From NCBI GenBank assembly GCA_017502085.1, contig JAFVVQ010000034.1, positions 1-57,534 on the forward strand: a stretch of 57,534 nt of DNA. Reading direction: 5' to 3'. Positions 1 through 57,534 of the stretch are shown here, in pieces. Below the pieces are notes generated by a model. That model ran no database searches. It had not been told where the DNA came from and saw nothing but the letters and a program-made list of their open reading frames with translations. Both the position numbers and the translations under genes were made by a program. Positions within the stretch are counted from its first letter, which is position 1, and each line of letters starts with the position of its first letter. Origin of the DNA: Clostridia bacterium (lineage in GTDB: Bacteria; Bacillota; Clostridia; Oscillospirales; Acutalibacteraceae).

Positions 1-1
1 G

Positions 2-121
2 GGTAAATTCGTCGGCAATATCCCCACGGAAGAAAAGAAAGCCAAGCTCATCGGCGGTCTCGGCGGTGCGGCTGTGGGCGCTCTTATCTACATAATTATC
101 AACATTATTTCATCACTTTAA
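2..121 (+). CDS. C-terminal part of a small membrane protein (5' end outside window)
   Basis: An open frame enters from the left edge and stops at TAA 119-121. The visible 39 residues are a charged stretch (PTEEKKAKL), then a glycine-rich turn and a hydrophobic helix (roughly GAAVGALIYIIINII), so this is a protein with a C-terminal membrane anchor. Its stop lies 15 bases before the next gene and the SD of that gene overlaps the stop, so both are in one operon. Next to a TPM protein and an SPFH/zinc-ribbon protein it could correspond to the YdjG-like member of the Bacillus ydjGHI group. That is inference from position; the N-terminus is missing. Confidence 0.7.
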   Translation, partial: GKFVGNIPTEEKKAKLIGGLGGAAVGALIYIIINIISSL

Positions 122-136
122 GGAGGTGCGGAAGAA

Positions 137-1354
137 ATGACCAAAAAGATTTTTGCAATTCTTGTTGCGGTTATGGTCTGCCTTTCAATGGCTGTTTCCG
201 CATCGGCTTATACAAGCCAGTATGTTTATGACCCCGATTATCATCTTTCGGACAGCGAACTCTATGAGCTCAACAATTATGCTGCGAGCATAGAAAACGA
301 AAGCGGTTATGCCGTTATCTTCTGCATTATCAGCGATAACTTCGGCGAAACAAATGCCGCATACGCAAGGGAAGCATACGACGCATATACAGATGCGGAA
401 AATGCAATCGTTTATGTTCATAACACCGAAGAAAAGGTTTATGACTATTACATCGAAGGCGATGAAAAGAATGTTTTCAACGATAATATTCTTAATGCAA
501 TGAAAACCGCTTACGATTCAAACGAAAGTTATTACGGCGGTCTGATGAGCTTCTATGCAACGGCTGAAACAGCTCTTGAAAATGCTGCATATGCTGAGCC
601 TTCCGAAGTCGATAAAGAGTCTGTTACAAAATCAAATTCTTATGTAACAATTATTGAAAAGGTTGAAAGAACACTTCCTCTTGTTACCGACGATGCAGAC
701 CTCATTCCCGATGACGTTGAAGCGGAGCTTCTTGCAAGATGTGAAAAAATTGCAGAAAAATATGAAATGGAAGTTGCAATCCACACAACTTACGATTTCG
801 GCGGACTTATAGCTGAGGCTTATGCCGATGATTACTATGATTTCAACGGCTACGGCTACGGTGAAAACGATGACGGTATGCTTGTTGTATATAAGCCCGG
901 CGAAGAAGGTGAAAGAGAAATTTATATCACAACCCACGGTAACGGCTCAGGTGTTTTCTTTGAGGGAATCAGAGACGGCATCATTGCCGATATGAAGGAT
1001 TACCTTATTGCTGAAGATTACGAAAAGGCATTCAACACATACCTTGACAGAGCGGAAGAACAGCTCAAGCCCGGCACTCCCGTTATCTGGCTCTTTGTTC
1101 TTGCGCTTGTCGGTGCAGTTGTCGGTCTGCTTATCACAGGCTCAATGACTTCAAAGAACAAGAGCGTTGTTGCTCAGAATCACGCAAAGGTTTATACCCG
1201 TCAGGGCAGTATGGTTGTTACGGGCGCTCAGGATGTATATGCATATTCGTTCGTTGACACAAAGCCCAAGCAGACAAGCGACAGCAGCGACGATGACTCA
1301 ACGCACACAAGCTCTTCAGGCAGAACTCACAGCGGCTCGGGTGCAAAATTCTAA
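137..1354 (+). CDS. Secreted/membrane TPM-domain protein (YgcG/YdjH-like), two tandem TPM-like domains
   Basis: 405 residues, with a strong SD (AAGGAGG, 120-126) before ATG 137. Residues 1-24 form a signal peptide ending ASA-Y. Two alpha/beta regions follow (about 30-150 and 178-310). The second clearly fits the TPM family: LVTDDADLIPDD start, EYGEM-like helix, then a GYGENDDGMLVVY strand and ITTHGNG. A membrane helix lies at about 315-337 (VIWLFVLALVGAVVGLL). The cytoplasmic tail is Ser/Asp-rich and ends GRTHSGSGAKF, a tail typical of this family in Firmicutes. TPM proteins act at the cell envelope; the best-studied Bacillus relative, YdjH, belongs to a membrane-stress group with an SPFH protein, as here. 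Enzymatic activity is not certain. The first TPM-like domain is divergent. Confidence 0.85.
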   Translation: MTKKIFAILVAVMVCLSMAVSASAYTSQYVYDPDYHLSDSELYELNNYAASIENESGYAVIFCIISDNFGETNAAYAREAYDAYTDAENAIVYVHNTEEKVYDYYIEGDEKNVFNDNILNAMKTAYDSNESYYGGLMSFYATAETALENAAYAEPSEVDKESVTKSNSYVTIIEKVERTLPLVTDDADLIPDDVEAELLARCEKIAEKYEMEVAIHTTYDFGGLIAEAYADDYYDFNGYGYGENDDGMLVVYKPGEEGEREIYITTHGNGSGVFFEGIRDGIIADMKDYLIAEDYEKAFNTYLDRAEEQLKPGTPVIWLFVLALVGAVVGLLITGSMTSKNKSVVAQNHAKVYTRQGSMVVTGAQDVYAYSFVDTKPKQTSDSSDDDSTHTSSSGRTHSGSGAKF

Positions 1355-1367
1355 GGAGTGATTATAT

Positions 1368-1976
1368 ATGGCACTTTTTGATATGTTCAAAAGCAAAGCG
1401 GAAAACGCTATTAAAAAGAGCGTGAATTCTGCTGTAACACAGGGTTTCAACAAAGCAACGTCAGCAGTCAGCAATCTCGGAAACAAGAAAGAAAAAATTG
1501 TTTTTTCTTCTCTGCCTTCAACCTTTGAGGAATTTGCTTCTCTGCCTCAGGCTGCTTTGTCAACTCCGTTTGAAACAGCCGCAATGACCGTTCTTGCTTT
1601 CTGCTATTATCCGCAGAACAAAGACCTTGCTTTGCAGATGGTTAACTTCCTTCGTGGACCAAGACCTTTAAGCGGGGGAGATATATCCTTTATTGCAGAC
1701 AGATTCCGTGACAGCGATTACGTTCCCCGTTCCTATTTTGAAGGCTCAACTCCCGCAAATGATTACACACCTGCCGAGCCTTACACAATAATCGTCAGCG
1801 AAAGTCCCTATTCATATCAGAATGATGGTTATGCAACGCTTTATATCACATCGGGCGGTGCAGACGCTCCCAGAAGCGTTCAGATGCGCAAGGCAAAGGA
1901 CGGCAAATGGTATCTCTGGGAGCAGTTTATTCTCGTCGGTATCCGTCAGCCCGAAAGCACAAACCCCTGGGCATAA
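1368..1976 (+). CDS. Conserved protein of unknown function, DUF6935-like
   Basis: 202 residues without signal peptide or membrane helix, so probably cytoplasmic. The N-terminal 45 residues are basic and amphipathic (FDMFKSKAENAIKKSVN...). The core begins with SLPSTFEEFASLPQAAL and carries TPFETAAMTVLAFCYYP, a pattern I recall from the family DUF6935. The C-terminal part is a beta-rich segment with RSVQMRKAKDGKWYLWEQ. The start follows SD AAGGAG (1351-1356). It sits 13 bases after the TPM gene and 15 before the SPFH gene, so it is co-transcribed with them. Function is unknown; the context suggests a soluble partner of the TPM/SPFH envelope group. The family name is from memory and should be checked by profile search. 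Confidence 0.75.
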   Translation: MALFDMFKSKAENAIKKSVNSAVTQGFNKATSAVSNLGNKKEKIVFSSLPSTFEEFASLPQAALSTPFETAAMTVLAFCYYPQNKDLALQMVNFLRGPRPLSGGDISFIADRFRDSDYVPRSYFEGSTPANDYTPAEPYTIIVSESPYSYQNDGYATLYITSGGADAPRSVQMRKAKDGKWYLWEQFILVGIRQPESTNPWA

Positions 1977-1991
1977 TCGGAGGTGAATCAA

Positions 1992-2585
1992 ATGGAAGCT
2001 TTTAACGGAATTCAATTTGACGGTCGTTTTCATACCGAAGTGGTGCAGGGTACATATAAACTGTTTACAGAAGTTAAGTTTACAGCAACTCTCATTATTG
2101 AGATTGCGGATCCTGATAAGTTCAATACTATGTTCGGCGGTCAGCTTCCCATTGATATTATCAAGACAGATGCATCCCGTGTTGCTGAAATGACCTTCAC
2201 AAAAATGTTTGCGGAAGGCTGCTCTGTTGATGAGCTGAAATATAAGGCAGACACACAGGCTGATTTGATTCTGCAGGACTTCGCAATTGCAGGCTGGGAA
2301 GCAAGAGCAGGCATCAGAGCAACCGCAATAAATGATGTGTTTATTGAAATTGACCCCAAAACGGAAAAATTGCTTTCGACTGTTGCGACTATGAACATTG
2401 CTTCTGCTCCTGTTTCTGCACCTGCACCGCAGGGTAATGCTGTCTGGCAATGTGTCTGCGGCAATAACAATTCGGGCAAGTTCTGCACCGAATGCGGAAC
2501 CAAAAAGCCTGAAGATTGGGTATGCTCCTGCGGAAACAGAAACAAAGGCAAGTTCTGCACGGAATGCGGAAAACCTAAAAGTTAA
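1992..2585 (+). CDS. SPFH-like protein with double C-terminal zinc ribbon (YdjI-like)
   Basis: 197 residues. ATG 1992 is chosen because SD GGAGG (1979-1983) overlaps the in-frame GTG at 1983 and sits 8 bases before the ATG. Residues 1-130 resemble the C-terminal part of an SPFH/virion-core-type domain (VQGTYKLFTEVKFTATLIIEI, then alternating helices and AINDVFIEIDP). After an Ala/Pro linker come two zinc ribbons, each with the pattern CxCGNxNxGKFCTECG, giving eight cysteines for two metal sites. In Bacillus the YdjI protein has this layout and works with TPM protein YdjH and PspA. Here it follows the TPM and DUF6935-like genes, so a role in membrane-stress scaffolding is likely but inferred. 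It is shorter than full YdjI-like proteins. Confidence 0.75.
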   Translation: MEAFNGIQFDGRFHTEVVQGTYKLFTEVKFTATLIIEIADPDKFNTMFGGQLPIDIIKTDASRVAEMTFTKMFAEGCSVDELKYKADTQADLILQDFAIAGWEARAGIRATAINDVFIEIDPKTEKLLSTVATMNIASAPVSAPAPQGNAVWQCVCGNNNSGKFCTECGTKKPEDWVCSCGNRNKGKFCTECGKPKS

Positions 2586-2594
2586 GGTGATTTT

Positions 2595-4493
2595 ATGAAA
2601 AAAACTATTTCGATTTTTCTTGCAATGCTTATGATAATGCCGTTTGCAGTACCCTTTGCGTCTGCGGCGGATGCAATCGGAACAATAGCCGTAACAATTG
2701 ATACTGCCGACCTTGGCGGCAAATCGGTTGACAGCTATGCAGATTACGTTACTATCGGAACCGAAGGCGTGATTTTTGAGGAATCAAACGGTCCTGCCGT
2801 TGAAGCCTTCAACAAAACAACCGAAAGCTATGATTCCGAATTTGAAGGCGGTAATTATTATACTTTTACTGTTAAGCTTACCGAAGCACCTTATTATGCG
2901 TTGCCCGCTGCGGGATCATTTGCAGAGGTTGAGGTAAACGGCAGTAAATATGCCGCATTGGTTCAGGAAAAAAACACAGTCTCCGGTACGATTTCCTATA
3001 TTTTGTTTGAAATTGAGCTTTATGTCGGCGACCCGATGAAAAACCTCAAGGCGATTGATTTCCATGTTCCCGCACCCGTTGCAGGTGCCGTTCCTGCAGA
3101 CCTTTCTCAGGTAACTGCAGATAATATGGGCGTAATCATTGTCGGCATTGAATGGTTCCCCGAAGATCCCGTTTTTGTTGAGGGAACGCAGTATTCGTTC
3201 CAACTTGCTCTTGAAACGGCAGAGGGATTTACCTTTGATAAAAACATTTATCTCAGCCACGATATGGCTGATGCAATTAAAATCGGCAGCGGCAAGAATG
3301 AACTTAAAATGACGTATACGTTCCCGATTCTTGAAGCAGAAAAAATTATCGGTGCTGATTTTACAATTCCTGCACCCGTAACAGGTGAGACTCCTGCGGC
3401 AACAGCTGAAATTGTTTGCGATAATCCCAATATCACCGTGGCATCGGTTGACTGGGATCCCGTTGATGATCCCTATAAACTGGGCATTGAATACACCGCC
3501 ATAATCAGCATCGAAGCAAATTCGTACTATAAGTTTGACAGTGCATCCGCTTTTACTGTTAACGGTCAGAATGCGGTTAAAATCGGTAGCGGAGCAGAGG
3601 AACTCAAAGTTTGTTATACATTCCCGGCAACCGAGAAAATCAAGATATCCGAGCTGAACGCAACAGTTATTGCACCCGTTGCAGGTGAAGCACCCTCAAA
3701 TGTTATAACAACAACGGGAACAGGTTATACAGTTTCTGTTCTTAAGTGGCTCGTTTCAGGTAATCCTACAGAAACAATTACCGAATTCAAGCAAGGCAAA
3801 AATTATGAAATTCAGGTTAAATTCGTACCCGATAACGGCTATGTTTTTGCTGATGATGTAACAGCAAAAATCAATGATAAAAATGCATTCCTTTGCATGG
3901 AAAATTCTGTTACGGGCGAAAAAACATTTGTAATTGTTTTTACTCTTCCTCTCCCCGAATATAACATCAGCGTAACAAACGGCATAGCTTCGGCTTCAAA
4001 GGCTGTTGCAGGCACAACCGTAACGCTTACAGCCGATGCCGCACCTGCAGGCAAGGTGTTTGACAAGTGGATTGTAACAGGTGCAACCGTTGCTGATGCA
4101 ACAAGCGCATCAACAACCTTCACAATGCCCGAAAATGATGTAACTGCAGAGGCAACGTATAAGGATAAAACATATAATGTTTCAGTTACAAACGGCAAAG
4201 CATCAGCTTCAACTGCGGTTATGGGCGGCAGCATAACACTTACCGCAAATCAGATTGACGGCAAGGTTTTCAGCCGTTGGGAAGTCAGCGGAGCAGCCGC
4301 TTCCGATAAGAATGCAAAAGAAACAAGCGTAACCGTCGGCACATCCGACGTAACAGCCGAAGCGATTTACGAGGATTGCCCCTGCAAGTGCCACAAGGGC
4401 GGTATAGCGGGCTTCTTCTATAAGATAGTTCTTTTCTTCCAGAAGCTTTTCGGCAACAATAAAATCTGCGTAGGCTGCGGCGCAAAACACTGA
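2595..4493 (+). CDS. Secreted multi-repeat surface protein with C-terminal Cys/Phe-rich module
   Basis: 632 residues. Residues 1-24 are a signal peptide (ends ASA-A). About 30-150 is an unassigned beta-rich domain. About 150-455 holds three divergent repeats of roughly 100 residues, each opening with a variant of PAPVAGxxP and containing KIGSGxxELKxxYTFP. About 456-594 holds two divergent InlB-B-type repeats (PF18998-like: NISVTNGIASASKAVAG, then W.VTGA, then FTMPENDVTAEATY). Residues 595-632 form the module CPCKCHKGG, a Phe-rich helix, then CVGCGAKH. Role: probably an extracellular adhesive or structural protein; the C-terminal module may retain it at the cell surface (inference). It lies 9 bases after the SPFH gene, with SD AAGGTGAT, and ends at its own terminator. 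Confidence 0.85.
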   Translation: MKKTISIFLAMLMIMPFAVPFASAADAIGTIAVTIDTADLGGKSVDSYADYVTIGTEGVIFEESNGPAVEAFNKTTESYDSEFEGGNYYTFTVKLTEAPYYALPAAGSFAEVEVNGSKYAALVQEKNTVSGTISYILFEIELYVGDPMKNLKAIDFHVPAPVAGAVPADLSQVTADNMGVIIVGIEWFPEDPVFVEGTQYSFQLALETAEGFTFDKNIYLSHDMADAIKIGSGKNELKMTYTFPILEAEKIIGADFTIPAPVTGETPAATAEIVCDNPNITVASVDWDPVDDPYKLGIEYTAIISIEANSYYKFDSASAFTVNGQNAVKIGSGAEELKVCYTFPATEKIKISELNATVIAPVAGEAPSNVITTTGTGYTVSVLKWLVSGNPTETITEFKQGKNYEIQVKFVPDNGYVFADDVTAKINDKNAFLCMENSVTGEKTFVIVFTLPLPEYNISVTNGIASASKAVAGTTVTLTADAAPAGKVFDKWIVTGATVADATSASTTFTMPENDVTAEATYKDKTYNVSVTNGKASASTAVMGGSITLTANQIDGKVFSRWEVSGAAASDKNAKETSVTVGTSDVTAEAIYEDCPCKCHKGGIAGFFYKIVLFFQKLFGNNKICVGCGAKH

Positions 4494-4584
4494 TTAAATT
4501 TTTAAGGCGGCGGAGAAATCCGCCGTCTTTTTTAAAAAAAGTTCAATTTTTTTTTAAAGTTTGCACTAAAGTACAATGCGCAAA
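4374..4584 (+). repeat. Copy A of module-terminator-operator repeat
   Basis: Positions 4374-4462 are identical over 89 bases to 6133-6221, and 4485-4557 is essentially identical to 6241-6309. The repeat covers the codons of the C-terminal Cys/Phe-rich module, the terminator hairpin and the operator of the next gene. A diverged third copy runs from 9780 to 9973. The coding sequences upstream of the repeat are much less alike, so the 3' ends have been homogenised or duplicated recently. Confidence 0.9.
4506..4532 (+). terminator. Intrinsic terminator
   Basis: The 9-bp stem GGCGGCGGA / TCCGCCGTC (one G-T wobble) with a GAAA tetraloop is followed by six T. It ends the unit that includes the secreted protein at 2595. 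The same hairpin recurs at 6262 and, with changes, at 9915. Confidence 0.9.
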
Positions 4585-4604
4585 CAGAAAAAAGCTGATA
4601 AAAT
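4560..4604 (+). promoter_or_regulatory. Operator and promoter, copy 1 of the shared secretome element
   Basis: TTTGCAC (4560-4566), spacer TAAAGTACAAT and GCGCAAA (4578-4584) form an imperfect inverted repeat. The -10 box TAAAAT lies at 4599-4604. No good -35 hexamer sits 17 bases upstream of it, so the element looks like an activator site replacing the -35. The distance from the first T of the element to the -10 is 39 bases here and at 6316, and 40 at 9949. It serves the gene at 4672. Confidence 0.7.
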
Positions 4605-4671
4605 ACTATGGTAAATATGTGCAGAATGTAATTTGCACAAAATTATAAAATAACCGAAAGGAGAAATTTCA

Positions 4672-6249
4672 ATGAAATTTTTCAAGAAGTCCCTCGCAGT
4701 GCTCCTTTGCATGGTTACCGTTTTTGCGACAATGGCAATCGGTTTCACTGCATCGGCAGCAATGCCTAACCCCGTAACAGAGGTTTATGTTAACAATGTT
4801 AAACTCACAAACGGCAAGTATCTTGCTGTCGGCAGCAAAACTGCAACAACAACAAAACCTTCGGGCGGCTATGCTTATTTCAACACAAACAAGCTTTACC
4901 TCCACAACTACACATTCTCGCTCAACGACAGTAAGTACACAGACGGCTACGGAAAAAAATACAGAATTTACGCTGATAACGGTGTTCTTGAAATATATTT
5001 CAGCGGTGTAAACGGTCTTGAGTGCAACGATTCAACAGGCTATACCACATACCACGATATTTATTGTTACAGAGGTAAGGTTGAACTCTACGGCAACCAG
5101 GATGCTGTTATCTCGTTATCCGGTGAAAGCTATTCTGTTTCTGCAACTGAAGGTATCTGGGCTGAGTGCGGCACCTATAATCTTCAAAACGGTTTCGAGG
5201 CTTCTGCACCTCAGGTGACCTCCGAATCAAACATTTCTTTGATAGACGGTGTTTTCAACGTTAGCGGTATCGGTCACAAAGCGAATAACAGAATCACTGT
5301 TCATACAGGTATTCATAATTTCAACTGCCCGACCGATTATGCGGTTGCTTCTCAGTCAGGCGACGTTCTTATTATGGGCGGCACAATCAATTCGGTAAGT
5401 GGCGGCTTCGCTACATTGTCAAATAGCGGTAAGGTCAGAATCGTCGGCGGCAGAACAAATCTCACAGCAAACTCCATCGCTACCCACGGTATCTTTACCC
5501 AAAAATTAGAGATGACTGAAGGTTATCTCAAGGTAACATCGGGCAACAAAGCTCTTTACACTGCTTTTGAAAATATCCCTGCCAATATTAAAGTCACTGC
5601 ATCAACCAATCAGAACGGCTCGGGTGCCGTCACTTATAATGCTTCAAATAACAAAAATTATAAGTATTTTGAAGCAAAGAGCACAAACACCTATGACGTT
5701 ACAATCAACGACGGTTTCAAAGAAACAACAACAAAGGCATATTATAACGAATCAATCGACGCTGAACCCGCAAATATCGCAGGCAAAAAGTTTACAAAAT
5801 GGACATTGAAAGGTGTGCACCTTTCCTCCCGCAGACAGGAGACCGATACATATATCATATTCACAATGCCCAAGAATGCTGTTACCGTAACAGCAAACCT
5901 TGAAACAGACACAACCACACCCGTAAACGGCAAGACCATCACCGTTATCAACGGCACGGCAAACGTTTCTAAGGCTGCCACAGGTGCGATTGTAACAATC
6001 AAGGCTGACGAGCTTGAAGGCAAGTTTTTCAGTCATTGGGAAGTAACCAACGCAACTGTTGAAGATGAAGATTCTGCTGAAACCTATATTACAGTGGGTA
6101 ACGGCAACGTAACCGCAGAAGCAGTTTATGAAGATTGCCCCTGCAAGTGCCACAAGGGCGGTATAGCGGGCTTCTTCTATAAGATAGTTCTTTTCTTCCA
6201 GAAGCTTTTCGGCAACAATAAGGTTTGCGTTTGCGGTGCTAAACACTGA
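4672..6249 (+). CDS. Secreted beta-rich protein with InlB-type repeat and C-terminal Cys/Phe-rich module
   Basis: 525 residues. Start ATG 4672 follows SD AAAGGAG. Residues 1-30 form a signal peptide (ends TASA-A). The central region (about 35-345) is rich in short beta strands, Gly, Asn and Thr, with a right-handed beta-helix look (repeats such as NSGKVRIVGGRTNLT and GDVLIMGGTINSVSG), but I cannot assign a family. About 346-488 carries two divergent InlB-B-type repeats (FTMPKNAVTVTANLE and ITVINGTANVSKAATG...). Residues 489-525 are the module CPCKCHKGG, Phe-rich helix, CVCGAKH. Probable role: extracellular surface protein whose tail is shared with the genes at 2595 and 9105. It is transcribed alone, from the shared operator to the terminator at 6262. 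Confidence 0.85.
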   Translation: MKFFKKSLAVLLCMVTVFATMAIGFTASAAMPNPVTEVYVNNVKLTNGKYLAVGSKTATTTKPSGGYAYFNTNKLYLHNYTFSLNDSKYTDGYGKKYRIYADNGVLEIYFSGVNGLECNDSTGYTTYHDIYCYRGKVELYGNQDAVISLSGESYSVSATEGIWAECGTYNLQNGFEASAPQVTSESNISLIDGVFNVSGIGHKANNRITVHTGIHNFNCPTDYAVASQSGDVLIMGGTINSVSGGFATLSNSGKVRIVGGRTNLTANSIATHGIFTQKLEMTEGYLKVTSGNKALYTAFENIPANIKVTASTNQNGSGAVTYNASNNKNYKYFEAKSTNTYDVTINDGFKETTTKAYYNESIDAEPANIAGKKFTKWTLKGVHLSSRRQETDTYIIFTMPKNAVTVTANLETDTTTPVNGKTITVINGTANVSKAATGAIVTIKADELEGKFFSHWEVTNATVEDEDSAETYITVGNGNVTAEAVYEDCPCKCHKGGIAGFFYKIVLFFQKLFGNNKVCVCGAKH

Positions 6250-6340
6250 TTAAATTTTTAAGGCGGCGGAGAAATCCGCCGTCTTTTTTAAAAAAAGTTC
6301 AATTTTTTTGAAAAGTTTGCACTAAAGTACGATGTGCAGA
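6133..6340 (+). repeat. Copy B of module-terminator-operator repeat
   Basis: Second copy of the repeat at 4374-4584: 89 identical bases over the module codons, the same terminator hairpin and the same operator. The only clear differences are in the last codons (KICVGC against KVCVC) and a few bases of the operator arm. Confidence 0.9.
6262..6289 (+). terminator. Intrinsic terminator
   Basis: Same GGCGGCGGA / TCCGCCGTC stem and GAAA loop as at 4506, followed by TTTTTT. It ends the gene at 4672. Confidence 0.9.
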
Positions 6341-6360
6341 CCGAAAAAAGATGCTAAAAT
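6316..6360 (+). promoter_or_regulatory. Operator and promoter, copy 2 of the shared secretome element
   Basis: TTTGCAC (6316-6322), spacer TAAAGTACGAT and GTGCAGA (6334-6340), then -10 TAAAAT at 6355-6360. Transcription should begin near 6367, which rules out the in-frame GTG at 6367 as the start of the next gene and supports ATG 6412. Confidence 0.7.
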
Positions 6361-6411
6361 TTCATTGTGGCAGTGTGTCTGCAAAAATTTATTCAAAGGA
6401 GAATGATTTTT

Positions 6412-7416
6412 ATGAAAAAGTTTTTAGCAATTATTTTGGCTCTTGCAATGCTTCTTTCGTTTGCTGCTTGTGGCGGCAAAGAAACCCCTGAAACAACTAC
6501 TCAACCTGCTGAAACGACAACCGCAGCTCCCGAATTTGACGAAACAACAGTAACAGACGGAAAATTCAACAAGCTCACAGTTAAGACGCCTATTGACGAG
6601 TTTACGTTTAATGAAGCCAACACCGAAGGTAATTTCCTTGCACAAACAAACATCGTTAAATGCGGTACTCTTGAAAGTGAAGAAGTTAACATCGGCCTTG
6701 CTTTTGCCGTTACTCATGCGGCTTATAAATCCGTTCACGACTACGTTACAAAGTGCTTCAGCAAAAACACAATCTTTGAGGAAGGCAAGCTCGGCGAATA
6801 TACAACCTATGTTCGTCAGAACGTAACTACTGCAATGCAGATTATCGTTTGCTTTAACGACTTTGAATTTGCAATGCTTGAGTTCAAGCTTCCTGACGGC
6901 TCAAAGAAGGAAGATTATGCGGCGCTTCATGAAAGCGATCTGTTTAAGGCTGTTTATGATAACCTTGTAATCGAAGCAGGTGCAGCAGAAGAAAACCCCG
7001 TTCCCGAAAACAACGGCACAGACGAACCCGAAGCTCCTGCAAATAGTCCCATCACGTCGGAAAAAGGTTACGTAACGGTTACTCCTGCCGGCGGATTTAT
7101 CTATGACGAGGCAGGTTCAACAAACGGAACAATTACTTTCAAGAACACAGCTCTCGGCGCAAATGCCGCTGTTTATGTTTATGACGAGCAGAGCATGGAA
7201 TACGAAGTTCAGAAAAAGCAGTTCGGCTATGCATATCCCAACAAGGAATACACATCGGTAACAATCGGTGCAAACACATATGATGCTATCGAATCCAACA
7301 CAGGTATCACATATCTTGTGGCAAATACCTCAACCGGTAACGCTATGTACGTTATGGTCTGGAATTGCACGGTTGAAGATGCAACACCCCTTATTGAAAC
7401 AATCGTAATCAAATAA
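6412..7416 (+). CDS. Lipoprotein of unknown function
   Basis: 334 residues from ATG 6412. SD AAAGGAG (6395-6401) lies 10 bases upstream; the earlier in-frame GTG 6367 would sit at the transcription start. The signal peptide has a lipobox FAAC with the lipidated Cys at residue 20. A Thr/Pro/Glu-rich linker follows (PETTTQPAETTTAAP). One domain (about 45-195) and, after a second Pro/Glu-rich linker, another (about 220-334) are beta-rich; I do not recognise either. It should be anchored to the outer face of the membrane. It lies under the same regulatory element as its secreted neighbours but lacks the Cys/Phe-rich tail, consistent with having a lipid anchor instead. Confidence 0.8.
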   Translation: MKKFLAIILALAMLLSFAACGGKETPETTTQPAETTTAAPEFDETTVTDGKFNKLTVKTPIDEFTFNEANTEGNFLAQTNIVKCGTLESEEVNIGLAFAVTHAAYKSVHDYVTKCFSKNTIFEEGKLGEYTTYVRQNVTTAMQIIVCFNDFEFAMLEFKLPDGSKKEDYAALHESDLFKAVYDNLVIEAGAAEENPVPENNGTDEPEAPANSPITSEKGYVTVTPAGGFIYDEAGSTNGTITFKNTALGANAAVYVYDEQSMEYEVQKKQFGYAYPNKEYTSVTIGANTYDAIESNTGITYLVANTSTGNAMYVMVWNCTVEDATPLIETIVIK

Positions 7417-7427
7417 AACTATTATAC

Positions 7428-7459
7428 GGAGTGGCCGTATCGCTCGGTCACTCCTTTTT
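7428..7459 (+). terminator. Intrinsic terminator or attenuator between two lipoprotein genes
   Basis: GGAGTGGCCG (7428-7437) pairs with CGGTCACTCC (7445-7454), with a loop TATCGCT, followed by five T. The next ATG is only 25 bases further on and no promoter is seen between them, so this is probably a leaky terminator lowering expression of the downstream pair. Confidence 0.8.
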
Positions 7460-7483
7460 CAGATTATTTACACAGGTGATATT

Positions 7484-9088
7484 ATGAAAAAAATCGTATC
7501 TTTTATTTTAGTTTTTTCTCTGATTTTCTGCTTTGCTTCGTGTGTAAAGGATAATCCCGAAAAACCCGTAAATGAATCAACAACAAATGTAGAAGAAACA
7601 AGCGATAACACATTGCCCGAAAAGAAAAATGCCGTGGAGTTTCTTTCTGTTTATACAGAAAAAGCCTATGAATATGAAACATATACTGAAGAGTATTACT
7701 ATCTGACAGAGGTAAACTATCAGAAATTGCATCTTTCAGAAGAAAATGAAAAAGAATATCCCCGCCTTGCAAAAGCTCTTGATTCTCTTAATGCTGATAA
7801 AACAGAGTTCTATAAGGATAAGGCAAAAGAGCTTGATGAGTATGCATCGGAACAGCTTGATTATTATTATGAAGACGGCGAACAGCCTGCGGTTTACACC
7901 GCAAAAAACGAATACTTTCTTCAAAGAGCAGATAACGTTGTTCTGAGTATCAGAAGCGATTCCGATGAGTTTTCGGGCGGTGCACATCCCAACTACGGCT
8001 ACGGCGGATATAACTTCGATACCGTAACGGGTAAAGAACTTGTTATAACCGATGTTATGACCGACATTTCATCTCTTCCTGCAATTCTTTCGGAAAAGAT
8101 AAATTCAAAAGATGAATTTGCAGACGGATTTTTCGGTTCACTTGAAGAGACACTTTCGGAATACACGGCAGAACAGTTTAACTGGACAATCGGTTATAAG
8201 GGTGTAACTTTTTATTTCAGTCCCTATGAAATCGCGTCCTTTGCCGCAGGTCTTATTACCGCAACGGTTAATTTTGACGAATATCCCGAGCTTTTCAATA
8301 AGAAATATACGGTTGCCCCCGAATCCTATGCCGTAACACTTTCCGAATGGAGCGACGTTGAGTTTGATAAGAATCCGTCTGACGGTAAAAAAGATACTAT
8401 CAGCGTCGGTCTTTCGTATTACACGGAAGAAGGCTCATATAAAGATATCAGTCTTAATCTCAACGGTAATGAATTCACGGTTGAAGATGTTTATGCTTTC
8501 AGTGCCGAATATTATCTTGTCAATTCAAAAGGCAGATGTTTTGTTTATCTTGTGCCTCACGGCTTTAACGATTACACAAACATTCTTGTTTATGACCTGA
8601 ACGGCAATGAGATAAAAGAAGCAGGTGAACTTGACAGAACTGCTTTCGGCAGTCTGGTCTGGGAGGATGAAAATGAAGATACCCATCAGGCGAAGCTTCT
8701 TTTCAATAACCCTGCACAGTTTGTTCTTGAAACAACCTTTGATATTCTCGGAACATACGCTGCCGATAAAACCTACACCGTGAATTCCGAAACAGGTATG
8801 CCCGAATCAACCGATGAATTCTATACCATAGACAAAAGCTTCCCGTTCGTTCTTAAATCAAAAGAAGCTTTCAACGTTAAAATCCTTCCCGATATGAAAA
8901 CCGAACTTGTTAAAGCAGGCTCGGAATTCACACTTCTGCGTACAGACGGCAAAACCTTTGTTGATGCAAAGCTCGGTGACGGCAGAGAATGCAGAATTTA
9001 TGTTGAGAGAAACAGAACGGATTATCAGCTCTGTATCAACGGAATACCCGAATATGAGCTTTTTGAAGAGATTTATTACGCAGGATAA
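7484..9088 (+). CDS. Lipoprotein with DUF4163/DUF3298 (RsiV-like) domain
   Basis: 534 residues. SD AGGTGAT precedes ATG 7484. The lipobox FASC puts the lipidated Cys at residue 20. Residues about 45-265 match the DUF4163-DUF3298 pair: YYLTEVNYQKL, then SGGAHPNYGYGGYNFD, then TGKELVITDVM. This pair occurs in RsiV anti-sigma factors and in the PdaC family, where it lies outside the membrane. The remaining 270 residues are beta-rich and unassigned. No cytoplasmic sigma-binding segment or peptidoglycan deacetylase domain is present, so it is neither RsiV nor PdaC. It is co-transcribed with the gene at 9105 (16-base gap). Confidence 0.85.
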   Translation: MKKIVSFILVFSLIFCFASCVKDNPEKPVNESTTNVEETSDNTLPEKKNAVEFLSVYTEKAYEYETYTEEYYYLTEVNYQKLHLSEENEKEYPRLAKALDSLNADKTEFYKDKAKELDEYASEQLDYYYEDGEQPAVYTAKNEYFLQRADNVVLSIRSDSDEFSGGAHPNYGYGGYNFDTVTGKELVITDVMTDISSLPAILSEKINSKDEFADGFFGSLEETLSEYTAEQFNWTIGYKGVTFYFSPYEIASFAAGLITATVNFDEYPELFNKKYTVAPESYAVTLSEWSDVEFDKNPSDGKKDTISVGLSYYTEEGSYKDISLNLNGNEFTVEDVYAFSAEYYLVNSKGRCFVYLVPHGFNDYTNILVYDLNGNEIKEAGELDRTAFGSLVWEDENEDTHQAKLLFNNPAQFVLETTFDILGTYAADKTYTVNSETGMPESTDEFYTIDKSFPFVLKSKEAFNVKILPDMKTELVKAGSEFTLLRTDGKTFVDAKLGDGRECRIYVERNRTDYQLCINGIPEYELFEEIYYAG

Positions 9089-9104
9089 AAGGAGATAATT
9101 TAAA

Positions 9105-9896
9105 ATGATTAAAAAAATAACGGCAATTATGCTCGCTCTTATTACTGCTTTTGCAATGATGAGCATTTCAATGACTTCGGCATCAGCCGCAACAAAGGTT
9201 ATTGAAATCAGCAAGTTACCCCCAATCTATTACGGAGAAACCCTCAAAAATTCAAACCTTACCCCTTGCTTTCCATCGCTTGACTACAATCAGGTGCCTT
9301 ATTATTCGGAAATCAAGTCAACGCATGTTCCTGATTGCGACGGCGAGGTAGCTGACCCGCAAAAGGAATATTATGTGCTCACAACATTCTATATCGGCGG
9401 CTATGAGCTTCCTGCAGCCGGTGAATTCAAGGTTGTATATGACGGCAAAGAAATACTCTGTTATGATTTTAATTCTTATAAGCCCAGTGACAGTGCATAT
9501 TTTCTTTATAAAAATGGCAGTAACGGCAAAGCAATGTGTATTATCAGAATCAAACTCGGTGGTTCTGCAACTCTCGGCACCGATATCAGCGTTATAAACG
9601 GAAAAGCATCTGCTTCAAGTTCGGTTATCGGCAATGCTGTAACGATCACGGCAGATCAGATTGACGATAAGATTTTTTATTGTTGGAATATCACAGGCGC
9701 AACCCTCGAAGATTATTATGATTCCGAAACAATGTTCACAATGGGAGTTTTCAATGTTTCTGCAGAAGCAGTTTACAAAGATTGTGAATGCAAATGCCAT
9801 AAAGGCGGAATTGCAGGCTTCTTCTATAAGATTGTTCTTTTCTTCCAGAAGCTCTTCGGAAATAATCTTGTCTGCGAATGCGGAGCAGAGCATTAA
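9105..9896 (+). CDS. Small secreted protein with InlB-type repeat and C-terminal Cys/Phe-rich module
   Basis: 263 residues; SD AAAGGAG precedes ATG 9105. Signal peptide 1-28 (ends SASA-A). Residues about 35-150 form an unassigned beta-rich domain. Residues about 155-226 are one divergent InlB-B-type repeat (ISVINGKASASSSVIG, then YCWNITGATLEDYYDSE). Residues 227-263 are the module CECKCHKGG, Phe-rich helix, CECGAEH. The protein helix is the same as in the genes at 2595 and 4672, while many codons differ, so the amino-acid sequence is under selection. It ends at a third copy of the shared terminator. Confidence 0.85.
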   Translation: MIKKITAIMLALITAFAMMSISMTSASAATKVIEISKLPPIYYGETLKNSNLTPCFPSLDYNQVPYYSEIKSTHVPDCDGEVADPQKEYYVLTTFYIGGYELPAAGEFKVVYDGKEILCYDFNSYKPSDSAYFLYKNGSNGKAMCIIRIKLGGSATLGTDISVINGKASASSSVIGNAVTITADQIDDKIFYCWNITGATLEDYYDSETMFTMGVFNVSAEAVYKDCECKCHKGGIAGFFYKIVLFFQKLFGNNLVCECGAEH

Positions 9897-9973
9897 AAAT
9901 TGAATGTTTTATCGGACGGCAGAGAAATCTGCCGTCTTTTTTTGAAAATTTGCACTAAAGTACGATGTACAAA
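9780..9973 (+). repeat. Copy C (diverged) of module-terminator-operator repeat
   Basis: Same arrangement as copies A and B: module codons, hairpin GACGGCAGA/TCTGCCGTC with GAAA loop, then the TTTGCACTAAAGTAC operator. The coding part has many silent changes from copies A and B, so it is older or was not homogenised. Confidence 0.8.
9915..9943 (+). terminator. Intrinsic terminator
   Basis: GACGGCAGA (9915-9923), GAAA loop, TCTGCCGTC (9928-9936), followed by seven T. It ends the two-gene unit 7484-9896. The stem is changed relative to 4506 with compensating bases, so the hairpin itself is conserved. Confidence 0.9.
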
Positions 9974-9994
9974 ACGGCAGGAAGGTGATATAAT
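9949..9994 (+). promoter_or_regulatory. Operator and promoter, copy 3 of the shared secretome element
   Basis: TTTGCAC (9949-9955), spacer TAAAGTACGAT and GTACAAA (9967-9973), then a consensus -10 TATAAT at 9989-9994. It serves the CAP-domain gene at 10040. Confidence 0.7.
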
Positions 9995-10039
9995 ATAATG
10001 GAATTTCAGCGTGATGCTATATCCTGAAAGGAGTTCTCT

Positions 10040-12007
10040 ATGAAAATGTTCAAAAAAATCGTTGCGGTTGCGCTTTGCCTGATTACCGCTCTTGCAGTGC
10101 TTCCGCTTTCAACCACGGCTTCAGCTTACGGCGTTGAATCGCCTACACCTCAGCAGATCGTTTCAAGATTCAATCAGATTAAATTCGATCTGGACCATCA
10201 GTCGAAGTTTGCCGAGGCATATTCTCTCAAAGCTCCCTATGCGGCAGGTGAGCTTGATGCAGAAACACAGACTCAGGCTCTTAATGCGGTTAACTTCTGC
10301 AGATATGTTGCAGGCCTGCCTGATGATGTTGAGCTTAAATCAGACCTTAGTGAGGCTTCGCAGGCAGGTGCAATGCTCAATGCAGCAAACGGTGTTCTTA
10401 CCCATAATCCGAGCCGTCCGTCGGGAATTGACAACGCTCTTTATAATCTCGGTAAAAAGGGCTGCAGCAGCTCGAATATTGCATATAACCACAACAGCGT
10501 AACCCGTTCGGTTGTATGCTTTTTGGAAGATACGGATGAGAGCAACATTTCTGCACTTGGCCACAGACGCTGGCTTCTCAACCCCTCAATGAAGTATATC
10601 GGCGTAGGTAATGTTGGAGCATATACATCGGTTTATGTTTTTGACTCTTCACGCTCGGGCTCATATACGGGCGATTATGTATGCTGGCCCGCAAAGAATA
10701 TGCCGTATGAGCTTTACGGCACTATGGAGCAGTATGCTTTTTCGGTTTCTCTCGGCAACGCATACGATACTCCCAGCCGTTCAAAGGTCAAGGTTACGGT
10801 TTCGTCGCAGAAGCTCGGTAAATCATGGACACTTGATTCTTCCTGCAACGACTATGAAAAATATATGAATGTCAATAACGATAATTACGGCACGCAGAAG
10901 TGTATCATTTTCAATGTTGGTGAGATGTTCCCCGAAAACGATACCGTCAGCGTAACGATCAGCGGCATTTCAAAGTCGGGAAGCAGCACAAGCTTGTCAT
11001 ATCAGGTTAAGTTCTTCAACATGACGGATTATATTTCCTTCCAGGGTGCTGACACTTGGTGCTATCATCCTTCCCGTACTTATTCAAATCCTCTCGTTGT
11101 GGAAGCAGATTGTGAAAACGAGGGCTATACCCTCGGCAAGTGTACAGATTGCAACAAGTATACAAAATTCAATTTTGTTGCCGCAAAGGGTCATTCATGG
11201 CAGACAAATTCCAACGGTGATAAGTATTGCTCGGAATGTAATTCGGGCGCAATTCAGATTTCACACAGCAATATTGATATTCTGAATAAAGGAACCGCAA
11301 CCGTTAAAGGCTCGCTTGCAAACGGCAGCTCCGCAACATTCATTTATTCCTCTCTCAATCCGCTGGTTGCTTCCGTCAGCTCAAGCGGTGTTATAACCGC
11401 AAACAGTGTCGGCTCAACAACGATCAGGGTGTCCGCATTGGGCATTGAAGGCTATGCGGAATGCAGGGTTAATGTGCTTCCCCGTGAATTCACCGTAACC
11501 TGGAGCGTTAACGGAGAGGTGACAACGCAGAAGGTGAAAGAGGGTGCGCCGATCGTCCCGAATGCTGACACGGATATTCCCGGCTATAAGTTTGTCAGTT
11601 GGTCTCCGTTGGTGCCTTCGGTTATGCCTGCGTCAAATCTCAATTTCACAGCCGTTCTTGTCAAGCAGACTGACATATCCATAATCAACAATCCCGGCAC
11701 GAAAACCGTAAATTACGGTGAAAAGTTAACGCTTAAAGCAAAACTCATAAACGAGCCGGAGGGCGCAAAGGTTTACTGGTATGTCAACGGTGCATTCAAA
11801 ACAGAGGGCGAATCCATAACTCTGCAGTTTATGAGCGATACGGAAATAACGGCAAAAGCAGTAAAATCCGACGGCACGCCGATAAGCAATTATGACGGCG
11901 CAGAGGTTACCGAATCCGAAACAGTAAAGGTCAAAGCAGGATTCTTCCAGAAACTCATTTATTTCTTTAAAAATCTTTTCGGTTTAATCAAAGCTGTTGA
12001 ACAGTAA
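10040..12007 (+). CDS. Secreted CAP (SCP-like) protein with BIG2-type Ig domain and cysteine-free terminal Phe helix
   Basis: 655 residues; SD AAAGGAG precedes ATG 10040. Signal peptide 1-29 (ends ASA-Y). Residues about 70-240 are a CAP domain (SQAGAMLNAANG, HNPSRPSG, and ALGHRRWLLNPSMKYIGVG, which holds the HRRWLLNP signature). About 350-405 is a small Cys-rich knuckle region (CENEGYTLGKCTDC, then KYCSEC). About 410-480 is a bacterial Ig-like group 2 domain. About 485-545 is an InlB/Flg_new-type repeat (FVSWSPLVPSVMPASNLNFTA), and a last Ig-like domain follows. The C-terminus has AGFFQKLIYFFKNLFG, matching the Phe helix of the modules upstream at 11 of 16 positions but without flanking cysteines. 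Extracellular. It is controlled by the shared operator. Confidence 0.9.
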   Translation: MKMFKKIVAVALCLITALAVLPLSTTASAYGVESPTPQQIVSRFNQIKFDLDHQSKFAEAYSLKAPYAAGELDAETQTQALNAVNFCRYVAGLPDDVELKSDLSEASQAGAMLNAANGVLTHNPSRPSGIDNALYNLGKKGCSSSNIAYNHNSVTRSVVCFLEDTDESNISALGHRRWLLNPSMKYIGVGNVGAYTSVYVFDSSRSGSYTGDYVCWPAKNMPYELYGTMEQYAFSVSLGNAYDTPSRSKVKVTVSSQKLGKSWTLDSSCNDYEKYMNVNNDNYGTQKCIIFNVGEMFPENDTVSVTISGISKSGSSTSLSYQVKFFNMTDYISFQGADTWCYHPSRTYSNPLVVEADCENEGYTLGKCTDCNKYTKFNFVAAKGHSWQTNSNGDKYCSECNSGAIQISHSNIDILNKGTATVKGSLANGSSATFIYSSLNPLVASVSSSGVITANSVGSTTIRVSALGIEGYAECRVNVLPREFTVTWSVNGEVTTQKVKEGAPIVPNADTDIPGYKFVSWSPLVPSVMPASNLNFTAVLVKQTDISIINNPGTKTVNYGEKLTLKAKLINEPEGAKVYWYVNGAFKTEGESITLQFMSDTEITAKAVKSDGTPISNYDGAEVTESETVKVKAGFFQKLIYFFKNLFGLIKAVEQ

Positions 12008-12015
12008 ATAACTCA

Positions 12016-12041
12016 GGGCCGATCTTGTGTCGGTCCTTTTT
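12016..12041 (+). terminator. Intrinsic terminator
   Basis: GGGCCGA (12016-12022), loop of seven, TCGGTCC (12030-12036), then five T. It ends the CAP gene. Confidence 0.85.
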
Positions 12042-12042
12042 G

Positions 12043-12071
12043 TTGCGTGAGATGTTTAATTATGCTATAAT
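12043..12071 (+). promoter_or_regulatory. Promoter of the helicase gene
   Basis: -35 TTGCGT (12043-12048), 17-base spacer, consensus -10 TATAAT (12066-12071). The start codon is about 25 bases beyond the expected transcription start. Confidence 0.7.
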
Positions 12072-12101
12072 AGCAATACAAATCAAATGCAGGGTGATGT
12101 T

Positions 12102-14726
12102 ATGAAAGATTTCAGTAATGTAAAATTCAAATGGACCTTCCGTGATTATCAGCAGGCGGTGCTTGATAATTCACAAAAACATCTGAAAGATAAAAGAATA
12201 CATATCGTTGCCGCGCCGGGCAGCGGTAAAACTATTCTCGGTCTTGAGCTTGTCCGCAGACAGAATGCGCCTGCACTCGTTATGTCGCCGTCTGTCACAA
12301 TCCGTCAGCAGTGGGGTGAAAGATTTATCGAGGCATATCTTCCCGAAACCGAAACCCCCGATGAATATATTTCATATTCGCTCACAAATCCCAAGCTGAT
12401 AACCTCAATCACATATCAGGCACTTCACGCCGCTTTTACAAAATCCGTTATGGAATCCGAAGCGGATGAAGATGAATTTGCAACCGAAGAAACGCAGGAT
12501 TTCAGCAATTTCGATTTGCTTTCCGAAATCAAAAAGGCAGGCATAAAAACAATCTGCCTCGATGAGGCGCATCATCTCAAAAGCGAATGGCAGAAGGCTC
12601 TCGAAAAGTTTGTTGCAATGCTTGGCGAAGGTGTCACAATCATTGCTCTGACTGCAACTCCGCCCTATGACAGCGCACCTGCTGAATGGAACAGATACCA
12701 GACCCTCTGCGGCGATATTGACGAAGAGATTTTTGTTCCTCAGCTTGTTATGCAGAAAACTCTCTGCCCTCATCAGGACTATATATATTTCAGCTATCCC
12801 ACCGCAGAAGAATCGCAGATTCTTGCTAATTACAAAGCAAAAGCAACGGCTGTTACCGATGAAATAATCAGAAGCGGTCTGCTTTCAAAGGCTCTGCAAG
12901 TGTCAAATGCCGCCAATAACGAAGAGATACTCTATGATAATCTTGCAGGCTTCAAATCGTTTGTCTGTGTTGCAAAACAAGGAAATGCCAATATCTCAAA
13001 GAGCTTTGAAGAAAAGGTTTTTGAGGGCAGAAAAGCACCCGTTTATTCAATAGCTGAAGCAGAAAAAGCATTTCAGTTTATCATCGATAAGCCCGATATA
13101 TTCACCGAAGAAATCAGCGAAGAATTAAAGGCGATTCTTTCAAAAGAAGCTCTTATTGAAAAGAAAAAAGTCCGCCTTGCTTCAAGCGATAAAATCAATA
13201 AAATGCTTGTTTCCTCAACGGGAAAACTCGGAAGCATAAATAAAATCGTTGCAAGCGAATATCAGAATCTCGGCGACTCTCTGCGTATGCTCATTCTTAC
13301 CGACTACATCAAAAAAGATATGCTGAAACTCGTCGGCACGGATGAAGAAATCCACGCTCTCGGCACGGTACCCGTATTTGAATCAATCCGCAGAACAAAT
13401 CCCGATGCAAAGGTTGCGGTGCTTTCGGGTACACTTGTGATTCTGCCCGATTCCGCCGTTGAAACTGCGCAGGAAATCGCATATAACGAAGGTGTGCCTT
13501 GCAGAATAAAGAAGCTTGAAAACACAAATCACACCGAAATCATTTTCAGCGGCTCAAATAAAAATAAGGTCAGCATCATAACAAAAGCATTTCAGCTTGG
13601 CGTTATCAACGTGCTTATCGGCACAAAATCCTTGCTCGGCGAAGGGTGGGATTCACCGAATATCAATTCCCTTATTCTTGCAAGCTTTGTGGGCAGCTTT
13701 ATGCTTTCGAATCAGATGCGAGGCAGAGCAATCCGAATTGATAAAAAGAATCCCGAAAAGGTGTCGAATATCTGGCATCTTGTGACCGTTGAGCCCGATT
13801 CAAAGGATGAAATCATAAGCGACGATTTTGAAACGATGAAACGCCGTTTTGCCTGCTTCCAGGCTCCTGCATATAACAGCGACGTTATAGAAAGCGGAAC
13901 GGACAGAATCGATATTCTCAAAGCACCCTATGATGCAAACGGACTTGAAAGCATCAACAATCAGATGCTTTCCCTTGCCGCCGCAAGAAACGTTATGGCA
14001 GGCAGATGGAATGCCGCCGTCAAGGGTAAGGCAAGACCCGAGATTGAAGAGGTCAGCGAAATTCCCGCAGAAGTTCAGCCTGCAAGCGCAGTACATAAGA
14101 ACAAGATTTATGCAATAGTTCTTGCAGTTCTGATTGTCCTTGCAATAATCATAATCGCAACGTCGGGATTCTTCGGCGGTCTGCTCGGATTCATCATTGC
14201 GGCAATATCTTCTGTATTGCTCATCAAATCCGCATCGGTTGTTATGAAGAATTCTTCGCCCGAAAAAACAGTTTCCAACATTTCAAATGCTATTCTCCGT
14301 ACTCTCAAAGAAATCGGCGAAATCGAGAGCAGGGGAGCAACCGTTTCTGTTAAGAAATCCGAAAAGAAGAATACCGTCAACTGTTCTCTTTCAAAGGCAA
14401 CTGTCAGAGAAAAGAACGTTTTTGCAAAAGCGGTTTCCGAGCTTCTTTCACCCATTGACGACCCGAGATATCTTCTCATCGGCACAAAGGGTATTTCAAA
14501 ACTCACAAGCAGAAACTATGTTCAGAGCTATGCCTGCCCGTCGGTAATTGCCGTCAATAAAGAAACTGCGGAAATTCTTGCAAAGACCCTTAAATCCGCA
14601 GGCGGAAAGTTTGAACTCGTTTTCACAAGAAACGAAAACGGCAGAAAAGAACTTTTCAAATGCCGCAAGTATTCTTATATCAACTCAAACAGCAAGCTTG
14701 TAAAAAACAAGAAGATAGTGAAATAA
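12102..14726 (+). CDS. SF2 DEAD/DEAH-box helicase-like ATPase with two membrane segments
   Basis: 874 residues. ATG 12102 is preferred over the in-frame ATG 12087 because AGGGTG lies just before it. Helicase domain 1: APGSGKT (Walker A, 38-44), DEAHH (motif II, 154-158), TATPP (motif III). Domain 2 near 507-545: LLGEGWDSPNINSLIL, then QMRGRAIR, the motif V-VI region of XPB/ComFA-type helicases. About 669-710 are two hydrophobic helices (IYAIVLAVLIVLAIIII and LLGFIIAAISSVLLI). A soluble C-terminal domain of about 150 residues follows (VSKAVSELLSPI-like). Known: SF2 proteins of this type translocate on nucleic acid. Inferred: this one is tethered to the membrane. Single-gene unit with its own promoter and terminator; no restriction or nuclease partner lies beside it. 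Confidence 0.85.
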   Translation: MKDFSNVKFKWTFRDYQQAVLDNSQKHLKDKRIHIVAAPGSGKTILGLELVRRQNAPALVMSPSVTIRQQWGERFIEAYLPETETPDEYISYSLTNPKLITSITYQALHAAFTKSVMESEADEDEFATEETQDFSNFDLLSEIKKAGIKTICLDEAHHLKSEWQKALEKFVAMLGEGVTIIALTATPPYDSAPAEWNRYQTLCGDIDEEIFVPQLVMQKTLCPHQDYIYFSYPTAEESQILANYKAKATAVTDEIIRSGLLSKALQVSNAANNEEILYDNLAGFKSFVCVAKQGNANISKSFEEKVFEGRKAPVYSIAEAEKAFQFIIDKPDIFTEEISEELKAILSKEALIEKKKVRLASSDKINKMLVSSTGKLGSINKIVASEYQNLGDSLRMLILTDYIKKDMLKLVGTDEEIHALGTVPVFESIRRTNPDAKVAVLSGTLVILPDSAVETAQEIAYNEGVPCRIKKLENTNHTEIIFSGSNKNKVSIITKAFQLGVINVLIGTKSLLGEGWDSPNINSLILASFVGSFMLSNQMRGRAIRIDKKNPEKVSNIWHLVTVEPDSKDEIISDDFETMKRRFACFQAPAYNSDVIESGTDRIDILKAPYDANGLESINNQMLSLAAARNVMAGRWNAAVKGKARPEIEEVSEIPAEVQPASAVHKNKIYAIVLAVLIVLAIIIIATSGFFGGLLGFIIAAISSVLLIKSASVVMKNSSPEKTVSNISNAILRTLKEIGEIESRGATVSVKKSEKKNTVNCSLSKATVREKNVFAKAVSELLSPIDDPRYLLIGTKGISKLTSRNYVQSYACPSVIAVNKETAEILAKTLKSAGGKFELVFTRNENGRKELFKCRKYSYINSNSKLVKNKKIVK

Positions 14727-14731
14727 TAATC

Positions 14732-14766
14732 AGGCAACATCTGTAACGATGTTGCCTTTGTTTTTC
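14732..14766 (+). terminator. Intrinsic terminator
   Basis: AGGCAACATC (14732-14741) pairs perfectly with GATGTTGCCT (14748-14757); a T-rich run follows. It ends the helicase gene. The rest of 14767-14968 holds only the promoter of the next gene. Confidence 0.9.
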
Positions 14767-14887
14767 GTGTAAATAAAATCATATGGCAATAAAAACAGAG
14801 GTGACAAAGCAGATGACGACAGTGTCTCCCGATACAGACAAAACACTGCGGTTGTTGAATTTTCATACAAAATCGGATGTTTGTATA

Positions 14888-14917
14888 TTGAATTGATTCG
14901 GATAACGGTGATAAAAT
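14888..14917 (+). promoter_or_regulatory. Possible promoter of the condensation-domain gene
   Basis: -35 TTGAAT (14888-14893), 18-base spacer, -10 TAAAAT (14912-14917). Fair match only; it is the best candidate in the gap. Confidence 0.5.
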
Positions 14918-14968
14918 TAATCGAATTTTGGATATATATGTATTTATATTATTTCAGGAGGGACAAAA

Positions 14969-16360
14969 ATGGCAAAAAAAACCGTTGTAAAAGTATCCTA
15001 TGACCTTACTCCGGCACAGGATATGATTCAGTTTATGCTAAAGCACAGTTTCTTCCATAAGCAGGTCACTCAGATTCCCGAAACAATGATGTTCAAGAAC
15101 GACGTTGACTTTGCGGTCATGGAAAAGGCAGTAAACATTGAAATCGAAAGAAACGACTGTCTCCGTCTCCGTTTCTTTAAAGAAAAAGGCAAAATCAAGC
15201 AGTATTTCATCGATGAATACAAGGTTGAAAACATTCCCGTTCTTGACTTTAAGACAGACAAGGAGCGTCAGGATTATCTCGGTGCTGATGCACAGAAGCC
15301 TGTCAGAATGCTCAAGGATGAAACCTTCAGAATCAAATTCTTCCGTATGGCTGACGGCAGAAACGGTATTTTCCTCAACGTGCATCACCTCGTTATGGAT
15401 AATGCCGCAGTGTTCATTTTCTACGCCGATCTTCTCAAGGTTTACGATCATCTGAAGAACGGTACCGATATGCCCAAGCCTCTTGGCAAATTTGAGGACA
15501 TCATCAAGAAGGAACTTGCATACGTTTCAAATCCCGAAAACCTCAAGAGAGAAGAAGAAGCATACAGAGAGTTTATGTCAAAGGACGGCGAGCCCCTTTA
15601 TCTCGGTGTTGAAGGTCCCAGACATCTTGAAGCTGAACGTGCAAAGAAAAAGGACCCGAGCATCAAGGCTCCCTCGCTTTTTGACCCCATCAACGATAAG
15701 GCTGAGCTTACAAAATACAGCATTCCCTATGAAAAAAGCCAGAAGATTTTCAAGTTTATGGAAGAAAACGGAATCGGCGGCGAATGCCTTGTTCAGCTTG
15801 CAATGAGACTTCACGTTTCAAAGGTCAATAACAGACATAATGATACATATTTCATCGTTCTCTGCCCCAGAAGACGCACTCTCTCCGAGAAGCGTGCGGG
15901 CGGTACTCTTGCAGTTCCGCTGCCATGGAGAGTTGTTCTTCCCGAAGAAACAACTTTCAGAGATGCACTCAAGAAGATGAGCGAAGTTCAGTTCTGGGCA
16001 TATAAGCATATGGACTATCCTTATCTTGAGTACCGCAAACTCCAGAGAGAGATGTTCAATTATCCTGCAGCCGCAGGTGCTTCAACGATGATGTTCTCCT
16101 GGTTCCCGCTTGAAGCAAACACAATGAGCAACTGGGATTATCAGTTCGAGGGTTATTCTCTCGGCAGATACATTATGGTTATTTATACTTTCGCAATGAA
16201 GGATACCTCAACGGGCTGTATGAAGCTTTCTTGTATGCACAGAACGAAATACGTCACCGTTGAGGAAGCAGAAGCTCTTCACGACGGAACGGAAAAAGCA
16301 CTTATGCTCGGCGTTGAGAATCCCGACATGACTCTCGGCGAGATTATGGACAGAATCTGA
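14969..16360 (+). CDS. Free-standing condensation-domain protein (NRPS-type acyltransferase superfamily)
   Basis: 463 residues; SD GGAGGG precedes ATG 14969. No signal peptide. The fold markers of the CoA-dependent acyltransferase/condensation superfamily are present: N-terminal half with the active-site motif HHLVMDN (His139, His140, Asp144; the usual HHxxxDG with Asn in place of Gly), C-terminal half with the long RAGGTLAVPLPWRVVLPEE bridge and YRKLQREMF. Length equals one condensation domain. Known: such domains join two acyl or aminoacyl thioesters, and free-standing members acylate small molecules. No adenylation domain, carrier protein or phosphopantetheinyl transferase lies nearby, so its partners are elsewhere or it uses CoA substrates. 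It is transcribed alone. Confidence 0.8.
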   Translation: MAKKTVVKVSYDLTPAQDMIQFMLKHSFFHKQVTQIPETMMFKNDVDFAVMEKAVNIEIERNDCLRLRFFKEKGKIKQYFIDEYKVENIPVLDFKTDKERQDYLGADAQKPVRMLKDETFRIKFFRMADGRNGIFLNVHHLVMDNAAVFIFYADLLKVYDHLKNGTDMPKPLGKFEDIIKKELAYVSNPENLKREEEAYREFMSKDGEPLYLGVEGPRHLEAERAKKKDPSIKAPSLFDPINDKAELTKYSIPYEKSQKIFKFMEENGIGGECLVQLAMRLHVSKVNNRHNDTYFIVLCPRRRTLSEKRAGGTLAVPLPWRVVLPEETTFRDALKKMSEVQFWAYKHMDYPYLEYRKLQREMFNYPAAAGASTMMFSWFPLEANTMSNWDYQFEGYSLGRYIMVIYTFAMKDTSTGCMKLSCMHRTKYVTVEEAEALHDGTEKALMLGVENPDMTLGEIMDRI

Positions 16361-16388
16361 TACGTACTGTCTTGCAAAGAAAAACAAG

Positions 16389-16426
16389 CGACTTGCAGAG
16401 GATTATTCCTTTGCAGGTCGTTTTTT
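16389..16426 (+). terminator. Intrinsic terminator
   Basis: A 13-bp stem CGACTTGCAGAGG / CCTTTGCAGGTCG (two G-T wobbles) with a six-base loop is followed by TTTTTT. It ends the condensation-domain gene. Confidence 0.9.
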
Positions 16427-16501
16427 GGTTTAAACGGTATTGTGTTCTTCAACTTTTTCTGATAAACTTGAACTGTAATCCTTGAAGAGGAGTGGTTTGT
16501 G

Positions 16502-17740
16502 ATGAAAAAATTCAGAATCGGCATTATGGGTGCGGGCAGGGGTCTCTGTATCGCTCGGAATTTTGAACTTCTCGGATGTGAAATCGTTGCTCTTTGCGAA
16601 AATAATCCCAAAAGAGCTGAATACGGTCTGAAAGAATATGATTTCGATATTCCCGTTTTTGCCGATTTCGATGAATTCATTGAGCAGGGTCTCGATGCGG
16701 TTGTTCTTGCGAATTATTTCCACGAACACGCACCGTATGCAGTAAAGTGCTTTGAAAAGGGGATTCACGTATTCTCCGAGTGTATCAGTAACGGTACGAT
16801 GGCTGAGGGCGTTGAGCTTATCAGAGCATTCGAAAAGAGTGATTCAATCTATATGCTTGCGGAGAATTATCCGCAGATGAAGTTCAACCGTGAGATAAAA
16901 AGAGTCTGCGGCAACGGAACGCTCGGAAAAATTCTCTATGCCGAGGGTGAGTATAATCATCCTGCTAATCCCTATGATTGTCGCTTTTTGAAAGAATATA
17001 TTTATTTCGAAAATCATTGGAGAAATCTGCTTCCCCGTTCATATTATATAACGCATTCTCTTGCTCCGATTATGTGGGCAACGGGCGCAACTCCGAAGAG
17101 AGTCAGTGCGATGGCAACCTTTGCTCCCTTTGAAGATAAGGTGACTGCACGTAAGGTAGGCGACAGAGCGGCGATTGTGACTACGTTCAACGATGACGGT
17201 TCTGTTTTCAGGGTCAGCGGCTGTGCTTCTTTCGGCGCTCATCATAATGCATACCGTGTCTGCGGCACAAACGGTCAGATCGAAAATATAAGAGGTATGG
17301 GAGAGAAGATTATGCTCCGATACAGTGAATGGGCGGTGCCCGACGGTATGGAGCAAATCAACTGTTATGACCCCGAGTGGCACGATAAAGATGAGGAACT
17401 CATCGAAAAAAGCGGTCACGGCGGCGGTGATTACATCGTTGCGAGAATGTTTCTCGAATGCATAAGTGAGGGCAGACAGCCTGAGCATCCCTATGACATT
17501 CATTCTGCGGTTGCAATGGCATCGGTGGCAATTCTTGCTCACAGAAGCATTCTCAACGGCGAAGCTTATGATGTTCCCGATTTCAGAAAAGAGGAATGCC
17601 GAAAACAGTATGAGGATGACAGACTCACGCCATTCTACGGCTCTGACGGCAGTGAACCGACCATCCCTTGCTGTTCGGTGACAGATTACTGTCCCACCGA
17701 CGAGCAACTCGGAAATTTCCGTAAAGCGCTTGAAGAATAA
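16502..17740 (+). CDS. Gfo/Idh/MocA-family oxidoreductase with altered active-site motif
   Basis: 412 residues. ATG 16502 is chosen over GTG 16499 from the spacing to SD AAGAGGAG (16485-16492). N-terminal Rossmann fold with GIMGAGRG (residues 7-14), then a Gfo/Idh/MocA C-terminal alpha/beta domain (about 135-330, HPANPYDCRFLKEYIYF). Family members oxidise or epimerise sugars and related polyols with NAD(P). In most members the strand after the cofactor site ends in EKP, whose Lys assists catalysis; here the equivalent is GIHVFSECISNG, with no Lys. It may therefore bind a sugar without classical chemistry or use another residue. It is convergent with glnA. Confidence 0.85.
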   Translation: MKKFRIGIMGAGRGLCIARNFELLGCEIVALCENNPKRAEYGLKEYDFDIPVFADFDEFIEQGLDAVVLANYFHEHAPYAVKCFEKGIHVFSECISNGTMAEGVELIRAFEKSDSIYMLAENYPQMKFNREIKRVCGNGTLGKILYAEGEYNHPANPYDCRFLKEYIYFENHWRNLLPRSYYITHSLAPIMWATGATPKRVSAMATFAPFEDKVTARKVGDRAAIVTTFNDDGSVFRVSGCASFGAHHNAYRVCGTNGQIENIRGMGEKIMLRYSEWAVPDGMEQINCYDPEWHDKDEELIEKSGHGGGDYIVARMFLECISEGRQPEHPYDIHSAVAMASVAILAHRSILNGEAYDVPDFRKEECRKQYEDDRLTPFYGSDGSEPTIPCCSVTDYCPTDEQLGNFRKALEE

Positions 17741-17781
17741 TTTTGAGACGGTCAGAGTAAGGATAAATAACTGTATTATAT

Positions 17782-17814
17782 GAAAAAAATCCCCCGCTCC
17801 GAGGAGTGGGGGAT
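17782..17814 (-). terminator. Intrinsic terminator of glnA
   Basis: ATCCCCCGCT (17789-17798) pairs with AGTGGGGGAT (17805-17814). The run of A before it (17783-17789) becomes a T-tract on the minus strand, so it mainly ends glnA. It may also slow transcription from the plus strand. Confidence 0.85.
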
Positions 17815-17823
17815 AACTCTTTA

Positions 17824-19248
17824 TTAAAGGTTATAATACTTATCGAATTCTGCGGGGTGGGGAATCTTTGCAAGTTCAGCGCATTCAGCACGCTTTGCCT
17901 TGATGAAGTTTGCAAGAAGCTCCTTGGGGAATACTCCGCCTGCGGTGAGGAATTCGTTGTCAGCTTCGAGTGCATCGAGTGCATCGGGAAGTGAGGTGGG
18001 AAGCTGGGTGAGCTTTGCTTTTTCTTCGTCGGAGAGGTGATAGAGGTTGAAGTCGTAGGGACCCCAGCCGTTTGTACGGGGATCGATCTTGTTGATAACG
18101 CCGTCAAGACCTGCCATAAGGATGGCTGCATAGCAGAAGTAGGGGTTGCAGGTTGCGTCGGGGTTACGAAGCTCGAATCTTCTCTTGTCGGGGCTCTTTG
18201 CGTATGCGGGGATACGGATAACGGCACTGCGGTTTGATGTTGCGTAACCAACTGTAACGGGTGCCTCGAAGCCGGGAACAAGTCTCTTGAAGGAGTTTGT
18301 GCTGGGGTTGGTGATAGCGCAGAGAGCTGCAATATGCTTGAGAAGACCGCCCATAAAGTAGTGAGCTGTTTCGCTCAGGTGTGAATAACCGTTGTCATCG
18401 GAGAATACGGGCTGACCGTCCTTGAAAAGGAGCATATGAACGTGCATACCGCTGCCTGCTTCGCCGTAGATGGGCTTGGGCATAAATGTTGCGGTCTTGC
18501 CGTATTTAAGAGCAGTGTTGTGGATGATATATTTGATCATCATTGAAGCGTCAGCCATGTGAACAACTTCGCCGAGCTGAGGCTCGATTTCGAACTGACC
18601 CGATGCAGCAACTTCGGGATGATGATAGTTGATTTCAATACCTGCATCCTTCATATGCATGCACATTTCACTGCGGCATTCATAGGAAGTGTCGAAGGGT
18701 TTTGCGATGTGATAGTTCTTCTGCTTGGGAACGATAACGCCGAGACCGTCTGTGCCTGAATTCCAGTATGACTGACTTGCGTCAACGGTAGCGCCGATGT
18801 GTTTGCCTTCAACGTTCCATGTAACTTCATCAAAAAGATAGAATTCGAATTCGGGAAGAATCTTCATTTCGTCAGCAATGCCGCTGTTCTTCATATATTC
18901 AACGGCTGCTCTGATAATGTTTCTGGGATACTGTGCGAGGGGCTTGTTTTCGGGTGATGCGATAATCATTGCGTTACCTGTCATTGAGAGGGTGGCAATG
19001 CTGCAGAAGGGATCGATAACGGCTGTATCGGGGTCGGGGATGAATACCATATCGCTCTTCTCAACAACGGCATAGCCGTAGTTTGATGCATCGAAACCGA
19101 TACCGCTCTTCATTGTGTCTTCGGAGAAGTTTTCAGCGGGGATTGTAACGTGTCTGTACTGACCGTTGATGTCAACCATTTTAAAGTCAACCATCTTGAT
19201 GTCGTTTTCTTTGATGATGTTGAGAACATCCTGAATGCTTTTTGCCAT
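17824..19248 (-). CDS. glnA: Glutamine synthetase, type I
   Basis: 474 residues. It forms glutamine from glutamate, ammonia and ATP in the cytoplasm, as a dodecamer of GSI subunits. Visible: N-terminal beta-grasp (MVDFKMVDINGQYRHVTIP); the metal/ATP-site motif PEFEFYLFDE; YHHPEVAASGQFEIEP; the loop KPIYGEAGSGMHVHMLLF with the ATP-binding signature; NPSTNSFKRLVPGFEAPV; and RIP...RRFELRNPDATCNPY, the Glu-Arg-Asn substrate site. The usual adenylylation Tyr region is replaced by NLYHLSDEEKAKL, which does not settle whether it is adenylylated; a Gram-positive would normally not do so. SD AAAGGAG. It has its own strong promoter (19294-19322) and terminator. Confidence 0.97.
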   Translation of the reverse strand: MAKSIQDVLNIIKENDIKMVDFKMVDINGQYRHVTIPAENFSEDTMKSGIGFDASNYGYAVVEKSDMVFIPDPDTAVIDPFCSIATLSMTGNAMIIASPENKPLAQYPRNIIRAAVEYMKNSGIADEMKILPEFEFYLFDEVTWNVEGKHIGATVDASQSYWNSGTDGLGVIVPKQKNYHIAKPFDTSYECRSEMCMHMKDAGIEINYHHPEVAASGQFEIEPQLGEVVHMADASMMIKYIIHNTALKYGKTATFMPKPIYGEAGSGMHVHMLLFKDGQPVFSDDNGYSHLSETAHYFMGGLLKHIAALCAITNPSTNSFKRLVPGFEAPVTVGYATSNRSAVIRIPAYAKSPDKRRFELRNPDATCNPYFCYAAILMAGLDGVINKIDPRTNGWGPYDFNLYHLSDEEKAKLTQLPTSLPDALDALEADNEFLTAGGVFPKELLANFIKAKRAECAELAKIPHPAEFDKYYNL

Positions 19249-19293
19249 AAATCATCTTTCTCCTTTATTAATAGAATAAATGAAGCCAAAACA

Positions 19294-19322
19294 AGTATAA
19301 CAACATTTTTTTGATTAGTCAA
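19294..19322 (-). promoter_or_regulatory. Promoter of glnA
   Basis: On the minus strand: TTGACT (19317-19322), 17-base spacer, TATACT (19294-19299). Near consensus. It lies downstream of a separate minus-strand promoter-terminator pair, so glnA transcription starts afresh here. Confidence 0.85.
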
Positions 19323-19331
19323 TTATTTTAT

Positions 19332-19391
19332 AAAAAAAACGGGTATCCCGACGGATACCCGAAAAAACAGGGCATATTTTATCGCCCCAAC
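19332..19391 (-). ncRNA. Candidate small RNA (about 60 nt) upstream of glnA
   Basis: On the minus strand a promoter (TTGACT 19422-19427, 18-base spacer, TATTAT 19398-19403) is followed within about 30 bases by a perfect 9-bp hairpin, CGGGTATCC / GGATACCCG (19340-19348 and 19353-19361), and eight T (19339-19332). A second small stem, GGGC...GCCC, lies before it (about 19370-19386). A promoter so close to a terminator predicts a short RNA rather than an mRNA; only a four-codon frame (ATG TTG GGG CGA TAA) fits inside. It ends just before the glnA promoter, so it might be a separate regulator or a premature-termination leader. No known family recognised. Confidence 0.5.
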
Positions 19392-19397
19392 ATTTTT

Positions 19398-19427
19398 ATA
19401 ATAACATAACAGTATATATAAAGTCAA
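19398..19427 (-). promoter_or_regulatory. Promoter of the candidate small RNA
   Basis: Minus strand TTGACT (19422-19427), 18-base spacer, TATTAT (19398-19403). As strong as the glnA promoter, in the same orientation and about 105 bases upstream. Confidence 0.7.
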
Positions 19428-19513
19428 TCCCTTTTGCTTAAATTGTGTGCATAATACACCAAAATCTCCGTTATATACAATATACAGTGGTGAACTTTGT
19501 ATAATATTCCGTC

Positions 19514-19542
19514 TTGAAAATCGGTGAAATCCATGCTATATT
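19514..19542 (+). promoter_or_regulatory. Promoter of an orphan + strand transcription unit
   Basis: TTGAAA (19514-19519), 17-base spacer, TATATT (19537-19542). No gene of normal size follows before the terminator at 19841. Confidence 0.7.
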
Positions 19543-19548
19543 ATAGTC

Positions 19549-19866
19549 AAGGAAAGGGTGATACCGATGAGAAGGTAAAAACCTGAAGGACTCAAAGGTT
19601 AAAAAGCTGAAATGCAAAAAGAAAAACCGAAACCGATGATCCTTCAAAAGACAATTCTGAAAGAAACGGAAAAACAGAAAACCGAAGAAATCAGGATTGG
19701 ACAATACTGCAGAAAGAGAGGTTAACCAAAGATGTTAGATAACAAGAATTCAGAGAAGTAACCCTTGGCTGTTGTGTAAAGAAACATCAGTCAGGGGTTA
19801 CTTCCATTTATGGGGAAAATTGAATCGGAGGATTACGTGCACAGCCGTCGGGGCTGTATTTTTTTT
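19549..19866 (+). ncRNA. Candidate non-coding RNA, about 320 nt
   Basis: The unit is bounded by a good promoter (19514-19542) and an intrinsic terminator (19841-19866), with no convincing protein between them. The first 180 bases are purine-rich (many AAAA and GAAGG runs). The longest frame (ATG near 19612, 37 codons) lacks an SD. The 3' part contains a 17-bp hairpin, 19755-19771 with 19788-19804, complete apart from two G-T wobbles and not followed by T, so it is structural rather than a terminator. A nine-codon frame MLDNKNSEK with a weak upstream AGAGAGG lies just before it. It does not match 6S RNA, tmRNA, RNase P, SRP RNA or a riboswitch I know. Alternatives: several tiny peptides, or a decayed gene. 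Confidence 0.5.
19841..19866 (+). terminator. Intrinsic terminator of the candidate ncRNA
   Basis: ACAGCC (19841-19846), five-base loop, GGCTGT (19852-19857), then eight T (19859-19866). Confidence 0.85.
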
Positions 19867-19886
19867 GCTCTTTTTTCATCTGAATG

Positions 19887-19915
19887 TTGATTTGCAGGGA
19901 GCAATGCTTTATAAT
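19887..19915 (+). promoter_or_regulatory. Promoter upstream of a possible 20-codon frame
   Basis: TTGATT (19887-19892), 17-base spacer, consensus TATAAT (19910-19915). It lies about 130 bases before a second promoter for the gene at 20083, so that gene may have two promoters. Confidence 0.55.
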
Positions 19916-19945
19916 TGACACATATGTTAATCGGGAGGATAGATT

Positions 19946-20008
19946 ATGCAGAGAAAATATGCTCATAAGGTTCAGGTGTGTTGCCGCAAATATATTATCC
20001 CGATTTAA
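19946..20008 (+). CDS. Possible 20-residue peptide
   Basis: SD GGGAGG (19933-19938) lies eight bases before ATG 19946; the frame encodes a basic peptide with a Cys-Cys pair (MQRKYAHKVQVCCRKYIIPI) and stops at 20006-20008. Promoter, SD and start are all well placed, but length and composition alone cannot prove it. It could be a leader peptide for the gene at 20083 or chance. Confidence 0.3.
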   Translation: MQRKYAHKVQVCCRKYIIPI

Positions 20009-20018
20009 TATTATTTCA

Positions 20019-20048
20019 TTGATTTTATTGACTGTAATGTGTTATAAT
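20019..20048 (+). promoter_or_regulatory. Promoter of the inositol-monophosphatase-family gene
   Basis: TTGATT (20019-20024), 18-base spacer, TATAAT (20043-20048), 35 bases before ATG 20083. Confidence 0.7.
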
Positions 20049-20082
20049 CCAAACGAAATATTTTAAGATAAGAAGGCGGCTT

Positions 20083-20841
20083 ATGATTAACAGAATTATT
20101 GAAACAGTCAAAAAGGCGGGAGAGATTATCCTCTCGGCGCACAATCAGGAATTTGCGGTAACCGCCAAAGAAGGCAAGAAAAACTTTGTTACAAAGTACG
20201 ATGTAGCCGTTCAGGATTTTTTGTTTGATGAACTCGGCAAAGCATTCCCCGAGGCGGAATTTGTCGGAGAAGAAAGCGATAATGATTTCGGAAGCAGAGC
20301 ACTGCGATTTATAATTGATCCGATTGACGGCACTACGAACTTTATGCAGGATTTCCGCTGCAGCTGCATTTCCGTTGCGCTTTGCAAAGAAAATGAGGTT
20401 ATAGCAGGTGTTGTTTATAATCCGTATACCAAAGAGATTTTCAGCGCGGAAAAAAGCAAAGGAGCATACCTTAACGGTGAAAAGATAACGGTAAGCGACC
20501 GTCTGCTTTCGGATGGTCTTGCGCTTTTCGGAACGTCTCCTTATCATCCCGAAAATACAGATGAAACTTTTGCTCTTTTAAGGAAAGTTTTTGATTTTTC
20601 CCGTGATATCCGCAGAAGCGGTTCGGCGGCATATGACATATGTACGGTCGCTTGCGGCAGATGCGAGGTTTTCTTTGAAAAGGGTTTGCAGCCCTGGGAT
20701 ATTGCGGCGGGTACGCTTATCCTGAACGAAGCGGGCGGTGTTGCTTTGACTTACGGCGGCAAAGAAATTGATTTTTCAACGCCCAATGACGTTGTTTTTG
20801 CCAACCCGAAGGCTTATGATGAATTTGTAACCTTGCTTTAA
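20083..20841 (+). CDS. Inositol monophosphatase family protein
   Basis: 252 residues, the normal family length; SD AAGGCGG. Magnesium-dependent phosphatase fold with the family metal ligands: GEES (Glu after FVGEES), DPIDGTTNF (the Asp-Pro-Ile-Asp motif) and WDIAAGTLILNEAGG. Members hydrolyse myo-inositol-1-phosphate, fructose-1,6-bisphosphate, histidinol phosphate or 3',5'-bisphosphoadenosine; the sequence alone does not say which. Cytoplasmic. Single-gene unit with promoter and terminator. Confidence 0.9.
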   Translation: MINRIIETVKKAGEIILSAHNQEFAVTAKEGKKNFVTKYDVAVQDFLFDELGKAFPEAEFVGEESDNDFGSRALRFIIDPIDGTTNFMQDFRCSCISVALCKENEVIAGVVYNPYTKEIFSAEKSKGAYLNGEKITVSDRLLSDGLALFGTSPYHPENTDETFALLRKVFDFSRDIRRSGSAAYDICTVACGRCEVFFEKGLQPWDIAAGTLILNEAGGVALTYGGKEIDFSTPNDVVFANPKAYDEFVTLL

Positions 20842-20851
20842 AAAGCTGAAA

Positions 20852-20886
20852 AGACTACAAGCTTACGAAAAGTTTGTAGTCTTTTT
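20852..20886 (+). terminator. Intrinsic terminator
   Basis: AGACTACAA (20852-20860) pairs with TTGTAGTCT (20874-20882), followed by five T. The 190 bases to 21079 contain no gene; a 44-codon minus-strand open stretch (20863-20997) is discussed in the findings. Confidence 0.9.
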
Positions 20887-21078
20887 GTTTTGATATGAAG
20901 CTTTATTTTCTTGCAACCATAATATAGGCTGATAAAAGTCCGTTTCTTCGGTAAACAGCCAGTCAACTTTACTGCAACCGTTTGATAAAAACAATAAGGT
21001 TTATTTTTAGCTTTTTTATATTCGGCAGAACTGATTCAGGGTCGTAACAGTGCAAAAAAACATATGACCGTCATTGCT

Positions 21079-22074
21079 TTATGCCATTCTTTCAAGGGAT
21101 TCAAGAGTAACTTCGTATTTTGTAGGTTCATCAGTGAGGAGTTTTTTCATCTCTTCCATCATATAGTAAGCCATTCTTTGAGGTTCTTTTCCCGTACTGC
21201 CTGCGATATGGGGTGTCAGAATTGCGTTGGGGCACCAGAAGAGAGGGCTGATATACGGAAAAATCTCGTTTTTGATAACGTCTGCAACGAAAGTTCTTGA
21301 AGGGTGGAGTAACAGTGAAAATGCAAGCTGGTATTCCGCAACCTGAGCGCCTCTGCCTGTGTTTATGAAGGTTGAATGTTTTTTCATTTTCTTGAAAAGT
21401 TTGCGGTTGAATATATTTTTCAGTTCAGGTTTGTTTGCCAGATGATTGCTGATAATATCGCATTCGCAGAAAAGCGTTTCCATATCAACGAGTGTTACGC
21501 CGAGCCCTTTAGCGGTTTCTTCGGGAACGAACGGATCACACGCATAAACTTCAACGTCGAGTGCTTTTAGTTTTTCCGCAACCATTTTCCCGATAGCACC
21601 GAGTCCGACAAGACCAACCTTGCATCCGAAATTACCCGTTGAAGAGTTAGCGAAAGCAAGGGAACGGGCAGGCAGCGTATGATAATATTTTTCAGCCTGA
21701 AAATATCCTTTTGCCGCCAGTGTTATTTGTGCAAAAGTGTATTCTGCAACAGGAACGGCATTTGCGGCAAAGGCGCTGAAAACCTTTATACCGCTTTCAA
21801 GAAAAGGACGTGCAAAATATTGAACCGTACCTGCGGAATAAAATACCGCTTTCAGTTTCGGCATATATTTTGAGATTTCTTCCTTTGTGAACCGTGGCAT
21901 ACCCCAGGTCGAAAATGCGATTTCACAGTCGGAGAGAAACTCTGAGTTTTCTTCAAGATTTTTCTGATTGATTAACTCTGAGAGATTGCCGTATTCACCA
22001 AGTTTTTTCAGAACCTCGGGAGTGTATACTTTTGAAAACTGAAGCTGATTTGTGCCGAAAAGCGCAATTTTCAT
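21079..22074 (-). CDS. D-isomer-specific 2-hydroxyacid dehydrogenase family protein
   Basis: 331 residues. NAD-binding domain with VGLVGLGAIGKMVAEKL, followed by an acidic residue region YACDPF. The substrate/catalytic region contains NTGRGAQV (Arg), a Glu region and TPHIAGSTG with the catalytic His. Members reduce 2-keto acids to D-2-hydroxy acids or oxidise phosphoglycerate. N-terminal MKIALFGTNQ is a good start, with AAGGTGG about 10 bases upstream. The second domain carries HSTFINTGRG. Single-gene unit with its own promoter (22155-22184); no clear terminator. Substrate unknown. Confidence 0.88.
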   Translation of the reverse strand: MKIALFGTNQLQFSKVYTPEVLKKLGEYGNLSELINQKNLEENSEFLSDCEIAFSTWGMPRFTKEEISKYMPKLKAVFYSAGTVQYFARPFLESGIKVFSAFAANAVPVAEYTFAQITLAAKGYFQAEKYYHTLPARSLAFANSSTGNFGCKVGLVGLGAIGKMVAEKLKALDVEVYACDPFVPEETAKGLGVTLVDMETLFCECDIISNHLANKPELKNIFNRKLFKKMKKHSTFINTGRGAQVAEYQLAFSLLLHPSRTFVADVIKNEIFPYISPLFWCPNAILTPHIAGSTGKEPQRMAYYMMEEMKKLLTDEPTKYEVTLESLERMA

Positions 22075-22154
22075 TTTCTTTTTCCACCTTCGCTTTGATT
22101 TTTGCGATATTCATATACAGTCTGCGTTTACCGTTATCTGAATTTACTGTTCAG

Positions 22155-22184
22155 ATTATAGCATATATTGTTTTGGAAAAGCAA
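22155..22184 (-). promoter_or_regulatory. Promoter of the 2-hydroxyacid dehydrogenase gene
   Basis: Minus strand TTGCTT (22179-22184), 18-base spacer, TATAAT (22155-22160). A small hairpin TCTGAA/TTCAGA lies just downstream in the leader. The divergent nitroreductase promoter is less clear (TTGACT 22200-22205 followed by a weak -10 TAAATC). Confidence 0.65.
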
Positions 22185-22297
22185 TAAAAAAAGATTGTAT
22201 TGACTCCGGCTGTGTGTTAGAATAAATCAAAAGATTTAATAAGAAACACTTTTATTTTATCTGTTATGAAAAATGCAATAAGAATTAAGGAGTATTT

Positions 22298-22816
22298 ATG
22301 GATTTTCTGAAACTTGCAACCGAGAGATACTCGGTGCGAAAATTTATTGATAAACCTGTTGAAAAAGATGTTGTTGATAAAATTCTTGATGCGGCAAAGG
22401 TTGCTCCGACGGGTTGCAATTATCAGCCTCAGAGGATTCTTGTTATCAACGAAGAGGAAACACTTGCAAAGCTTAAGGATTGCACCAGATGCCATTTTGA
22501 TGCGTCTTGCGCTATGCTTGTTTGCTACAACAAAGACGAGTGCTGGACCAGACCTTATGACGGAAATCAGAGCGGTATAGTTGATGCAAGCATTGTCACA
22601 ACTCATATGATGCTTGAAGCGTGGGAACTCGGCGTCGGTTCAACCTGGGTTATGCATTTCAACCCTTTCAAAATGCGGGAGGCATTTTCAATCCCCGAAA
22701 ACATTGAGCCCGTTGCTCTTCTTGTGATGGGTTATCCCGCACCCGATGCAGTCCCCAACGAGAGACACACCGTTTACAGACCGTCGGAAGAAAACGTTTT
22801 TTATAATGAGTTCTGA
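22298..22816 (+). CDS. Nitroreductase family protein
   Basis: 172 residues, FMN-dependent NAD(P)H oxidoreductase of the short nitroreductase type. Visible: LATERYSVRKFIDKPVE (phosphate-binding start of the family), AAKVAPTGCNYQPQRILV, and the C-terminal GYPAPDAVPNERHT. No signal peptide. SD AAGGAG precedes ATG 22298. Its last codons overlap the possible ATG 22806 of the next gene, so the two are translationally coupled. Known members reduce nitro groups, quinones or enones; native substrate unknown. Confidence 0.9.
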   Translation: MDFLKLATERYSVRKFIDKPVEKDVVDKILDAAKVAPTGCNYQPQRILVINEEETLAKLKDCTRCHFDASCAMLVCYNKDECWTRPYDGNQSGIVDASIVTTHMMLEAWELGVGSTWVMHFNPFKMREAFSIPENIEPVALLVMGYPAPDAVPNERHTVYRPSEENVFYNEF

Positions 22817-22820
22817 TGCT

Positions 22821-24476
22821 ATGAAGGTTATAATTTCCTGTCTGAATTCAAAATATGTTCACGCATCTCTTTCTCCGTGGTGTCTGCTGGCAGGTGTTCG
22901 TGAATTATCGGATAATACATATGATGTTTCCGTTATGGAAAGCACGGTCAACGGCGATATGAAGGCTTTTGCTGATAAAATTATCAGCGAAAAGCCTGAC
23001 ATTGTTGCGTTTTCGTGTTATATATGGAATATCACAAAAACTCTTGAAGTCTGCAGAGAAGTTAAGAATAATCACGCGTGCAGGATTGTTCTCGGCGGAC
23101 CGGAGGTTGCGTACAGACCGAAAGATATTCTTGAAGGATATGATTTTGTTGATTATGTTCTGTCAGGTGAAGGGGAGTGGACTTTCTCTGCTTTTCTTGA
23201 TAATATGAACGGTGATCTTTCTTGTGTACCCGGACTTACTTACAGAGCCGAGGGCGAAATCGTAACAATACCCGAAAAAGAATATTCGGATGATCCGCCT
23301 TCGCCGTTCTGCGAAGAATTCTTCAGTAACCTTAACGGCAGAATATCTTATATTGAGGCTTCGAGAGGTTGTCCTTACCGTTGTGCATTCTGCCTTTCCG
23401 GCAGATGTTCGCCGCTTCGCTTTTTTGATATTCAGAGGGTAAAGAATGATATAATAAGACTCGCAAAAAGCGGAACGCAGACTGTTAAATTCATCGACCG
23501 CACCTTTAACGCTGATGCGGAAAGGTGTAATGAAATTCTGATGTTTATCAAAGATAATTACGGTGAAGATATACCTGACGGTGTTTGTTTTCATTTTGAA
23601 ATTGCCGGCGATATTCTGAAAGACAGCACACTTGAAATTCTTGCTTCTATGCCTTACGGCGCAGTTCAGCTTGAAATCGGAATGCAATCTTTTAACGAGG
23701 AAACGCTGAAGCTGATAAACCGCAGGACAAATACAAAAAAGCTTGTTGAAAATATCAGAAAACTCATCGGTTTTAACAATATGCATATTCACATTGATCT
23801 CATTGCGGGTCTGACGGGAGAAGATGCGGAGAGCTTCAGAAACAGCTTCAATATCGGTTATTCGCTTAAAGCCCATATGCTTCAGATGGGATTTCTGAAG
23901 CTGCTTTACGGTGCGGATATGCGTGAAGATGCTGAAAAATATCCGTGTTCATTTACCGATGCACCGCCCTATGAGGTTACGTCAACTCCCTGGCTTTCTT
24001 CCGACGAAATAAAAATGCTCAAAAATTGTGAGGATGCGGTTGACAGGCTTTATAACAGCGGAAGATTCTTGCTTTCTCTTGAGTATCTCACAGAGAAGGT
24101 TGGTATTTCGCCGTTTGATGTTTTTAATGATTTCGGTAATTACGTAAACGGCAACGGAATGCGTCTGAGCGAATATGCGGAAAAATTCTATGTTTTCTTT
24201 TCCGATAAATGTAACAGTGAAATTTTAAGAGAAAAAATTCTCTGCGACCTGCTTTGCTGTTCATCGTCGGTACAGATACCGGATTTGTTGAAAATCAACG
24301 ATCCGTTTTATAAAAAAGCAAAAAAGTATTTCATTGAAAACGTGGATAACAATATAAAGATTGCAGTTTTATATTCAAAAAAACAGGTGTTTGCGGTCAA
24401 TCAGAGCAAAGAAAAAAACCTTCATAACAGGTATGAAGGCGAGTTTTTTGATTTTGATTATTTCGAAAACGTATAG
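22821..24476 (+). CDS. B12-binding-domain radical SAM protein (DUF4080 type)
   Basis: 551 residues from ATG 22821 (MKVIISCLNSKYVHASLSPW, the usual start of the family; ATG 22806 is five codons upstream and also possible). Residues 1-130 form a cobalamin-binding-like Rossmann domain (IVAFSCYIWNI and VLGGPEVAYRP). About 180-370 is the radical SAM barrel with the cluster motif CPYRCAFC (CxxxCxxC) after EASRG. The C-terminal 150 residues look like DUF4080 (TSTPWLSSDEIKMLKNCEDAVDRLYN). Radical SAM enzymes cleave S-adenosylmethionine at a 4Fe-4S cluster; the substrate of this class is not established. No SD is obvious, so translation is probably coupled to the nitroreductase. Confidence 0.88.
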   Translation: MKVIISCLNSKYVHASLSPWCLLAGVRELSDNTYDVSVMESTVNGDMKAFADKIISEKPDIVAFSCYIWNITKTLEVCREVKNNHACRIVLGGPEVAYRPKDILEGYDFVDYVLSGEGEWTFSAFLDNMNGDLSCVPGLTYRAEGEIVTIPEKEYSDDPPSPFCEEFFSNLNGRISYIEASRGCPYRCAFCLSGRCSPLRFFDIQRVKNDIIRLAKSGTQTVKFIDRTFNADAERCNEILMFIKDNYGEDIPDGVCFHFEIAGDILKDSTLEILASMPYGAVQLEIGMQSFNEETLKLINRRTNTKKLVENIRKLIGFNNMHIHIDLIAGLTGEDAESFRNSFNIGYSLKAHMLQMGFLKLLYGADMREDAEKYPCSFTDAPPYEVTSTPWLSSDEIKMLKNCEDAVDRLYNSGRFLLSLEYLTEKVGISPFDVFNDFGNYVNGNGMRLSEYAEKFYVFFSDKCNSEILREKILCDLLCCSSSVQIPDLLKINDPFYKKAKKYFIENVDNNIKIAVLYSKKQVFAVNQSKEKNLHNRYEGEFFDFDYFENV

Positions 24477-24510
24477 TGCCTGACAATTTCTGAAAAATTA
24501 TATTGCCGAA

Positions 24511-24556
24511 AAAGAAGTAAACGGGAAACAGATTTCTCTCGGTTACTTCTTTTTTT
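24511..24556. terminator. Bidirectional intrinsic terminator between convergent genes
   Basis: AAAGAAGTAA (24511-24520) pairs with TTACTTCTTT (24543-24552), followed by T on the plus strand and preceded by A on the other. It serves the radical SAM gene (+) and the TipAS gene (-). Confidence 0.8.
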
Positions 24557-24587
24557 TAGTGTTAAATTGAAGAGAAGCTTCATCAAC

Positions 24588-24983
24588 TCATTTTGAGCAG
24601 CAGCAATCAATTGCGTCTCGGATAAACTCTGCAGTGCCCTCACCGTGTTTGTCGATGTTGTTTCTGAATCGCTCATCCGCAACATACATCTGACCGAGTC
24701 CCGCAAGTATTTCGTTTGTGCAGTTATAGTAGTTGTCCGTTATATGTTTCTGCAGTTTTTTAACAAGAAACTGTGATTCGTCGGAATCAGAGGCTTTGCC
24801 GCTTTTCAGGCATAATGCAAATTCGGCAAGAATACCGTCCATTGCTTCGGCAAGAGTGTTCCACTTATCATCTGAATAATCCCTTGTTTTTTCGCAGTGT
24901 TCCTTATATGCCTCGGTTTTTCCCCATTTTTCTTTGACTTCTTGTTTGCAGTTTTCAAAGTTTTTGTTATCAAATGTTTTCAT
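24588..24983 (-). CDS. Stand-alone TipAS-domain protein
   Basis: 131 residues from ATG 24983 (SD GAAGGG about 10 bases upstream; a longer start at 25046 lacks an SD). The whole protein matches the TipAS antibiotic-recognition fold: EVKEKWGKTEAYKEHCEKT, a central WNTLAEAMDGILAEF helix, YYNCTNEILAGLGQMYV and the end ERFRNNIDKHGEGTAEFIRDAI. In TipA and Mta the domain follows a MerR DNA-binding domain and captures thiopeptides or other drugs; here the MerR part is absent, as in the short TipAS form or in SkgA-like singles. It ends in Cys-Cys-Cys. Role: probable ligand sequestration, inferred. Own promoter. Confidence 0.85.
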   Translation of the reverse strand: MKTFDNKNFENCKQEVKEKWGKTEAYKEHCEKTRDYSDDKWNTLAEAMDGILAEFALCLKSGKASDSDESQFLVKKLQKHITDNYYNCTNEILAGLGQMYVADERFRNNIDKHGEGTAEFIRDAIDCCCSK

Positions 24984-25068
24984 AAACGTTTTTCCCTTCA
25001 TTGTATTGCAGATTGCCGAAATAAATTCAAAATTCACAATTATCATCTGAGAAAAGTCTGATACAGCA

Positions 25069-25096
25069 ATTATAACATAAATTTTGCGGAATTCAA
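25069..25096 (-). promoter_or_regulatory. Promoter of the TipAS gene
   Basis: Minus strand TTGAAT (25091-25096), 16-base spacer, TATAAT (25069-25074). No inverted repeat typical of a MerR operator (19-bp spacer) is seen. Confidence 0.65.
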
Positions 25097-25143
25097 CTCG
25101 GAATATAAAAAATGTAAAGCAGAAACAATTATATTTTTCTGTA

Positions 25144-25172
25144 TTGTATTTAAAGAAAATATGTGCTAAAAT
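25144..25172 (+). promoter_or_regulatory. Promoter of the GPH transporter gene
   Basis: TTGTAT (25144-25149), 17-base spacer, TAAAAT (25167-25172), 30 bases before the start codon. Confidence 0.7.
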
Positions 25173-25202
25173 TATAAAAATGAAGAAATAGGAGATGAAT
25201 TT

Positions 25203-26720
25203 ATGTCAGCATTCAACAAAGCAACCTCCGTCAAGGCTCCGTCTAACGCTTTGCCGGCCGACAGCGCAAAACATATTACAACGTTTGAATATGTATGCAT
25301 TATGCTTGCCCGTATCGGCGGTATGTTCGGAACTACGCTTACGGGTACTCTTGCAACCGCATTCCTTCATGAACTTTATTACGGTCCCGTCGGAGTCAAT
25401 TCCGATGATATTGCAGCCAAGCTTGCCGTTCAGACAACGCTCACAACAGTCTGCAGTATTCTGTTCGGTATCGTTGCAGGCGTAACGGTTCAGAAGTGGA
25501 AGAGCCGTTGGGGCAGATACCGTCAGTGGTACATCATCTGCCTTGTTCCTATGTTTGTGCTGACTGTTTTGTTTTTCTATGTTCCCAAAGGCATGACTAT
25601 TGAGCAGATGACACTTTTCCGTTACGGAATTGCCTGTTGTCAGACAGTATTCAATATTTTCAATAATCTCGGTCAGAATGTGGTTCAGGTTATCTCTCCC
25701 AACCATAAGGAAAAGAAAACTGTTGCAACAATCTGGCAGCTTTCATATTATCTCGGCTACGGCGGAGCATATCTTGCAACCTTTGTCTACGGTCTTTTCA
25801 GCGACGACAAGAATCAGATGTATATGATTCTTGCTGTTATAGCTGCAACGGTAACTCTTTTTGGCAACCTTATGGTCGGTCTTTTCTGTAAGGAAAGAAT
25901 CGAGCTTCCGAGAACAGAAAAAGTCAAGATTTCCAAATCAATTTTCCAGCTTTTCAAGGACAGAAACTATCTTGCATATCATTGCATTCAGTGGGCAAAC
26001 ACACTTGCCATGCTCGGCAAGATGTCCACATACCTTGCCGCAATTACCGTCGGTTCATCAAAAAATCTTCTCCTCACTCTTCCGACTGCTATCGGCACAG
26101 TTGTGGGCAACCTTATCACAACCAAGCTTTCAAAGAAATATGAACCCACAAAGCTGCTTAAGTTCTGCGGTCCCTATTCTATGATTTCTGCGGGTGTTCT
26201 CTTTGCAATCTGTTTTATTGAAGCAAAGATGGGCATTATTTTCTTTGAAGGATGGAACAGTATTTTCTTCTATGTTTTCTATTTCATTTTCGGTCTTGGT
26301 ATCGGTGTTCAGGAACTTTCAAACTCTCATTTCAACGTTGAGTTCTATGACTATCTTGAGTGGAAAACAGGCGAAAGAATGGAAGCTATCCAGGGCATCG
26401 TTCCCGGCTGGATTCAGACAGGTCTCAACTATCTTAAGGATCTCACAATTCCCTATATGATCGCTTGGGTAGGCTACAAGTCATCGGTTGAGGGCGACCT
26501 CGTGGCAACAATGAGGGCAGAGCCGACTTATATGAAAACCTGCCTCTGGCTTCTCGCGTTCCTTGTTTTCGGCTATGCTATGAGTAACCTTCTCAAAGCA
26601 ATCATTCTCAAGACGATGTATAACGTTGAAGGCGATAACAAAGAAAAGATGTATGCCGATCTTGAAGTTATGAGAGCTGAAAGACATGTTGAAAACGAAA
26701 AAATTGATGCTGCAAATTAA
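25203..26720 (+). CDS. Glycoside-pentoside-hexuronide (GPH) type MFS sugar symporter
   Basis: 505 residues; SD AGGAG precedes ATG 25203. About 12 hydrophobic helices. The loop between helices 2 and 3 has KSRWGRYRQWYI, the GPH/MFS signature (R.GR+RPW-type). The helix 1 region (FEYVCIMLARIGGMFG) starts after a 28-residue soluble N-terminus, and a long charged C-terminal tail follows helix 12. These carriers import oligosaccharides or glycosides with a cation; no EIIA-like domain is attached. It is convergent with a GH31 gene, sharing a terminator, so the pair may import and cut an alpha-linked xyloside or glucoside (inference). Confidence 0.88.
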   Translation: MSAFNKATSVKAPSNALPADSAKHITTFEYVCIMLARIGGMFGTTLTGTLATAFLHELYYGPVGVNSDDIAAKLAVQTTLTTVCSILFGIVAGVTVQKWKSRWGRYRQWYIICLVPMFVLTVLFFYVPKGMTIEQMTLFRYGIACCQTVFNIFNNLGQNVVQVISPNHKEKKTVATIWQLSYYLGYGGAYLATFVYGLFSDDKNQMYMILAVIAATVTLFGNLMVGLFCKERIELPRTEKVKISKSIFQLFKDRNYLAYHCIQWANTLAMLGKMSTYLAAITVGSSKNLLLTLPTAIGTVVGNLITTKLSKKYEPTKLLKFCGPYSMISAGVLFAICFIEAKMGIIFFEGWNSIFFYVFYFIFGLGIGVQELSNSHFNVEFYDYLEWKTGERMEAIQGIVPGWIQTGLNYLKDLTIPYMIAWVGYKSSVEGDLVATMRAEPTYMKTCLWLLAFLVFGYAMSNLLKAIILKTMYNVEGDNKEKMYADLEVMRAERHVENEKIDAAN

Positions 26721-26731
26721 ATATATGATAT

Positions 26732-26766
26732 AAAAAATTCAGGACCTTCTTTTTTCGGAAGGTCCT
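26732..26766. terminator. Bidirectional terminator between GPH and GH31 genes
   Basis: AGGACCTTC (26741-26749) pairs with GAAGGTCCT (26758-26766). A run of A (26732-26737) before it gives a T-tract on the minus strand; T follow in the loop and after it on the plus strand. Confidence 0.8.
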
Positions 26767-26784
26767 TATTGTTTATGTCTTGTT

Positions 26785-28737
26785 TTAATCAAAGCATTCA
26801 ATGACGTCGGAGCCGTTTCGTACAAATGCGACGAATTCATCTATTTCTGCCGTTATGTCATATTTACCTTTGGTATAAACCTTTTTATCTTTTGTGAGAA
26901 TCCATTCGCCGTCAGGAATATAAACGGTTTTAACTGTTTGTCCTTGTTCGACAATCGGAGCAAAGATTATATCGTCGCCGAACATATACTGGCTGTCAAG
27001 AGTATAGCATATTTCATCATCGGGATATTCAAAAAACATCGGTCTCATCATCGGATAACCTTTTTCTGTTGCCTGATCGGATGTTCTGATGATATAAGGT
27101 CTGAGTTTTTCTCTGATGAAAATCAGATTTCTGATGATTTCAAAGTTCTTTTCACCGAAGCTCCATATTTCATTCGGATCACCGCTCGGTTCAATGAGTC
27201 CCGGGGTCGGCTCGAAATGACGGATTCTTGAGCCGTGAAGACGCATAACGGGGCAGAAAAGTCCGAACTGGAACCAACGGATAATCAGTTCTCTGAAATA
27301 ATCGCTTGTTATATCCGCACCGTAGAAACCGCCTATATCAGTATTCCACCAAGGAATACCGCACATTGAGATGTTCAGACCTGCTTTGACCTGACAAGCA
27401 AGGCTTTCAAAGGTCGATTCGATATCACCTGACCATACGAGCGAACCGAATTTCTGGCTTCCGAGATAAGCACAACGGGTGAGAGTTATAATATCGTCTC
27501 TTCTGATGGATTTAAAACCGTCGTAAGCCATTTTTGAGTAATAATACGGATACAGAAGGGCAACCATATCGCCTCTGCCTGCGTACCATATAAGGTTATC
27601 AAAATGCTCGGGATGAATTTCAGGCTCGGCTTCGTCAAACCAAAGGGCATCGACACCGTTGTCGATATAGTTTTCTTTTAATTTCTTCCAAACGTAATCT
27701 CTTGTGGCAGGGTTGGTGACGTCAATTTCATTCTGCCAGCCGTAGAAGTCAAAAACTCTGTCGGGACCTCTTGATGTACGCATCAGCATATTGTTGTTTC
27801 TCATATGCCAATAGTTTTCGCTGTTATTGTTGATTGTCGGCCACATCGAAACAACGAGCTTTGTGTTCATTTCGTGAAGTTCATCGGTCATTGCTTTGAC
27901 ATCGGGCCAGTATTTAGGATCGAACTTATAGTCACCTTGTTCTGTCCAATGGAAATAGTCCGCAATGATGACAGAGAGGGGAATGCCGAGTTCTTTGTAT
28001 TTTCTTGCAACCGAAAGCAGTTCTTCCTGAGTTTCATAACGGAGTCTGCACTGCCAGAAACCCGCTGCCCAATCAGGCATTTTCGGAGTATATCCCGTCA
28101 GATCGGAGAGAGTTGCACAGGCTTCTTTAGGTGTGCCTGCAATAACGACGAAATCCATAAAACGGCAGCAGTCGCAACTCCAACGGGTACGGTTATTTGA
28201 AAGCTCGCAAAGACCCGTCGAGGGGTTGTTCCAGATGAATCCGTATCCGAGTGAAGAATAAACGTAAGGTATTGTGCATTTTGCATTCACATTTCGTATA
28301 TCAACCGATGAACCCTTGAGATCAAATTCATTATCCCAGCTGTGACCGAGACCGAAGAAATGCTCGTTTTTATTCGGTTCAAACATAATTCTTGCACTCC
28401 ACAGACCGCTGCCTTTATTGTCGAAATGTCTGTAATTGCTTTTGAAAGTGAGCTCGGGTTTCTCTTCGATAATAACCTTGCCGTCTTTGTAAAAAGTCAG
28501 TTTACCGTTAGGCTCGATTTTTGCTTTCAGATTGCCGCAGGTAAGCGTAGCATAATAATCAAATTCCTCAATTACGGCGTCTGCATCCTGAGGCATAAGC
28601 GTATAGTTTTCGTCAATTACCCTGCAGTCAGGGAAAGACTGAAAACGGATTGCATTTCTGCCGCAGGGAGTTATGCGGATGAGTTCTGTATAACGCATCA
28701 GTAAAAGCTCGTTTTTGTTGATAATCAGATTTTCCAT
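26785..28737 (-). CDS. Family 31 glycoside hydrolase (alpha-xylosidase/alpha-glucosidase type)
   Basis: 650 residues without signal peptide, so intracellular. GH31 layout: N-terminal beta-sandwich (about 1-220, LWSARIMFEPNKNEHFFGLG), the (beta/alpha)8 barrel (about 225-560) and C-terminal beta domains. Catalytic nucleophile Asp368 in WFDEAEPE; acid/base Asp438 in WSGDIEST; GIPWWNTDIGGF is the conserved barrel motif; FEYPDDE near the end. Known members remove terminal alpha-xylose or alpha-glucose; WFDEAEPE fits the bacterial alpha-xylosidase branch. SD GGAG eight bases before ATG. Convergent with the sugar transporter at 25203. Confidence 0.92.
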   Translation of the reverse strand: MENLIINKNELLLMRYTELIRITPCGRNAIRFQSFPDCRVIDENYTLMPQDADAVIEEFDYYATLTCGNLKAKIEPNGKLTFYKDGKVIIEEKPELTFKSNYRHFDNKGSGLWSARIMFEPNKNEHFFGLGHSWDNEFDLKGSSVDIRNVNAKCTIPYVYSSLGYGFIWNNPSTGLCELSNNRTRWSCDCCRFMDFVVIAGTPKEACATLSDLTGYTPKMPDWAAGFWQCRLRYETQEELLSVARKYKELGIPLSVIIADYFHWTEQGDYKFDPKYWPDVKAMTDELHEMNTKLVVSMWPTINNNSENYWHMRNNNMLMRTSRGPDRVFDFYGWQNEIDVTNPATRDYVWKKLKENYIDNGVDALWFDEAEPEIHPEHFDNLIWYAGRGDMVALLYPYYYSKMAYDGFKSIRRDDIITLTRCAYLGSQKFGSLVWSGDIESTFESLACQVKAGLNISMCGIPWWNTDIGGFYGADITSDYFRELIIRWFQFGLFCPVMRLHGSRIRHFEPTPGLIEPSGDPNEIWSFGEKNFEIIRNLIFIREKLRPYIIRTSDQATEKGYPMMRPMFFEYPDDEICYTLDSQYMFGDDIIFAPIVEQGQTVKTVYIPDGEWILTKDKKVYTKGKYDITAEIDEFVAFVRNGSDVIECFD

Positions 28738-28878
28738 ATTAATATCTCCGACGTAATAATTTGGTTATCTATTAATTGTATGATATCATATGTCGGAATA
28801 AATTGTAAAGGTGTTTTTGATTTTAGTTGATTTGTAATCCGACCGTTTTATTATCGGTATTCGTTTGTTTTAATCTTC

Positions 28879-28907
28879 TTGAAAAAAATGTATACTGATG
28901 CTATAAT
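28879..28907 (+). promoter_or_regulatory. Promoter of the dehydratase/reductase operon
   Basis: TTGAAA (28879-28884), 17-base spacer, TATAAT (28902-28907). The six genes from 28938 to 34081 follow without another clear promoter. Confidence 0.8.
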
Positions 28908-28937
28908 ATATATAATTTTCAGTTAGGAGTGTTCGGA

Positions 28938-29705
28938 TTGAAAGATAACGGAACAATAATTGCTCTTTCGGGTAAGGGCGGAGTCGGTAAGACATCGATT
29001 TCAGCCGCAATAGTCAAACTGCTCGTCAAGTCTTATCCCGATAAAAAAATTCTCGCTATTGATGCAGATCCCGCAGTCGGTCTTTCAACTGCGCTCGGCA
29101 TTGACGTTAAAATGACGATAGACGATATTCGCAAAGAAATTGTTGAAACTGTTGAGGACGGTCAGACGAGAGCGGCAATCGAGCTTCTCGGAGATGCCAG
29201 ATACAAAATTTTTGATGCTTTGGTCGAAACTGACGGTTTTGCTTTTATTGCAGTCGGCAGACCCGAAAGCGCCGGATGTTACTGCAAAATCAACACGTAT
29301 CTCAAAGAAGTTATCAGCATTCTTTCCGATGAGTTTGATTATGTGGTCATCGACGGTGAAGCGGGTATCGAGCAGATAAACCGCCGTGTTATGGAAAAAG
29401 TTTCGCATCTTTTTCTGATTACTGATGCAAGCAAAAAGGGTACGCAGGTTATATCTGCCATCAAGAGCGTTGCAGATGAACTTGTAATGTATAAAAAAAT
29501 CGGCGCAATAGTCAACCGTATTCCTGACGAAAGCGTTATTCCGTATATCGACACAAACGGTATTCCCGTTTTGTCATATATACCGACGGATTCAAACCTT
29601 GCAATTTATGATATTGAGGGCAAGAATATCACAAAACTGCCGGATGATTCGAACGTTGTTGAGGGCGCAAGAAAAGCTCTTGTTGAAATGGAGATTCTGA
29701 AATGA
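28938..29705 (+). CDS. CooC/MinD-type ATPase (metallocluster maturation factor)
   Basis: 255 residues. TTG 28938 is the likely start: SD TTAGGAG ends at 28929 and overlaps the in-frame GTG, leaving eight bases to TTG. Deviant Walker A GKGGVGKT (12-19), Walker A' VVIDGEAGIEQ, ADPAVGLSTALG. Also Cys-containing RPESAGCYCKINTYL, as in CooC, where two Cys pair across the dimer. CooC proteins use ATP to load nickel into CO dehydrogenase; relatives serve other metalloenzymes. Next in the operon are 2-hydroxyacyl-CoA dehydratase-type subunits, so maturation of that complex is likely (inference). Its TGA overlaps the next ATG (ATGA). Confidence 0.88.
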   Translation: MKDNGTIIALSGKGGVGKTSISAAIVKLLVKSYPDKKILAIDADPAVGLSTALGIDVKMTIDDIRKEIVETVEDGQTRAAIELLGDARYKIFDALVETDGFAFIAVGRPESAGCYCKINTYLKEVISILSDEFDYVVIDGEAGIEQINRRVMEKVSHLFLITDASKKGTQVISAIKSVADELVMYKKIGAIVNRIPDESVIPYIDTNGIPVLSYIPTDSNLAIYDIEGKNITKLPDDSNVVEGARKALVEMEILK

Positions 29706-30907
29706 GAGATTTAAAGTATATTTATGATTTTGAAAATCTGCTTCAGGAGGCAAATAACGCTCTTGTGAGACAGGCGAAAGAGGAGGGCGGCATAGCTCTT
29801 GGTTATACCTGCTATCACATTCCTGAAGTTTTGCTTAATTGCGGAAACTGTTTTTCCGTCAGACTGCGTGCACCGCGCACGGGTTCAATGGATATTGCAA
29901 CTTATTATATGAGCAATTTCCTCTGTGGATATTCGAAAGCAATTCTTGAACGTGCAATCGAAGGCGGATATAACTTCCTCAACGGACTTCTTGCGAGCGA
30001 AACATGCTCCGAAATGAACAGAGCCGCAGAGCACTTTGAATTGCTGAATCTTGTTGAGGATAACAAATTCTTCCTCACTTTCCTTGATATGCCGTTCAAG
30101 ATTGCCGACCATACCGTCAGACATTATGTTACACAGACGAGAAATAAAATTCTCAACAAAATGACTGAGGTTTACGGTGTTGATACTTCCGATGCCGCTC
30201 TTCTCAAAGCGGTTGAAGAGCATAACGAGATTTGTCGTCTTATGACTGAAATCGGCAACTACCGAAAAGAAGATAATCCCAGAATCACCGGATATGAATA
30301 TCATATTCTCAGCCTTGTCACGTATTGCTGTCCGAAGTCGCTCATTCTTCCCATGCTCCGTGAAACTGCAGAAGAACTCAGAACAAGAGAGCCTGATGCA
30401 AAAAAGAATTTCAGGGCAAAAATTGTTGTTGTCGGCTCTGAAATGGATGACCCCGATTTTACTGCGCTTATTGAAGACAGCGGTGCACTTGTTGTTGCCG
30501 ACAGATATTGCTTCGGCTCGATGCCGGGAAGAGAAGAGATTGCAATAAATCCCGATGAAGATGTTCTGACTCAGATTTGTGTTCATTATCTCAGAACAAG
30601 TCAGTGCCCCCGATATATGAGCCATGAAAAAGTTCAGGAGCGCAGAGACTTTGTCAAACATCTTGTTGACGAGTATCACGCAGACGGTGTTATGTATGAG
30701 CAACTGAAATTCTGCGAATACTGGGGCTACGAAAGAGCTCTTGCATCCTATGTTATGAGTGAAGATTACGGAGTCCCCACTGCGGCGGTTGACAGACAGT
30801 ATACCGCATCTGCATCGGGTCAGCTTCGTACCCGTGTTCAGGCTTTCGTTGAAAGTCTTGAAATAAAGAAAATCCAGAAAGAAAGGCAGGCGAAGGAAAA
30901 TGGCTGA
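29702..30907 (+). CDS. 2-hydroxyacyl-CoA dehydratase/benzoyl-CoA reductase family subunit (first)
   Basis: 401 residues. Start ATG overlaps the stop of the ATPase gene. It matches the HGD-D family: GYTCYHIPEVLLNCGNCFSVRLRAP at 34-58 region, FLCGYSKAILE, and ASETCSEMNR, giving Cys ligands for a 4Fe-4S cluster; later DRYCFGSMPG and SHEKVQERRDFV, then MYEQLKFCEYWG. Family members bind acyl-CoA or act as double-cubane proteins; radical chemistry is driven by one-electron transfer from an ATP-hydrolysing activase. Substrate unknown: no CoA transferase, carboxylase or aromatic-pathway gene lies near. Overlaps the next gene by eight bases. Confidence 0.88.
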   Translation: MRDLKYIYDFENLLQEANNALVRQAKEEGGIALGYTCYHIPEVLLNCGNCFSVRLRAPRTGSMDIATYYMSNFLCGYSKAILERAIEGGYNFLNGLLASETCSEMNRAAEHFELLNLVEDNKFFLTFLDMPFKIADHTVRHYVTQTRNKILNKMTEVYGVDTSDAALLKAVEEHNEICRLMTEIGNYRKEDNPRITGYEYHILSLVTYCCPKSLILPMLRETAEELRTREPDAKKNFRAKIVVVGSEMDDPDFTALIEDSGALVVADRYCFGSMPGREEIAINPDEDVLTQICVHYLRTSQCPRYMSHEKVQERRDFVKHLVDEYHADGVMYEQLKFCEYWGYERALASYVMSEDYGVPTAAVDRQYTASASGQLRTRVQAFVESLEIKKIQKERQAKENG

Positions 30908-32432
30908 TTTGGGTAAGCTTTATTCAAAAGACGGCAAAGCTGTGCTTAAGCACAGAGAATGGCGCGGCTTCAAGGATACGATGTATGACTATTATCGCTG
31001 GCTGGTTACCTGGAAAGATATGATTGTTATGGTCCTTAAAGCACCGATTTCAACTGTCAGGGGTCTCTGGAAATACCGTTGGATGGCATCGTATCTTTCA
31101 ACCCCGTCTTTCATTGACAGACATACAGCGGGATTAAGGGGTACGCATCTGCGCATTGTTCATCTGCATTTCAATATGATAGTAAAACACGCAACGGGAC
31201 TTATCCACACTTCTTTTGTTGCGGATGAAAAAATTAATCCGAAAAATAAGCTTTCGAAAAAAATCGTTCTTACGGATGAAATAATTCCCAACGAAATATT
31301 TTCAGGTTTTCCGAATCTTACGGTTATTCCGTTGCAGACTATCCCGATTTTTCTCACTTCGATGGTTGATCAGCAGATAACTCCGCCATATCTTGAAGTT
31401 ACCGAAAGCTTCGGTGTGCCTGCTGACGTATGTCCTCTTCCGAGTGCTGAGGCGGGCGTAGCGATCGAAGACGATTATCCGAAAATGGGATGTTGCATGA
31501 TTGCCACAAATATGCCGTGCGACGGCTCGGTTATGAATTCAACATTCCTCGACAGACGACTCGGACTTCCGGTTCATCTTTTCAATATTCCTCTTCGCTA
31601 CAATGACGAAGACGTTCAGGAGTATGCTGTTGAAGAAGTCAAAGAGCTTATTAAATTCATTGAAGAGCAAACGGGCGAAAAGTTTGACTGGGAAGTATTT
31701 TTCGAAGCGCTCAGAAATTCCAACAAGCAGCTTGAATATGAGCTTGAAAAATGGGATATCAACAAAACGTCTCATCCGCAGATGACGGGTGCTGCTTTCT
31801 GGCTTTACAGAATATATTATTTCAATCTTTCGGGAGGCGTTGATAAGCGTTTCCTCAAGGTTGATAAAAAGGTCAATAAGCTGATGCTGAAGGGCTATGA
31901 GAAAAAAGAGCCTGTATCAAAAGAAATGCGTCACCGTGCAGTTGTCTGGAGTTGCCCCGCAAACTACTACACAAGTTTTGCAAACTGGCTTGAGAATTGC
32001 TGGGGTATGAATGTCGTTATGGATATGGAAACCATGATTTCTTATATCAAATACAACACGGAAGACAAAGAACAGGCTCTTAAAGACGTTGCAAAAACGT
32101 ATCAGCGTTCGATTATGCGTAAGCATACAAAGGGCGGATACAGAAACGTTGTTGATGAGCTCTGGAGAATCGTTGAAGAGTACGATGCCGATACGGTCAT
32201 TATGTATGACCAGATTTCGTGTAAAGGTATGGATGGTCTTGCGGGTATCTTTGACGATCAGGCGAGAGAACGCAACATCAATTTCATCTGGGTCAAGCAA
32301 GACCTTATGGATCCAAGAACAATTTCAAGACGAGATATGCGCGAGCAGGTCAATAAATATATGCAGACAGTTCTGCAGGAGGAACCTCTGGATGTATCGC
32401 TTGTTGATTTTGAAGACGATTTAGCTTGGTAA
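30900..32432 (+). CDS. 2-hydroxyacyl-CoA dehydratase/benzoyl-CoA reductase family subunit (second)
   Basis: 510 residues, somewhat longer than typical HgdA/BcrB-type subunits. N-terminal about 90 residues are unusual (WRGFKDTMYDYYRWLVTWKDM). Cluster region: VPADVCPLPSAEAGVA and KMGCCMIATNMPCDGSVMNS. The C-terminal half has the Rossmann-like WSCPANYYTSFANWLE and YDADTVIMYDQISCKGMDG, like the end of HGD-D proteins. The two subunits together resemble the heterodimeric alpha/beta component. SD is within the preceding gene (AAAGAAAGGCAGG). The next gene starts 14 bases after the stop. Confidence 0.86.
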   Translation: MADLGKLYSKDGKAVLKHREWRGFKDTMYDYYRWLVTWKDMIVMVLKAPISTVRGLWKYRWMASYLSTPSFIDRHTAGLRGTHLRIVHLHFNMIVKHATGLIHTSFVADEKINPKNKLSKKIVLTDEIIPNEIFSGFPNLTVIPLQTIPIFLTSMVDQQITPPYLEVTESFGVPADVCPLPSAEAGVAIEDDYPKMGCCMIATNMPCDGSVMNSTFLDRRLGLPVHLFNIPLRYNDEDVQEYAVEEVKELIKFIEEQTGEKFDWEVFFEALRNSNKQLEYELEKWDINKTSHPQMTGAAFWLYRIYYFNLSGGVDKRFLKVDKKVNKLMLKGYEKKEPVSKEMRHRAVVWSCPANYYTSFANWLENCWGMNVVMDMETMISYIKYNTEDKEQALKDVAKTYQRSIMRKHTKGGYRNVVDELWRIVEEYDADTVIMYDQISCKGMDGLAGIFDDQARERNINFIWVKQDLMDPRTISRRDMREQVNKYMQTVLQEEPLDVSLVDFEDDLAW

Positions 32433-32446
32433 AGGAGATAATTAGT

Positions 32447-33241
32447 ATGAAATATTTTGGCGGATGTGACGTCGGTTCAACGTATACAAAATGTGTTATT
32501 CTGGACGAAAACGGAAAAATTGTTGCCAACGTCACAAACAGAAGCAAGATTAATCCCGTTGCCAGTGCGGAAATCGCTCTCGGCGATGCGGTTGCGCAGG
32601 TTGACGGTCTCAATTCTGCAGAAGAACTTACATATCTTATCGGTACGGGCTATGGCAGAAACAAAGTTCCCTTTGCTGATGAAAATATATCGGAAATCAG
32701 TTGCCATGCTATGGGCGTTCACGTAACCAATCCCGAGGTCAAGGCTATTATTGATATCGGCGGTCAGGATGTCAAGGGAATTTCAATTGATACTGACGGT
32801 ACCGTCAAAAACTTTGCAATGAACGATAAGTGTGCAGCAGGAACGGGCAGATTTTACGAGGCGATGGCAAATGCATTCGAAATGACTCTTCCCGAATTTT
32901 CGAAGCTTTCGCTTGAAGCAAAGAACACCATTCCGATTACTGCGCAGTGCACCGTTTTTGCAGAAAGTGAAGTCATTTCGCTCGTAGGCGAAGGAAAACC
33001 GATGGATGAAATTGCGGCCGGAATTCAGCTTGCGGTCGCAAAGAGATGCTTTGTTATGGCAAAAAAAGCAGGTGCAACAGACAGTATAACTCTTACCGGC
33101 GGATGCGCTAAAAATGACGGACTCAAAAAAGCAATCGAAAAGGTGCTGAAAATCAAGGTTGTTGAGCTTTCAACCGACCCTCAGCTTATGGGTGCGCTCG
33201 GTGCGGCTGAATATGCCCGTCAGAAAGGTCTGGATAAGTAA
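32447..33241 (+). CDS. ATP-dependent acyl-CoA dehydratase/reductase activase (HgdC/BadF type)
   Basis: 264 residues from ATG 32447 (SD AAAGGAG 32432-32438). ASKHA-fold ATPase: GGCDVGSTYTKCVI (phosphate 1), IGTGYGR, DIGGQDVKGI (phosphate 2), NDKCAAGTGRFYE (cluster Cys and helix), TAQCTVFAESEV (second cluster Cys) and TGGCAKNDGL. The dimer holds one 4Fe-4S cluster between subunits and fires a low-potential electron into the dehydratase using ATP. Length and motifs agree with HgdC. It is in operon with both target subunits. Confidence 0.93.
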   Translation: MKYFGGCDVGSTYTKCVILDENGKIVANVTNRSKINPVASAEIALGDAVAQVDGLNSAEELTYLIGTGYGRNKVPFADENISEISCHAMGVHVTNPEVKAIIDIGGQDVKGISIDTDGTVKNFAMNDKCAAGTGRFYEAMANAFEMTLPEFSKLSLEAKNTIPITAQCTVFAESEVISLVGEGKPMDEIAAGIQLAVAKRCFVMAKKAGATDSITLTGGCAKNDGLKKAIEKVLKIKVVELSTDPQLMGALGAAEYARQKGLDK

Positions 33242-33242
33242 G

Positions 33243-33398
33243 ATGGAAGTTGTTCTTATAATTCTCGGTGTTTTGCTCGCTCTTTTTGTCATCACTTTTG
33301 TGATATATTTCTTTAATCTCGATATGAAACTTATCCGCAAGGTTTATGATTTTCTCGGAAAGCATTATGACACAATGAAAAGGGATAAAAAACTCTGA
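33243..33398 (+). CDS. 51-residue single-span membrane protein
   Basis: ATG 33243 directly follows the activase stop (TAA 33239-33241). One hydrophobic helix fills residues 3-24 (VVLIILGVLLALFVITFVIYFF), followed by a basic tail (MKLIRKVYDFLGKHYDTMKRDKK), so the tail should be cytoplasmic. No SD of its own beyond GGATAAG. The final base overlaps the next start (CTGATGA). Conserved position in such operons is my guess; it may anchor the complex or pass electrons at the membrane. No known family recognised. Confidence 0.7.
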   Translation: MEVVLIILGVLLALFVITFVIYFFNLDMKLIRKVYDFLGKHYDTMKRDKKL

Positions 33399-34081
33399 TG
33401 AAATTTTTTGATTCTTTAATTGCCGATACAGATAAACTGATATCATCTCTTCCCCAAAAATCGTTTTATAAAGGCAATGCGTGGAATGATGTTGGCCATA
33501 ACCAGGTTATTATGAGACGTGACGCCGCTTTTGAACTTGACGGAGTCGGTTTCAACCTTGTTACTTCACAGGATATAACGGATGAAATCGTTGTTGTCGG
33601 CGACGATTTGAGTGAAATAGGGGATAATCGCAGGTTTGCAAGAATTTCATTCGTGCAGATTGATGATGACGCCGATGATCAGAAGAAGTATAATCTTATC
33701 AAAAAGATTGATTACGTAAAGTATCATACGTTTCCTGACGGGTATATGATGCGAAGTACATCGCGATCTCATAAAGAGTCGGTACGTGTTTCCGCAAAGG
33801 CGATATCAGACGGAGCTGATTTTCAGAAAATCGGTTCGCTGATGATTGAAAAATATAAAGAAGTTCCTGCGGTCAAGGGTGTTAAAATCATTTTCATAAC
33901 ATGCCCTGATGCCGATTATTCGGAAACGGAACGGATAGCCGAAAAGAATTACGCAATAGCGGAAACTCTTAACCACGTTATGAACAGTGTTGTATTTGAC
34001 TGTGAAACCTGCAATCTCAGGGCGATCTGCGACGAGGTTGAGGGTATGAAAGAACTTCATTTCGGTAAATCCGATAATTAA
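33398..34081 (+). CDS. Conserved Cys-motif protein of unknown function, 227 residues
   Basis: Start ATG 33398 overlaps the preceding stop. Soluble; no signal peptide. The N-terminal half has GNAWNDVGHNQVIMRRDAAFELDG and DEIVVVGDDLSEI; then FARISFVQIDDDADDQKKYNLIKKIDYVKYHTFPDG; SRSHKESVRVSAKA. The C-terminus has a cysteine cluster: DCETCNLRAICDEVEGMKELHFG, with Cys pairs that could bind Fe-S or nickel. The final segment reminds me of acetyl-CoA synthase-related proteins, but I cannot confirm this. Last gene of the operon, co-transcribed with the CooC-type ATPase, so a metal-site or electron-transfer role is possible. Confidence 0.7.
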   Translation: MKFFDSLIADTDKLISSLPQKSFYKGNAWNDVGHNQVIMRRDAAFELDGVGFNLVTSQDITDEIVVVGDDLSEIGDNRRFARISFVQIDDDADDQKKYNLIKKIDYVKYHTFPDGYMMRSTSRSHKESVRVSAKAISDGADFQKIGSLMIEKYKEVPAVKGVKIIFITCPDADYSETERIAEKNYAIAETLNHVMNSVVFDCETCNLRAICDEVEGMKELHFGKSDN

Positions 34082-34124
34082 GAATTATCCGCTTCATCCG
34101 CAGAGAAAAGATCCTGACTGAAAA

Positions 34125-34173
34125 AACCACCTCAATCGATGCAGAAAGCACAGATTGAGGTGGTTGATTTTTT
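34125..34173. terminator. Bidirectional terminator, copy 1 of a dispersed hairpin
   Basis: AACCACCTCAATC (34125-34137) pairs with GATTGAGGTGGTT (34153-34165), a 13-bp perfect stem; T-run 34168-34173 on plus and A-run before it for minus. A very similar hairpin with nearly the same loop occurs at 45744-45787, also between convergent genes. Confidence 0.9.
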
Positions 34174-34208
34174 GTGAAAACAGTCTGACAAATCGGAATT
34201 TACATATT

Positions 34209-34796
34209 TCAGCATTTTTTGCCTGACACGATGTAGATTTCATCTGTTGAAATTATTGTGTCAGTGTTAAAATGGGTTTTCATTATTTCAGCTAAATCCT
34301 CTGCTTCGGGGAGAACGGTTGAAATCTTTTCGGCACTGCCCGAATGATGTTTTATGAGAGCTTCTCTGCTCATACCGTGAGCAATTGTGATTCTTCCGCC
34401 ATTTTTTAGGCACTTTGACAGATTTTCAAAAAGCTGTTCGCGGTCTGCAAAGTGCGGAAATGCGTTGTAAATCACAATGCAGTCAAACTTTTCAGAAAAA
34501 TCATATTGTTCTGCATCGGCACACAAAAACTCAATATTATCATTTTGACTGAACTTGCTTTTTGCAATTTCAATCATTTTTTCCGAAATGTCAACCGCAA
34601 CGCACTTTTTAACGTTTCTTCTGAGATAATCGGGAACAAGAACACCCGTACCGCAGGCAACGTCAAGAACTGTTTTACCCTCTGTCACTTGAGCAACATC
34701 GAGTATTTTATCAATTTTCCATTGAATTTTAATCATATCGTTGTCCCAGGAATCCGCCAACGAGTCAAAGAATGCTGATACCGCTTTTTTATCCAT
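34209..34796 (-). CDS. Class I SAM-dependent methyltransferase
   Basis: 195 residues. Motif I LDVACGTGVLVPDY, then CVAVDISEKMIEIAKSKF, then the CDADAEQYDF-like EFLCADAEQYDF and FDCIVIYNAFPHFADREQL (motif II/post). Length typical for small-molecule or protein methyltransferases (Methyltransf_11/25). No substrate is indicated. Its ATG is adjacent to the stop of the ECF S-component gene (shared base 34796), so the two are coupled; it may act on the imported vitamin or be unrelated. Confidence 0.85.
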   Translation of the reverse strand: MDKKAVSAFFDSLADSWDNDMIKIQWKIDKILDVAQVTEGKTVLDVACGTGVLVPDYLRRNVKKCVAVDISEKMIEIAKSKFSQNDNIEFLCADAEQYDFSEKFDCIVIYNAFPHFADREQLFENLSKCLKNGGRITIAHGMSREALIKHHSGSAEKISTVLPEAEDLAEIMKTHFNTDTIISTDEIYIVSGKKC

Positions 34797-35335
34797 TATA
34801 ACCTCTTGTTAATCAGTTTTGTTTTTTCCAGAAGCATAACCGCAACGGGAATGAGAATTATCTGAAGAATTATTCCGGGCAATGCGTTTGTTACTGCACC
34901 TGCCCAGAATGCGGCAATTCCGAATTTCGATGCGTCAAATCCCATACAGGCAAACTGAACAGCGCCCCAGACAAGACGGCCGATTATCATTGAAATGATA
35001 AGAGTTGCATATATGTAGCCTTTCTTTTTCGGAAACGCACGGTAGAGAATACCGCTTAAAAGTCCGTATGTTGCAAGTTCAAATGCCATTGCAACCGCAA
35101 CGGGGAAAAGAGGCGGCATTCCGAGAGTCAGCGAGCGAAGCAGCGGTGCCGCAAAGCCAACAATCAATCCCCACGGTGCGCCGCAGACAAATCCGCAGAT
35201 GATAACGGGTATGTGCATAGGGCAAAGCATTGAACCTATCTGAGGCACCTGACCCGTCAGAAACGGCATAACGTAAGCGAGAGCAAGAAACATTGCCGCA
35301 AGAGCGAGATTAACCAAATTGTTTTGTTTTTTCAT
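34796..35335 (-). CDS. ECF transporter S-component (substrate-binding membrane subunit)
   Basis: 179 residues from ATG 35335 (SD AAAGGA). Six hydrophobic helices. Helix 1 has ALAAMFLALAYVMPFLTGQVPQIGSML and the loop CPMHIPVIICGFVCG, then GFAAPLLRSLTLGMPPLFPVAVAMAFELATYG, the pattern of the PF12822-type ECF S-components. S-components bind a vitamin or trace compound and dock on a shared EcfAA'T module, which is not in this window. The ligand cannot be read from the sequence. The mRNA leader (35336-35468) holds a terminator hairpin, suggesting ligand-linked attenuation. Confidence 0.88.
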   Translation of the reverse strand: MKKQNNLVNLALAAMFLALAYVMPFLTGQVPQIGSMLCPMHIPVIICGFVCGAPWGLIVGFAAPLLRSLTLGMPPLFPVAVAMAFELATYGLLSGILYRAFPKKKGYIYATLIISMIIGRLVWGAVQFACMGFDASKFGIAAFWAGAVTNALPGIILQIILIPVAVMLLEKTKLINKRL

Positions 35336-35356
35336 AGAAGAATCCTTTCTGCACAC

Positions 35357-35394
35357 AAAAAGGCGCAGTTCCTCTTCAGAGAAACAGACGCCTT
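35357..35394 (-). promoter_or_regulatory. Leader attenuator of the ECF S-component gene
   Basis: On the minus strand AAGGCG...CGCCTT with inner GTTTCTCT/AGAGGAAC forms a long hairpin followed by TTTTT, ending about 22 bases before the start codon. The upstream leader contains AGTTCCTTT, which can pair instead with AGAGGAACT of the terminator, a possible anti-terminator. Two further hairpins (CGTTATTC/GAATAACG and GGAAC/GTTCC, both with AGAA loops) lie at the 5' end. No riboswitch class was recognised. Confidence 0.65.
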
Positions 35395-35474
35395 CTTAGC
35401 ATTAAACATATTGTTTTTATAATCAAATAGAAAGGAACTTCTGTTCCGACGTTATTCTTCTGAATAACGGATTA

Positions 35475-35503
35475 ATTATACAACCGAATCCGAATTATTT
35501 CAA
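35475..35503 (-). promoter_or_regulatory. Promoter of the ECF S-component gene
   Basis: Minus strand TTGAAA (35498-35503), 17-base spacer, TATAAT (35475-35480). The -35 lies in the last codons of the DUF3842 gene. The transcript leader is about 130 bases. Confidence 0.8.
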
Positions 35504-35914
35504 GTGGTTGTTTATTATTTTGTCAAGTTTTGCAAGAGCATCTTCGATAAGCGAAGTCAGGGTAAGATTCGTAACTCCTGCCACAAGGTTTTCACATTTG
35601 TTTATGGGAATGAGAATGCGTACCGCATCGCTCTGACCTACGGCTTTTGCGGCATCGGGTGTAATTTCGCCGAGAAGTGCATCGGCAATAACAATTCCGA
35701 TCGGTCCGATGATAACGTCAGCCTCACGGCAGGCAACTATTATGGGATTTTCTCCTGTTGCCGCTTTCTTTGCTCCCGCTTTCACCATTGCAGTTGTGGC
35801 GGCAGCATTTGTGCCGACAGCGGTTAAATCAATATCGGGATAGCGGCCGATAACAGCCTTTATGATCTGACTTCCGAGCTGACCGCCCTGACCGTCAATA
35901 ATTAATATGTTCAT
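35495..35914 (-). CDS. DUF3842 family protein
   Basis: 139 residues from ATG 35914 (SD AAGGAG). The sequence follows the family closely: MNILIIDGQGGQLGSQII at the start, TAVGTNAAATTAMVKAGA, ATGENPIIVACREADVIIGPIGIVIADALLGEITP, and ILIPINKCENLVAGV. A Rossmann-like fold is suggested by the glycine-rich IDGQGG. Function unknown; it is common in Clostridia. The gene lies 77 bases after the GH106-like gene and before the ECF S-component, with the promoter of the latter inside its 3' end. Confidence 0.9.
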   Translation of the reverse strand: MNILIIDGQGGQLGSQIIKAVIGRYPDIDLTAVGTNAAATTAMVKAGAKKAATGENPIIVACREADVIIGPIGIVIADALLGEITPDAAKAVGQSDAVRILIPINKCENLVAGVTNLTLTSLIEDALAKLDKIINNHLK

Positions 35915-35991
35915 TTCCTGACTCCTTGTTTTGCAAATTCTTATTTTTTCTGACTGTTCACAATATTCAACATATTTAGGAAAAAAGGATA

Positions 35992-38445
35992 TCATTCCGT
36001 ATAAAGTGTAACAGGTCCGTACAGTCCGCCCGAAACAAGGTCTTTGGCATATTCAATCTCTGCCTCAAAATACGGAGAGAGTTCTTTGATATTCCACTTG
36101 TCAAAGTAATTGGTGTGAAAATACCAATTTGCCGATGTGTTGGTTACAACTGTTTTCAGCTTGTTGTTTTCGGTAAGTACACCGTCAGGTATTCTGAATC
36201 TGTACGGAGGCATCAAAGCAGCTCCGAGAAAGTGTCCGTTAAGATAAACCTCAGCCGCATAATGCACCTCACCGAGATCGATTTCTCCTTCTTTTCCCAT
36301 ATTTTCGGTTGGGAGTGTGAACTCGGCTTCATAAACGCCGCTTCCCGAATAATCACTGCCGATTATAGCTGCCCAGTCACCAAGAATAACGGAAACAGAG
36401 TTATCGGAATGTCTGATATTTTCAAATCCGTTTTCACCGCATGAGAGTTCAGCTTCTTTACGGAAAAGGAATCCGTCGGAAATATCGGTCTTAAAGCTGA
36501 ATTCTTTCTTGTTTTCAGCACCAAGAGTTTCATCTGTAAGCATTATGACAGTGGTTTCGCCTAATGCAAGAGATAGGTTAAGATGTCCGTTTTCTGCTTT
36601 GAAACGTTGCAATTTACCTGTTTCCAGATGGAGCAGATAACCGTCTGACGAGGGCAGATGAATACAGTAATCTCTGTTATCACCGCATTCACGGAACAAG
36701 AAGAACAGCTCTGCATTTTCAGCTTTTCTGAGCATCGTCCTTAATCCTTTGCCTTCAACATTAACCGCAGGTCTGATACCTGTAAGAGAATGCAAAACCT
36801 TTCCGCCGCCTTTGATAAAACGGTCAAGAACCGTTTGAGTCTGAGGCGGTATGAAAGCTCCTTCGGGAATGATGATATTTCTGTAATTTGCATTGCCTAT
36901 GCAGATACAACCGTTTTCTGCACCGTCTGAAGCCTGAATAACGTCATCGTCAACAATATCAAAATCTACCGTCATATCTTCAAGCGCTCTGCCGAGAGTG
37001 TCAAAAGCTTTTGCCATAATATCAGCTTTTAAACCGCCCTGAAAATCTGAAACAGGATAGTATAGTCCCGTGTCGCAGACTCGTTCGCCGAGTGTTGAAA
37101 GATACGAAAGACGCTCAACATATGTGTTGAACTGACCGAGAAAGCGGCAATACGGCTGATTTTTCGTGAAAACGGGTAACTCTTGTGCAAGAAGCTGACC
37201 TTTTCGTCCGAGAGGAAAGTTGAACGGATTGAATATGTTGATTCCCCGAACGGCCTGATATCCGACGGTATATCGCATTGTATCGTAAGTCATTGCACAA
37301 CCGCCAACACCGAAAATTTCACTTAATGCAAACTTTGAGCCGTTCTGTGCGGCGGCAGACGAGGCATATCTCGGAAAAAATCCGTTATAGCCGTTCATAT
37401 CGTTTCTTTCTGTTATTTTATCTTCGGGATAAAGCTGACGCCATATAATGTCAATTCCCGGAATATCAAAGCACCGCAGAGCACGCATAAGATTGAAATT
37501 ACCGCCGCCTTGCATACAGCCGAGGGGATCGTGGTCTTTGTCCATATGTCCCGTAAAAGCCATACCGTGGTCATTTGCCCATTTTTTGCACGGCAGAAGA
37601 AAGTTATCACAGAACATTCTGCTGCATAAATCGTACCAACGGTGCAGTATATGAACGTTTTCTTCCGTCGGTGCCGTTTTACCTGCAATAAGCGGCAGAT
37701 ACGGCAAAATTGATTCACCGTAAGTTAATTCATATTTCTCCGCAAGCTCCTTGTTAAAAGCTGATGACGGCGCTTTCGGTTCGTCTGTGAAAATTGCAGT
37801 AACGATTTTGCCGGATGCATCTTTGAGTGCGGATGCATACTTTTCGTGAGTGATTTCAATAAAGTACTCAGTTGCGGCTTGATTAAGCAAATCGGGATAA
37901 TCAGTATCTCCGTTAACTGTTTTTTCTGTTGTATACTCGGTTACAACAACGTCGGAGATGAATTCATATCCTTCTTCTGCCATTTCTTTATCGTTGAGAA
38001 ATGCGGCAAGAACATCGGGTGATGATTTTTTGTATATATCTCCCGCAGAGAATGAATGCCCGATTGTTTTCAGCACTTCTCTTGCATATTCGGGATGCTC
38101 CTTGAGAACCTTTCCGCACGCACCGCCCGAAGGCCATCCGCCTTCATCATAAATCCAGCAAATCATACCGAGTCCGGTTGCTTTTTGAACGGCATAAGCG
38201 CAAAGATCAAAGAACTCATCGGAAAGATATTCGGGTGTAAGACCGGTCGGCATACTGTCGGGTCGGAAATTTTTCGGTTCGGGAAGAATATAAAACGCTC
38301 TTATGCCGAGATTCTGCATTTCGATAAGCTGATTATCAATGATTTCACGGGTGCAGACGTCATTCCACACCCAGACATAGACAGGGGAGTGTAAAATATC
38401 GGGAGATATGAATCTGCTGATATCGAATTTATCTTTGTTTTTCAT
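35992..38445 (-). CDS. Large putative glycoside hydrolase (GH106/GH2-like, rhamnosidase type)
   Basis: 817 residues, no signal peptide. Residues about 20-400 look like a TIM barrel: VYVWVWNDVCTREIIDNQLIEMQNLGIRAFYILP, then ICWIYDEGGWPSGGACG, FTDEPKAPSSAFNKE (a likely acid residue after beta strand), GHMDKDHD and ALSEIFGVGG. Residues about 520-600 form a glutamine-amidotransferase-like segment (IIPEGAFIPPQTQTVLDRFI). The C-terminal 130 residues form a GH2-type jelly roll (EVHYAAEVYLNGHFLGAALMPPYRF). The YDEGGWPSG motif is seen in GH106-like alpha-L-rhamnosidase relatives, so a rhamnoside or similar is plausible. Paired with the MFS gene upstream (18-base gap). Confidence 0.75.
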   Translation of the reverse strand: MKNKDKFDISRFISPDILHSPVYVWVWNDVCTREIIDNQLIEMQNLGIRAFYILPEPKNFRPDSMPTGLTPEYLSDEFFDLCAYAVQKATGLGMICWIYDEGGWPSGGACGKVLKEHPEYAREVLKTIGHSFSAGDIYKKSSPDVLAAFLNDKEMAEEGYEFISDVVVTEYTTEKTVNGDTDYPDLLNQAATEYFIEITHEKYASALKDASGKIVTAIFTDEPKAPSSAFNKELAEKYELTYGESILPYLPLIAGKTAPTEENVHILHRWYDLCSRMFCDNFLLPCKKWANDHGMAFTGHMDKDHDPLGCMQGGGNFNLMRALRCFDIPGIDIIWRQLYPEDKITERNDMNGYNGFFPRYASSAAAQNGSKFALSEIFGVGGCAMTYDTMRYTVGYQAVRGINIFNPFNFPLGRKGQLLAQELPVFTKNQPYCRFLGQFNTYVERLSYLSTLGERVCDTGLYYPVSDFQGGLKADIMAKAFDTLGRALEDMTVDFDIVDDDVIQASDGAENGCICIGNANYRNIIIPEGAFIPPQTQTVLDRFIKGGGKVLHSLTGIRPAVNVEGKGLRTMLRKAENAELFFLFRECGDNRDYCIHLPSSDGYLLHLETGKLQRFKAENGHLNLSLALGETTVIMLTDETLGAENKKEFSFKTDISDGFLFRKEAELSCGENGFENIRHSDNSVSVILGDWAAIIGSDYSGSGVYEAEFTLPTENMGKEGEIDLGEVHYAAEVYLNGHFLGAALMPPYRFRIPDGVLTENNKLKTVVTNTSANWYFHTNYFDKWNIKELSPYFEAEIEYAKDLVSGGLYGPVTLYTE

Positions 38446-38463
38446 TAAAAGTCACCCTTGAAT

Positions 38464-39642
38464 TCAGACGTTTGCATTGTATTTATTCTGCTTTTTAAGC
38501 CGATTTACAAAGCACCTGAGAGCTATAACCATAATTATATAGAGCACTGCAAGCAGAATGGGATATATTTTAATTCCGAACAGTCCACTTATGAGACTGA
38601 CTGCAGGAGGTGCAAGCATTACACCGATATATGCAAATGCTATCTGTGAGCCCATAATCGATTGCGAAACTTCTTTGCCGAAATTGTGAGGTGTCAGGTG
38701 TATCATATTCGGATAGATTGAGCCGTTGCCCAGGCCTACAAGGAATAAACCGACAACGGTAATCGCACCGTGCAGAGGCAGAAGCATAATTGCTGTTGCG
38801 GGGGCAAGAATTACTGTGCCGATTCCGATGCGTTTCCACGTACTTATCTTGTCGGAAAGCAAACCCGAAACGAAACGGCCTATTGACATACCGACGTAAT
38901 ATACGGTCAACGCAAGTGCTCCGTGTTTTGTCTCGAATCCTTTTTCTGCTACAAGATATGTACTTCCCCAGACTCCGCAGGCATATTCGATTGCGTTCGT
39001 TGCAAGCATAATAATCCATACCTGACGGACTTCGGGCATTTTTGCCATCTGAAAAAGGGTGAGATTTATGCTGTTTTCAACTTCCGATTCATCTGCTGCT
39101 GATGATTTTTTCCACATAGGAATTGATATAATCAAGAGCAATGTGATTGCCGCCTGAACATAAAAAGCGTAGCGATAACCGCTTCGCCATCCTGCATCGC
39201 TCAATGCCTGCGACATAAGATAGGGGCTGAGCGATACTCCGATGCCGTAAAAGCAATGCAGAAAATTCATGTGACTTGCTTTAAAATGCAGAGCAACGTA
39301 ATTGTTAAGTCCCGAGTCAATCGCACCCGCACCGAGTCCGAGGATAACCGCAAGCGGTATCATAAACCCAAAAGACGGTGCAAAAGAGAAACCTAGCAAA
39401 GCTGCCGCTGTCATAGCCGTGCTGAAAGCGGTGACTACGGCTGTTCCGAGCTTGTTGAGAATTCCTGCGCTGAACATACTTGATAAAACGGTGCAGCCCG
39501 AAATAATAAACGTGAGAATGCTGACCGTTTCAACGGGAATATTCATTTCTGAATGTATGGCAGGCCACGCAGAACCGATAAGTGAATCGGGTACCCCGAG
39601 ACCTATAAAAGCAATATATATAACAACCAATAAAAAAGCCAT
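38464..39642 (-). CDS. MFS transporter
   Basis: 392 residues with 12 predicted helices. Starts MAFLLVVIYIAFIGLGVPDSLIGSAWPAI; contains GLGAGAIDSGLNNYVALHFKA and FLHCFYGIGVSLSPYL (both seen in FucP/sugar-type MFS carriers) and RFVSGLLSDKISTWK. SD GGAGG. It is the first gene of a unit with the GH106-like gene downstream, so it may import the oligosaccharide that enzyme cuts (inference). Promoter at 39687-39714. Confidence 0.85.
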   Translation of the reverse strand: MAFLLVVIYIAFIGLGVPDSLIGSAWPAIHSEMNIPVETVSILTFIISGCTVLSSMFSAGILNKLGTAVVTAFSTAMTAAALLGFSFAPSFGFMIPLAVILGLGAGAIDSGLNNYVALHFKASHMNFLHCFYGIGVSLSPYLMSQALSDAGWRSGYRYAFYVQAAITLLLIISIPMWKKSSAADESEVENSINLTLFQMAKMPEVRQVWIIMLATNAIEYACGVWGSTYLVAEKGFETKHGALALTVYYVGMSIGRFVSGLLSDKISTWKRIGIGTVILAPATAIMLLPLHGAITVVGLFLVGLGNGSIYPNMIHLTPHNFGKEVSQSIMGSQIAFAYIGVMLAPPAVSLISGLFGIKIYPILLAVLYIIMVIALRCFVNRLKKQNKYNANV

Positions 39643-39686
39643 AAAACCTCCGCAGAGTGTTCTTAAAATTCTAGTTTATCTAACAC

Positions 39687-39714
39687 ATTATACCACCGGC
39701 ACGAAAAAAAGCAA
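39687..39714 (-). promoter_or_regulatory. Promoter of the MFS gene
   Basis: Minus strand TTGCTT (39709-39714), 16-base spacer, TATAAT (39687-39692). The -35 lies at the tip of an upstream terminator-like hairpin. Confidence 0.6.
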
Positions 39715-39736
39715 CAGCCTGAAAGCAGTTGCTTTT
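39704..39736 (-). terminator. Minus-strand terminator-like hairpin with no gene upstream
   Basis: A perfect 9-bp stem AAAAGCAAC / GTTGCTTTT on the minus strand is followed by seven T (39710-39704). The 260 bases before it (39737-39995) have no recognised minus-strand gene; they include the + promoter for the gene at 39996 and a possible TCCCCG/CGGGGA stem. So it may insulate the MFS promoter or end a short RNA. Confidence 0.5.
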
Positions 39737-39937
39737 GAAGTTTCAGTTAAAAAATCTGAATTTATCAGCTGAAAAAAGATGGTTAATAATGAAAATCAAT
39801 ATTCCGGGTGTGTCCCCGATGCTGTGATTTTTATCGTTCATAACAGAACAAGAAGGCGGGGATATCTGGTTTTGTAAAACTTTTGACGGTAAATATGTTC
39901 AATATTTTCTGTATATGTATAATTATGCTGTCTGATG

Positions 39938-39966
39938 TTGTAATGTTACTGCTTGTATGATACAAT
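39938..39966 (+). promoter_or_regulatory. Promoter of the reductase-GH3-lipase operon
   Basis: TTGTAA (39938-39943), 17-base spacer, TACAAT (39961-39966), 30 bases before ATG 39996. Confidence 0.7.
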
Positions 39967-39995
39967 TTTTATATTAATCATTCGGAGGTTTTAAT

Positions 39996-41969
39996 ATGAA
40001 CGCAAAATATCCCAATCTTTTATCTCCCGGATACATAGGAAAGGTTGAACTCCGCAACAAAACCGTTATGGCAGCGATGGGTATGAGCCAGGCTGAAAAC
40101 GGTTTTGTCAACAAAGCTGTGCTTAACCATTATGCGGAAAGAGCAAAAGGCGGTGTGGGTGCAATTATTGTTGAAGTTACTTGCGTTGATTCTCCGCTTG
40201 GTCTTAACACAAACGGTATGCTTGTAATCGATGACGATAAATATATTCCCGGGATGACCGAACTTGCATCGGTTATTCATGAAGGCGGATCAAAAGCATT
40301 TTTGCAGATTTCGCATACCGGCAGAGGCGCAAGAAGAAAAATTATCGGAGACCGGCCTGTCGGACCGAGTGCCGTTGCGATGCCTTATTCATATATGATG
40401 GGTCTCGCAAACGAAACCCCACGTGCGCTGACGGTCGAAGAAATCAAAAACATTGAAGAAAAATATGCTCAGGCGGCTTTAAGAGCCAAGAAAGCCGGTT
40501 TTGACGGCGTTGAAATTCACGCTGTCGGTTATTATCTCGGACAGCAGTTTCTTTCGAAAACAGCCAATATCCGAACTGATGAATACGGAGGAAGTAAAGA
40601 AAACAGAATCCGTTTTCATCTTAATATTATCAGAAGAATCCGCGAACTTTGCGGCAAAGATTTTGCTGTGATAGTAAAGCTTTCTGTAATTGAAATGGGC
40701 AAAGACGGCGGAATTTCAATGCTTGACGGATTGTACTATTGCAAAAAGCTTCAGGAAGCAGGTGTTGATGCGATTGAAGTGCTTGCAGGTATATGGTCGG
40801 GCGAAGCGGTGAAAAATCAGAAACCCGAATCAGCATATGCCGATTGTATGGCGGTTGCACTTTGCCTTGTTATGAAAATCGGACTTGCAATCACCGCAGG
40901 CGGAAAGAAAATTACCCTTATCGGCGGCGGGCGTGCACAGAATCCCGTTGCCTCTGAAAAGGCACTCAAATCGGGTCAGTGTGATTTGATTTTTATTGGA
41001 CACGGTTTGCTTGCTCAACCCGACCTTGTTAATCTTATTGATGAAGACAAAGAAGACGAAATAAGACCGTGTATAGGTTGCGGTCATTGCATTGACCATC
41101 AGCTTCAGCACGGCGCAAGAGCTGTCTGCTCTGGCAATGCGGTGCTTGCAAGAGGGGATAACGACTATACAATTACACCCGCCGAAATCAAGAAAAAAGT
41201 TGTTGTTATCGGTGCGGGTGTTGCGGGTGTTGAAGCGGCAAGAATTGCGGCTATGAGAGGTCACACCGTTGATATTTATGATTCTGCAAACGAGGTAGGA
41301 GGTCAGATGAATCTTGCTTGTAAGCCTCCGTTCAAACAGCATCTCGGACTTATGAAACCCTATCTTGAAAGACAGCTTGAACTCCACGGTGTTAACGTTC
41401 ATCTAGGCAAAAAGATGACCGAAGAAGATGTTCTTGCACTTAATCCCGATGCCGTTGTTTGTGCAACGGGTGTTGTTAATAACAAGCTTCCCGTTGACGG
41501 CGCTGAAAGAGCAGTCAATGCGGCAGATATTCTTAACGGTGCGCCAAGCGGCAAAAACGTTGTTGTTATCGGCGGCGGCTCAATCGGTTGCGAAACCGCT
41601 GAGTTTCTGGCAAAGCAAGGCAAAAAAGTCAGCATAATTGAAATGACCGATACTTTTGCGGGTAACACGGGCAAAACGGCACAGACAATATTGCTCGGAC
41701 ATCTTAAAGGCAACGGTGTAAAGCTTCTTTCCGAATCAAGAGTTGAGAAAGTCACCGCAACAGAAGTCTTTTATAAATCCAAAGACGGTAAAACAGACAC
41801 TGTCAAAGCGGATACGGTTGTACTTGCAATCGGCAACAGACCTGACACAAGTCTTTACGATTCGCTTAAAGATAAGATTAATGAGATTTATAACATCGGT
41901 GATTCAAACGGCGGCGGTATTATTCCCAACGCTGTCTATGACGGATACACCGTGGGTAACAAAGTATAA
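39996..41969 (+). CDS. NADH:flavin oxidoreductase/2,4-dienoyl-CoA reductase-type enzyme (old yellow enzyme with FAD/NAD domain)
   Basis: 657 residues. N-terminal old-yellow-enzyme barrel (1-340): AMGMSQAENGFV, LQISHTGRGARR, EEKYAQAALRAKKAGFDGVEIH. Iron-sulfur motif CIGCGHC with a fourth Cys after 12 residues (Cys359, 362, 365, 378). FAD domain VVVIGAGVAGVEAARIAAMRGH and NAD domain VVVIGGGSIGCETAEFLA. This four-part build (FMN, 4Fe-4S, FAD, NADH) is that of FadH, BaiCD and BaiH and reduces enones or dienes. The usual HGAHGYL active-site stretch is here HAVGYYL, so the second His is missing. SD CGGAGG. First gene before GH3. Confidence 0.9.
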   Translation: MNAKYPNLLSPGYIGKVELRNKTVMAAMGMSQAENGFVNKAVLNHYAERAKGGVGAIIVEVTCVDSPLGLNTNGMLVIDDDKYIPGMTELASVIHEGGSKAFLQISHTGRGARRKIIGDRPVGPSAVAMPYSYMMGLANETPRALTVEEIKNIEEKYAQAALRAKKAGFDGVEIHAVGYYLGQQFLSKTANIRTDEYGGSKENRIRFHLNIIRRIRELCGKDFAVIVKLSVIEMGKDGGISMLDGLYYCKKLQEAGVDAIEVLAGIWSGEAVKNQKPESAYADCMAVALCLVMKIGLAITAGGKKITLIGGGRAQNPVASEKALKSGQCDLIFIGHGLLAQPDLVNLIDEDKEDEIRPCIGCGHCIDHQLQHGARAVCSGNAVLARGDNDYTITPAEIKKKVVVIGAGVAGVEAARIAAMRGHTVDIYDSANEVGGQMNLACKPPFKQHLGLMKPYLERQLELHGVNVHLGKKMTEEDVLALNPDAVVCATGVVNNKLPVDGAERAVNAADILNGAPSGKNVVVIGGGSIGCETAEFLAKQGKKVSIIEMTDTFAGNTGKTAQTILLGHLKGNGVKLLSESRVEKVTATEVFYKSKDGKTDTVKADTVVLAIGNRPDTSLYDSLKDKINEIYNIGDSNGGGIIPNAVYDGYTVGNKV

Positions 41970-41980
41970 GGAGAATTAAA

Positions 41981-44584
41981 ATGAAAAAGAAATTGTTGAG
42001 TATTGTTTCTTTGTTTCTTGTTTTTTCGATTATGTCAGGTAACGTTGCTTTTGCAACAAGCGGTGATGTTGCCCCCGAAATTATAGCCCGGACAAAAGAA
42101 ATCGCTGTTCAGATTGAAAGCGAGGGTATCGTTCTTCTGAAAAATGAGGAAAACTTTCTTCCGCTCTCAAACAAAAAGGTCAATGTTTTCGGTGCAGGCT
42201 CGGTTTGTCCGTTTTTCGGCGGTGCAGGTTCGGGCGCAATCACAACCGATGACCCCGTAACCCTTTATGAAGCGTTTGAGGCAGAGGGTATTGAATATAA
42301 TTCCGAGCTTCGTGCTCTTTATGAAAAGCATTGCCTTTCAAACGAGCTTCCCAAAACAGATAATACCGTTATCAACAATCTTCTTCAGGTACTTCTTGCA
42401 AAGAATACTCTTGAAGAAATGGATCCGAAGCATCTTACAAACGAGCTTCTTGAAAATGCTGTTGAGTTTTCGGATACCGCAGTAATAATTATCAGCAGAA
42501 CGAGTGCCGAAGGTACTGACCATACAGTTGAAACCCTGAGCCTTTCCGATGATGAAAAAGCAATGGTTGAAAAGGTTACCTCAGCATTTGAAAACGTAGT
42601 TGTGCTTTTTAACATCGGTAACGTAATGGAAATGGGCTGGATTGATGAATACGAAAGCATCAAAGCTGCCGCAATTATCTGGATACCCGGAGAATTCGGT
42701 ATGACTGCCGTACCACAGATGCTTGAGGGCAAGGTTAATCCCTCGGGTAGGCTGACCGATACAATCGCATACAGTATTGCTGACCATCCCTCAAGCGAAT
42801 GCTTCGGAAGTAATTCATATAACGGCGGCAAGCATTTTGTTGAATACTATGAGGGTATCTATATAGGCTACCGCTATTTTGAAACCTTTGCAAAGGATAA
42901 GGTGCAGTATCCTTTCGGCTACGGACTTTCATACACAAGCTTTGAAAAAGAGGTTATATCAACCGCTTTTGATACGGAAAGCATAACCGTTGAAGTTAAA
43001 GTAACAAACACAGGCGATATGGCAGGCAAAGAGGTTGTTCAGCTTTATTACAGTGCACCCTATACCGAGGGAGGCATTGAAAAGAGCGCAATCTGTCTCG
43101 GCGGTTTTGCGAAAACCGGTATGCTTGACCCCAATGATAGCGAAATTCTCAGAATTTCATTTAAAACAGATGATATGGCGTCCTATGACCATAAGAATAA
43201 TGAGGCTTGGGTGCTTGAAAAGGGCACATACAAAATCATTGTTGCAAACGACGTCAGAAATCATATTGCAGCATATGATTATGAAATTGCCGAAACGAAG
43301 ATTATAAAATATGATCCCATAACGGGTACGGAAATCGAAAATCTTTTTGAAGACGTTTACAGCGGATACGAGATTATGTCAAGGGCCGACGTTGAAGGCA
43401 CTTATCCTGAACTCCGCGAACTTGATAAAGACGATTATCTGGTTGACGTTGATAAAACTCCTGACCCTGTAACAGAGGGCGAAGCACCGAAAATGGGTGT
43501 TAAATACAGCAAAACCATCACTTTGCAGGACGTGGCAAAGGATGAAAGCTTATGGGATGCATTCCTTGACCAGCTTACGCTTGAAGAAATGACAATGCTT
43601 GTCATTAACGGCGGCTATGAAACCCATGGCGTTGAACGTCTCGGAATTCCTCACACAATGGATAATGACGGTCCTTCCAGCGTCAAGGGCAGAAACGGTC
43701 TTGTCTATACAGACAGCGGAACTGCTTATCCCTGCGCAACCGCAATCGGTTGCACATGGAACGCTGACCTGGCTTATGAAATGGGTAAAGGCGCGGGCAA
43801 GGAAGCCGCAGATATGGGTACAGATACCTGGTATGCACCCGGTGCTAATATTCACCGCAATCCAAGAGGCGGAAGAAACTTTGAGTATTTCTCAGAAGAT
43901 CCGATAATTTCAGGTGTTATGGCTGCTGAAATAATCAAGGGCGCAAATTCCGAGAGCCTTGTAACGACAATCAAGCACTTTGCTCTCAATGACCAGGAAT
44001 CCCACAGAACGGGTATTTTCACCTGGTGCGACGAGCAGGCGATGCGTGAAATATATCTCAAGGCATTTGAAATACCCGTCAAAGAAGCACAGCCCAAGGG
44101 TATTATGTCGGCATATAACCGAATCGGTACAAAATGGTGCGGCTCAAGTTCCGCACTTCTTAAAGATTTGCTCCGCGAGGAATGGGGATTTGAAGGCTTT
44201 GTTGTTTCGGACTATTCTTCAAACTTCACGGGAAGCGGATATATGAGCCCCGTTCTTGCAGTTTATAACGGCAATGATACTATTCTTTCGGGTATGTGGG
44301 CATTGCAGGTTGTTCAGCATAAGGCGGCAGTGAAGCTCGCTTATGCAAAAGATCCCGTCGGATTCGGTAACGCTCTGCGTGAAGCTTGCAAAAACCTTTG
44401 CATAATGAAAATGGAAACAAAAGCGTTCAAGAATCCTGAAATCACCTACGACTCATCTCTCATCGGCACACTTGATACTTTTGATGACTGGGAGTTTGAA
44501 TTCCCGTATGTTCATATTTTTGTGAGGTTTATTTTCAATAATATTCTTAACATTATAATCTACGCATTCCGATTTATTCTGTAA
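41981..44584 (+). CDS. Secreted, domain-swapped GH3 beta-glycosidase with C-terminal membrane segment
   Basis: 867 residues; SD AAGGAG precedes ATG 41981. Signal peptide 1-25 (ends VAFA-T). The domain order is inverted. Residues about 30-310 are the GH3 C-terminal alpha/beta domain (EGIVLLKNEENFLPL, GAGSGAITTDDP). About 320-430 is an FnIII-like domain (VEVKVTNTGDMAGKEVVQLYY). About 520-830 is the GH3 barrel (MTMLVINGGYETHGVERLGIPHTMDNDGP-type start), with nucleophile Asp744 in GFVVSDYSS and KHFALNDQESHR before it. The last 25 residues are a hydrophobic helix. Such permuted GH3 occur in Ruminococcus-type bacteria. Probable beta-glucosidase/xylosidase, tethered to the outer membrane face. Confidence 0.9.
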   Translation: MKKKLLSIVSLFLVFSIMSGNVAFATSGDVAPEIIARTKEIAVQIESEGIVLLKNEENFLPLSNKKVNVFGAGSVCPFFGGAGSGAITTDDPVTLYEAFEAEGIEYNSELRALYEKHCLSNELPKTDNTVINNLLQVLLAKNTLEEMDPKHLTNELLENAVEFSDTAVIIISRTSAEGTDHTVETLSLSDDEKAMVEKVTSAFENVVVLFNIGNVMEMGWIDEYESIKAAAIIWIPGEFGMTAVPQMLEGKVNPSGRLTDTIAYSIADHPSSECFGSNSYNGGKHFVEYYEGIYIGYRYFETFAKDKVQYPFGYGLSYTSFEKEVISTAFDTESITVEVKVTNTGDMAGKEVVQLYYSAPYTEGGIEKSAICLGGFAKTGMLDPNDSEILRISFKTDDMASYDHKNNEAWVLEKGTYKIIVANDVRNHIAAYDYEIAETKIIKYDPITGTEIENLFEDVYSGYEIMSRADVEGTYPELRELDKDDYLVDVDKTPDPVTEGEAPKMGVKYSKTITLQDVAKDESLWDAFLDQLTLEEMTMLVINGGYETHGVERLGIPHTMDNDGPSSVKGRNGLVYTDSGTAYPCATAIGCTWNADLAYEMGKGAGKEAADMGTDTWYAPGANIHRNPRGGRNFEYFSEDPIISGVMAAEIIKGANSESLVTTIKHFALNDQESHRTGIFTWCDEQAMREIYLKAFEIPVKEAQPKGIMSAYNRIGTKWCGSSSALLKDLLREEWGFEGFVVSDYSSNFTGSGYMSPVLAVYNGNDTILSGMWALQVVQHKAAVKLAYAKDPVGFGNALREACKNLCIMKMETKAFKNPEITYDSSLIGTLDTFDDWEFEFPYVHIFVRFIFNNILNIIIYAFRFIL

Positions 44585-44633
44585 TTTAAAATCGGGAAAT
44601 CGAGAAAATTAAAGTGTTGGGGAGAAAAATATT

Positions 44634-45719
44634 ATGGCAAAGATAGTTTCAATACCTCTGGCGATAATCATGAGTATTCTTTCGTTTTTTATTCCGTCAA
44701 AAGTTGAAGCACCTGATAAAGAACAGTGGAACACAAATTACCCCTTTGTTTTTGTTCACGGATTGATGGGATGGGGCGAATATGATGCTCAATATAAACT
44801 GATGCCCTATTGGGGAATGTTCGGGGGAGAGCTTCTCGGAAAGCTTGAAGACAAAGGCTATGACTGTTACGGTGCTTCGGTTTCGGGGACTGCAAGTGCG
44901 TGGGACAGAGCGTGCGAACTTTATGCTCAGCTTACGGGAACTGTTGTTGACTACGGCAAGGCTCACAGTGAGCGTTGCGGTCACGACAGATACGGCAAGG
45001 ATTTCACGGGAAAAGCAATGCTTGAAAAGTGGGATTCTGATAATAAAATTAATCTTCTCGGTCATTCCTTCGGCGGTGCAACAATGCGTGTTTTCGCATC
45101 GCTTATGGCAAAAGGGGATGAGGCGGAAAGAAATTCAACCTCTGTTGATGATATTTCTCCCTTGTTTACGGGCGGAAAAGCAGATTGGATTTATTCCCTG
45201 ACCTCTCTTGCGGCACCTCATAACGGCACAACAGCTTACGGACTTGAAGATACATATGCCGGGAATACCGATACCGCCGCATATGATATGTTTATTGATC
45301 ACGCAATGGAAATCAACAGAAATACGGTAACCGATGAAAATACCTATTATTTCTCAATTTCCTGCACCGCTACAACTCGGAACGCAGACGGCACTTATTC
45401 TGCGGATAAGAACAGAATGGAATTCCTTTTCCGCGGCGACGCGGGAGAACTCGGAAAACTCAAGGGCACGACCTCGGGCGGATACGTTGTAGACGAAAGT
45501 TGGTTTGAAAATGACGGTCTGGTCAACACTGTTTCAGCAAAAGCACCCTCAGATGCACCGTCAAAAGAGTTTGATAAGGATGATATCACAGCAGGTGTGT
45601 GGAACATAATGCCCGTTTATCAGGGCGATCATATGTCGCTTCAGGGCGGATTCTTCAAGGTGAATACCGACGTAGAACGCCTTTATACAGAGCATTTTGA
45701 TATGATTAACAGTTTATAA
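44634..45719 (+). CDS. Secreted triacylglycerol lipase-like alpha/beta hydrolase (staphylococcal/Bacillus I.5 type)
   Basis: 361 residues; SD GGGGAG precedes ATG 44634. Signal peptide 1-25 (VSIPLAIIMSILSFFIP...). Markers of the family I.5 lipases: FVFVHGLMGWG (oxyanion region), HSERCGHDRYG (zinc-binding His/Asp region), nucleophile Ser145 in GHSFGG, SLAAPHNGT, and WFENDGLVN near the catalytic Asp and QGDHMSLQG with the catalytic His. It hydrolyses acyl esters outside the cell. Last gene of the reductase-GH3-lipase operon (49-base gap); its possible substrate here is an acylated plant glycoside or glycolipid (inference). Confidence 0.9.
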   Translation: MAKIVSIPLAIIMSILSFFIPSKVEAPDKEQWNTNYPFVFVHGLMGWGEYDAQYKLMPYWGMFGGELLGKLEDKGYDCYGASVSGTASAWDRACELYAQLTGTVVDYGKAHSERCGHDRYGKDFTGKAMLEKWDSDNKINLLGHSFGGATMRVFASLMAKGDEAERNSTSVDDISPLFTGGKADWIYSLTSLAAPHNGTTAYGLEDTYAGNTDTAAYDMFIDHAMEINRNTVTDENTYYFSISCTATTRNADGTYSADKNRMEFLFRGDAGELGKLKGTTSGGYVVDESWFENDGLVNTVSAKAPSDAPSKEFDKDDITAGVWNIMPVYQGDHMSLQGGFFKVNTDVERLYTEHFDMINSL

Positions 45720-45743
45720 TTCTGAATATTACCAAAGAATAGC

Positions 45744-45787
45744 AAAACCACCTCAATCGACGCATAAAGCACCGATAAGAGGTGGTT
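45744..45787. terminator. Bidirectional terminator, copy 2 of a dispersed hairpin
   Basis: AACCACCTC (45746-45754) pairs with GAGGTGGTT (45779-45787). The loop is nearly the same as at 34125 (AATCGA, GCA and AAAGCAC in both). The stem is shorter than copy 1 because bases near the loop differ (AATC against GATA). Confidence 0.8.
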
Positions 45788-45842
45788 CGTTATTTTGTGA
45801 GGTAATTTGAAAAAAAAGAATTTATCAGTCAGTTTTCTGTAT

Positions 45843-47579
45843 TTAATAACAATAGCAAAGTCTGCCGTAAGGGGCAGCATCACCCTTTGTATAGAATGAA
45901 TTCACATCATTTCCGATATAATTATCTGCCCATTTGAAGCTGAAGCCGTCGGCTGAATCAACAAGAGATTTTGAAACTTTAAGCATCAGCTTGTTGCCCT
46001 CATAACGGATTTCGGCTTCACCGATTTCAGTGAAAACTCCGTCGATGTTCTTTTCAACGTCGGTTTTGCCGTTAGCGGGTGCGGTGCGGTTGATAACAAT
46101 ATTTTCATTAATAAACAGCGTCATCCAGTTGCCGCCGTCGGGAGAAGAAAGTGCGTCGGCTGTGTCAACATAAAAATAATAGTTTTCCGCATCCTCAGCA
46201 ACCTTCATATTGACAATATCGTTTCTGCCCGATGAATCGGTTATCGGATTCTGAGCAAAATCAACTGAATTTCTGTCGGCTGTATCATTTCTGTAATCTC
46301 TGTATACCGAACTGATTTTTTCCGAATCCCATTGCGAAAAGCTGCCGTTAATATCTATGGTTACATTCCGGCTTTTTGTAACTCTGCCTGTTACACCCTT
46401 GAACTTTGCGATATAATTCACCATCTGCAGATAATAGTTATCTCCGAGAATACCTGCGGAGGGTTCAACGTCACGGGAGGCATTTTCGTCGGCACAGTCA
46501 ACAAAAACAATCGGATACTTTTCTTCGGGAGACTGCCTCTGAGCAACCCATTCATTAAAGCCCGTTATAAAAATAATGTCAGGATTCATTTTGATTGCAA
46601 ATTCCCATTGCTCCGCAAAGTTATAGCCGTAAAGCATAGCATTTTCGGATGAATCGTTCTTTCCGTTATGCCACGAACGGGTACAGTCATTTGCGCCGTA
46701 CCATGCGGTTTTGCTGAATGCACAGGTATCCGAATGCTGGGCAACGGAAACATTCATTATCTTAATGCCGTCTTTCCTGAAAACAGATTTATATGTCAGC
46801 GAACGGTCAAATTCCATCCACGGGAAACCGTCATTTACCTTGTCTGCATTCGGCCATTGAGATTGCTTTATTCTGAAATAATCCTTTGCTTCGGGTTTTA
46901 TCTCACCGTCATTTTCGTTGCCGATAATCAGCGGCTTACCGTCAAGACGGAACCAAAGCTCATCGAGACGGGGATATTTTGCCTTGAGTTCAGTGTTGTT
47001 ATAAATCTCATCGTAAATTCTGTTGATTGTATCTGCGGAATAGGAATTGGTGTAATATGCGATTTGCGGAACATCAAAGCCCTGAAGCAGATATTCATAC
47101 CATACGCCTATAAGCTTTTTTGCAGGTTCGGAATATGTAAATGCATTCGTTGTGTCGATGACTATGAAATCAACCGCTGCATCTGTCAGCATCTGAACGT
47201 GCTTTCTGAAAACCCATTCATCGTTTGCTGAATAGTATCCGAGAAGCGGTTCACCCCAGAAATGGAATTCCTGTTGATTTCCGCCGCCTGCCGCAATCCA
47301 TTCCTTTTCAGAATTGATAGCTTCAGGGTGTTTTGCGACAAGCTTTGAATTGTCGATAATTCGTGTGCTTCCGTGCTGACCTTGCCAAAGGAAATAGAAA
47401 ACACCGACCAGCTTTTCGCTTTCACCTGCGGAAACAACGCTTCTGCCGAGAGCATCCGTGCAGACAAGCGAGCCGTTGATATCTGCAGGCTTTTCCGTGA
47501 TTGTTCCAACACCCGTAATGCTGTTTATCAGAGTTATAAAAAACAGTATGACCGCCGTTATACTGCGGACTATAAACAT
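45843..47579 (-). CDS. Secreted GH71/GH99-like putative glycosidase
   Basis: 578 residues from ATG 47579 (GAGTGG seven bases before; a TTG five codons upstream is the alternative). Signal peptide 1-22. Residues about 50-410 look like a TIM barrel: LVGVFYFLWQGQHG at the start, AAVDFIVIDTTNAFTYSEP, KPLIIGNENDGEI, PWMEFDRSL and ITGFNEWVAQRQSPEE, a GH71/GH99-style C-terminal barrel end with a Glu in FNEW. Residues about 430-578 resemble a family-9-type carbohydrate-binding domain (INGSFSQWDSEKISSVYRDY). Activity is not known. It follows GH78 in the minus-strand cluster. Confidence 0.6.
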   Translation of the reverse strand: MFIVRSITAVILFFITLINSITGVGTITEKPADINGSLVCTDALGRSVVSAGESEKLVGVFYFLWQGQHGSTRIIDNSKLVAKHPEAINSEKEWIAAGGGNQQEFHFWGEPLLGYYSANDEWVFRKHVQMLTDAAVDFIVIDTTNAFTYSEPAKKLIGVWYEYLLQGFDVPQIAYYTNSYSADTINRIYDEIYNNTELKAKYPRLDELWFRLDGKPLIIGNENDGEIKPEAKDYFRIKQSQWPNADKVNDGFPWMEFDRSLTYKSVFRKDGIKIMNVSVAQHSDTCAFSKTAWYGANDCTRSWHNGKNDSSENAMLYGYNFAEQWEFAIKMNPDIIFITGFNEWVAQRQSPEEKYPIVFVDCADENASRDVEPSAGILGDNYYLQMVNYIAKFKGVTGRVTKSRNVTIDINGSFSQWDSEKISSVYRDYRNDTADRNSVDFAQNPITDSSGRNDIVNMKVAEDAENYYFYVDTADALSSPDGGNWMTLFINENIVINRTAPANGKTDVEKNIDGVFTEIGEAEIRYEGNKLMLKVSKSLVDSADGFSFKWADNYIGNDVNSFYTKGDAAPYGRLCYCY

Positions 47580-47650
47580 TTCAAATCCACTCAAAATTCA
47601 TTCTTCCCATCTTTAAGTTTCTGAATTGTATAAAATATTAAGTTTCTTTG

Positions 47651-47665
47651 CAAATTGGAATTTGT
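47651..47665 (-). promoter_or_regulatory. Candidate operator (near-palindrome), copy 1
   Basis: CAAATTGGAATTTGT, a near-palindrome, lies 72-86 bases before the GH71/99-like start. The same AAATTGGAATTTGT core occurs at 49251-49264 before the GH78 gene. On the minus strand a TAATAT-type -10 lies 16 bases downstream of the site end here and a TATAAT 17 bases downstream there. The rest of the gap 47580-47753 shows nothing else. Confidence 0.45.
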
Positions 47666-47753
47666 CTGTTTATTTATTATAAGAAAAGGCTCTGTTTTAA
47701 ATGTATCTTTTTTTGTGTGACATTTATTTGCCTTTATAAAACTTCTCCCCAGA

Positions 47754-49214
47754 TTATAACCCGTATTTTCGGATGAAATATGACGGTGTGCAGCTCCACG
47801 CGTGGCAGAGACTGTTTATCATTCTGTCCTCGTACGGTGAAAAATCAAGGTCATCGGGAATATATGCTTCCCAGAATGTATCGGCACCGAGTTCAAGCAT
47901 ACCGCCCCAGAATCTTTTCAGATATAATACCGCTTCATTCTCCAGACCAAGTTTTATCATAGCCTCTGTGACATAATGGCGCATATAAGGAGTAACGGGC
48001 TGTTTTGCCTTATCGTTGTCAAGGCAGTGTATCAGAAGGTTTTTGGCTTCTTCTCCGTTTATAACACCGCCCAATATCATCCATACCTGCGAATGCGCAC
48101 TGAACTGTCTGTTATCCGGATCGTTTATAAAAGCGTTTGTGTTTTCATCATAAAGATGTTTTTCAGAAGCGGAACGGACTGTTGAAAGAAGCGATGAATA
48201 TTTCTTGAAATCTTCGTCACCGATTGCTTTCAATAATTCTGAAAAACGTTCAAGAGTATAAAGATATACACCCTGCAAAGCCGTCAGCTTTTCGAGCCCC
48301 GGACACCAATCGATAAAAGCAAACCAACCGTCCTGATTTGTAACAATCATATTTTCATCAAGTATTGCTTCAAAGCTGTCAAGCTGTGATTTGCAGATTT
48401 GCAAAAGGTCGTTTACAACACCGATGTCTGTCGTATGTTCATAATAATCACATACGGAAACAACATATAAAAGTGCGTAGTCTGCTATATGTGCTTCACC
48501 CGAATGATAATAAGGTGTTTCATAAACAAATGACGGCAGAAATCCGAGATTATTACATTCACCTGCAGCAAAGAGATATAAACATCTTTTTACGATTTCA
48601 AGATTGTTGAATGTGTAATAATTTGTAAGTGCTTCAAGACGAAGGTCGCCAATCCAAAGACGGCGGTCACGCTTCGGACCGTCTTCAAAGAAGGTCTGCA
48701 TGCATTCTTTGAGAGTATTGGTTGAAACAACGTCAATTTTATTAAGCAAGGTATCATTTGTATCTGAAGATTTCAGAACGGATACGTCCGCACTTGTAGA
48801 AGCCCGGAAAGAAAAATCAAACAGTCTTATCGGTCTGTTGGCTTTTTCTACCGTTATTTTTATGTATCTGCAAGCGTATCTTCGGGGCATAGTTATATTC
48901 TGAGGATAATCGAGATTGATTGTTTCCTCCTGCAACCACGTTTTTGAAAGTACACCCTTATATTCAGAAAAATCATCATTGATTTCTCTTATATCTTCAC
49001 CAAATCTGATAATCAATCGAACGGGAGCATCAACAAAGACATCAACCTTATCGAAAGCGAATGAAAAATGTCCCACCGCGTGCTCACCAAGGTCAAGAAG
49101 AATGCTGTCACCGCTTTTTGCGTTGAATTCGGTTAAGTCGGGAGTGAGAACGGTAAAATTAAGTTCAGGATAATTTTCCTGAGCTTTGCTCAGAAAGTAA
49201 TTTTTGTCTTTCAT
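47754..49214 (-). CDS. GH78-like alpha-L-rhamnosidase family protein
   Basis: 486 residues, no signal peptide, shorter than full GH78 enzymes (usually 700-1000) because the extra N-terminal beta domains are reduced. N-terminal about 150 residues are a beta domain (ILLDLGEHAVGHFSFAF). The (alpha/alpha)6 barrel follows: FFEDGPKRDRRLWIGDLRLEAL matches the GH78 DGP-R-DR-W-GD motif carrying catalytic acids, then WFAFIDWCPGLEK. Near the end, GADTFWEAYIP and NSLCHAWSCTPSYF are the family's conserved aromatic and Glu region. Known: removal of terminal alpha-L-rhamnose. SD is not obvious (GAGAT). Preceded by TATAAT (49233-49238) and the operator at 49251. Confidence 0.82.
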   Translation of the reverse strand: MKDKNYFLSKAQENYPELNFTVLTPDLTEFNAKSGDSILLDLGEHAVGHFSFAFDKVDVFVDAPVRLIIRFGEDIREINDDFSEYKGVLSKTWLQEETINLDYPQNITMPRRYACRYIKITVEKANRPIRLFDFSFRASTSADVSVLKSSDTNDTLLNKIDVVSTNTLKECMQTFFEDGPKRDRRLWIGDLRLEALTNYYTFNNLEIVKRCLYLFAAGECNNLGFLPSFVYETPYYHSGEAHIADYALLYVVSVCDYYEHTTDIGVVNDLLQICKSQLDSFEAILDENMIVTNQDGWFAFIDWCPGLEKLTALQGVYLYTLERFSELLKAIGDEDFKKYSSLLSTVRSASEKHLYDENTNAFINDPDNRQFSAHSQVWMILGGVINGEEAKNLLIHCLDNDKAKQPVTPYMRHYVTEAMIKLGLENEAVLYLKRFWGGMLELGADTFWEAYIPDDLDFSPYEDRMINSLCHAWSCTPSYFIRKYGL

Positions 49215-49232
49215 AATAATCTCACTTTAAAA

Positions 49233-49264
49233 ATTATAGTTTTGTTTGATAAATTGGAATTTGT
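49233..49264 (-). promoter_or_regulatory. Candidate promoter and operator of GH78, copy 2
   Basis: AAATTGGAATTTGT (49251-49264) overlaps the expected -35 position; TATAAT on the minus strand at 49233-49238. It shares the core and nearly the same spacing with 47651-47665. Confidence 0.45.
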
Positions 49265-49271
49265 TTAACTG

Positions 49272-49943
49272 TTACCAAACAAACGGAATCAATCGGTATC
49301 TGACTTTTTGCTTATACTCACGGTAGCCGTCAAGTTCTTTTTCGAGGAATTTTTCTTCGCCTTTAATTCTTTTTGCAATAATAAAGGGATATGAAAGAAA
49401 AATTATAAAAGAATATATTGAACCCAATACAAGCGGCATTGATAAAAATAAAAGTAACGTTACGCTGTACATGGGATGTCTGACAATACCGTATAAACCC
49501 GTATCAATAACCTTTTGATTTTCCTGCACTTCAATGGTACGGCTGAGATACGTGTTTTCTCTGAGCACTTCGGCATAAAGGATGTATGCCGCAAGAAAAA
49601 CAATCGCGGCACCGATTACAACGCCTTTCGGCAGTGTGAGCCACCCAAAACGAAAATCCAGGCCCGCAACAATGAAACCTGCAAGGAACATAAGACCGCT
49701 CAATTTTATAACAGTGCTTTGTTCCCGTTGCTTTTCTTTTGCATCCAGTCTCTTTTTTAACAGATCGGGATTTTTGAACATCATCACAATCCCCGCCAAA
49801 AACATCGGTACAAATAAAATTCCCATAAACAGCCATCCGTTAAAGAATGATAAAGTACCTGCAGGCAGAAATATTAATAACCCAATCAAAATAAATCCGA
49901 ATAAAAATTTAGTTATCGCTTGAATAAACAACTTTATTGTCAT
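49272..49943 (-). CDS. Isoprenylcysteine carboxyl methyltransferase/PEMT-type membrane protein
   Basis: 223 residues from ATG 49943 (SD GGAG eight bases before). About five membrane helices. The C-terminal active region has DTGLYGIVRHPMYSVTLLL and EEKFLEKELDGYREYKQKVRYRLIPF, the conserved SAM- and lipid-site signature of ICMT/PEMT-like proteins. In bacteria without prenylated proteins such enzymes methylate lipids or unknown targets. It is sandwiched between GH5 and GH78 and seems out of place metabolically; co-transcription with GH5 is likely (42-base gap). Confidence 0.88.
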   Translation of the reverse strand: MTIKLFIQAITKFLFGFILIGLLIFLPAGTLSFFNGWLFMGILFVPMFLAGIVMMFKNPDLLKKRLDAKEKQREQSTVIKLSGLMFLAGFIVAGLDFRFGWLTLPKGVVIGAAIVFLAAYILYAEVLRENTYLSRTIEVQENQKVIDTGLYGIVRHPMYSVTLLLFLSMPLVLGSIYSFIIFLSYPFIIAKRIKGEEKFLEKELDGYREYKQKVRYRLIPFVW

Positions 49944-49985
49944 GACGATTCTCCGTAAACTTCTTGTCAAAATGAATGTTAATGA

Positions 49986-51131
49986 TTATCCTTTTGCGTA
50001 TTCGGAAAGCAATGCGTGATCATTCATCGGTTTGCAGCAAATTTCTGTTCTGACCAATGACCATTTGCGTTCGATTTCAGTCGCAGAGTCATTATTTATA
50101 TCAACAACGTTATCGGGGTCATCCGAGCCCATCATAAACCATTGGCTCGTTTTTCCCTCGGCGCAATGCCCTTTGTATGTCCACGTCTGCCAGTTGAATG
50201 AACATTCGTTGAAAAGCTTCAGTATGTACTCCCAATCCGCAGTTCCGCGGCAGGGGGAAAACTCACCCACAAGCACGGGTACATTGAAGCTTTTGCTTGC
50301 GTGGTGCAGGGTAACTTTCTTGAAGCTGTCATTTGAATCGTCATAATAGTGATACTGATACATAACGTTTTCCCATCCTCGCTCTGACGGATGCGGTATG
50401 TCGTCGGGTGTCCAGATAGCTTCAAGCGTTATGATGTGATCAGGGTCAACTGCTCTGACCGCATTGTAAAGCAGAGAATAAACGTCGTGATACTTGCTGT
50501 TGACTTTATCTTCACCCTCATAATCACACATCGGCTCGTTCATCAGATCGTAGGCGGCAACAGTTCCGTTGCCTGCAAAATGACGGGCGATTTCGCTCCA
50601 TAATTCACAGGCAAGATAACGGAAACGGGCGCCCTCTTCGGTTTCATCGTAGAGTATGCAGTGATTCACACGGCAGCAGTGGTGAGCGATGCTCTGATGA
50701 CCGGGTACACCGTGCATATCGAGAATGACATACATTCCTCTTTTTCCGCATTCTTCAACAACCCAGTCAAGGCGTGAAAAATCGATTTCTCCGTTTTCCT
50801 TGCGTTTCCAGGTGCCGTTATCATCCGTCTGAAAATTGCGGTACCAGAACGGCACACGCACACAGGTGAAACCGAGCGACTGAAGATAGTCGAGGTCGTA
50901 TACAGTGATATAGTTATCCTCGCGGATTTTTATGAGTCGGTCAGCTTCTTCCTTGCCGAAACGTCTTTCGAGTGCGGTTACGATATCCCACTGAGCTTCT
51001 CCGCCTTTGAAAAATCCCTGCCATAATTCATCGAGTAACCAACCGCCGAGATTTGTTCCGCGAAGAAAAACTTGTTTTCCTTCGGCGTTGATGATTTTTT
51101 CGCCGTCACAATGCAGCATACTCAGACTCAT
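49986..51131 (-). CDS. Family 5 glycoside hydrolase
   Basis: 381 residues from ATG 51131 (SD AAGGAAG nine bases before; GTG three codons upstream is less likely). No signal peptide. GH5 barrel: FLRGTNLGGWLL at the N-terminus, VRVPFWYRNF, DMHGVPGHQ, the acid/base Glu199 in YDLMNEP, HYYDDS and nucleophile Glu290 in VGEFSP; WTYKGH near the end. The N-terminal GTNLGGWL and LDMHG patterns resemble exo-beta-1,3-glucanase-type GH5 members. It is likely intracellular. Lies 93 bases after GH36 on the same strand. Confidence 0.9.
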   Translation of the reverse strand: MSLSMLHCDGEKIINAEGKQVFLRGTNLGGWLLDELWQGFFKGGEAQWDIVTALERRFGKEEADRLIKIREDNYITVYDLDYLQSLGFTCVRVPFWYRNFQTDDNGTWKRKENGEIDFSRLDWVVEECGKRGMYVILDMHGVPGHQSIAHHCCRVNHCILYDETEEGARFRYLACELWSEIARHFAGNGTVAAYDLMNEPMCDYEGEDKVNSKYHDVYSLLYNAVRAVDPDHIITLEAIWTPDDIPHPSERGWENVMYQYHYYDDSNDSFKKVTLHHASKSFNVPVLVGEFSPCRGTADWEYILKLFNECSFNWQTWTYKGHCAEGKTSQWFMMGSDDPDNVVDINNDSATEIERKWSLVRTEICCKPMNDHALLSEYAKG

Positions 51132-51223
51132 ATCACACACTTCCTTTTAATTTTGAAATTGAAAATAATAATCGTTTGATGATTTCATCATACCGCGGTG
51201 AGCCTTGGGGCATACCGAACGGT

Positions 51224-53284
51224 TTATTCCGAAATACCGTATACCATAATTACGGCTTTGGGTGTTTCGCTTATTGTGAGTTCAACGCCTTCAGTCATAA
51301 GCTGTCTGCCTGTGTATTTTGTTCTGATTTCGGGTGAATCGTAGTCATAAACTTCATAAACGGCATCTGCAACAAGACCGTTGAGGCGCAAAAGATATGA
51401 TGATTCGCTTACGTTTTCACGCTTGTAAATAAGAGCCATACCGTTTTTGGCATCGGTATCGAACTGCATTGCGAGATATTTTGAGGTGTCGAGACCGCCG
51501 TAGGTGAGAGGATAGTAGTTGCCGTTCATATGCGGTCTGATATCCAAATATCCGAGACGCTGCGTGCAGGGCAGGATGTTTGTGCGGTCAGCATATTCGC
51601 CGTCGATATATGCGCAGGTGCCCGTGTAAGGAAGCCAGAAAGAAATTCCGTATGTCTGTGCCTGGGTAGCCTGAAGGATGTCGGGATTTGAATTGCCGTT
51701 TTCGTCCATACAGTTATAGTCGGTTCGCCAGAGGGGAATGCTTCTTCGGCTCATCTCGATGTCGAGACGTTTTCCGCCTGAACAGCAGTTGTCAATTCTC
51801 ATATCGGGAATTTCGAGCAAGGTATCAAGAAAACGGTAGAAGTTTGTTACGTAGTGGTTTTCGGTTATGCCTTTTCTGCCGTTTTCCCAACGCTTGTCGG
51901 CTTCCTGCCAATAGGAAAGGTGAGAAAGTGCACAGTCGATTCTGTAAAAGTTTACGCCGTTCTCTTCGATTGATTCGAGCGCAAGATTCGTTATGTATTC
52001 GAGACAGTCATCGTTTGCCAGATTAACAAGGTGACGCGAATCGTCATCGCTTTCGACAAGCCAGCCCTCGTGTTTGATACATTCGTTGTATACGTTCGTA
52101 CCCGTGCAGCAGCGTTCAACCTCATACCACTGAAGCCAGCCTATGCCTTTTTCGTTTGCGGCATCGGAAACGACTTTGAAGCCCTGATTGAATTTTGCGG
52201 GGTCGGGATACCAGTTGCCGACACTGTTGTACCAGCCGTTGTTCATCGGGAACCAGATAGCATCAATCCAATAGTAATCAACCGCGTCGGTGAACCATTC
52301 GGGCAGAGTAGCTATGTTTGCAAGGAGCGAATCGATAGTGGACTCGGGGAATTCCAGACCGATGCCCGAACTTGTGACCTGAGCGGTGTTTTCGGGATAA
52401 ACACATTCTTTTGTGAAATTGCGGAATGCATTGAATCCCTTGAGCGCACTCTGTGAATTATAGAATGTCAGGCTGACGAGAGGAGAACGGATTTCTTCAT
52501 CGGGCTCAAGCCAACCTTTGAGATTTTCCTGCTTTGCTTTGAGTTTTGTGCCGTTGAGGGTCTGTGCAAGTGAAACAAACCACTGACCCGACCAGCCTAC
52601 GGCAACAGCCGTGCCGCCGTCTTCGCCGAGAAGATTGAAATAGGGGAGGAACGATTCGGTTCTTCCGCCGTTTGCGCTGAATTTCATCGGCAGAACGCTG
52701 ACGGGTGCCATGAGAAGCTCAAAATCATCTGCGGCGGGTTCGGAACCCTTGTTAAAATATGCCTGTGTTTTTTTGCCTGTGGGCAGAATACAGTCTGCCG
52801 CATAAAAATCGGAAACGACGGGAGAGTTTTCGTCTGCGGTATTTCTGATAAATACAGTCCAATCGCAGGAGGCGAATTCTTCATAGATTGTTGCTTCAAC
52901 GGTTGCGACTATGCCGCTTTCTTTATGAGTGAGATTGATATACGCGGTTTTGCCGCCGCGATAAACCTCGTTGACTTCGCTTTCTTTTCCGATTGAAATA
53001 TCCCAGTTCTTTGTATCGCGGTCAAATTTCTTGCCGCCGATTGAAAAAGTATAAGCGGGATTTTCGGCAGTGAGAATGTTTTGGTTATACCAGTTGCGGC
53101 AATTCTGCTTTTCTTCCGCAGTGACTGCGTATTCAGCGGCATCCAGCGGTTCAAAAGAAATTTCCGAAGTTGCCGCTATATCGTATGCCGCACGGTCAAC
53201 CCAGAATTTGAAGTTTGAATCCTGAACCGAGAAAGATGCAATCACAAAAAGCAATGCCTGAATGAGTGAAATAACTGTACGCAT
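51224..53284 (-). CDS. Secreted GH36-like alpha-galactosidase
   Basis: 686 residues. Signal peptide 1-20 (ISLIQALLFVIASFSV) without a clear anchor; secretion expected. N-terminal beta-sandwich (about 30-300), then a barrel. Nucleophile Asp450 in FYRIDCALSH; acid/base Asp522 in WRTDYNC; the CCSGGKRLD stretch (500-508) is the GH36/GH27 galactose-binding signature; the C-terminal all-beta domain ends PKAVIMVYG. SD AAAGGAG. Known: releases terminal alpha-galactose or alpha-N-acetylgalactosamine. First gene of the minus-strand GH run. Confidence 0.88.
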   Translation of the reverse strand: MRTVISLIQALLFVIASFSVQDSNFKFWVDRAAYDIAATSEISFEPLDAAEYAVTAEEKQNCRNWYNQNILTAENPAYTFSIGGKKFDRDTKNWDISIGKESEVNEVYRGGKTAYINLTHKESGIVATVEATIYEEFASCDWTVFIRNTADENSPVVSDFYAADCILPTGKKTQAYFNKGSEPAADDFELLMAPVSVLPMKFSANGGRTESFLPYFNLLGEDGGTAVAVGWSGQWFVSLAQTLNGTKLKAKQENLKGWLEPDEEIRSPLVSLTFYNSQSALKGFNAFRNFTKECVYPENTAQVTSSGIGLEFPESTIDSLLANIATLPEWFTDAVDYYWIDAIWFPMNNGWYNSVGNWYPDPAKFNQGFKVVSDAANEKGIGWLQWYEVERCCTGTNVYNECIKHEGWLVESDDDSRHLVNLANDDCLEYITNLALESIEENGVNFYRIDCALSHLSYWQEADKRWENGRKGITENHYVTNFYRFLDTLLEIPDMRIDNCCSGGKRLDIEMSRRSIPLWRTDYNCMDENGNSNPDILQATQAQTYGISFWLPYTGTCAYIDGEYADRTNILPCTQRLGYLDIRPHMNGNYYPLTYGGLDTSKYLAMQFDTDAKNGMALIYKRENVSESSYLLRLNGLVADAVYEVYDYDSPEIRTKYTGRQLMTEGVELTISETPKAVIMVYGISE

Positions 53285-53320
53285 TGAATCGGTCTCCTTT
53301 GTCGGGTTTGAAATAATGAA

Positions 53321-53349
53321 ATTTTAACACATTATTTAAAAATATTCAA
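53321..53349 (-). promoter_or_regulatory. Promoter of GH36
   Basis: Minus strand TTGAAT (53344-53349), 17-base spacer, TAAAAT (53321-53326). Closely resembles the promoters at 57315 and 53452, including TGTGTTA or ATGTTA ahead of the -10. Confidence 0.75.
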
Positions 53350-53451
53350 CTGTTATAACGGTGTTGAACCCTGACAGATGCATCGGATTCAGTTGTATCG
53401 GTGAATATATTCACTTTTTGCCGAATTTATTGCGTAAATCTGCATAACGGC

Positions 53452-53480
53452 TTGAAAATATTTCAATTAAATGTTAAATT
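53452..53480 (+). promoter_or_regulatory. Promoter of the alkaline-phosphatase-superfamily gene
   Basis: TTGAAA (53452-53457), 17-base spacer, TAAATT (53475-53480). Divergent from the GH36 promoter. Confidence 0.65.
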
Positions 53481-53522
53481 TATTACAGCAAGGTCAAAAA
53501 ATCCGTTTTGGGAGGAAGTAAG

Positions 53523-54509
53523 ATGAAAAACAAAAAGAAAGCAATTATTGTTATCGTATGTCTCGCGGTTGTTCTCGGTATAGTCGCCGCCGCTCTGACA
53601 TTTTATTTCACAAACTTACACAACGATGAAAACGATACCGAAGAATTCTTCAGGCAGAACGTTGCGTCGGTGAATTATGATAACACCGTCGAAACCGCAT
53701 ATCCTCAGACCGACCTTTACGGAATTATTGAAAACCACTTCAAATCCGCTCTTCCCGAGGGAAAAACCGAGAAAAAAGTTGCGGTTATCGGTTATGACGG
53801 ATGCCGTGCGGATATTCTCGCAGAGAAAAAAGAAAACGGTGCCGTCGGCTATCTTCTCGCTAACGGCGCATCCTGTAATCTCACCTATTGCGGCGGTGTG
53901 AATTATCCCGCAAAGAATACTCAGGATACCTCGACGGCTCCCGGCTGGTGTTCAATCCTGACGGGCGTGTGGGCTGATACTCACGGCATAAAGGGTAATG
54001 GCATAGTCAAAGAGGTTGAACCCAAAACGCTTGTGACGAGCCTTGTTGAAGACGGTACCATCGACAGTTCCGTATTTATCACAAAGTGGAAGGGTCATTT
54101 CACAAAAAATAATTCAACGTATCGTGATGAAAAAGCACACTGTGAAGAAAACGGTATTGCAGCTGATTTTGTGCTTCGTGACGGTCTTGAAGACGTTCAT
54201 ACGGGTGCCATGGAAGAAATCGGGAAAGCCGATTGCGCTGATTTTGTGTTTATCATTTATGAAGATACCGACTCTGCGGGACACAATACCGGTTTTTCCT
54301 TCAACAACCCTGCATACAAAGAAGGCTTCGGCACGGAAGATGCTTACGGTTACGAAGTTATCAGGTCTATCGAAGCAAGAGAAACCTACGAAACAGAGGA
54401 TTGGCTTATCATCGTAACGTCTGACCACGGCGGAATCGGTGATGCTCACGGCGGTGCAAGCATTCAGGAAAGAATGACCTTTGTCGTTATGAACAAGGAA
54501 TGGAACTGA
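53523..54509 (+). CDS. Membrane-anchored alkaline phosphatase/phosphodiesterase superfamily protein
   Basis: 328 residues from ATG 53523 (SD GGGAGG eight bases before). A basic N-terminus is followed by one helix (IIVIVCLAVVLGIVAAALTFYF) without a clear cleavage site, so it is a membrane-anchored ectoenzyme. Superfamily motifs: VIGYDGCRADIL (first metal Asp), DTSTAPGWCSILTGVWADTHG (nucleophile Thr/Ser region), YEDTDSAGHNTGF (Asp and His metal ligands) and VTSDHGGIGDAHGG (Asp-His and His). The size is at the small end, like type I phosphodiesterase/nucleotide pyrophosphatase-like proteins. Substrate unknown. Confidence 0.87.
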   Translation: MKNKKKAIIVIVCLAVVLGIVAAALTFYFTNLHNDENDTEEFFRQNVASVNYDNTVETAYPQTDLYGIIENHFKSALPEGKTEKKVAVIGYDGCRADILAEKKENGAVGYLLANGASCNLTYCGGVNYPAKNTQDTSTAPGWCSILTGVWADTHGIKGNGIVKEVEPKTLVTSLVEDGTIDSSVFITKWKGHFTKNNSTYRDEKAHCEENGIAADFVLRDGLEDVHTGAMEEIGKADCADFVFIIYEDTDSAGHNTGFSFNNPAYKEGFGTEDAYGYEVIRSIEARETYETEDWLIIVTSDHGGIGDAHGGASIQERMTFVVMNKEWN

Positions 54510-54560
54510 ATTATGTCTGAGGACTTCGTAAACGGAGCCTGAAAACCGATATAAAACACA

Positions 54561-54590
54561 AAGAGTCTGCGATAACCGCAGACTCTTTTT
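54561..54590. terminator. Intrinsic terminator between convergent genes
   Basis: AGAGTCTGCG (54562-54571) pairs with CGCAGACTCT (54577-54586), followed by five T. It ends the phosphatase gene and lies 15 bases from the GH127 stop. Confidence 0.88.
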
Positions 54591-54604
54591 CTTGTGGGAA
54601 TGAT

Positions 54605-56431
54605 TCAGTTTTTTACGGGAATCCAGACGAGCATATCGGTTTCTCCTCTGTTTTCCATGGCGTAATAAGGGATGAAATTTATTTTTCTCGGCTCGTATTT
54701 TACCGAATCAATGTCGGAATAAAGGCTTCCGCTGTCAACCTTTGCACAGCCGTCAGCCGCAATCACGGGCAGACCGAAGAAGGAATCCTGCTTCACCTCA
54801 AAAACGGTATCGGTATTAACCGAAAGACTGAATATATCGCCTTCGTTGTCGACACCTTCAATGCAATAAACAACGGGTCCCAGCATAAGCGCCGTTTTCC
54901 CTGCGTTTTCGTGAACGGAGGGGGAGGATACGACGAAGCGGGGAGAAATATTGAAATCAAGGTCGATAACTTCCGTTGCATCGAAATAAGCATAGCCGTT
55001 TTCCATGCTGTAAGGAGCGGAAGCGTCGAATTTTTTGCACCAGGAGGGAACACGGACAGCTATTTTTCGGTAATTGCCGTTGACGGTCAGCCTGACCTTG
55101 CCGCAAGAGGGGTAAAGGGTGGTCTGACTGATTTTCTTATCCTCAAATTCGGTCGAACTGTTCATATAGTGGTGAACATAAAGAGTGCCGTTATCCTCCG
55201 TATAAAGGAAATTGCCTATTGAATTGACGTAACGCAGAATATTCGGAGGACAGCAGGAACAGTCGAAAACTCTGACTCTTTGTGTAATCGGGTAACGTTC
55301 TTTATCTTTGGTTGCAGTGTTTTTATCGTGGTTGGAGAGGTCGATGGTCAACGGATTTTCGTAGAAGAATTCATCGCCCTTTATCGAAACACCCGAGATA
55401 CTGCCGTTATACATTGCCTGTTCCGCAACGTCAGCGTAAAGTCCCAGCGGTCTGATTGCCGACATTCTTTGGCAGAAAAGCGAAAGTGCAAGTGTGGCAC
55501 ACGTCTCCGTGTAAGCGTGTTCGTTTTTGAGGTCATAGTCAACGGTGAATGCTTCTCCGATGTGGGAAGAACCGATTCCGCCCGTTATATACATACGCTT
55601 TTCGGCAACGTTATGCAGAATTTTGTCACAAGCCCCGAAAAGAGCTTCGTCGTTGCATTCAAGTGCAAGATCAGCCATTGCCATATATAAATACATTGCA
55701 CGTACGGAGTGACCTTCGGCAGTTGTCTGTTCACGTACGGGGAGATGGTCCTGAGGATAACGCTCGGTCATCCAGTCGCAACGGCAGAAATTATCGGTTT
55801 CGTTGTTTCCTCGGCTGTTGATGAAGAATTCTGAAAGCTCAAGATATTTCCGCTTGCCCGTCAGACGGTAAAGTCTGACCAGTGCCAGCTCTATCTCTTC
55901 GTGACCCGGAGTAACAAATCCTGCGGTTTTTTCCTCGACAAAAAGTTTTATAACCAGATCAACATATCTTTCAACCAGACCGAGAAGTTTGTCTTTTTTT
56001 GTGGCGTGGTAATAGGCAACCGCCGCTTCGATAAGGTGACCGAGGCAGTAAAGCTCGTGGTGGTCTCTGACCGTGAAACGCTTGTCCGTATCGTAGACGT
56101 TATAGTATGCATTGTAATAGCCGTTTTCAAGCTGACTGTTACACATCATATCGACAAGTCCGTCGATTTTATCTTCAAATTCTTCGTTTTTTTCATACTC
56201 AAGAGCGTATGCGGCGCCTTCGATCCATTTGGCGGCATCGGAGTCCCAGAAAATATGAGGTTTCCAGCCTTCTCTTTCGTGCTGTTCACGGTCGCATTTC
56301 ATCGCCTCAAAGCGTTTTGTTTCCTTAAATCTGTCATAAACCGCATCGACGGTCACTTCTCTGGATGTTTTTTGTTTTTCGCCCCAGAAACCGCCTTCGA
56401 TTCTTGTGTGATAAAAAGGTATCTGTTTCAT
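54605..56431 (-). CDS. GH127 beta-L-arabinofuranosidase-like protein (DUF1680)
   Basis: 608 residues, intracellular. Starts FYHTRIEGGFWGEKQKTSRE, a family signature. The (alpha/alpha)6 barrel has HHELYCLGHLIEAAVAYY and TGGIGSSHIGEAF. Zinc and catalytic residues: Glu309 and Cys311 in AYTETCA, Cys393 and Cys394 in CSCCPPN, where the first Cys of the pair is the nucleophile in the characterised enzyme. The C-terminal beta-sandwich ends NFIPYYAMENR. SD GGAGG. Known: removes beta-L-arabinofuranose from hydroxyproline-linked arabinans. Follows the TrmH-like gene by 18 bases, so co-transcribed. Confidence 0.92.
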   Translation of the reverse strand: MKQIPFYHTRIEGGFWGEKQKTSREVTVDAVYDRFKETKRFEAMKCDREQHEREGWKPHIFWDSDAAKWIEGAAYALEYEKNEEFEDKIDGLVDMMCNSQLENGYYNAYYNVYDTDKRFTVRDHHELYCLGHLIEAAVAYYHATKKDKLLGLVERYVDLVIKLFVEEKTAGFVTPGHEEIELALVRLYRLTGKRKYLELSEFFINSRGNNETDNFCRCDWMTERYPQDHLPVREQTTAEGHSVRAMYLYMAMADLALECNDEALFGACDKILHNVAEKRMYITGGIGSSHIGEAFTVDYDLKNEHAYTETCATLALSLFCQRMSAIRPLGLYADVAEQAMYNGSISGVSIKGDEFFYENPLTIDLSNHDKNTATKDKERYPITQRVRVFDCSCCPPNILRYVNSIGNFLYTEDNGTLYVHHYMNSSTEFEDKKISQTTLYPSCGKVRLTVNGNYRKIAVRVPSWCKKFDASAPYSMENGYAYFDATEVIDLDFNISPRFVVSSPSVHENAGKTALMLGPVVYCIEGVDNEGDIFSLSVNTDTVFEVKQDSFFGLPVIAADGCAKVDSGSLYSDIDSVKYEPRKINFIPYYAMENRGETDMLVWIPVKN

Positions 56432-56449
56432 AACTTCCTCCGTTTTTTG

Positions 56450-57268
56450 TCAGATTTCGTTCTGATTTTTGCCGAGCTGATAGAACGCAACTGCGGATGC
56501 GGCGGCAACGTTCAGCGAATCGACACCGTGATGCATCGGTATTTTAACCGTATAATCGCAGTCGGAAATCGTCTGATCGGAAAGCCCGTTGCCCTCTGTT
56601 CCCATAATGACCGCAAGTTTCTTTTCGTTTGTCAGCAAAGGATCGCTGACTGAAATCGAATCATCCTTAAGTGCCATGGCAACTGTTCTGAATCCGAGAG
56701 CCTTTATTTCATCGAGACTGTCGTCGCTTGAAAAAGTCCATTCAATCTGAAATACGGTGCCCATACTGACACGTGCGGCACGTCTGTAAAGCGGATCCGA
56801 GCACCCGGGGGTGAGAATTACCGCATCCATTCCGAGTGCGGCGGCGGATCGGATTATTGCGCCGACGTTGGTCGGGTTCATAACTTTGTCAAGTATAACG
56901 ATTCTGCTTTTGTTTTCGCAGATTTCCCTGACGGAGGGGAGAGGTTTTCTTTTCATCGCACACAGCATACCTCTCGTGAGCTTGAAGCCCGTAAGCTGCG
57001 TCAGGATATCGAATTCGGCGCAAAAAACAGGAACGTCTTTTATTCGTTCAAGAATCGCTTTCCCTTCACCGTTGATATGTCTTTTTTCCATAAGGCACGA
57101 AACCGCTTCGTATCCCGCATCAAGAGCCCGTTCGATAACTTTCGGACTCTCGGCAATGAACAAGCCTTTTTCGGGGAACTCTTTGTTCAGCAGCTGAACC
57201 TCGCTCAAACGGGCATAAATATCGAGTTCGGGGGCAAAGAAATCTGTTATTTCTATAATCTTATTCAT
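56450..57268 (-). CDS. TrmH/SpoU-family RNA 2'-O-methyltransferase
   Basis: 272 residues; SD GGAG precedes ATG 57268. N-terminal SpoU substrate-binding domain (LNKEFPEKGLFIAESPKVIERAL), linker, then the knotted SPOUT catalytic fold with the three motifs: LDKVMNPTNVGAIIRSAAALG, VIMGTEGNGLSD and IPMHHGVDSLNVAAASAVAFY. Such enzymes methylate ribose 2'-O in 23S rRNA or tRNA. Own promoter; leads the unit into GH127, which seems a chance operon partner. Confidence 0.93.
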   Translation of the reverse strand: MNKIIEITDFFAPELDIYARLSEVQLLNKEFPEKGLFIAESPKVIERALDAGYEAVSCLMEKRHINGEGKAILERIKDVPVFCAEFDILTQLTGFKLTRGMLCAMKRKPLPSVREICENKSRIVILDKVMNPTNVGAIIRSAAALGMDAVILTPGCSDPLYRRAARVSMGTVFQIEWTFSSDDSLDEIKALGFRTVAMALKDDSISVSDPLLTNEKKLAVIMGTEGNGLSDQTISDCDYTVKIPMHHGVDSLNVAAASAVAFYQLGKNQNEI

Positions 57269-57314
57269 ACGTTTCTCCGAGTCGTGATGTGAAAATCAAT
57301 CATTAGATAAGAGA

Positions 57315-57343
57315 ATGATAACACAATATTAAATAATATTCAA
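57315..57343 (-). promoter_or_regulatory. Promoter of the TrmH-like gene
   Basis: Minus strand TTGAAT (57338-57343), 17-base spacer, TATCAT (57315-57320). Nearly the same sequence as the GH36 promoter. The rest of 57344-57444 shows no gene. Confidence 0.75.
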
Positions 57344-57444
57344 CCGTAAACAGGCAAAGCGGCTTGTCGGTTGGATTTCGGATAAAGAATAAAGTGATAC
57401 AAGCCGACGAAAGCGGGCGAATAAAAAATTTTGACAAAAAAGAC

Positions 57445-57473
57445 TTGATTTTTATATGCACTTGTAATATAAT
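57445..57473 (+). promoter_or_regulatory. Promoter of tRNA-Pro
   Basis: TTGATT (57445-57450), 17-base spacer, TATAAT (57468-57473). Transcription should start within ten bases of the tRNA. Confidence 0.8.
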
Positions 57474-57489
57474 TTTATGGCATCAGCAT

Positions 57490-57534
57490 CCGGGTGTGGC
57501 GAAGTTTGGTATCGCGCTTGGTTCGGGACCAAGA
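57490..57534 (+). tRNA. tRNA-Pro(CGG), 5' part; truncated by the window edge
   Basis: From C 57490: acceptor 5' strand CCGGGTG, D-stem GCGA/TCGC (57499-57502 and 57512-57515) with the AGTTTGGTA loop, anticodon stem CTTGG (57517-57521) and CCAAG (57529-57533), anticodon loop TTCGGGA with CGG at 57524-57526. The variable, T and 3' acceptor parts lie beyond the window. Confidence 0.93.

What the first reader, a model, noticed from the sequence alone, without database searches (positions are those of the whole stretch)
4377..12004. A family of secreted proteins sharing a C-terminal Cys/Phe-rich module
Three consecutive secreted proteins (genes at 2595, 4672, 9105) end in the same 37-38 residues: a CxCxCHKGG knuckle, a 19-residue Phe-rich amphipathic helix with two Lys, and a CxCG..H knuckle. 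Upstream domains differ. None has an LPxTG signal, lipobox or surface-layer repeat, while the neighbouring lipoproteins lack the module. So the module may itself be a surface-retention signal: two Cys/His knuckles bracketing a membrane-binding helix. It could bind metal, be processed, or insert in the envelope. A terminal module linked to unrelated ectodomains is how sorting signals usually look.
Basis: partly seen in the sequence, partly recalled or inferred. Interest (0 to 1): 0.8.

Follow-up and report, generated by a model that had tools for sequence, protein, structure and literature searches.

The report
C-terminal surface-retention helix in Clostridia
Many otherwise unrelated exported proteins of one family of gut Clostridia end in the same short oily, positively charged helix, often capped at both ends by cysteine/histidine clusters, which looks like a built-in anchor that keeps them on the outside of the cell membrane.

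Summary
The three tails exist and are nearly identical. Corrections: the three window proteins also share a Flg_new_2-like domain just before the tail, and a fourth window protein (10040-12007) ends in the same helix without cysteines. The Cys/His form ("class A") occurs in 23 of 300 genomes and 9 of 135 genera sampled in the same family, up to 22 matches per genome; of 299 genomes across the phylum only the own genome matched. Profile matches end proteins in 116 of 119 read and 45 of 47. Tail genes: signal-peptide-like 120 of 128, lipobox 0 of 120, further membrane segment 2 of 120; other genes 249 of 750, 34 of 249, 75 of 249. Ectodomains are unrelated. Best explanation: an in-plane membrane anchor working like the C-terminal helix of penicillin-binding protein 5; the knuckles are an optional, perhaps metal-binding cap. 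Amphipathicity is clear for the Cys-free form (29 of 34) but weak for class A without selection (2 of 19; 14 of 43). No processing enzyme was found beside the tails. Membrane binding and metal are untested.

The parts
2595..4493 (+). Protein A, 632 aa: signal peptide, Flg_new_2 repeats, class A tail
4374..4490 (+). Class A tail of protein A (39 aa, second knuckle CxxC)
4173..4379 (+). Flg_new_2-like domain directly before the tail of A, shared with B and C (bounds approximate)
4672..6249 (+). Protein B, 525 aa: signal peptide, unassigned region, Flg_new_2, class A tail
5926..6114 (+). Flg_new_2-like domain directly before the tail of B (bounds approximate)
6133..6246 (+). Class A tail of protein B (38 aa); first 89 nt identical to A
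9105..9896 (+). Protein C, 263 aa: signal peptide, unassigned domain, Flg_new_2-like domain below cut-off, class A tail
9573..9761 (+). Flg_new_2-like domain directly before the tail of C (bounds approximate)
9780..9893 (+). Class A tail of protein C (38 aa)
10040..12007 (+). Protein D, 655 aa: signal peptide, CAP domain, Big_2/Ig-like domains, class B (Cys-free) helix at the end
11936..12004 (+). Class B C-terminal helix AGFFQKLIYFFKNLFGLIKAVEQ
6412..7416 (+). Neighbouring lipoprotein without the tail (contrast)
7484..9088 (+). Neighbouring lipoprotein (DUF3298; PdaC just below cut-off) without the tail (contrast)

Best explanation
The tail is a portable C-terminal retention module. After export through Sec, a cationic Phe-rich helix of about 16-20 residues lies in or obliquely to the plane of the outer leaflet of the cytoplasmic membrane, aromatic and aliphatic side down and Lys/Arg/Asn/Gln towards the lipid head groups. 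It so keeps the ectodomain on the cell without lipidation, a membrane-spanning segment or a sortase. In class A tails two Cys/His knuckles (C-x-[CH]-x-C-H before the helix, C-x(1,2)-C-x3-H after it) cap the helix at a nearly fixed distance and probably bind a metal such as zinc. In class B the same kind of helix follows an Ig-like domain without knuckles. Shown: sequence, C-terminal position, link to signal peptides, avoidance of lipobox and membrane-span proteins, varied ectodomains, restriction to one family in the samples, and clear amphipathicity of class B. Inferred: membrane binding, orientation, metal, absence of processing.
For: C-terminal in 116 of 119 matches read of the 124 outside the own genome, 33 of 33, 45 of 47. 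Signal-peptide-like 120 of 128 tail genes against 249 of 750 others; lipobox 0 of 120 against 34 of 249; further membrane segment 2 of 120 against 75 of 249. Unrelated ectodomains. Not membrane-spanning by hydropathy: 1 of 97 class A and 0 of 48 class B reach 1.6. Class B moment beats 95% of shuffles in 29 of 34 profile-found helices. Net positive charge, mean +2.1 to +3.0. AlphaFold2 gives a helix in class A (pLDDT about 77-80) and in class B at low confidence (53-60). Class A and B profiles find each other's helix. One class B helix is internal in a secreted protein. Precedent: PBP5 of E. coli is held on the outer face of the cytoplasmic membrane by its C-terminal amphipathic helix (PMC2909392, passages). 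Two S11 proteins of the same genus end in helices of similar style (L192, L195).
Against: No membrane-binding data. Class A amphipathicity is weak where helices were not chosen by my pattern: 2 of 19 and 14 of 43 beat 95% of shuffles; the 31 of 39 used a pattern that demands polar positions and is biased. The near-fixed knuckle spacing (24-25 residues in 85 of 91) and invariant Cys/His suggest a defined fold or binding partner beyond simple lipid binding. The second knuckle has low model confidence. Signal-peptide, lipobox and membrane-segment rules are crude and orthologues are counted more than once.
Confidence: 0.55

Rival explanations
1. The tail is a processed sorting signal, like LPxTG, PEP-CTERM or MYXO-CTERM: an unknown membrane enzyme recognises the Cys motif, cuts at or near it and joins the protein to a lipid or the wall.
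For: C-terminal position, signal peptides, varied ectodomains and many copies per genome are what such signals look like; invariant Cys recalls MYXO-CTERM (PMC11980579, passages).
Against: The helix is not membrane-spanning by hydropathy and no basic end follows it; instead there is a second conserved Cys/His knuckle, in 34 of 34 aligned tails. A Cys-free class exists, and one of its helices is internal. No gene family recurs beside the tails except a TetR-like regulator. Sortase is nearly general in these genomes (38 of 41 and 22 of 22), and three drafts without a detected sortase still have 11, 6 and 1 matches (63-76% complete). An enzyme encoded elsewhere was not looked for beyond sortase.
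Confidence: 0.17
2. The tail is a docking or oligomerisation module: metal-stabilised knuckles and an exposed Phe-rich face bind a partner protein or another tail, as dockerins bind cohesins.
For: Near-fixed spacing, invariant Cys/His, carriers rich in leucine-rich repeats and Ig-like or Flg_new_2 domains, and the weak amphipathicity of class A.
Against: No conserved partner gene beside the tails; the Cys-free class works on similar proteins with only the helix; nothing in the PDB matches the class A profile. No genome-wide partner search was made.
Confidence: 0.18
3. The similarity is only recent gene duplication within this locus and has no function of its own.
For: A and B share 89 identical nt at the tail and all three share the preceding Flg_new_2-like domain.
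Against: Elsewhere the tail sits on unrelated domains in several genera with Cys/His invariant.
Confidence: 0.03

Closest known systems
C-terminal amphipathic membrane anchor of E. coli PBP5 (DacA; Peptidase_S11)
   Same: Exported protein held on the outer face of the cytoplasmic membrane by a short C-terminal helix (PMC2909392, passages); S11 proteins L192 and L195 of the same genus end in helices of similar style
   Different: There it belongs to one enzyme family; here it is a portable tail on unrelated proteins, often with Cys/His knuckles. Common descent is not shown.
MYXO-CTERM and other tripartite C-terminal sorting signals
   Same: C-terminal, on signal-peptide proteins with varied ectodomains, many copies per genome, invariant Cys before a hydrophobic helix
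   Different: Helix not membrane-spanning by hydropathy, no basic end, a second Cys/His knuckle follows, Cys-free class exists, no enzyme found (description of MYXO-CTERM from passages of PMC11980579)
LPxTG / sortase system
   Same: C-terminal surface retention in Gram-positive bacteria
   Different: No LPxTG signal: ten LPxTG-like strings in 97 class A tails lie 43-63 residues before the end, in Cys-rich repeats or just before the first knuckle
NCBIfam NF058595 'lipo-invert putative C-terminal anchoring domain'
   Same: A putative C-terminal anchoring domain, by its description
   Different: No tail listed it at E 1; its only match here was the N-terminus of the lipoprotein at 6412, below cut-off
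Phenol-soluble modulin epsilon (NCBIfam NF033428)
   Same: Weak similarity of 16 of 30 class B tails, best E 0.0024, and 2 of 34 class A tails; recalled to be a membrane-active amphipathic peptide
   Different: Free small peptide against a domain of large exported proteins; similarity may be composition only

Membership tests
LPxTG / sortase substrates | LPxTG-type motif followed by a membrane-spanning helix and a basic end | tested here: not met
   10 of 97 class A and 0 of 48 class B have an LPxTG-like string in the last 80 residues; all ten lie 43-63 residues before the end, followed by Cys-rich sequence; 1 of 97 and 0 of 48 tails reach membrane-span hydropathy 1.6
Tripartite Cys sorting signals (MYXO-CTERM type) | Invariant Cys motif | tested here: met
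   Class A only: C, C, H before and C, C, H after the helix invariant in 34 of 34 and 19 of 19; absent in class B
Tripartite Cys sorting signals (MYXO-CTERM type) | Membrane-spanning helix after the motif | tested here: not met
   1 of 97 class A and 0 of 48 class B reach 1.6 over 19 residues
Tripartite Cys sorting signals (MYXO-CTERM type) | Basic cytoplasmic end | tested here: not met
   In 82 of 91 distinct class A tails nothing or one residue follows the last His; the one residue is mostly Tyr or Trp
Tripartite Cys sorting signals (MYXO-CTERM type) | Dedicated processing enzyme | tested here: inconclusive
   No recurrent enzyme gene beside 43 tail-bearing stretches; genome-wide only sortase was searched
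Lipoproteins | Lipobox at the signal peptide | tested here: not met
   0 of 120 signal-peptide-like tail genes against 34 of 249 other genes, by a simple pattern
In-plane C-terminal helix anchors (PBP5-like) | Short C-terminal helix on an exported protein | tested here: met
   helix predicted
In-plane C-terminal helix anchors (PBP5-like) | Amphipathic helix | tested here: inconclusive
   Class B met (29 of 34); class A weak without selection (2 of 19; 14 of 43)
In-plane C-terminal helix anchors (PBP5-like) | Helix needed for membrane attachment | not testable with these tools
   needs fractionation or liposome binding
Peptidase_S11 (PBP5 family itself) | S11 catalytic domain | tested here: not met
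   No S11 match in the window proteins or the 19 further class A proteins scanned
Zinc-binding domain | Conserved Cys/His ligands that bind metal | tested here: inconclusive
   Cys/His conserved; metal itself not testable; best Pfam zinc match is ZPR1 at E 0.054 in 2 of 34

The most novel reading that the evidence does not exclude
A family of Clostridia uses an enzyme-free, Cys/His-capped, perhaps metal-stapled membrane helix as a general tag for holding secreted proteins on the cell, beside lipoproteins and sortase substrates, with a Cys-free helix as its substitute in sister genera: a new class of surface-anchoring signal.
Probability: 0.38. Interest if true: 0.78.

Novelty: new variant of a known kind. 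Interest (0 to 1): 0.58.

Why it matters
Exported proteins of these mostly uncultured gut Clostridia that lack a lipobox or LPxTG signal would be counted as free secreted proteins. If the tail is an anchor, a simple sequence rule would reclassify up to 22-25 proteins per genome as cell-attached, among them enzymes and leucine-rich-repeat proteins. It would be a case of a monotopic helix used as a portable display tag, and a short domain for holding proteins on anaerobes.

Tried and rejected
Family libraries: no clear match for class A in NCBIfam (best E 0.027), Pfam (best E 0.016) or the PDB (none at E 5); class B tails were run against NCBIfam only (best E 0.0024); against Pfam only as part of protein D.

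Literature: (listings with abstract starts), none describing this tail; with motif strings returned one unrelated paper, none. The library lacks most subscription papers.

Weak matches: G058 and L328 have a stop inside the match; L037 ends a 65-residue frame and is doubtful. In the class sample three genomes besides the own one gave partial matches in frames of 41, 92 and 27 residues (L090-L092, read): unconvincing, unresolved. In one search G627 has a stop inside; G432 was not readable from its locus; G542 (L156) ends a 387-residue frame two residues after a short helix and could be a distant relative. G809, G852 and G870 are class A tails by their best locus. One search picked the longer of two strands and showed the wrong one for L044, L045 and L090-L092; one search replaces it. 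Amphipathicity used a pattern that itself demands polar positions, so its 31 of 39 and 31 of 41 are biased; searches are the fairer figures. One search was circular and is not used. A spurious row (L110 +, 105 aa) stays in the counts (77 of 85) and was dropped.

Heme binding (CxCH, Cx3CH) was set aside without a test. The models were too weak at the second knuckle to say whether the knuckles meet, so no fold search was made. First looks in genome searches score a capped number of candidates, so per-genome counts are lower bounds and absences are not absolute.
Full report
WHAT IS THERE. The window (57,534 bases, contig C35 of a 2.63 Mb draft genome) holds three exported proteins at 2595-4493, 4672-6249 and 9105-9896 that end in the same 38-39 residue tail: a Cys/His knuckle (C-x-C-K-C-H), Gly-Gly, a Phe-rich helix with two Lys, and a second knuckle (C-x(1,2)-C-G-A-x-H) at the very end. 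A fourth protein, 10040-12007, with a CAP domain, ends in the same helix without Cys. I call the Cys/His form class A and the Cys-free form class B. The three class A proteins also share a Flg_new_2-like domain just before the tail, so within this locus the shared unit is about 105 residues; the independence of tail and ectodomain has to be shown elsewhere.

HOW WIDE IT IS. One tail as query gave 11 matches in the own genome: the three window tails, two on C7, a diverged one on C36, one on a protein of C29 with 5'-nucleotidase domains, and four Cys-free helices, window protein D among them. Of 36 same-genus genomes 31 had a match at E 0.01, mostly class B. A pattern scan of genomes of 84,980 species gave 33 loci, all deposited as unnamed Clostridia, Clostridiales or Oscillospiraceae; 26 of 33 titles name a ruminant gut site. 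With a profile that includes the C-x-H-x-C-H variant, 23 of 300 genomes sampled from the same family, in 9 of 135 genera, have class A tails, up to 22, 16 and 15 matches per genome. Of 299 genomes across the phylum only the own genome matched. An earlier class A profile gave 2 of 394 in the order (own genome and one same-family genome with class B helices) and 4 of 391 in the class, three of them short partial matches. The class B profile gave 4 of 291 in the class, the own genome and three weak ones, and 12 of 155 family genomes, three of which are class A tails by their best locus, leaving 9 in six genera, with 25 matches in one genome, G031; G031 had no class A match. A and B overlap in the window's genus and in genus g36, and each also occurs in genera where the other was not seen in these samples. 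That is what two versions of one device would look like, but it is a reading of two samples, not a test.

POSITION AND COMPANY. Of the 124 matches outside the own genome I read 119 (60, 59): 116 end within 13 residues of the stop. One is internal; two have a stop inside the match. The 33 loci are all terminal, as are 45 of 47 matches in stretches from other genera (one of the other two runs off its stretch, one is degenerate). The internal case (L202 2873-3967) is a protein with a signal-peptide-like start in which a class B helix is followed by a CAP-like domain (CAP-like by eye). Tail genes have signal-peptide-like starts in 120 of 128 against 249 of 750 other genes of the same stretches; lipobox 0 of 120 against 34 of 249; a further membrane-like segment in 2 of 120 against 75 of 249 (simple rules of my own, orthologues included). 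A separate control gave 43 of 112 signal-peptide-like. Nineteen hand-picked further class A proteins have, by Pfam: LRR_5 (nine), DUF6273 (two, one of them with Flg_new_2 and Big_2), 5'-nucleotidase, GDSL lipase, DUF4832/DUF4874, BNR_2 below cut-off, and none in four.

THE HELIX. Both classes share a core of the type F-F-x-K-[IL]-[IV]-x-F-F-x-[KN]-L-F-G, and each class's profile finds the other. On profile-found helices not chosen by my pattern, class B is clearly amphipathic (mean moment 0.51; 29 of 34 beat 95% of their shuffles), class A only weakly (0.37; 2 of 19), and class A tails mostly from other genera lie between (0.46; 14 of 43). The pattern-based figures (31 of 39 and 31 of 41) are biased upwards. 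Class A is the more hydrophobic, yet below the usual membrane-span threshold (1 of 97; class B 0 of 48); mean charge is +2.1 to +3.0. AlphaFold2 predicts the helix with moderate confidence in class A (77-80) and low confidence in class B (53-60); the second knuckle is low (52-67). Of 91 distinct class A tails the first His and next Cys are separated by 24 or 25 residues in 85; the variable ligand is Cys in 49 and His in 42; Tyr or Trp follows the last His in 59 (its pattern requires the other Cys/His).

MECHANISM. The anatomy fits a monotopic membrane anchor: exported protein, short cationic C-terminal helix, no other anchor. The precedent is PBP5 of E. coli, whose C-terminal amphipathic helix binds the outer face of the cytoplasmic membrane, is described as oblique, and is needed for localisation (PMC2909392, passages; in-plane anchors as a class, PMC1564421, passages). 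Of 30 S11 loci of the same genus read, two (L192, L195) end in helices of similar style; others end in shorter hydrophobic segments or membrane spans, and a few were read in a wrong frame. The more hydrophobic class A helix may sit deeper or obliquely, with the knuckles holding its ends; this is inference. A processed signal is less likely: a second conserved knuckle follows the helix, the helix is not membrane-spanning by hydropathy, a Cys-free class exists, one helix is internal, and no enzyme gene recurs beside the tails. In the neighbour test (43 tail-bearing and 12 control stretches) the only cluster in four or more genomes was a TetR-like regulator (ten genomes, by eye). Sortases are nearly universal here (38 of 41; 22 of 22) and so do not discriminate; three drafts without a detected sortase (63-76% complete) still have 11, 6 and 1 matches. 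A docking module remains possible, the more so for class A.

EXCHANGE. The tails of window proteins A and B share 89 identical nucleotides from the first codon. In genome G006 the orthologue of protein C has 90-93% identical ectodomain DNA to five other orthologues, but its last 39 nt are only 56-59% identical to theirs, while its last 42 nt equal those of another tail gene of G006. Tails thus seem to move between genes as cassettes.

NOVELTY. No clear match to the class A tail in Pfam, NCBIfam or the PDB; class B tails match phenol-soluble modulin epsilon weakly (16 of 30, best E 0.0024). Five searches of open papers listed no description. I rate it a new variant of a known kind: a monotopic helix anchor turned into a portable, often knuckle-capped tag.

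Noticed in passing
L014 730-1396 and related loci in nine other genomes: A TetR-like regulator gene (by eye) recurs near tail genes in ten genomes, in none of the 12 control stretches; in the own genome it lies on the stretch of the tail-bearing 5'-nucleotidase gene.
   Followed up: partly
L202 2873-3967: Protein with signal-peptide-like start, Ig-like part and class B helix in the middle, followed by a CAP-like domain: the internal case of the helix.
   Followed up: yes
L202 4145-4747 (-): Small exported protein with Cys/His repeats ending in another amphipathic-looking helix (DWGAVLSSIGSLFKALFAGVKIDL), not found by the profiles.
   Followed up: no
window 1983-2585: Protein without evident signal peptide ending in two Cys-rich repeats (CVCGNNNSGKFCTECG..., CSCGNRNKGKFCTECG...), no Pfam match.
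   Followed up: no
upstream of class A tails, e.g. L106, L109, L110, L247, L250: Cys-rich repeats of the type IPATGH..DGKCDKC mimic an LPxTG motif; ten such strings in 97 class A proteins.
   Followed up: yes
window 4209-4490 and 5752-6246 (-): Long antisense open frames across the tails (EKLLEEKNYLIEEA...), which can mislead frame picking.
   Followed up: partly
L261 73-2053: A degenerate class A tail (CKCICHSILSPIVVRIYNILYKIFGVEYVC) 17 residues before the stop.
   Followed up: no
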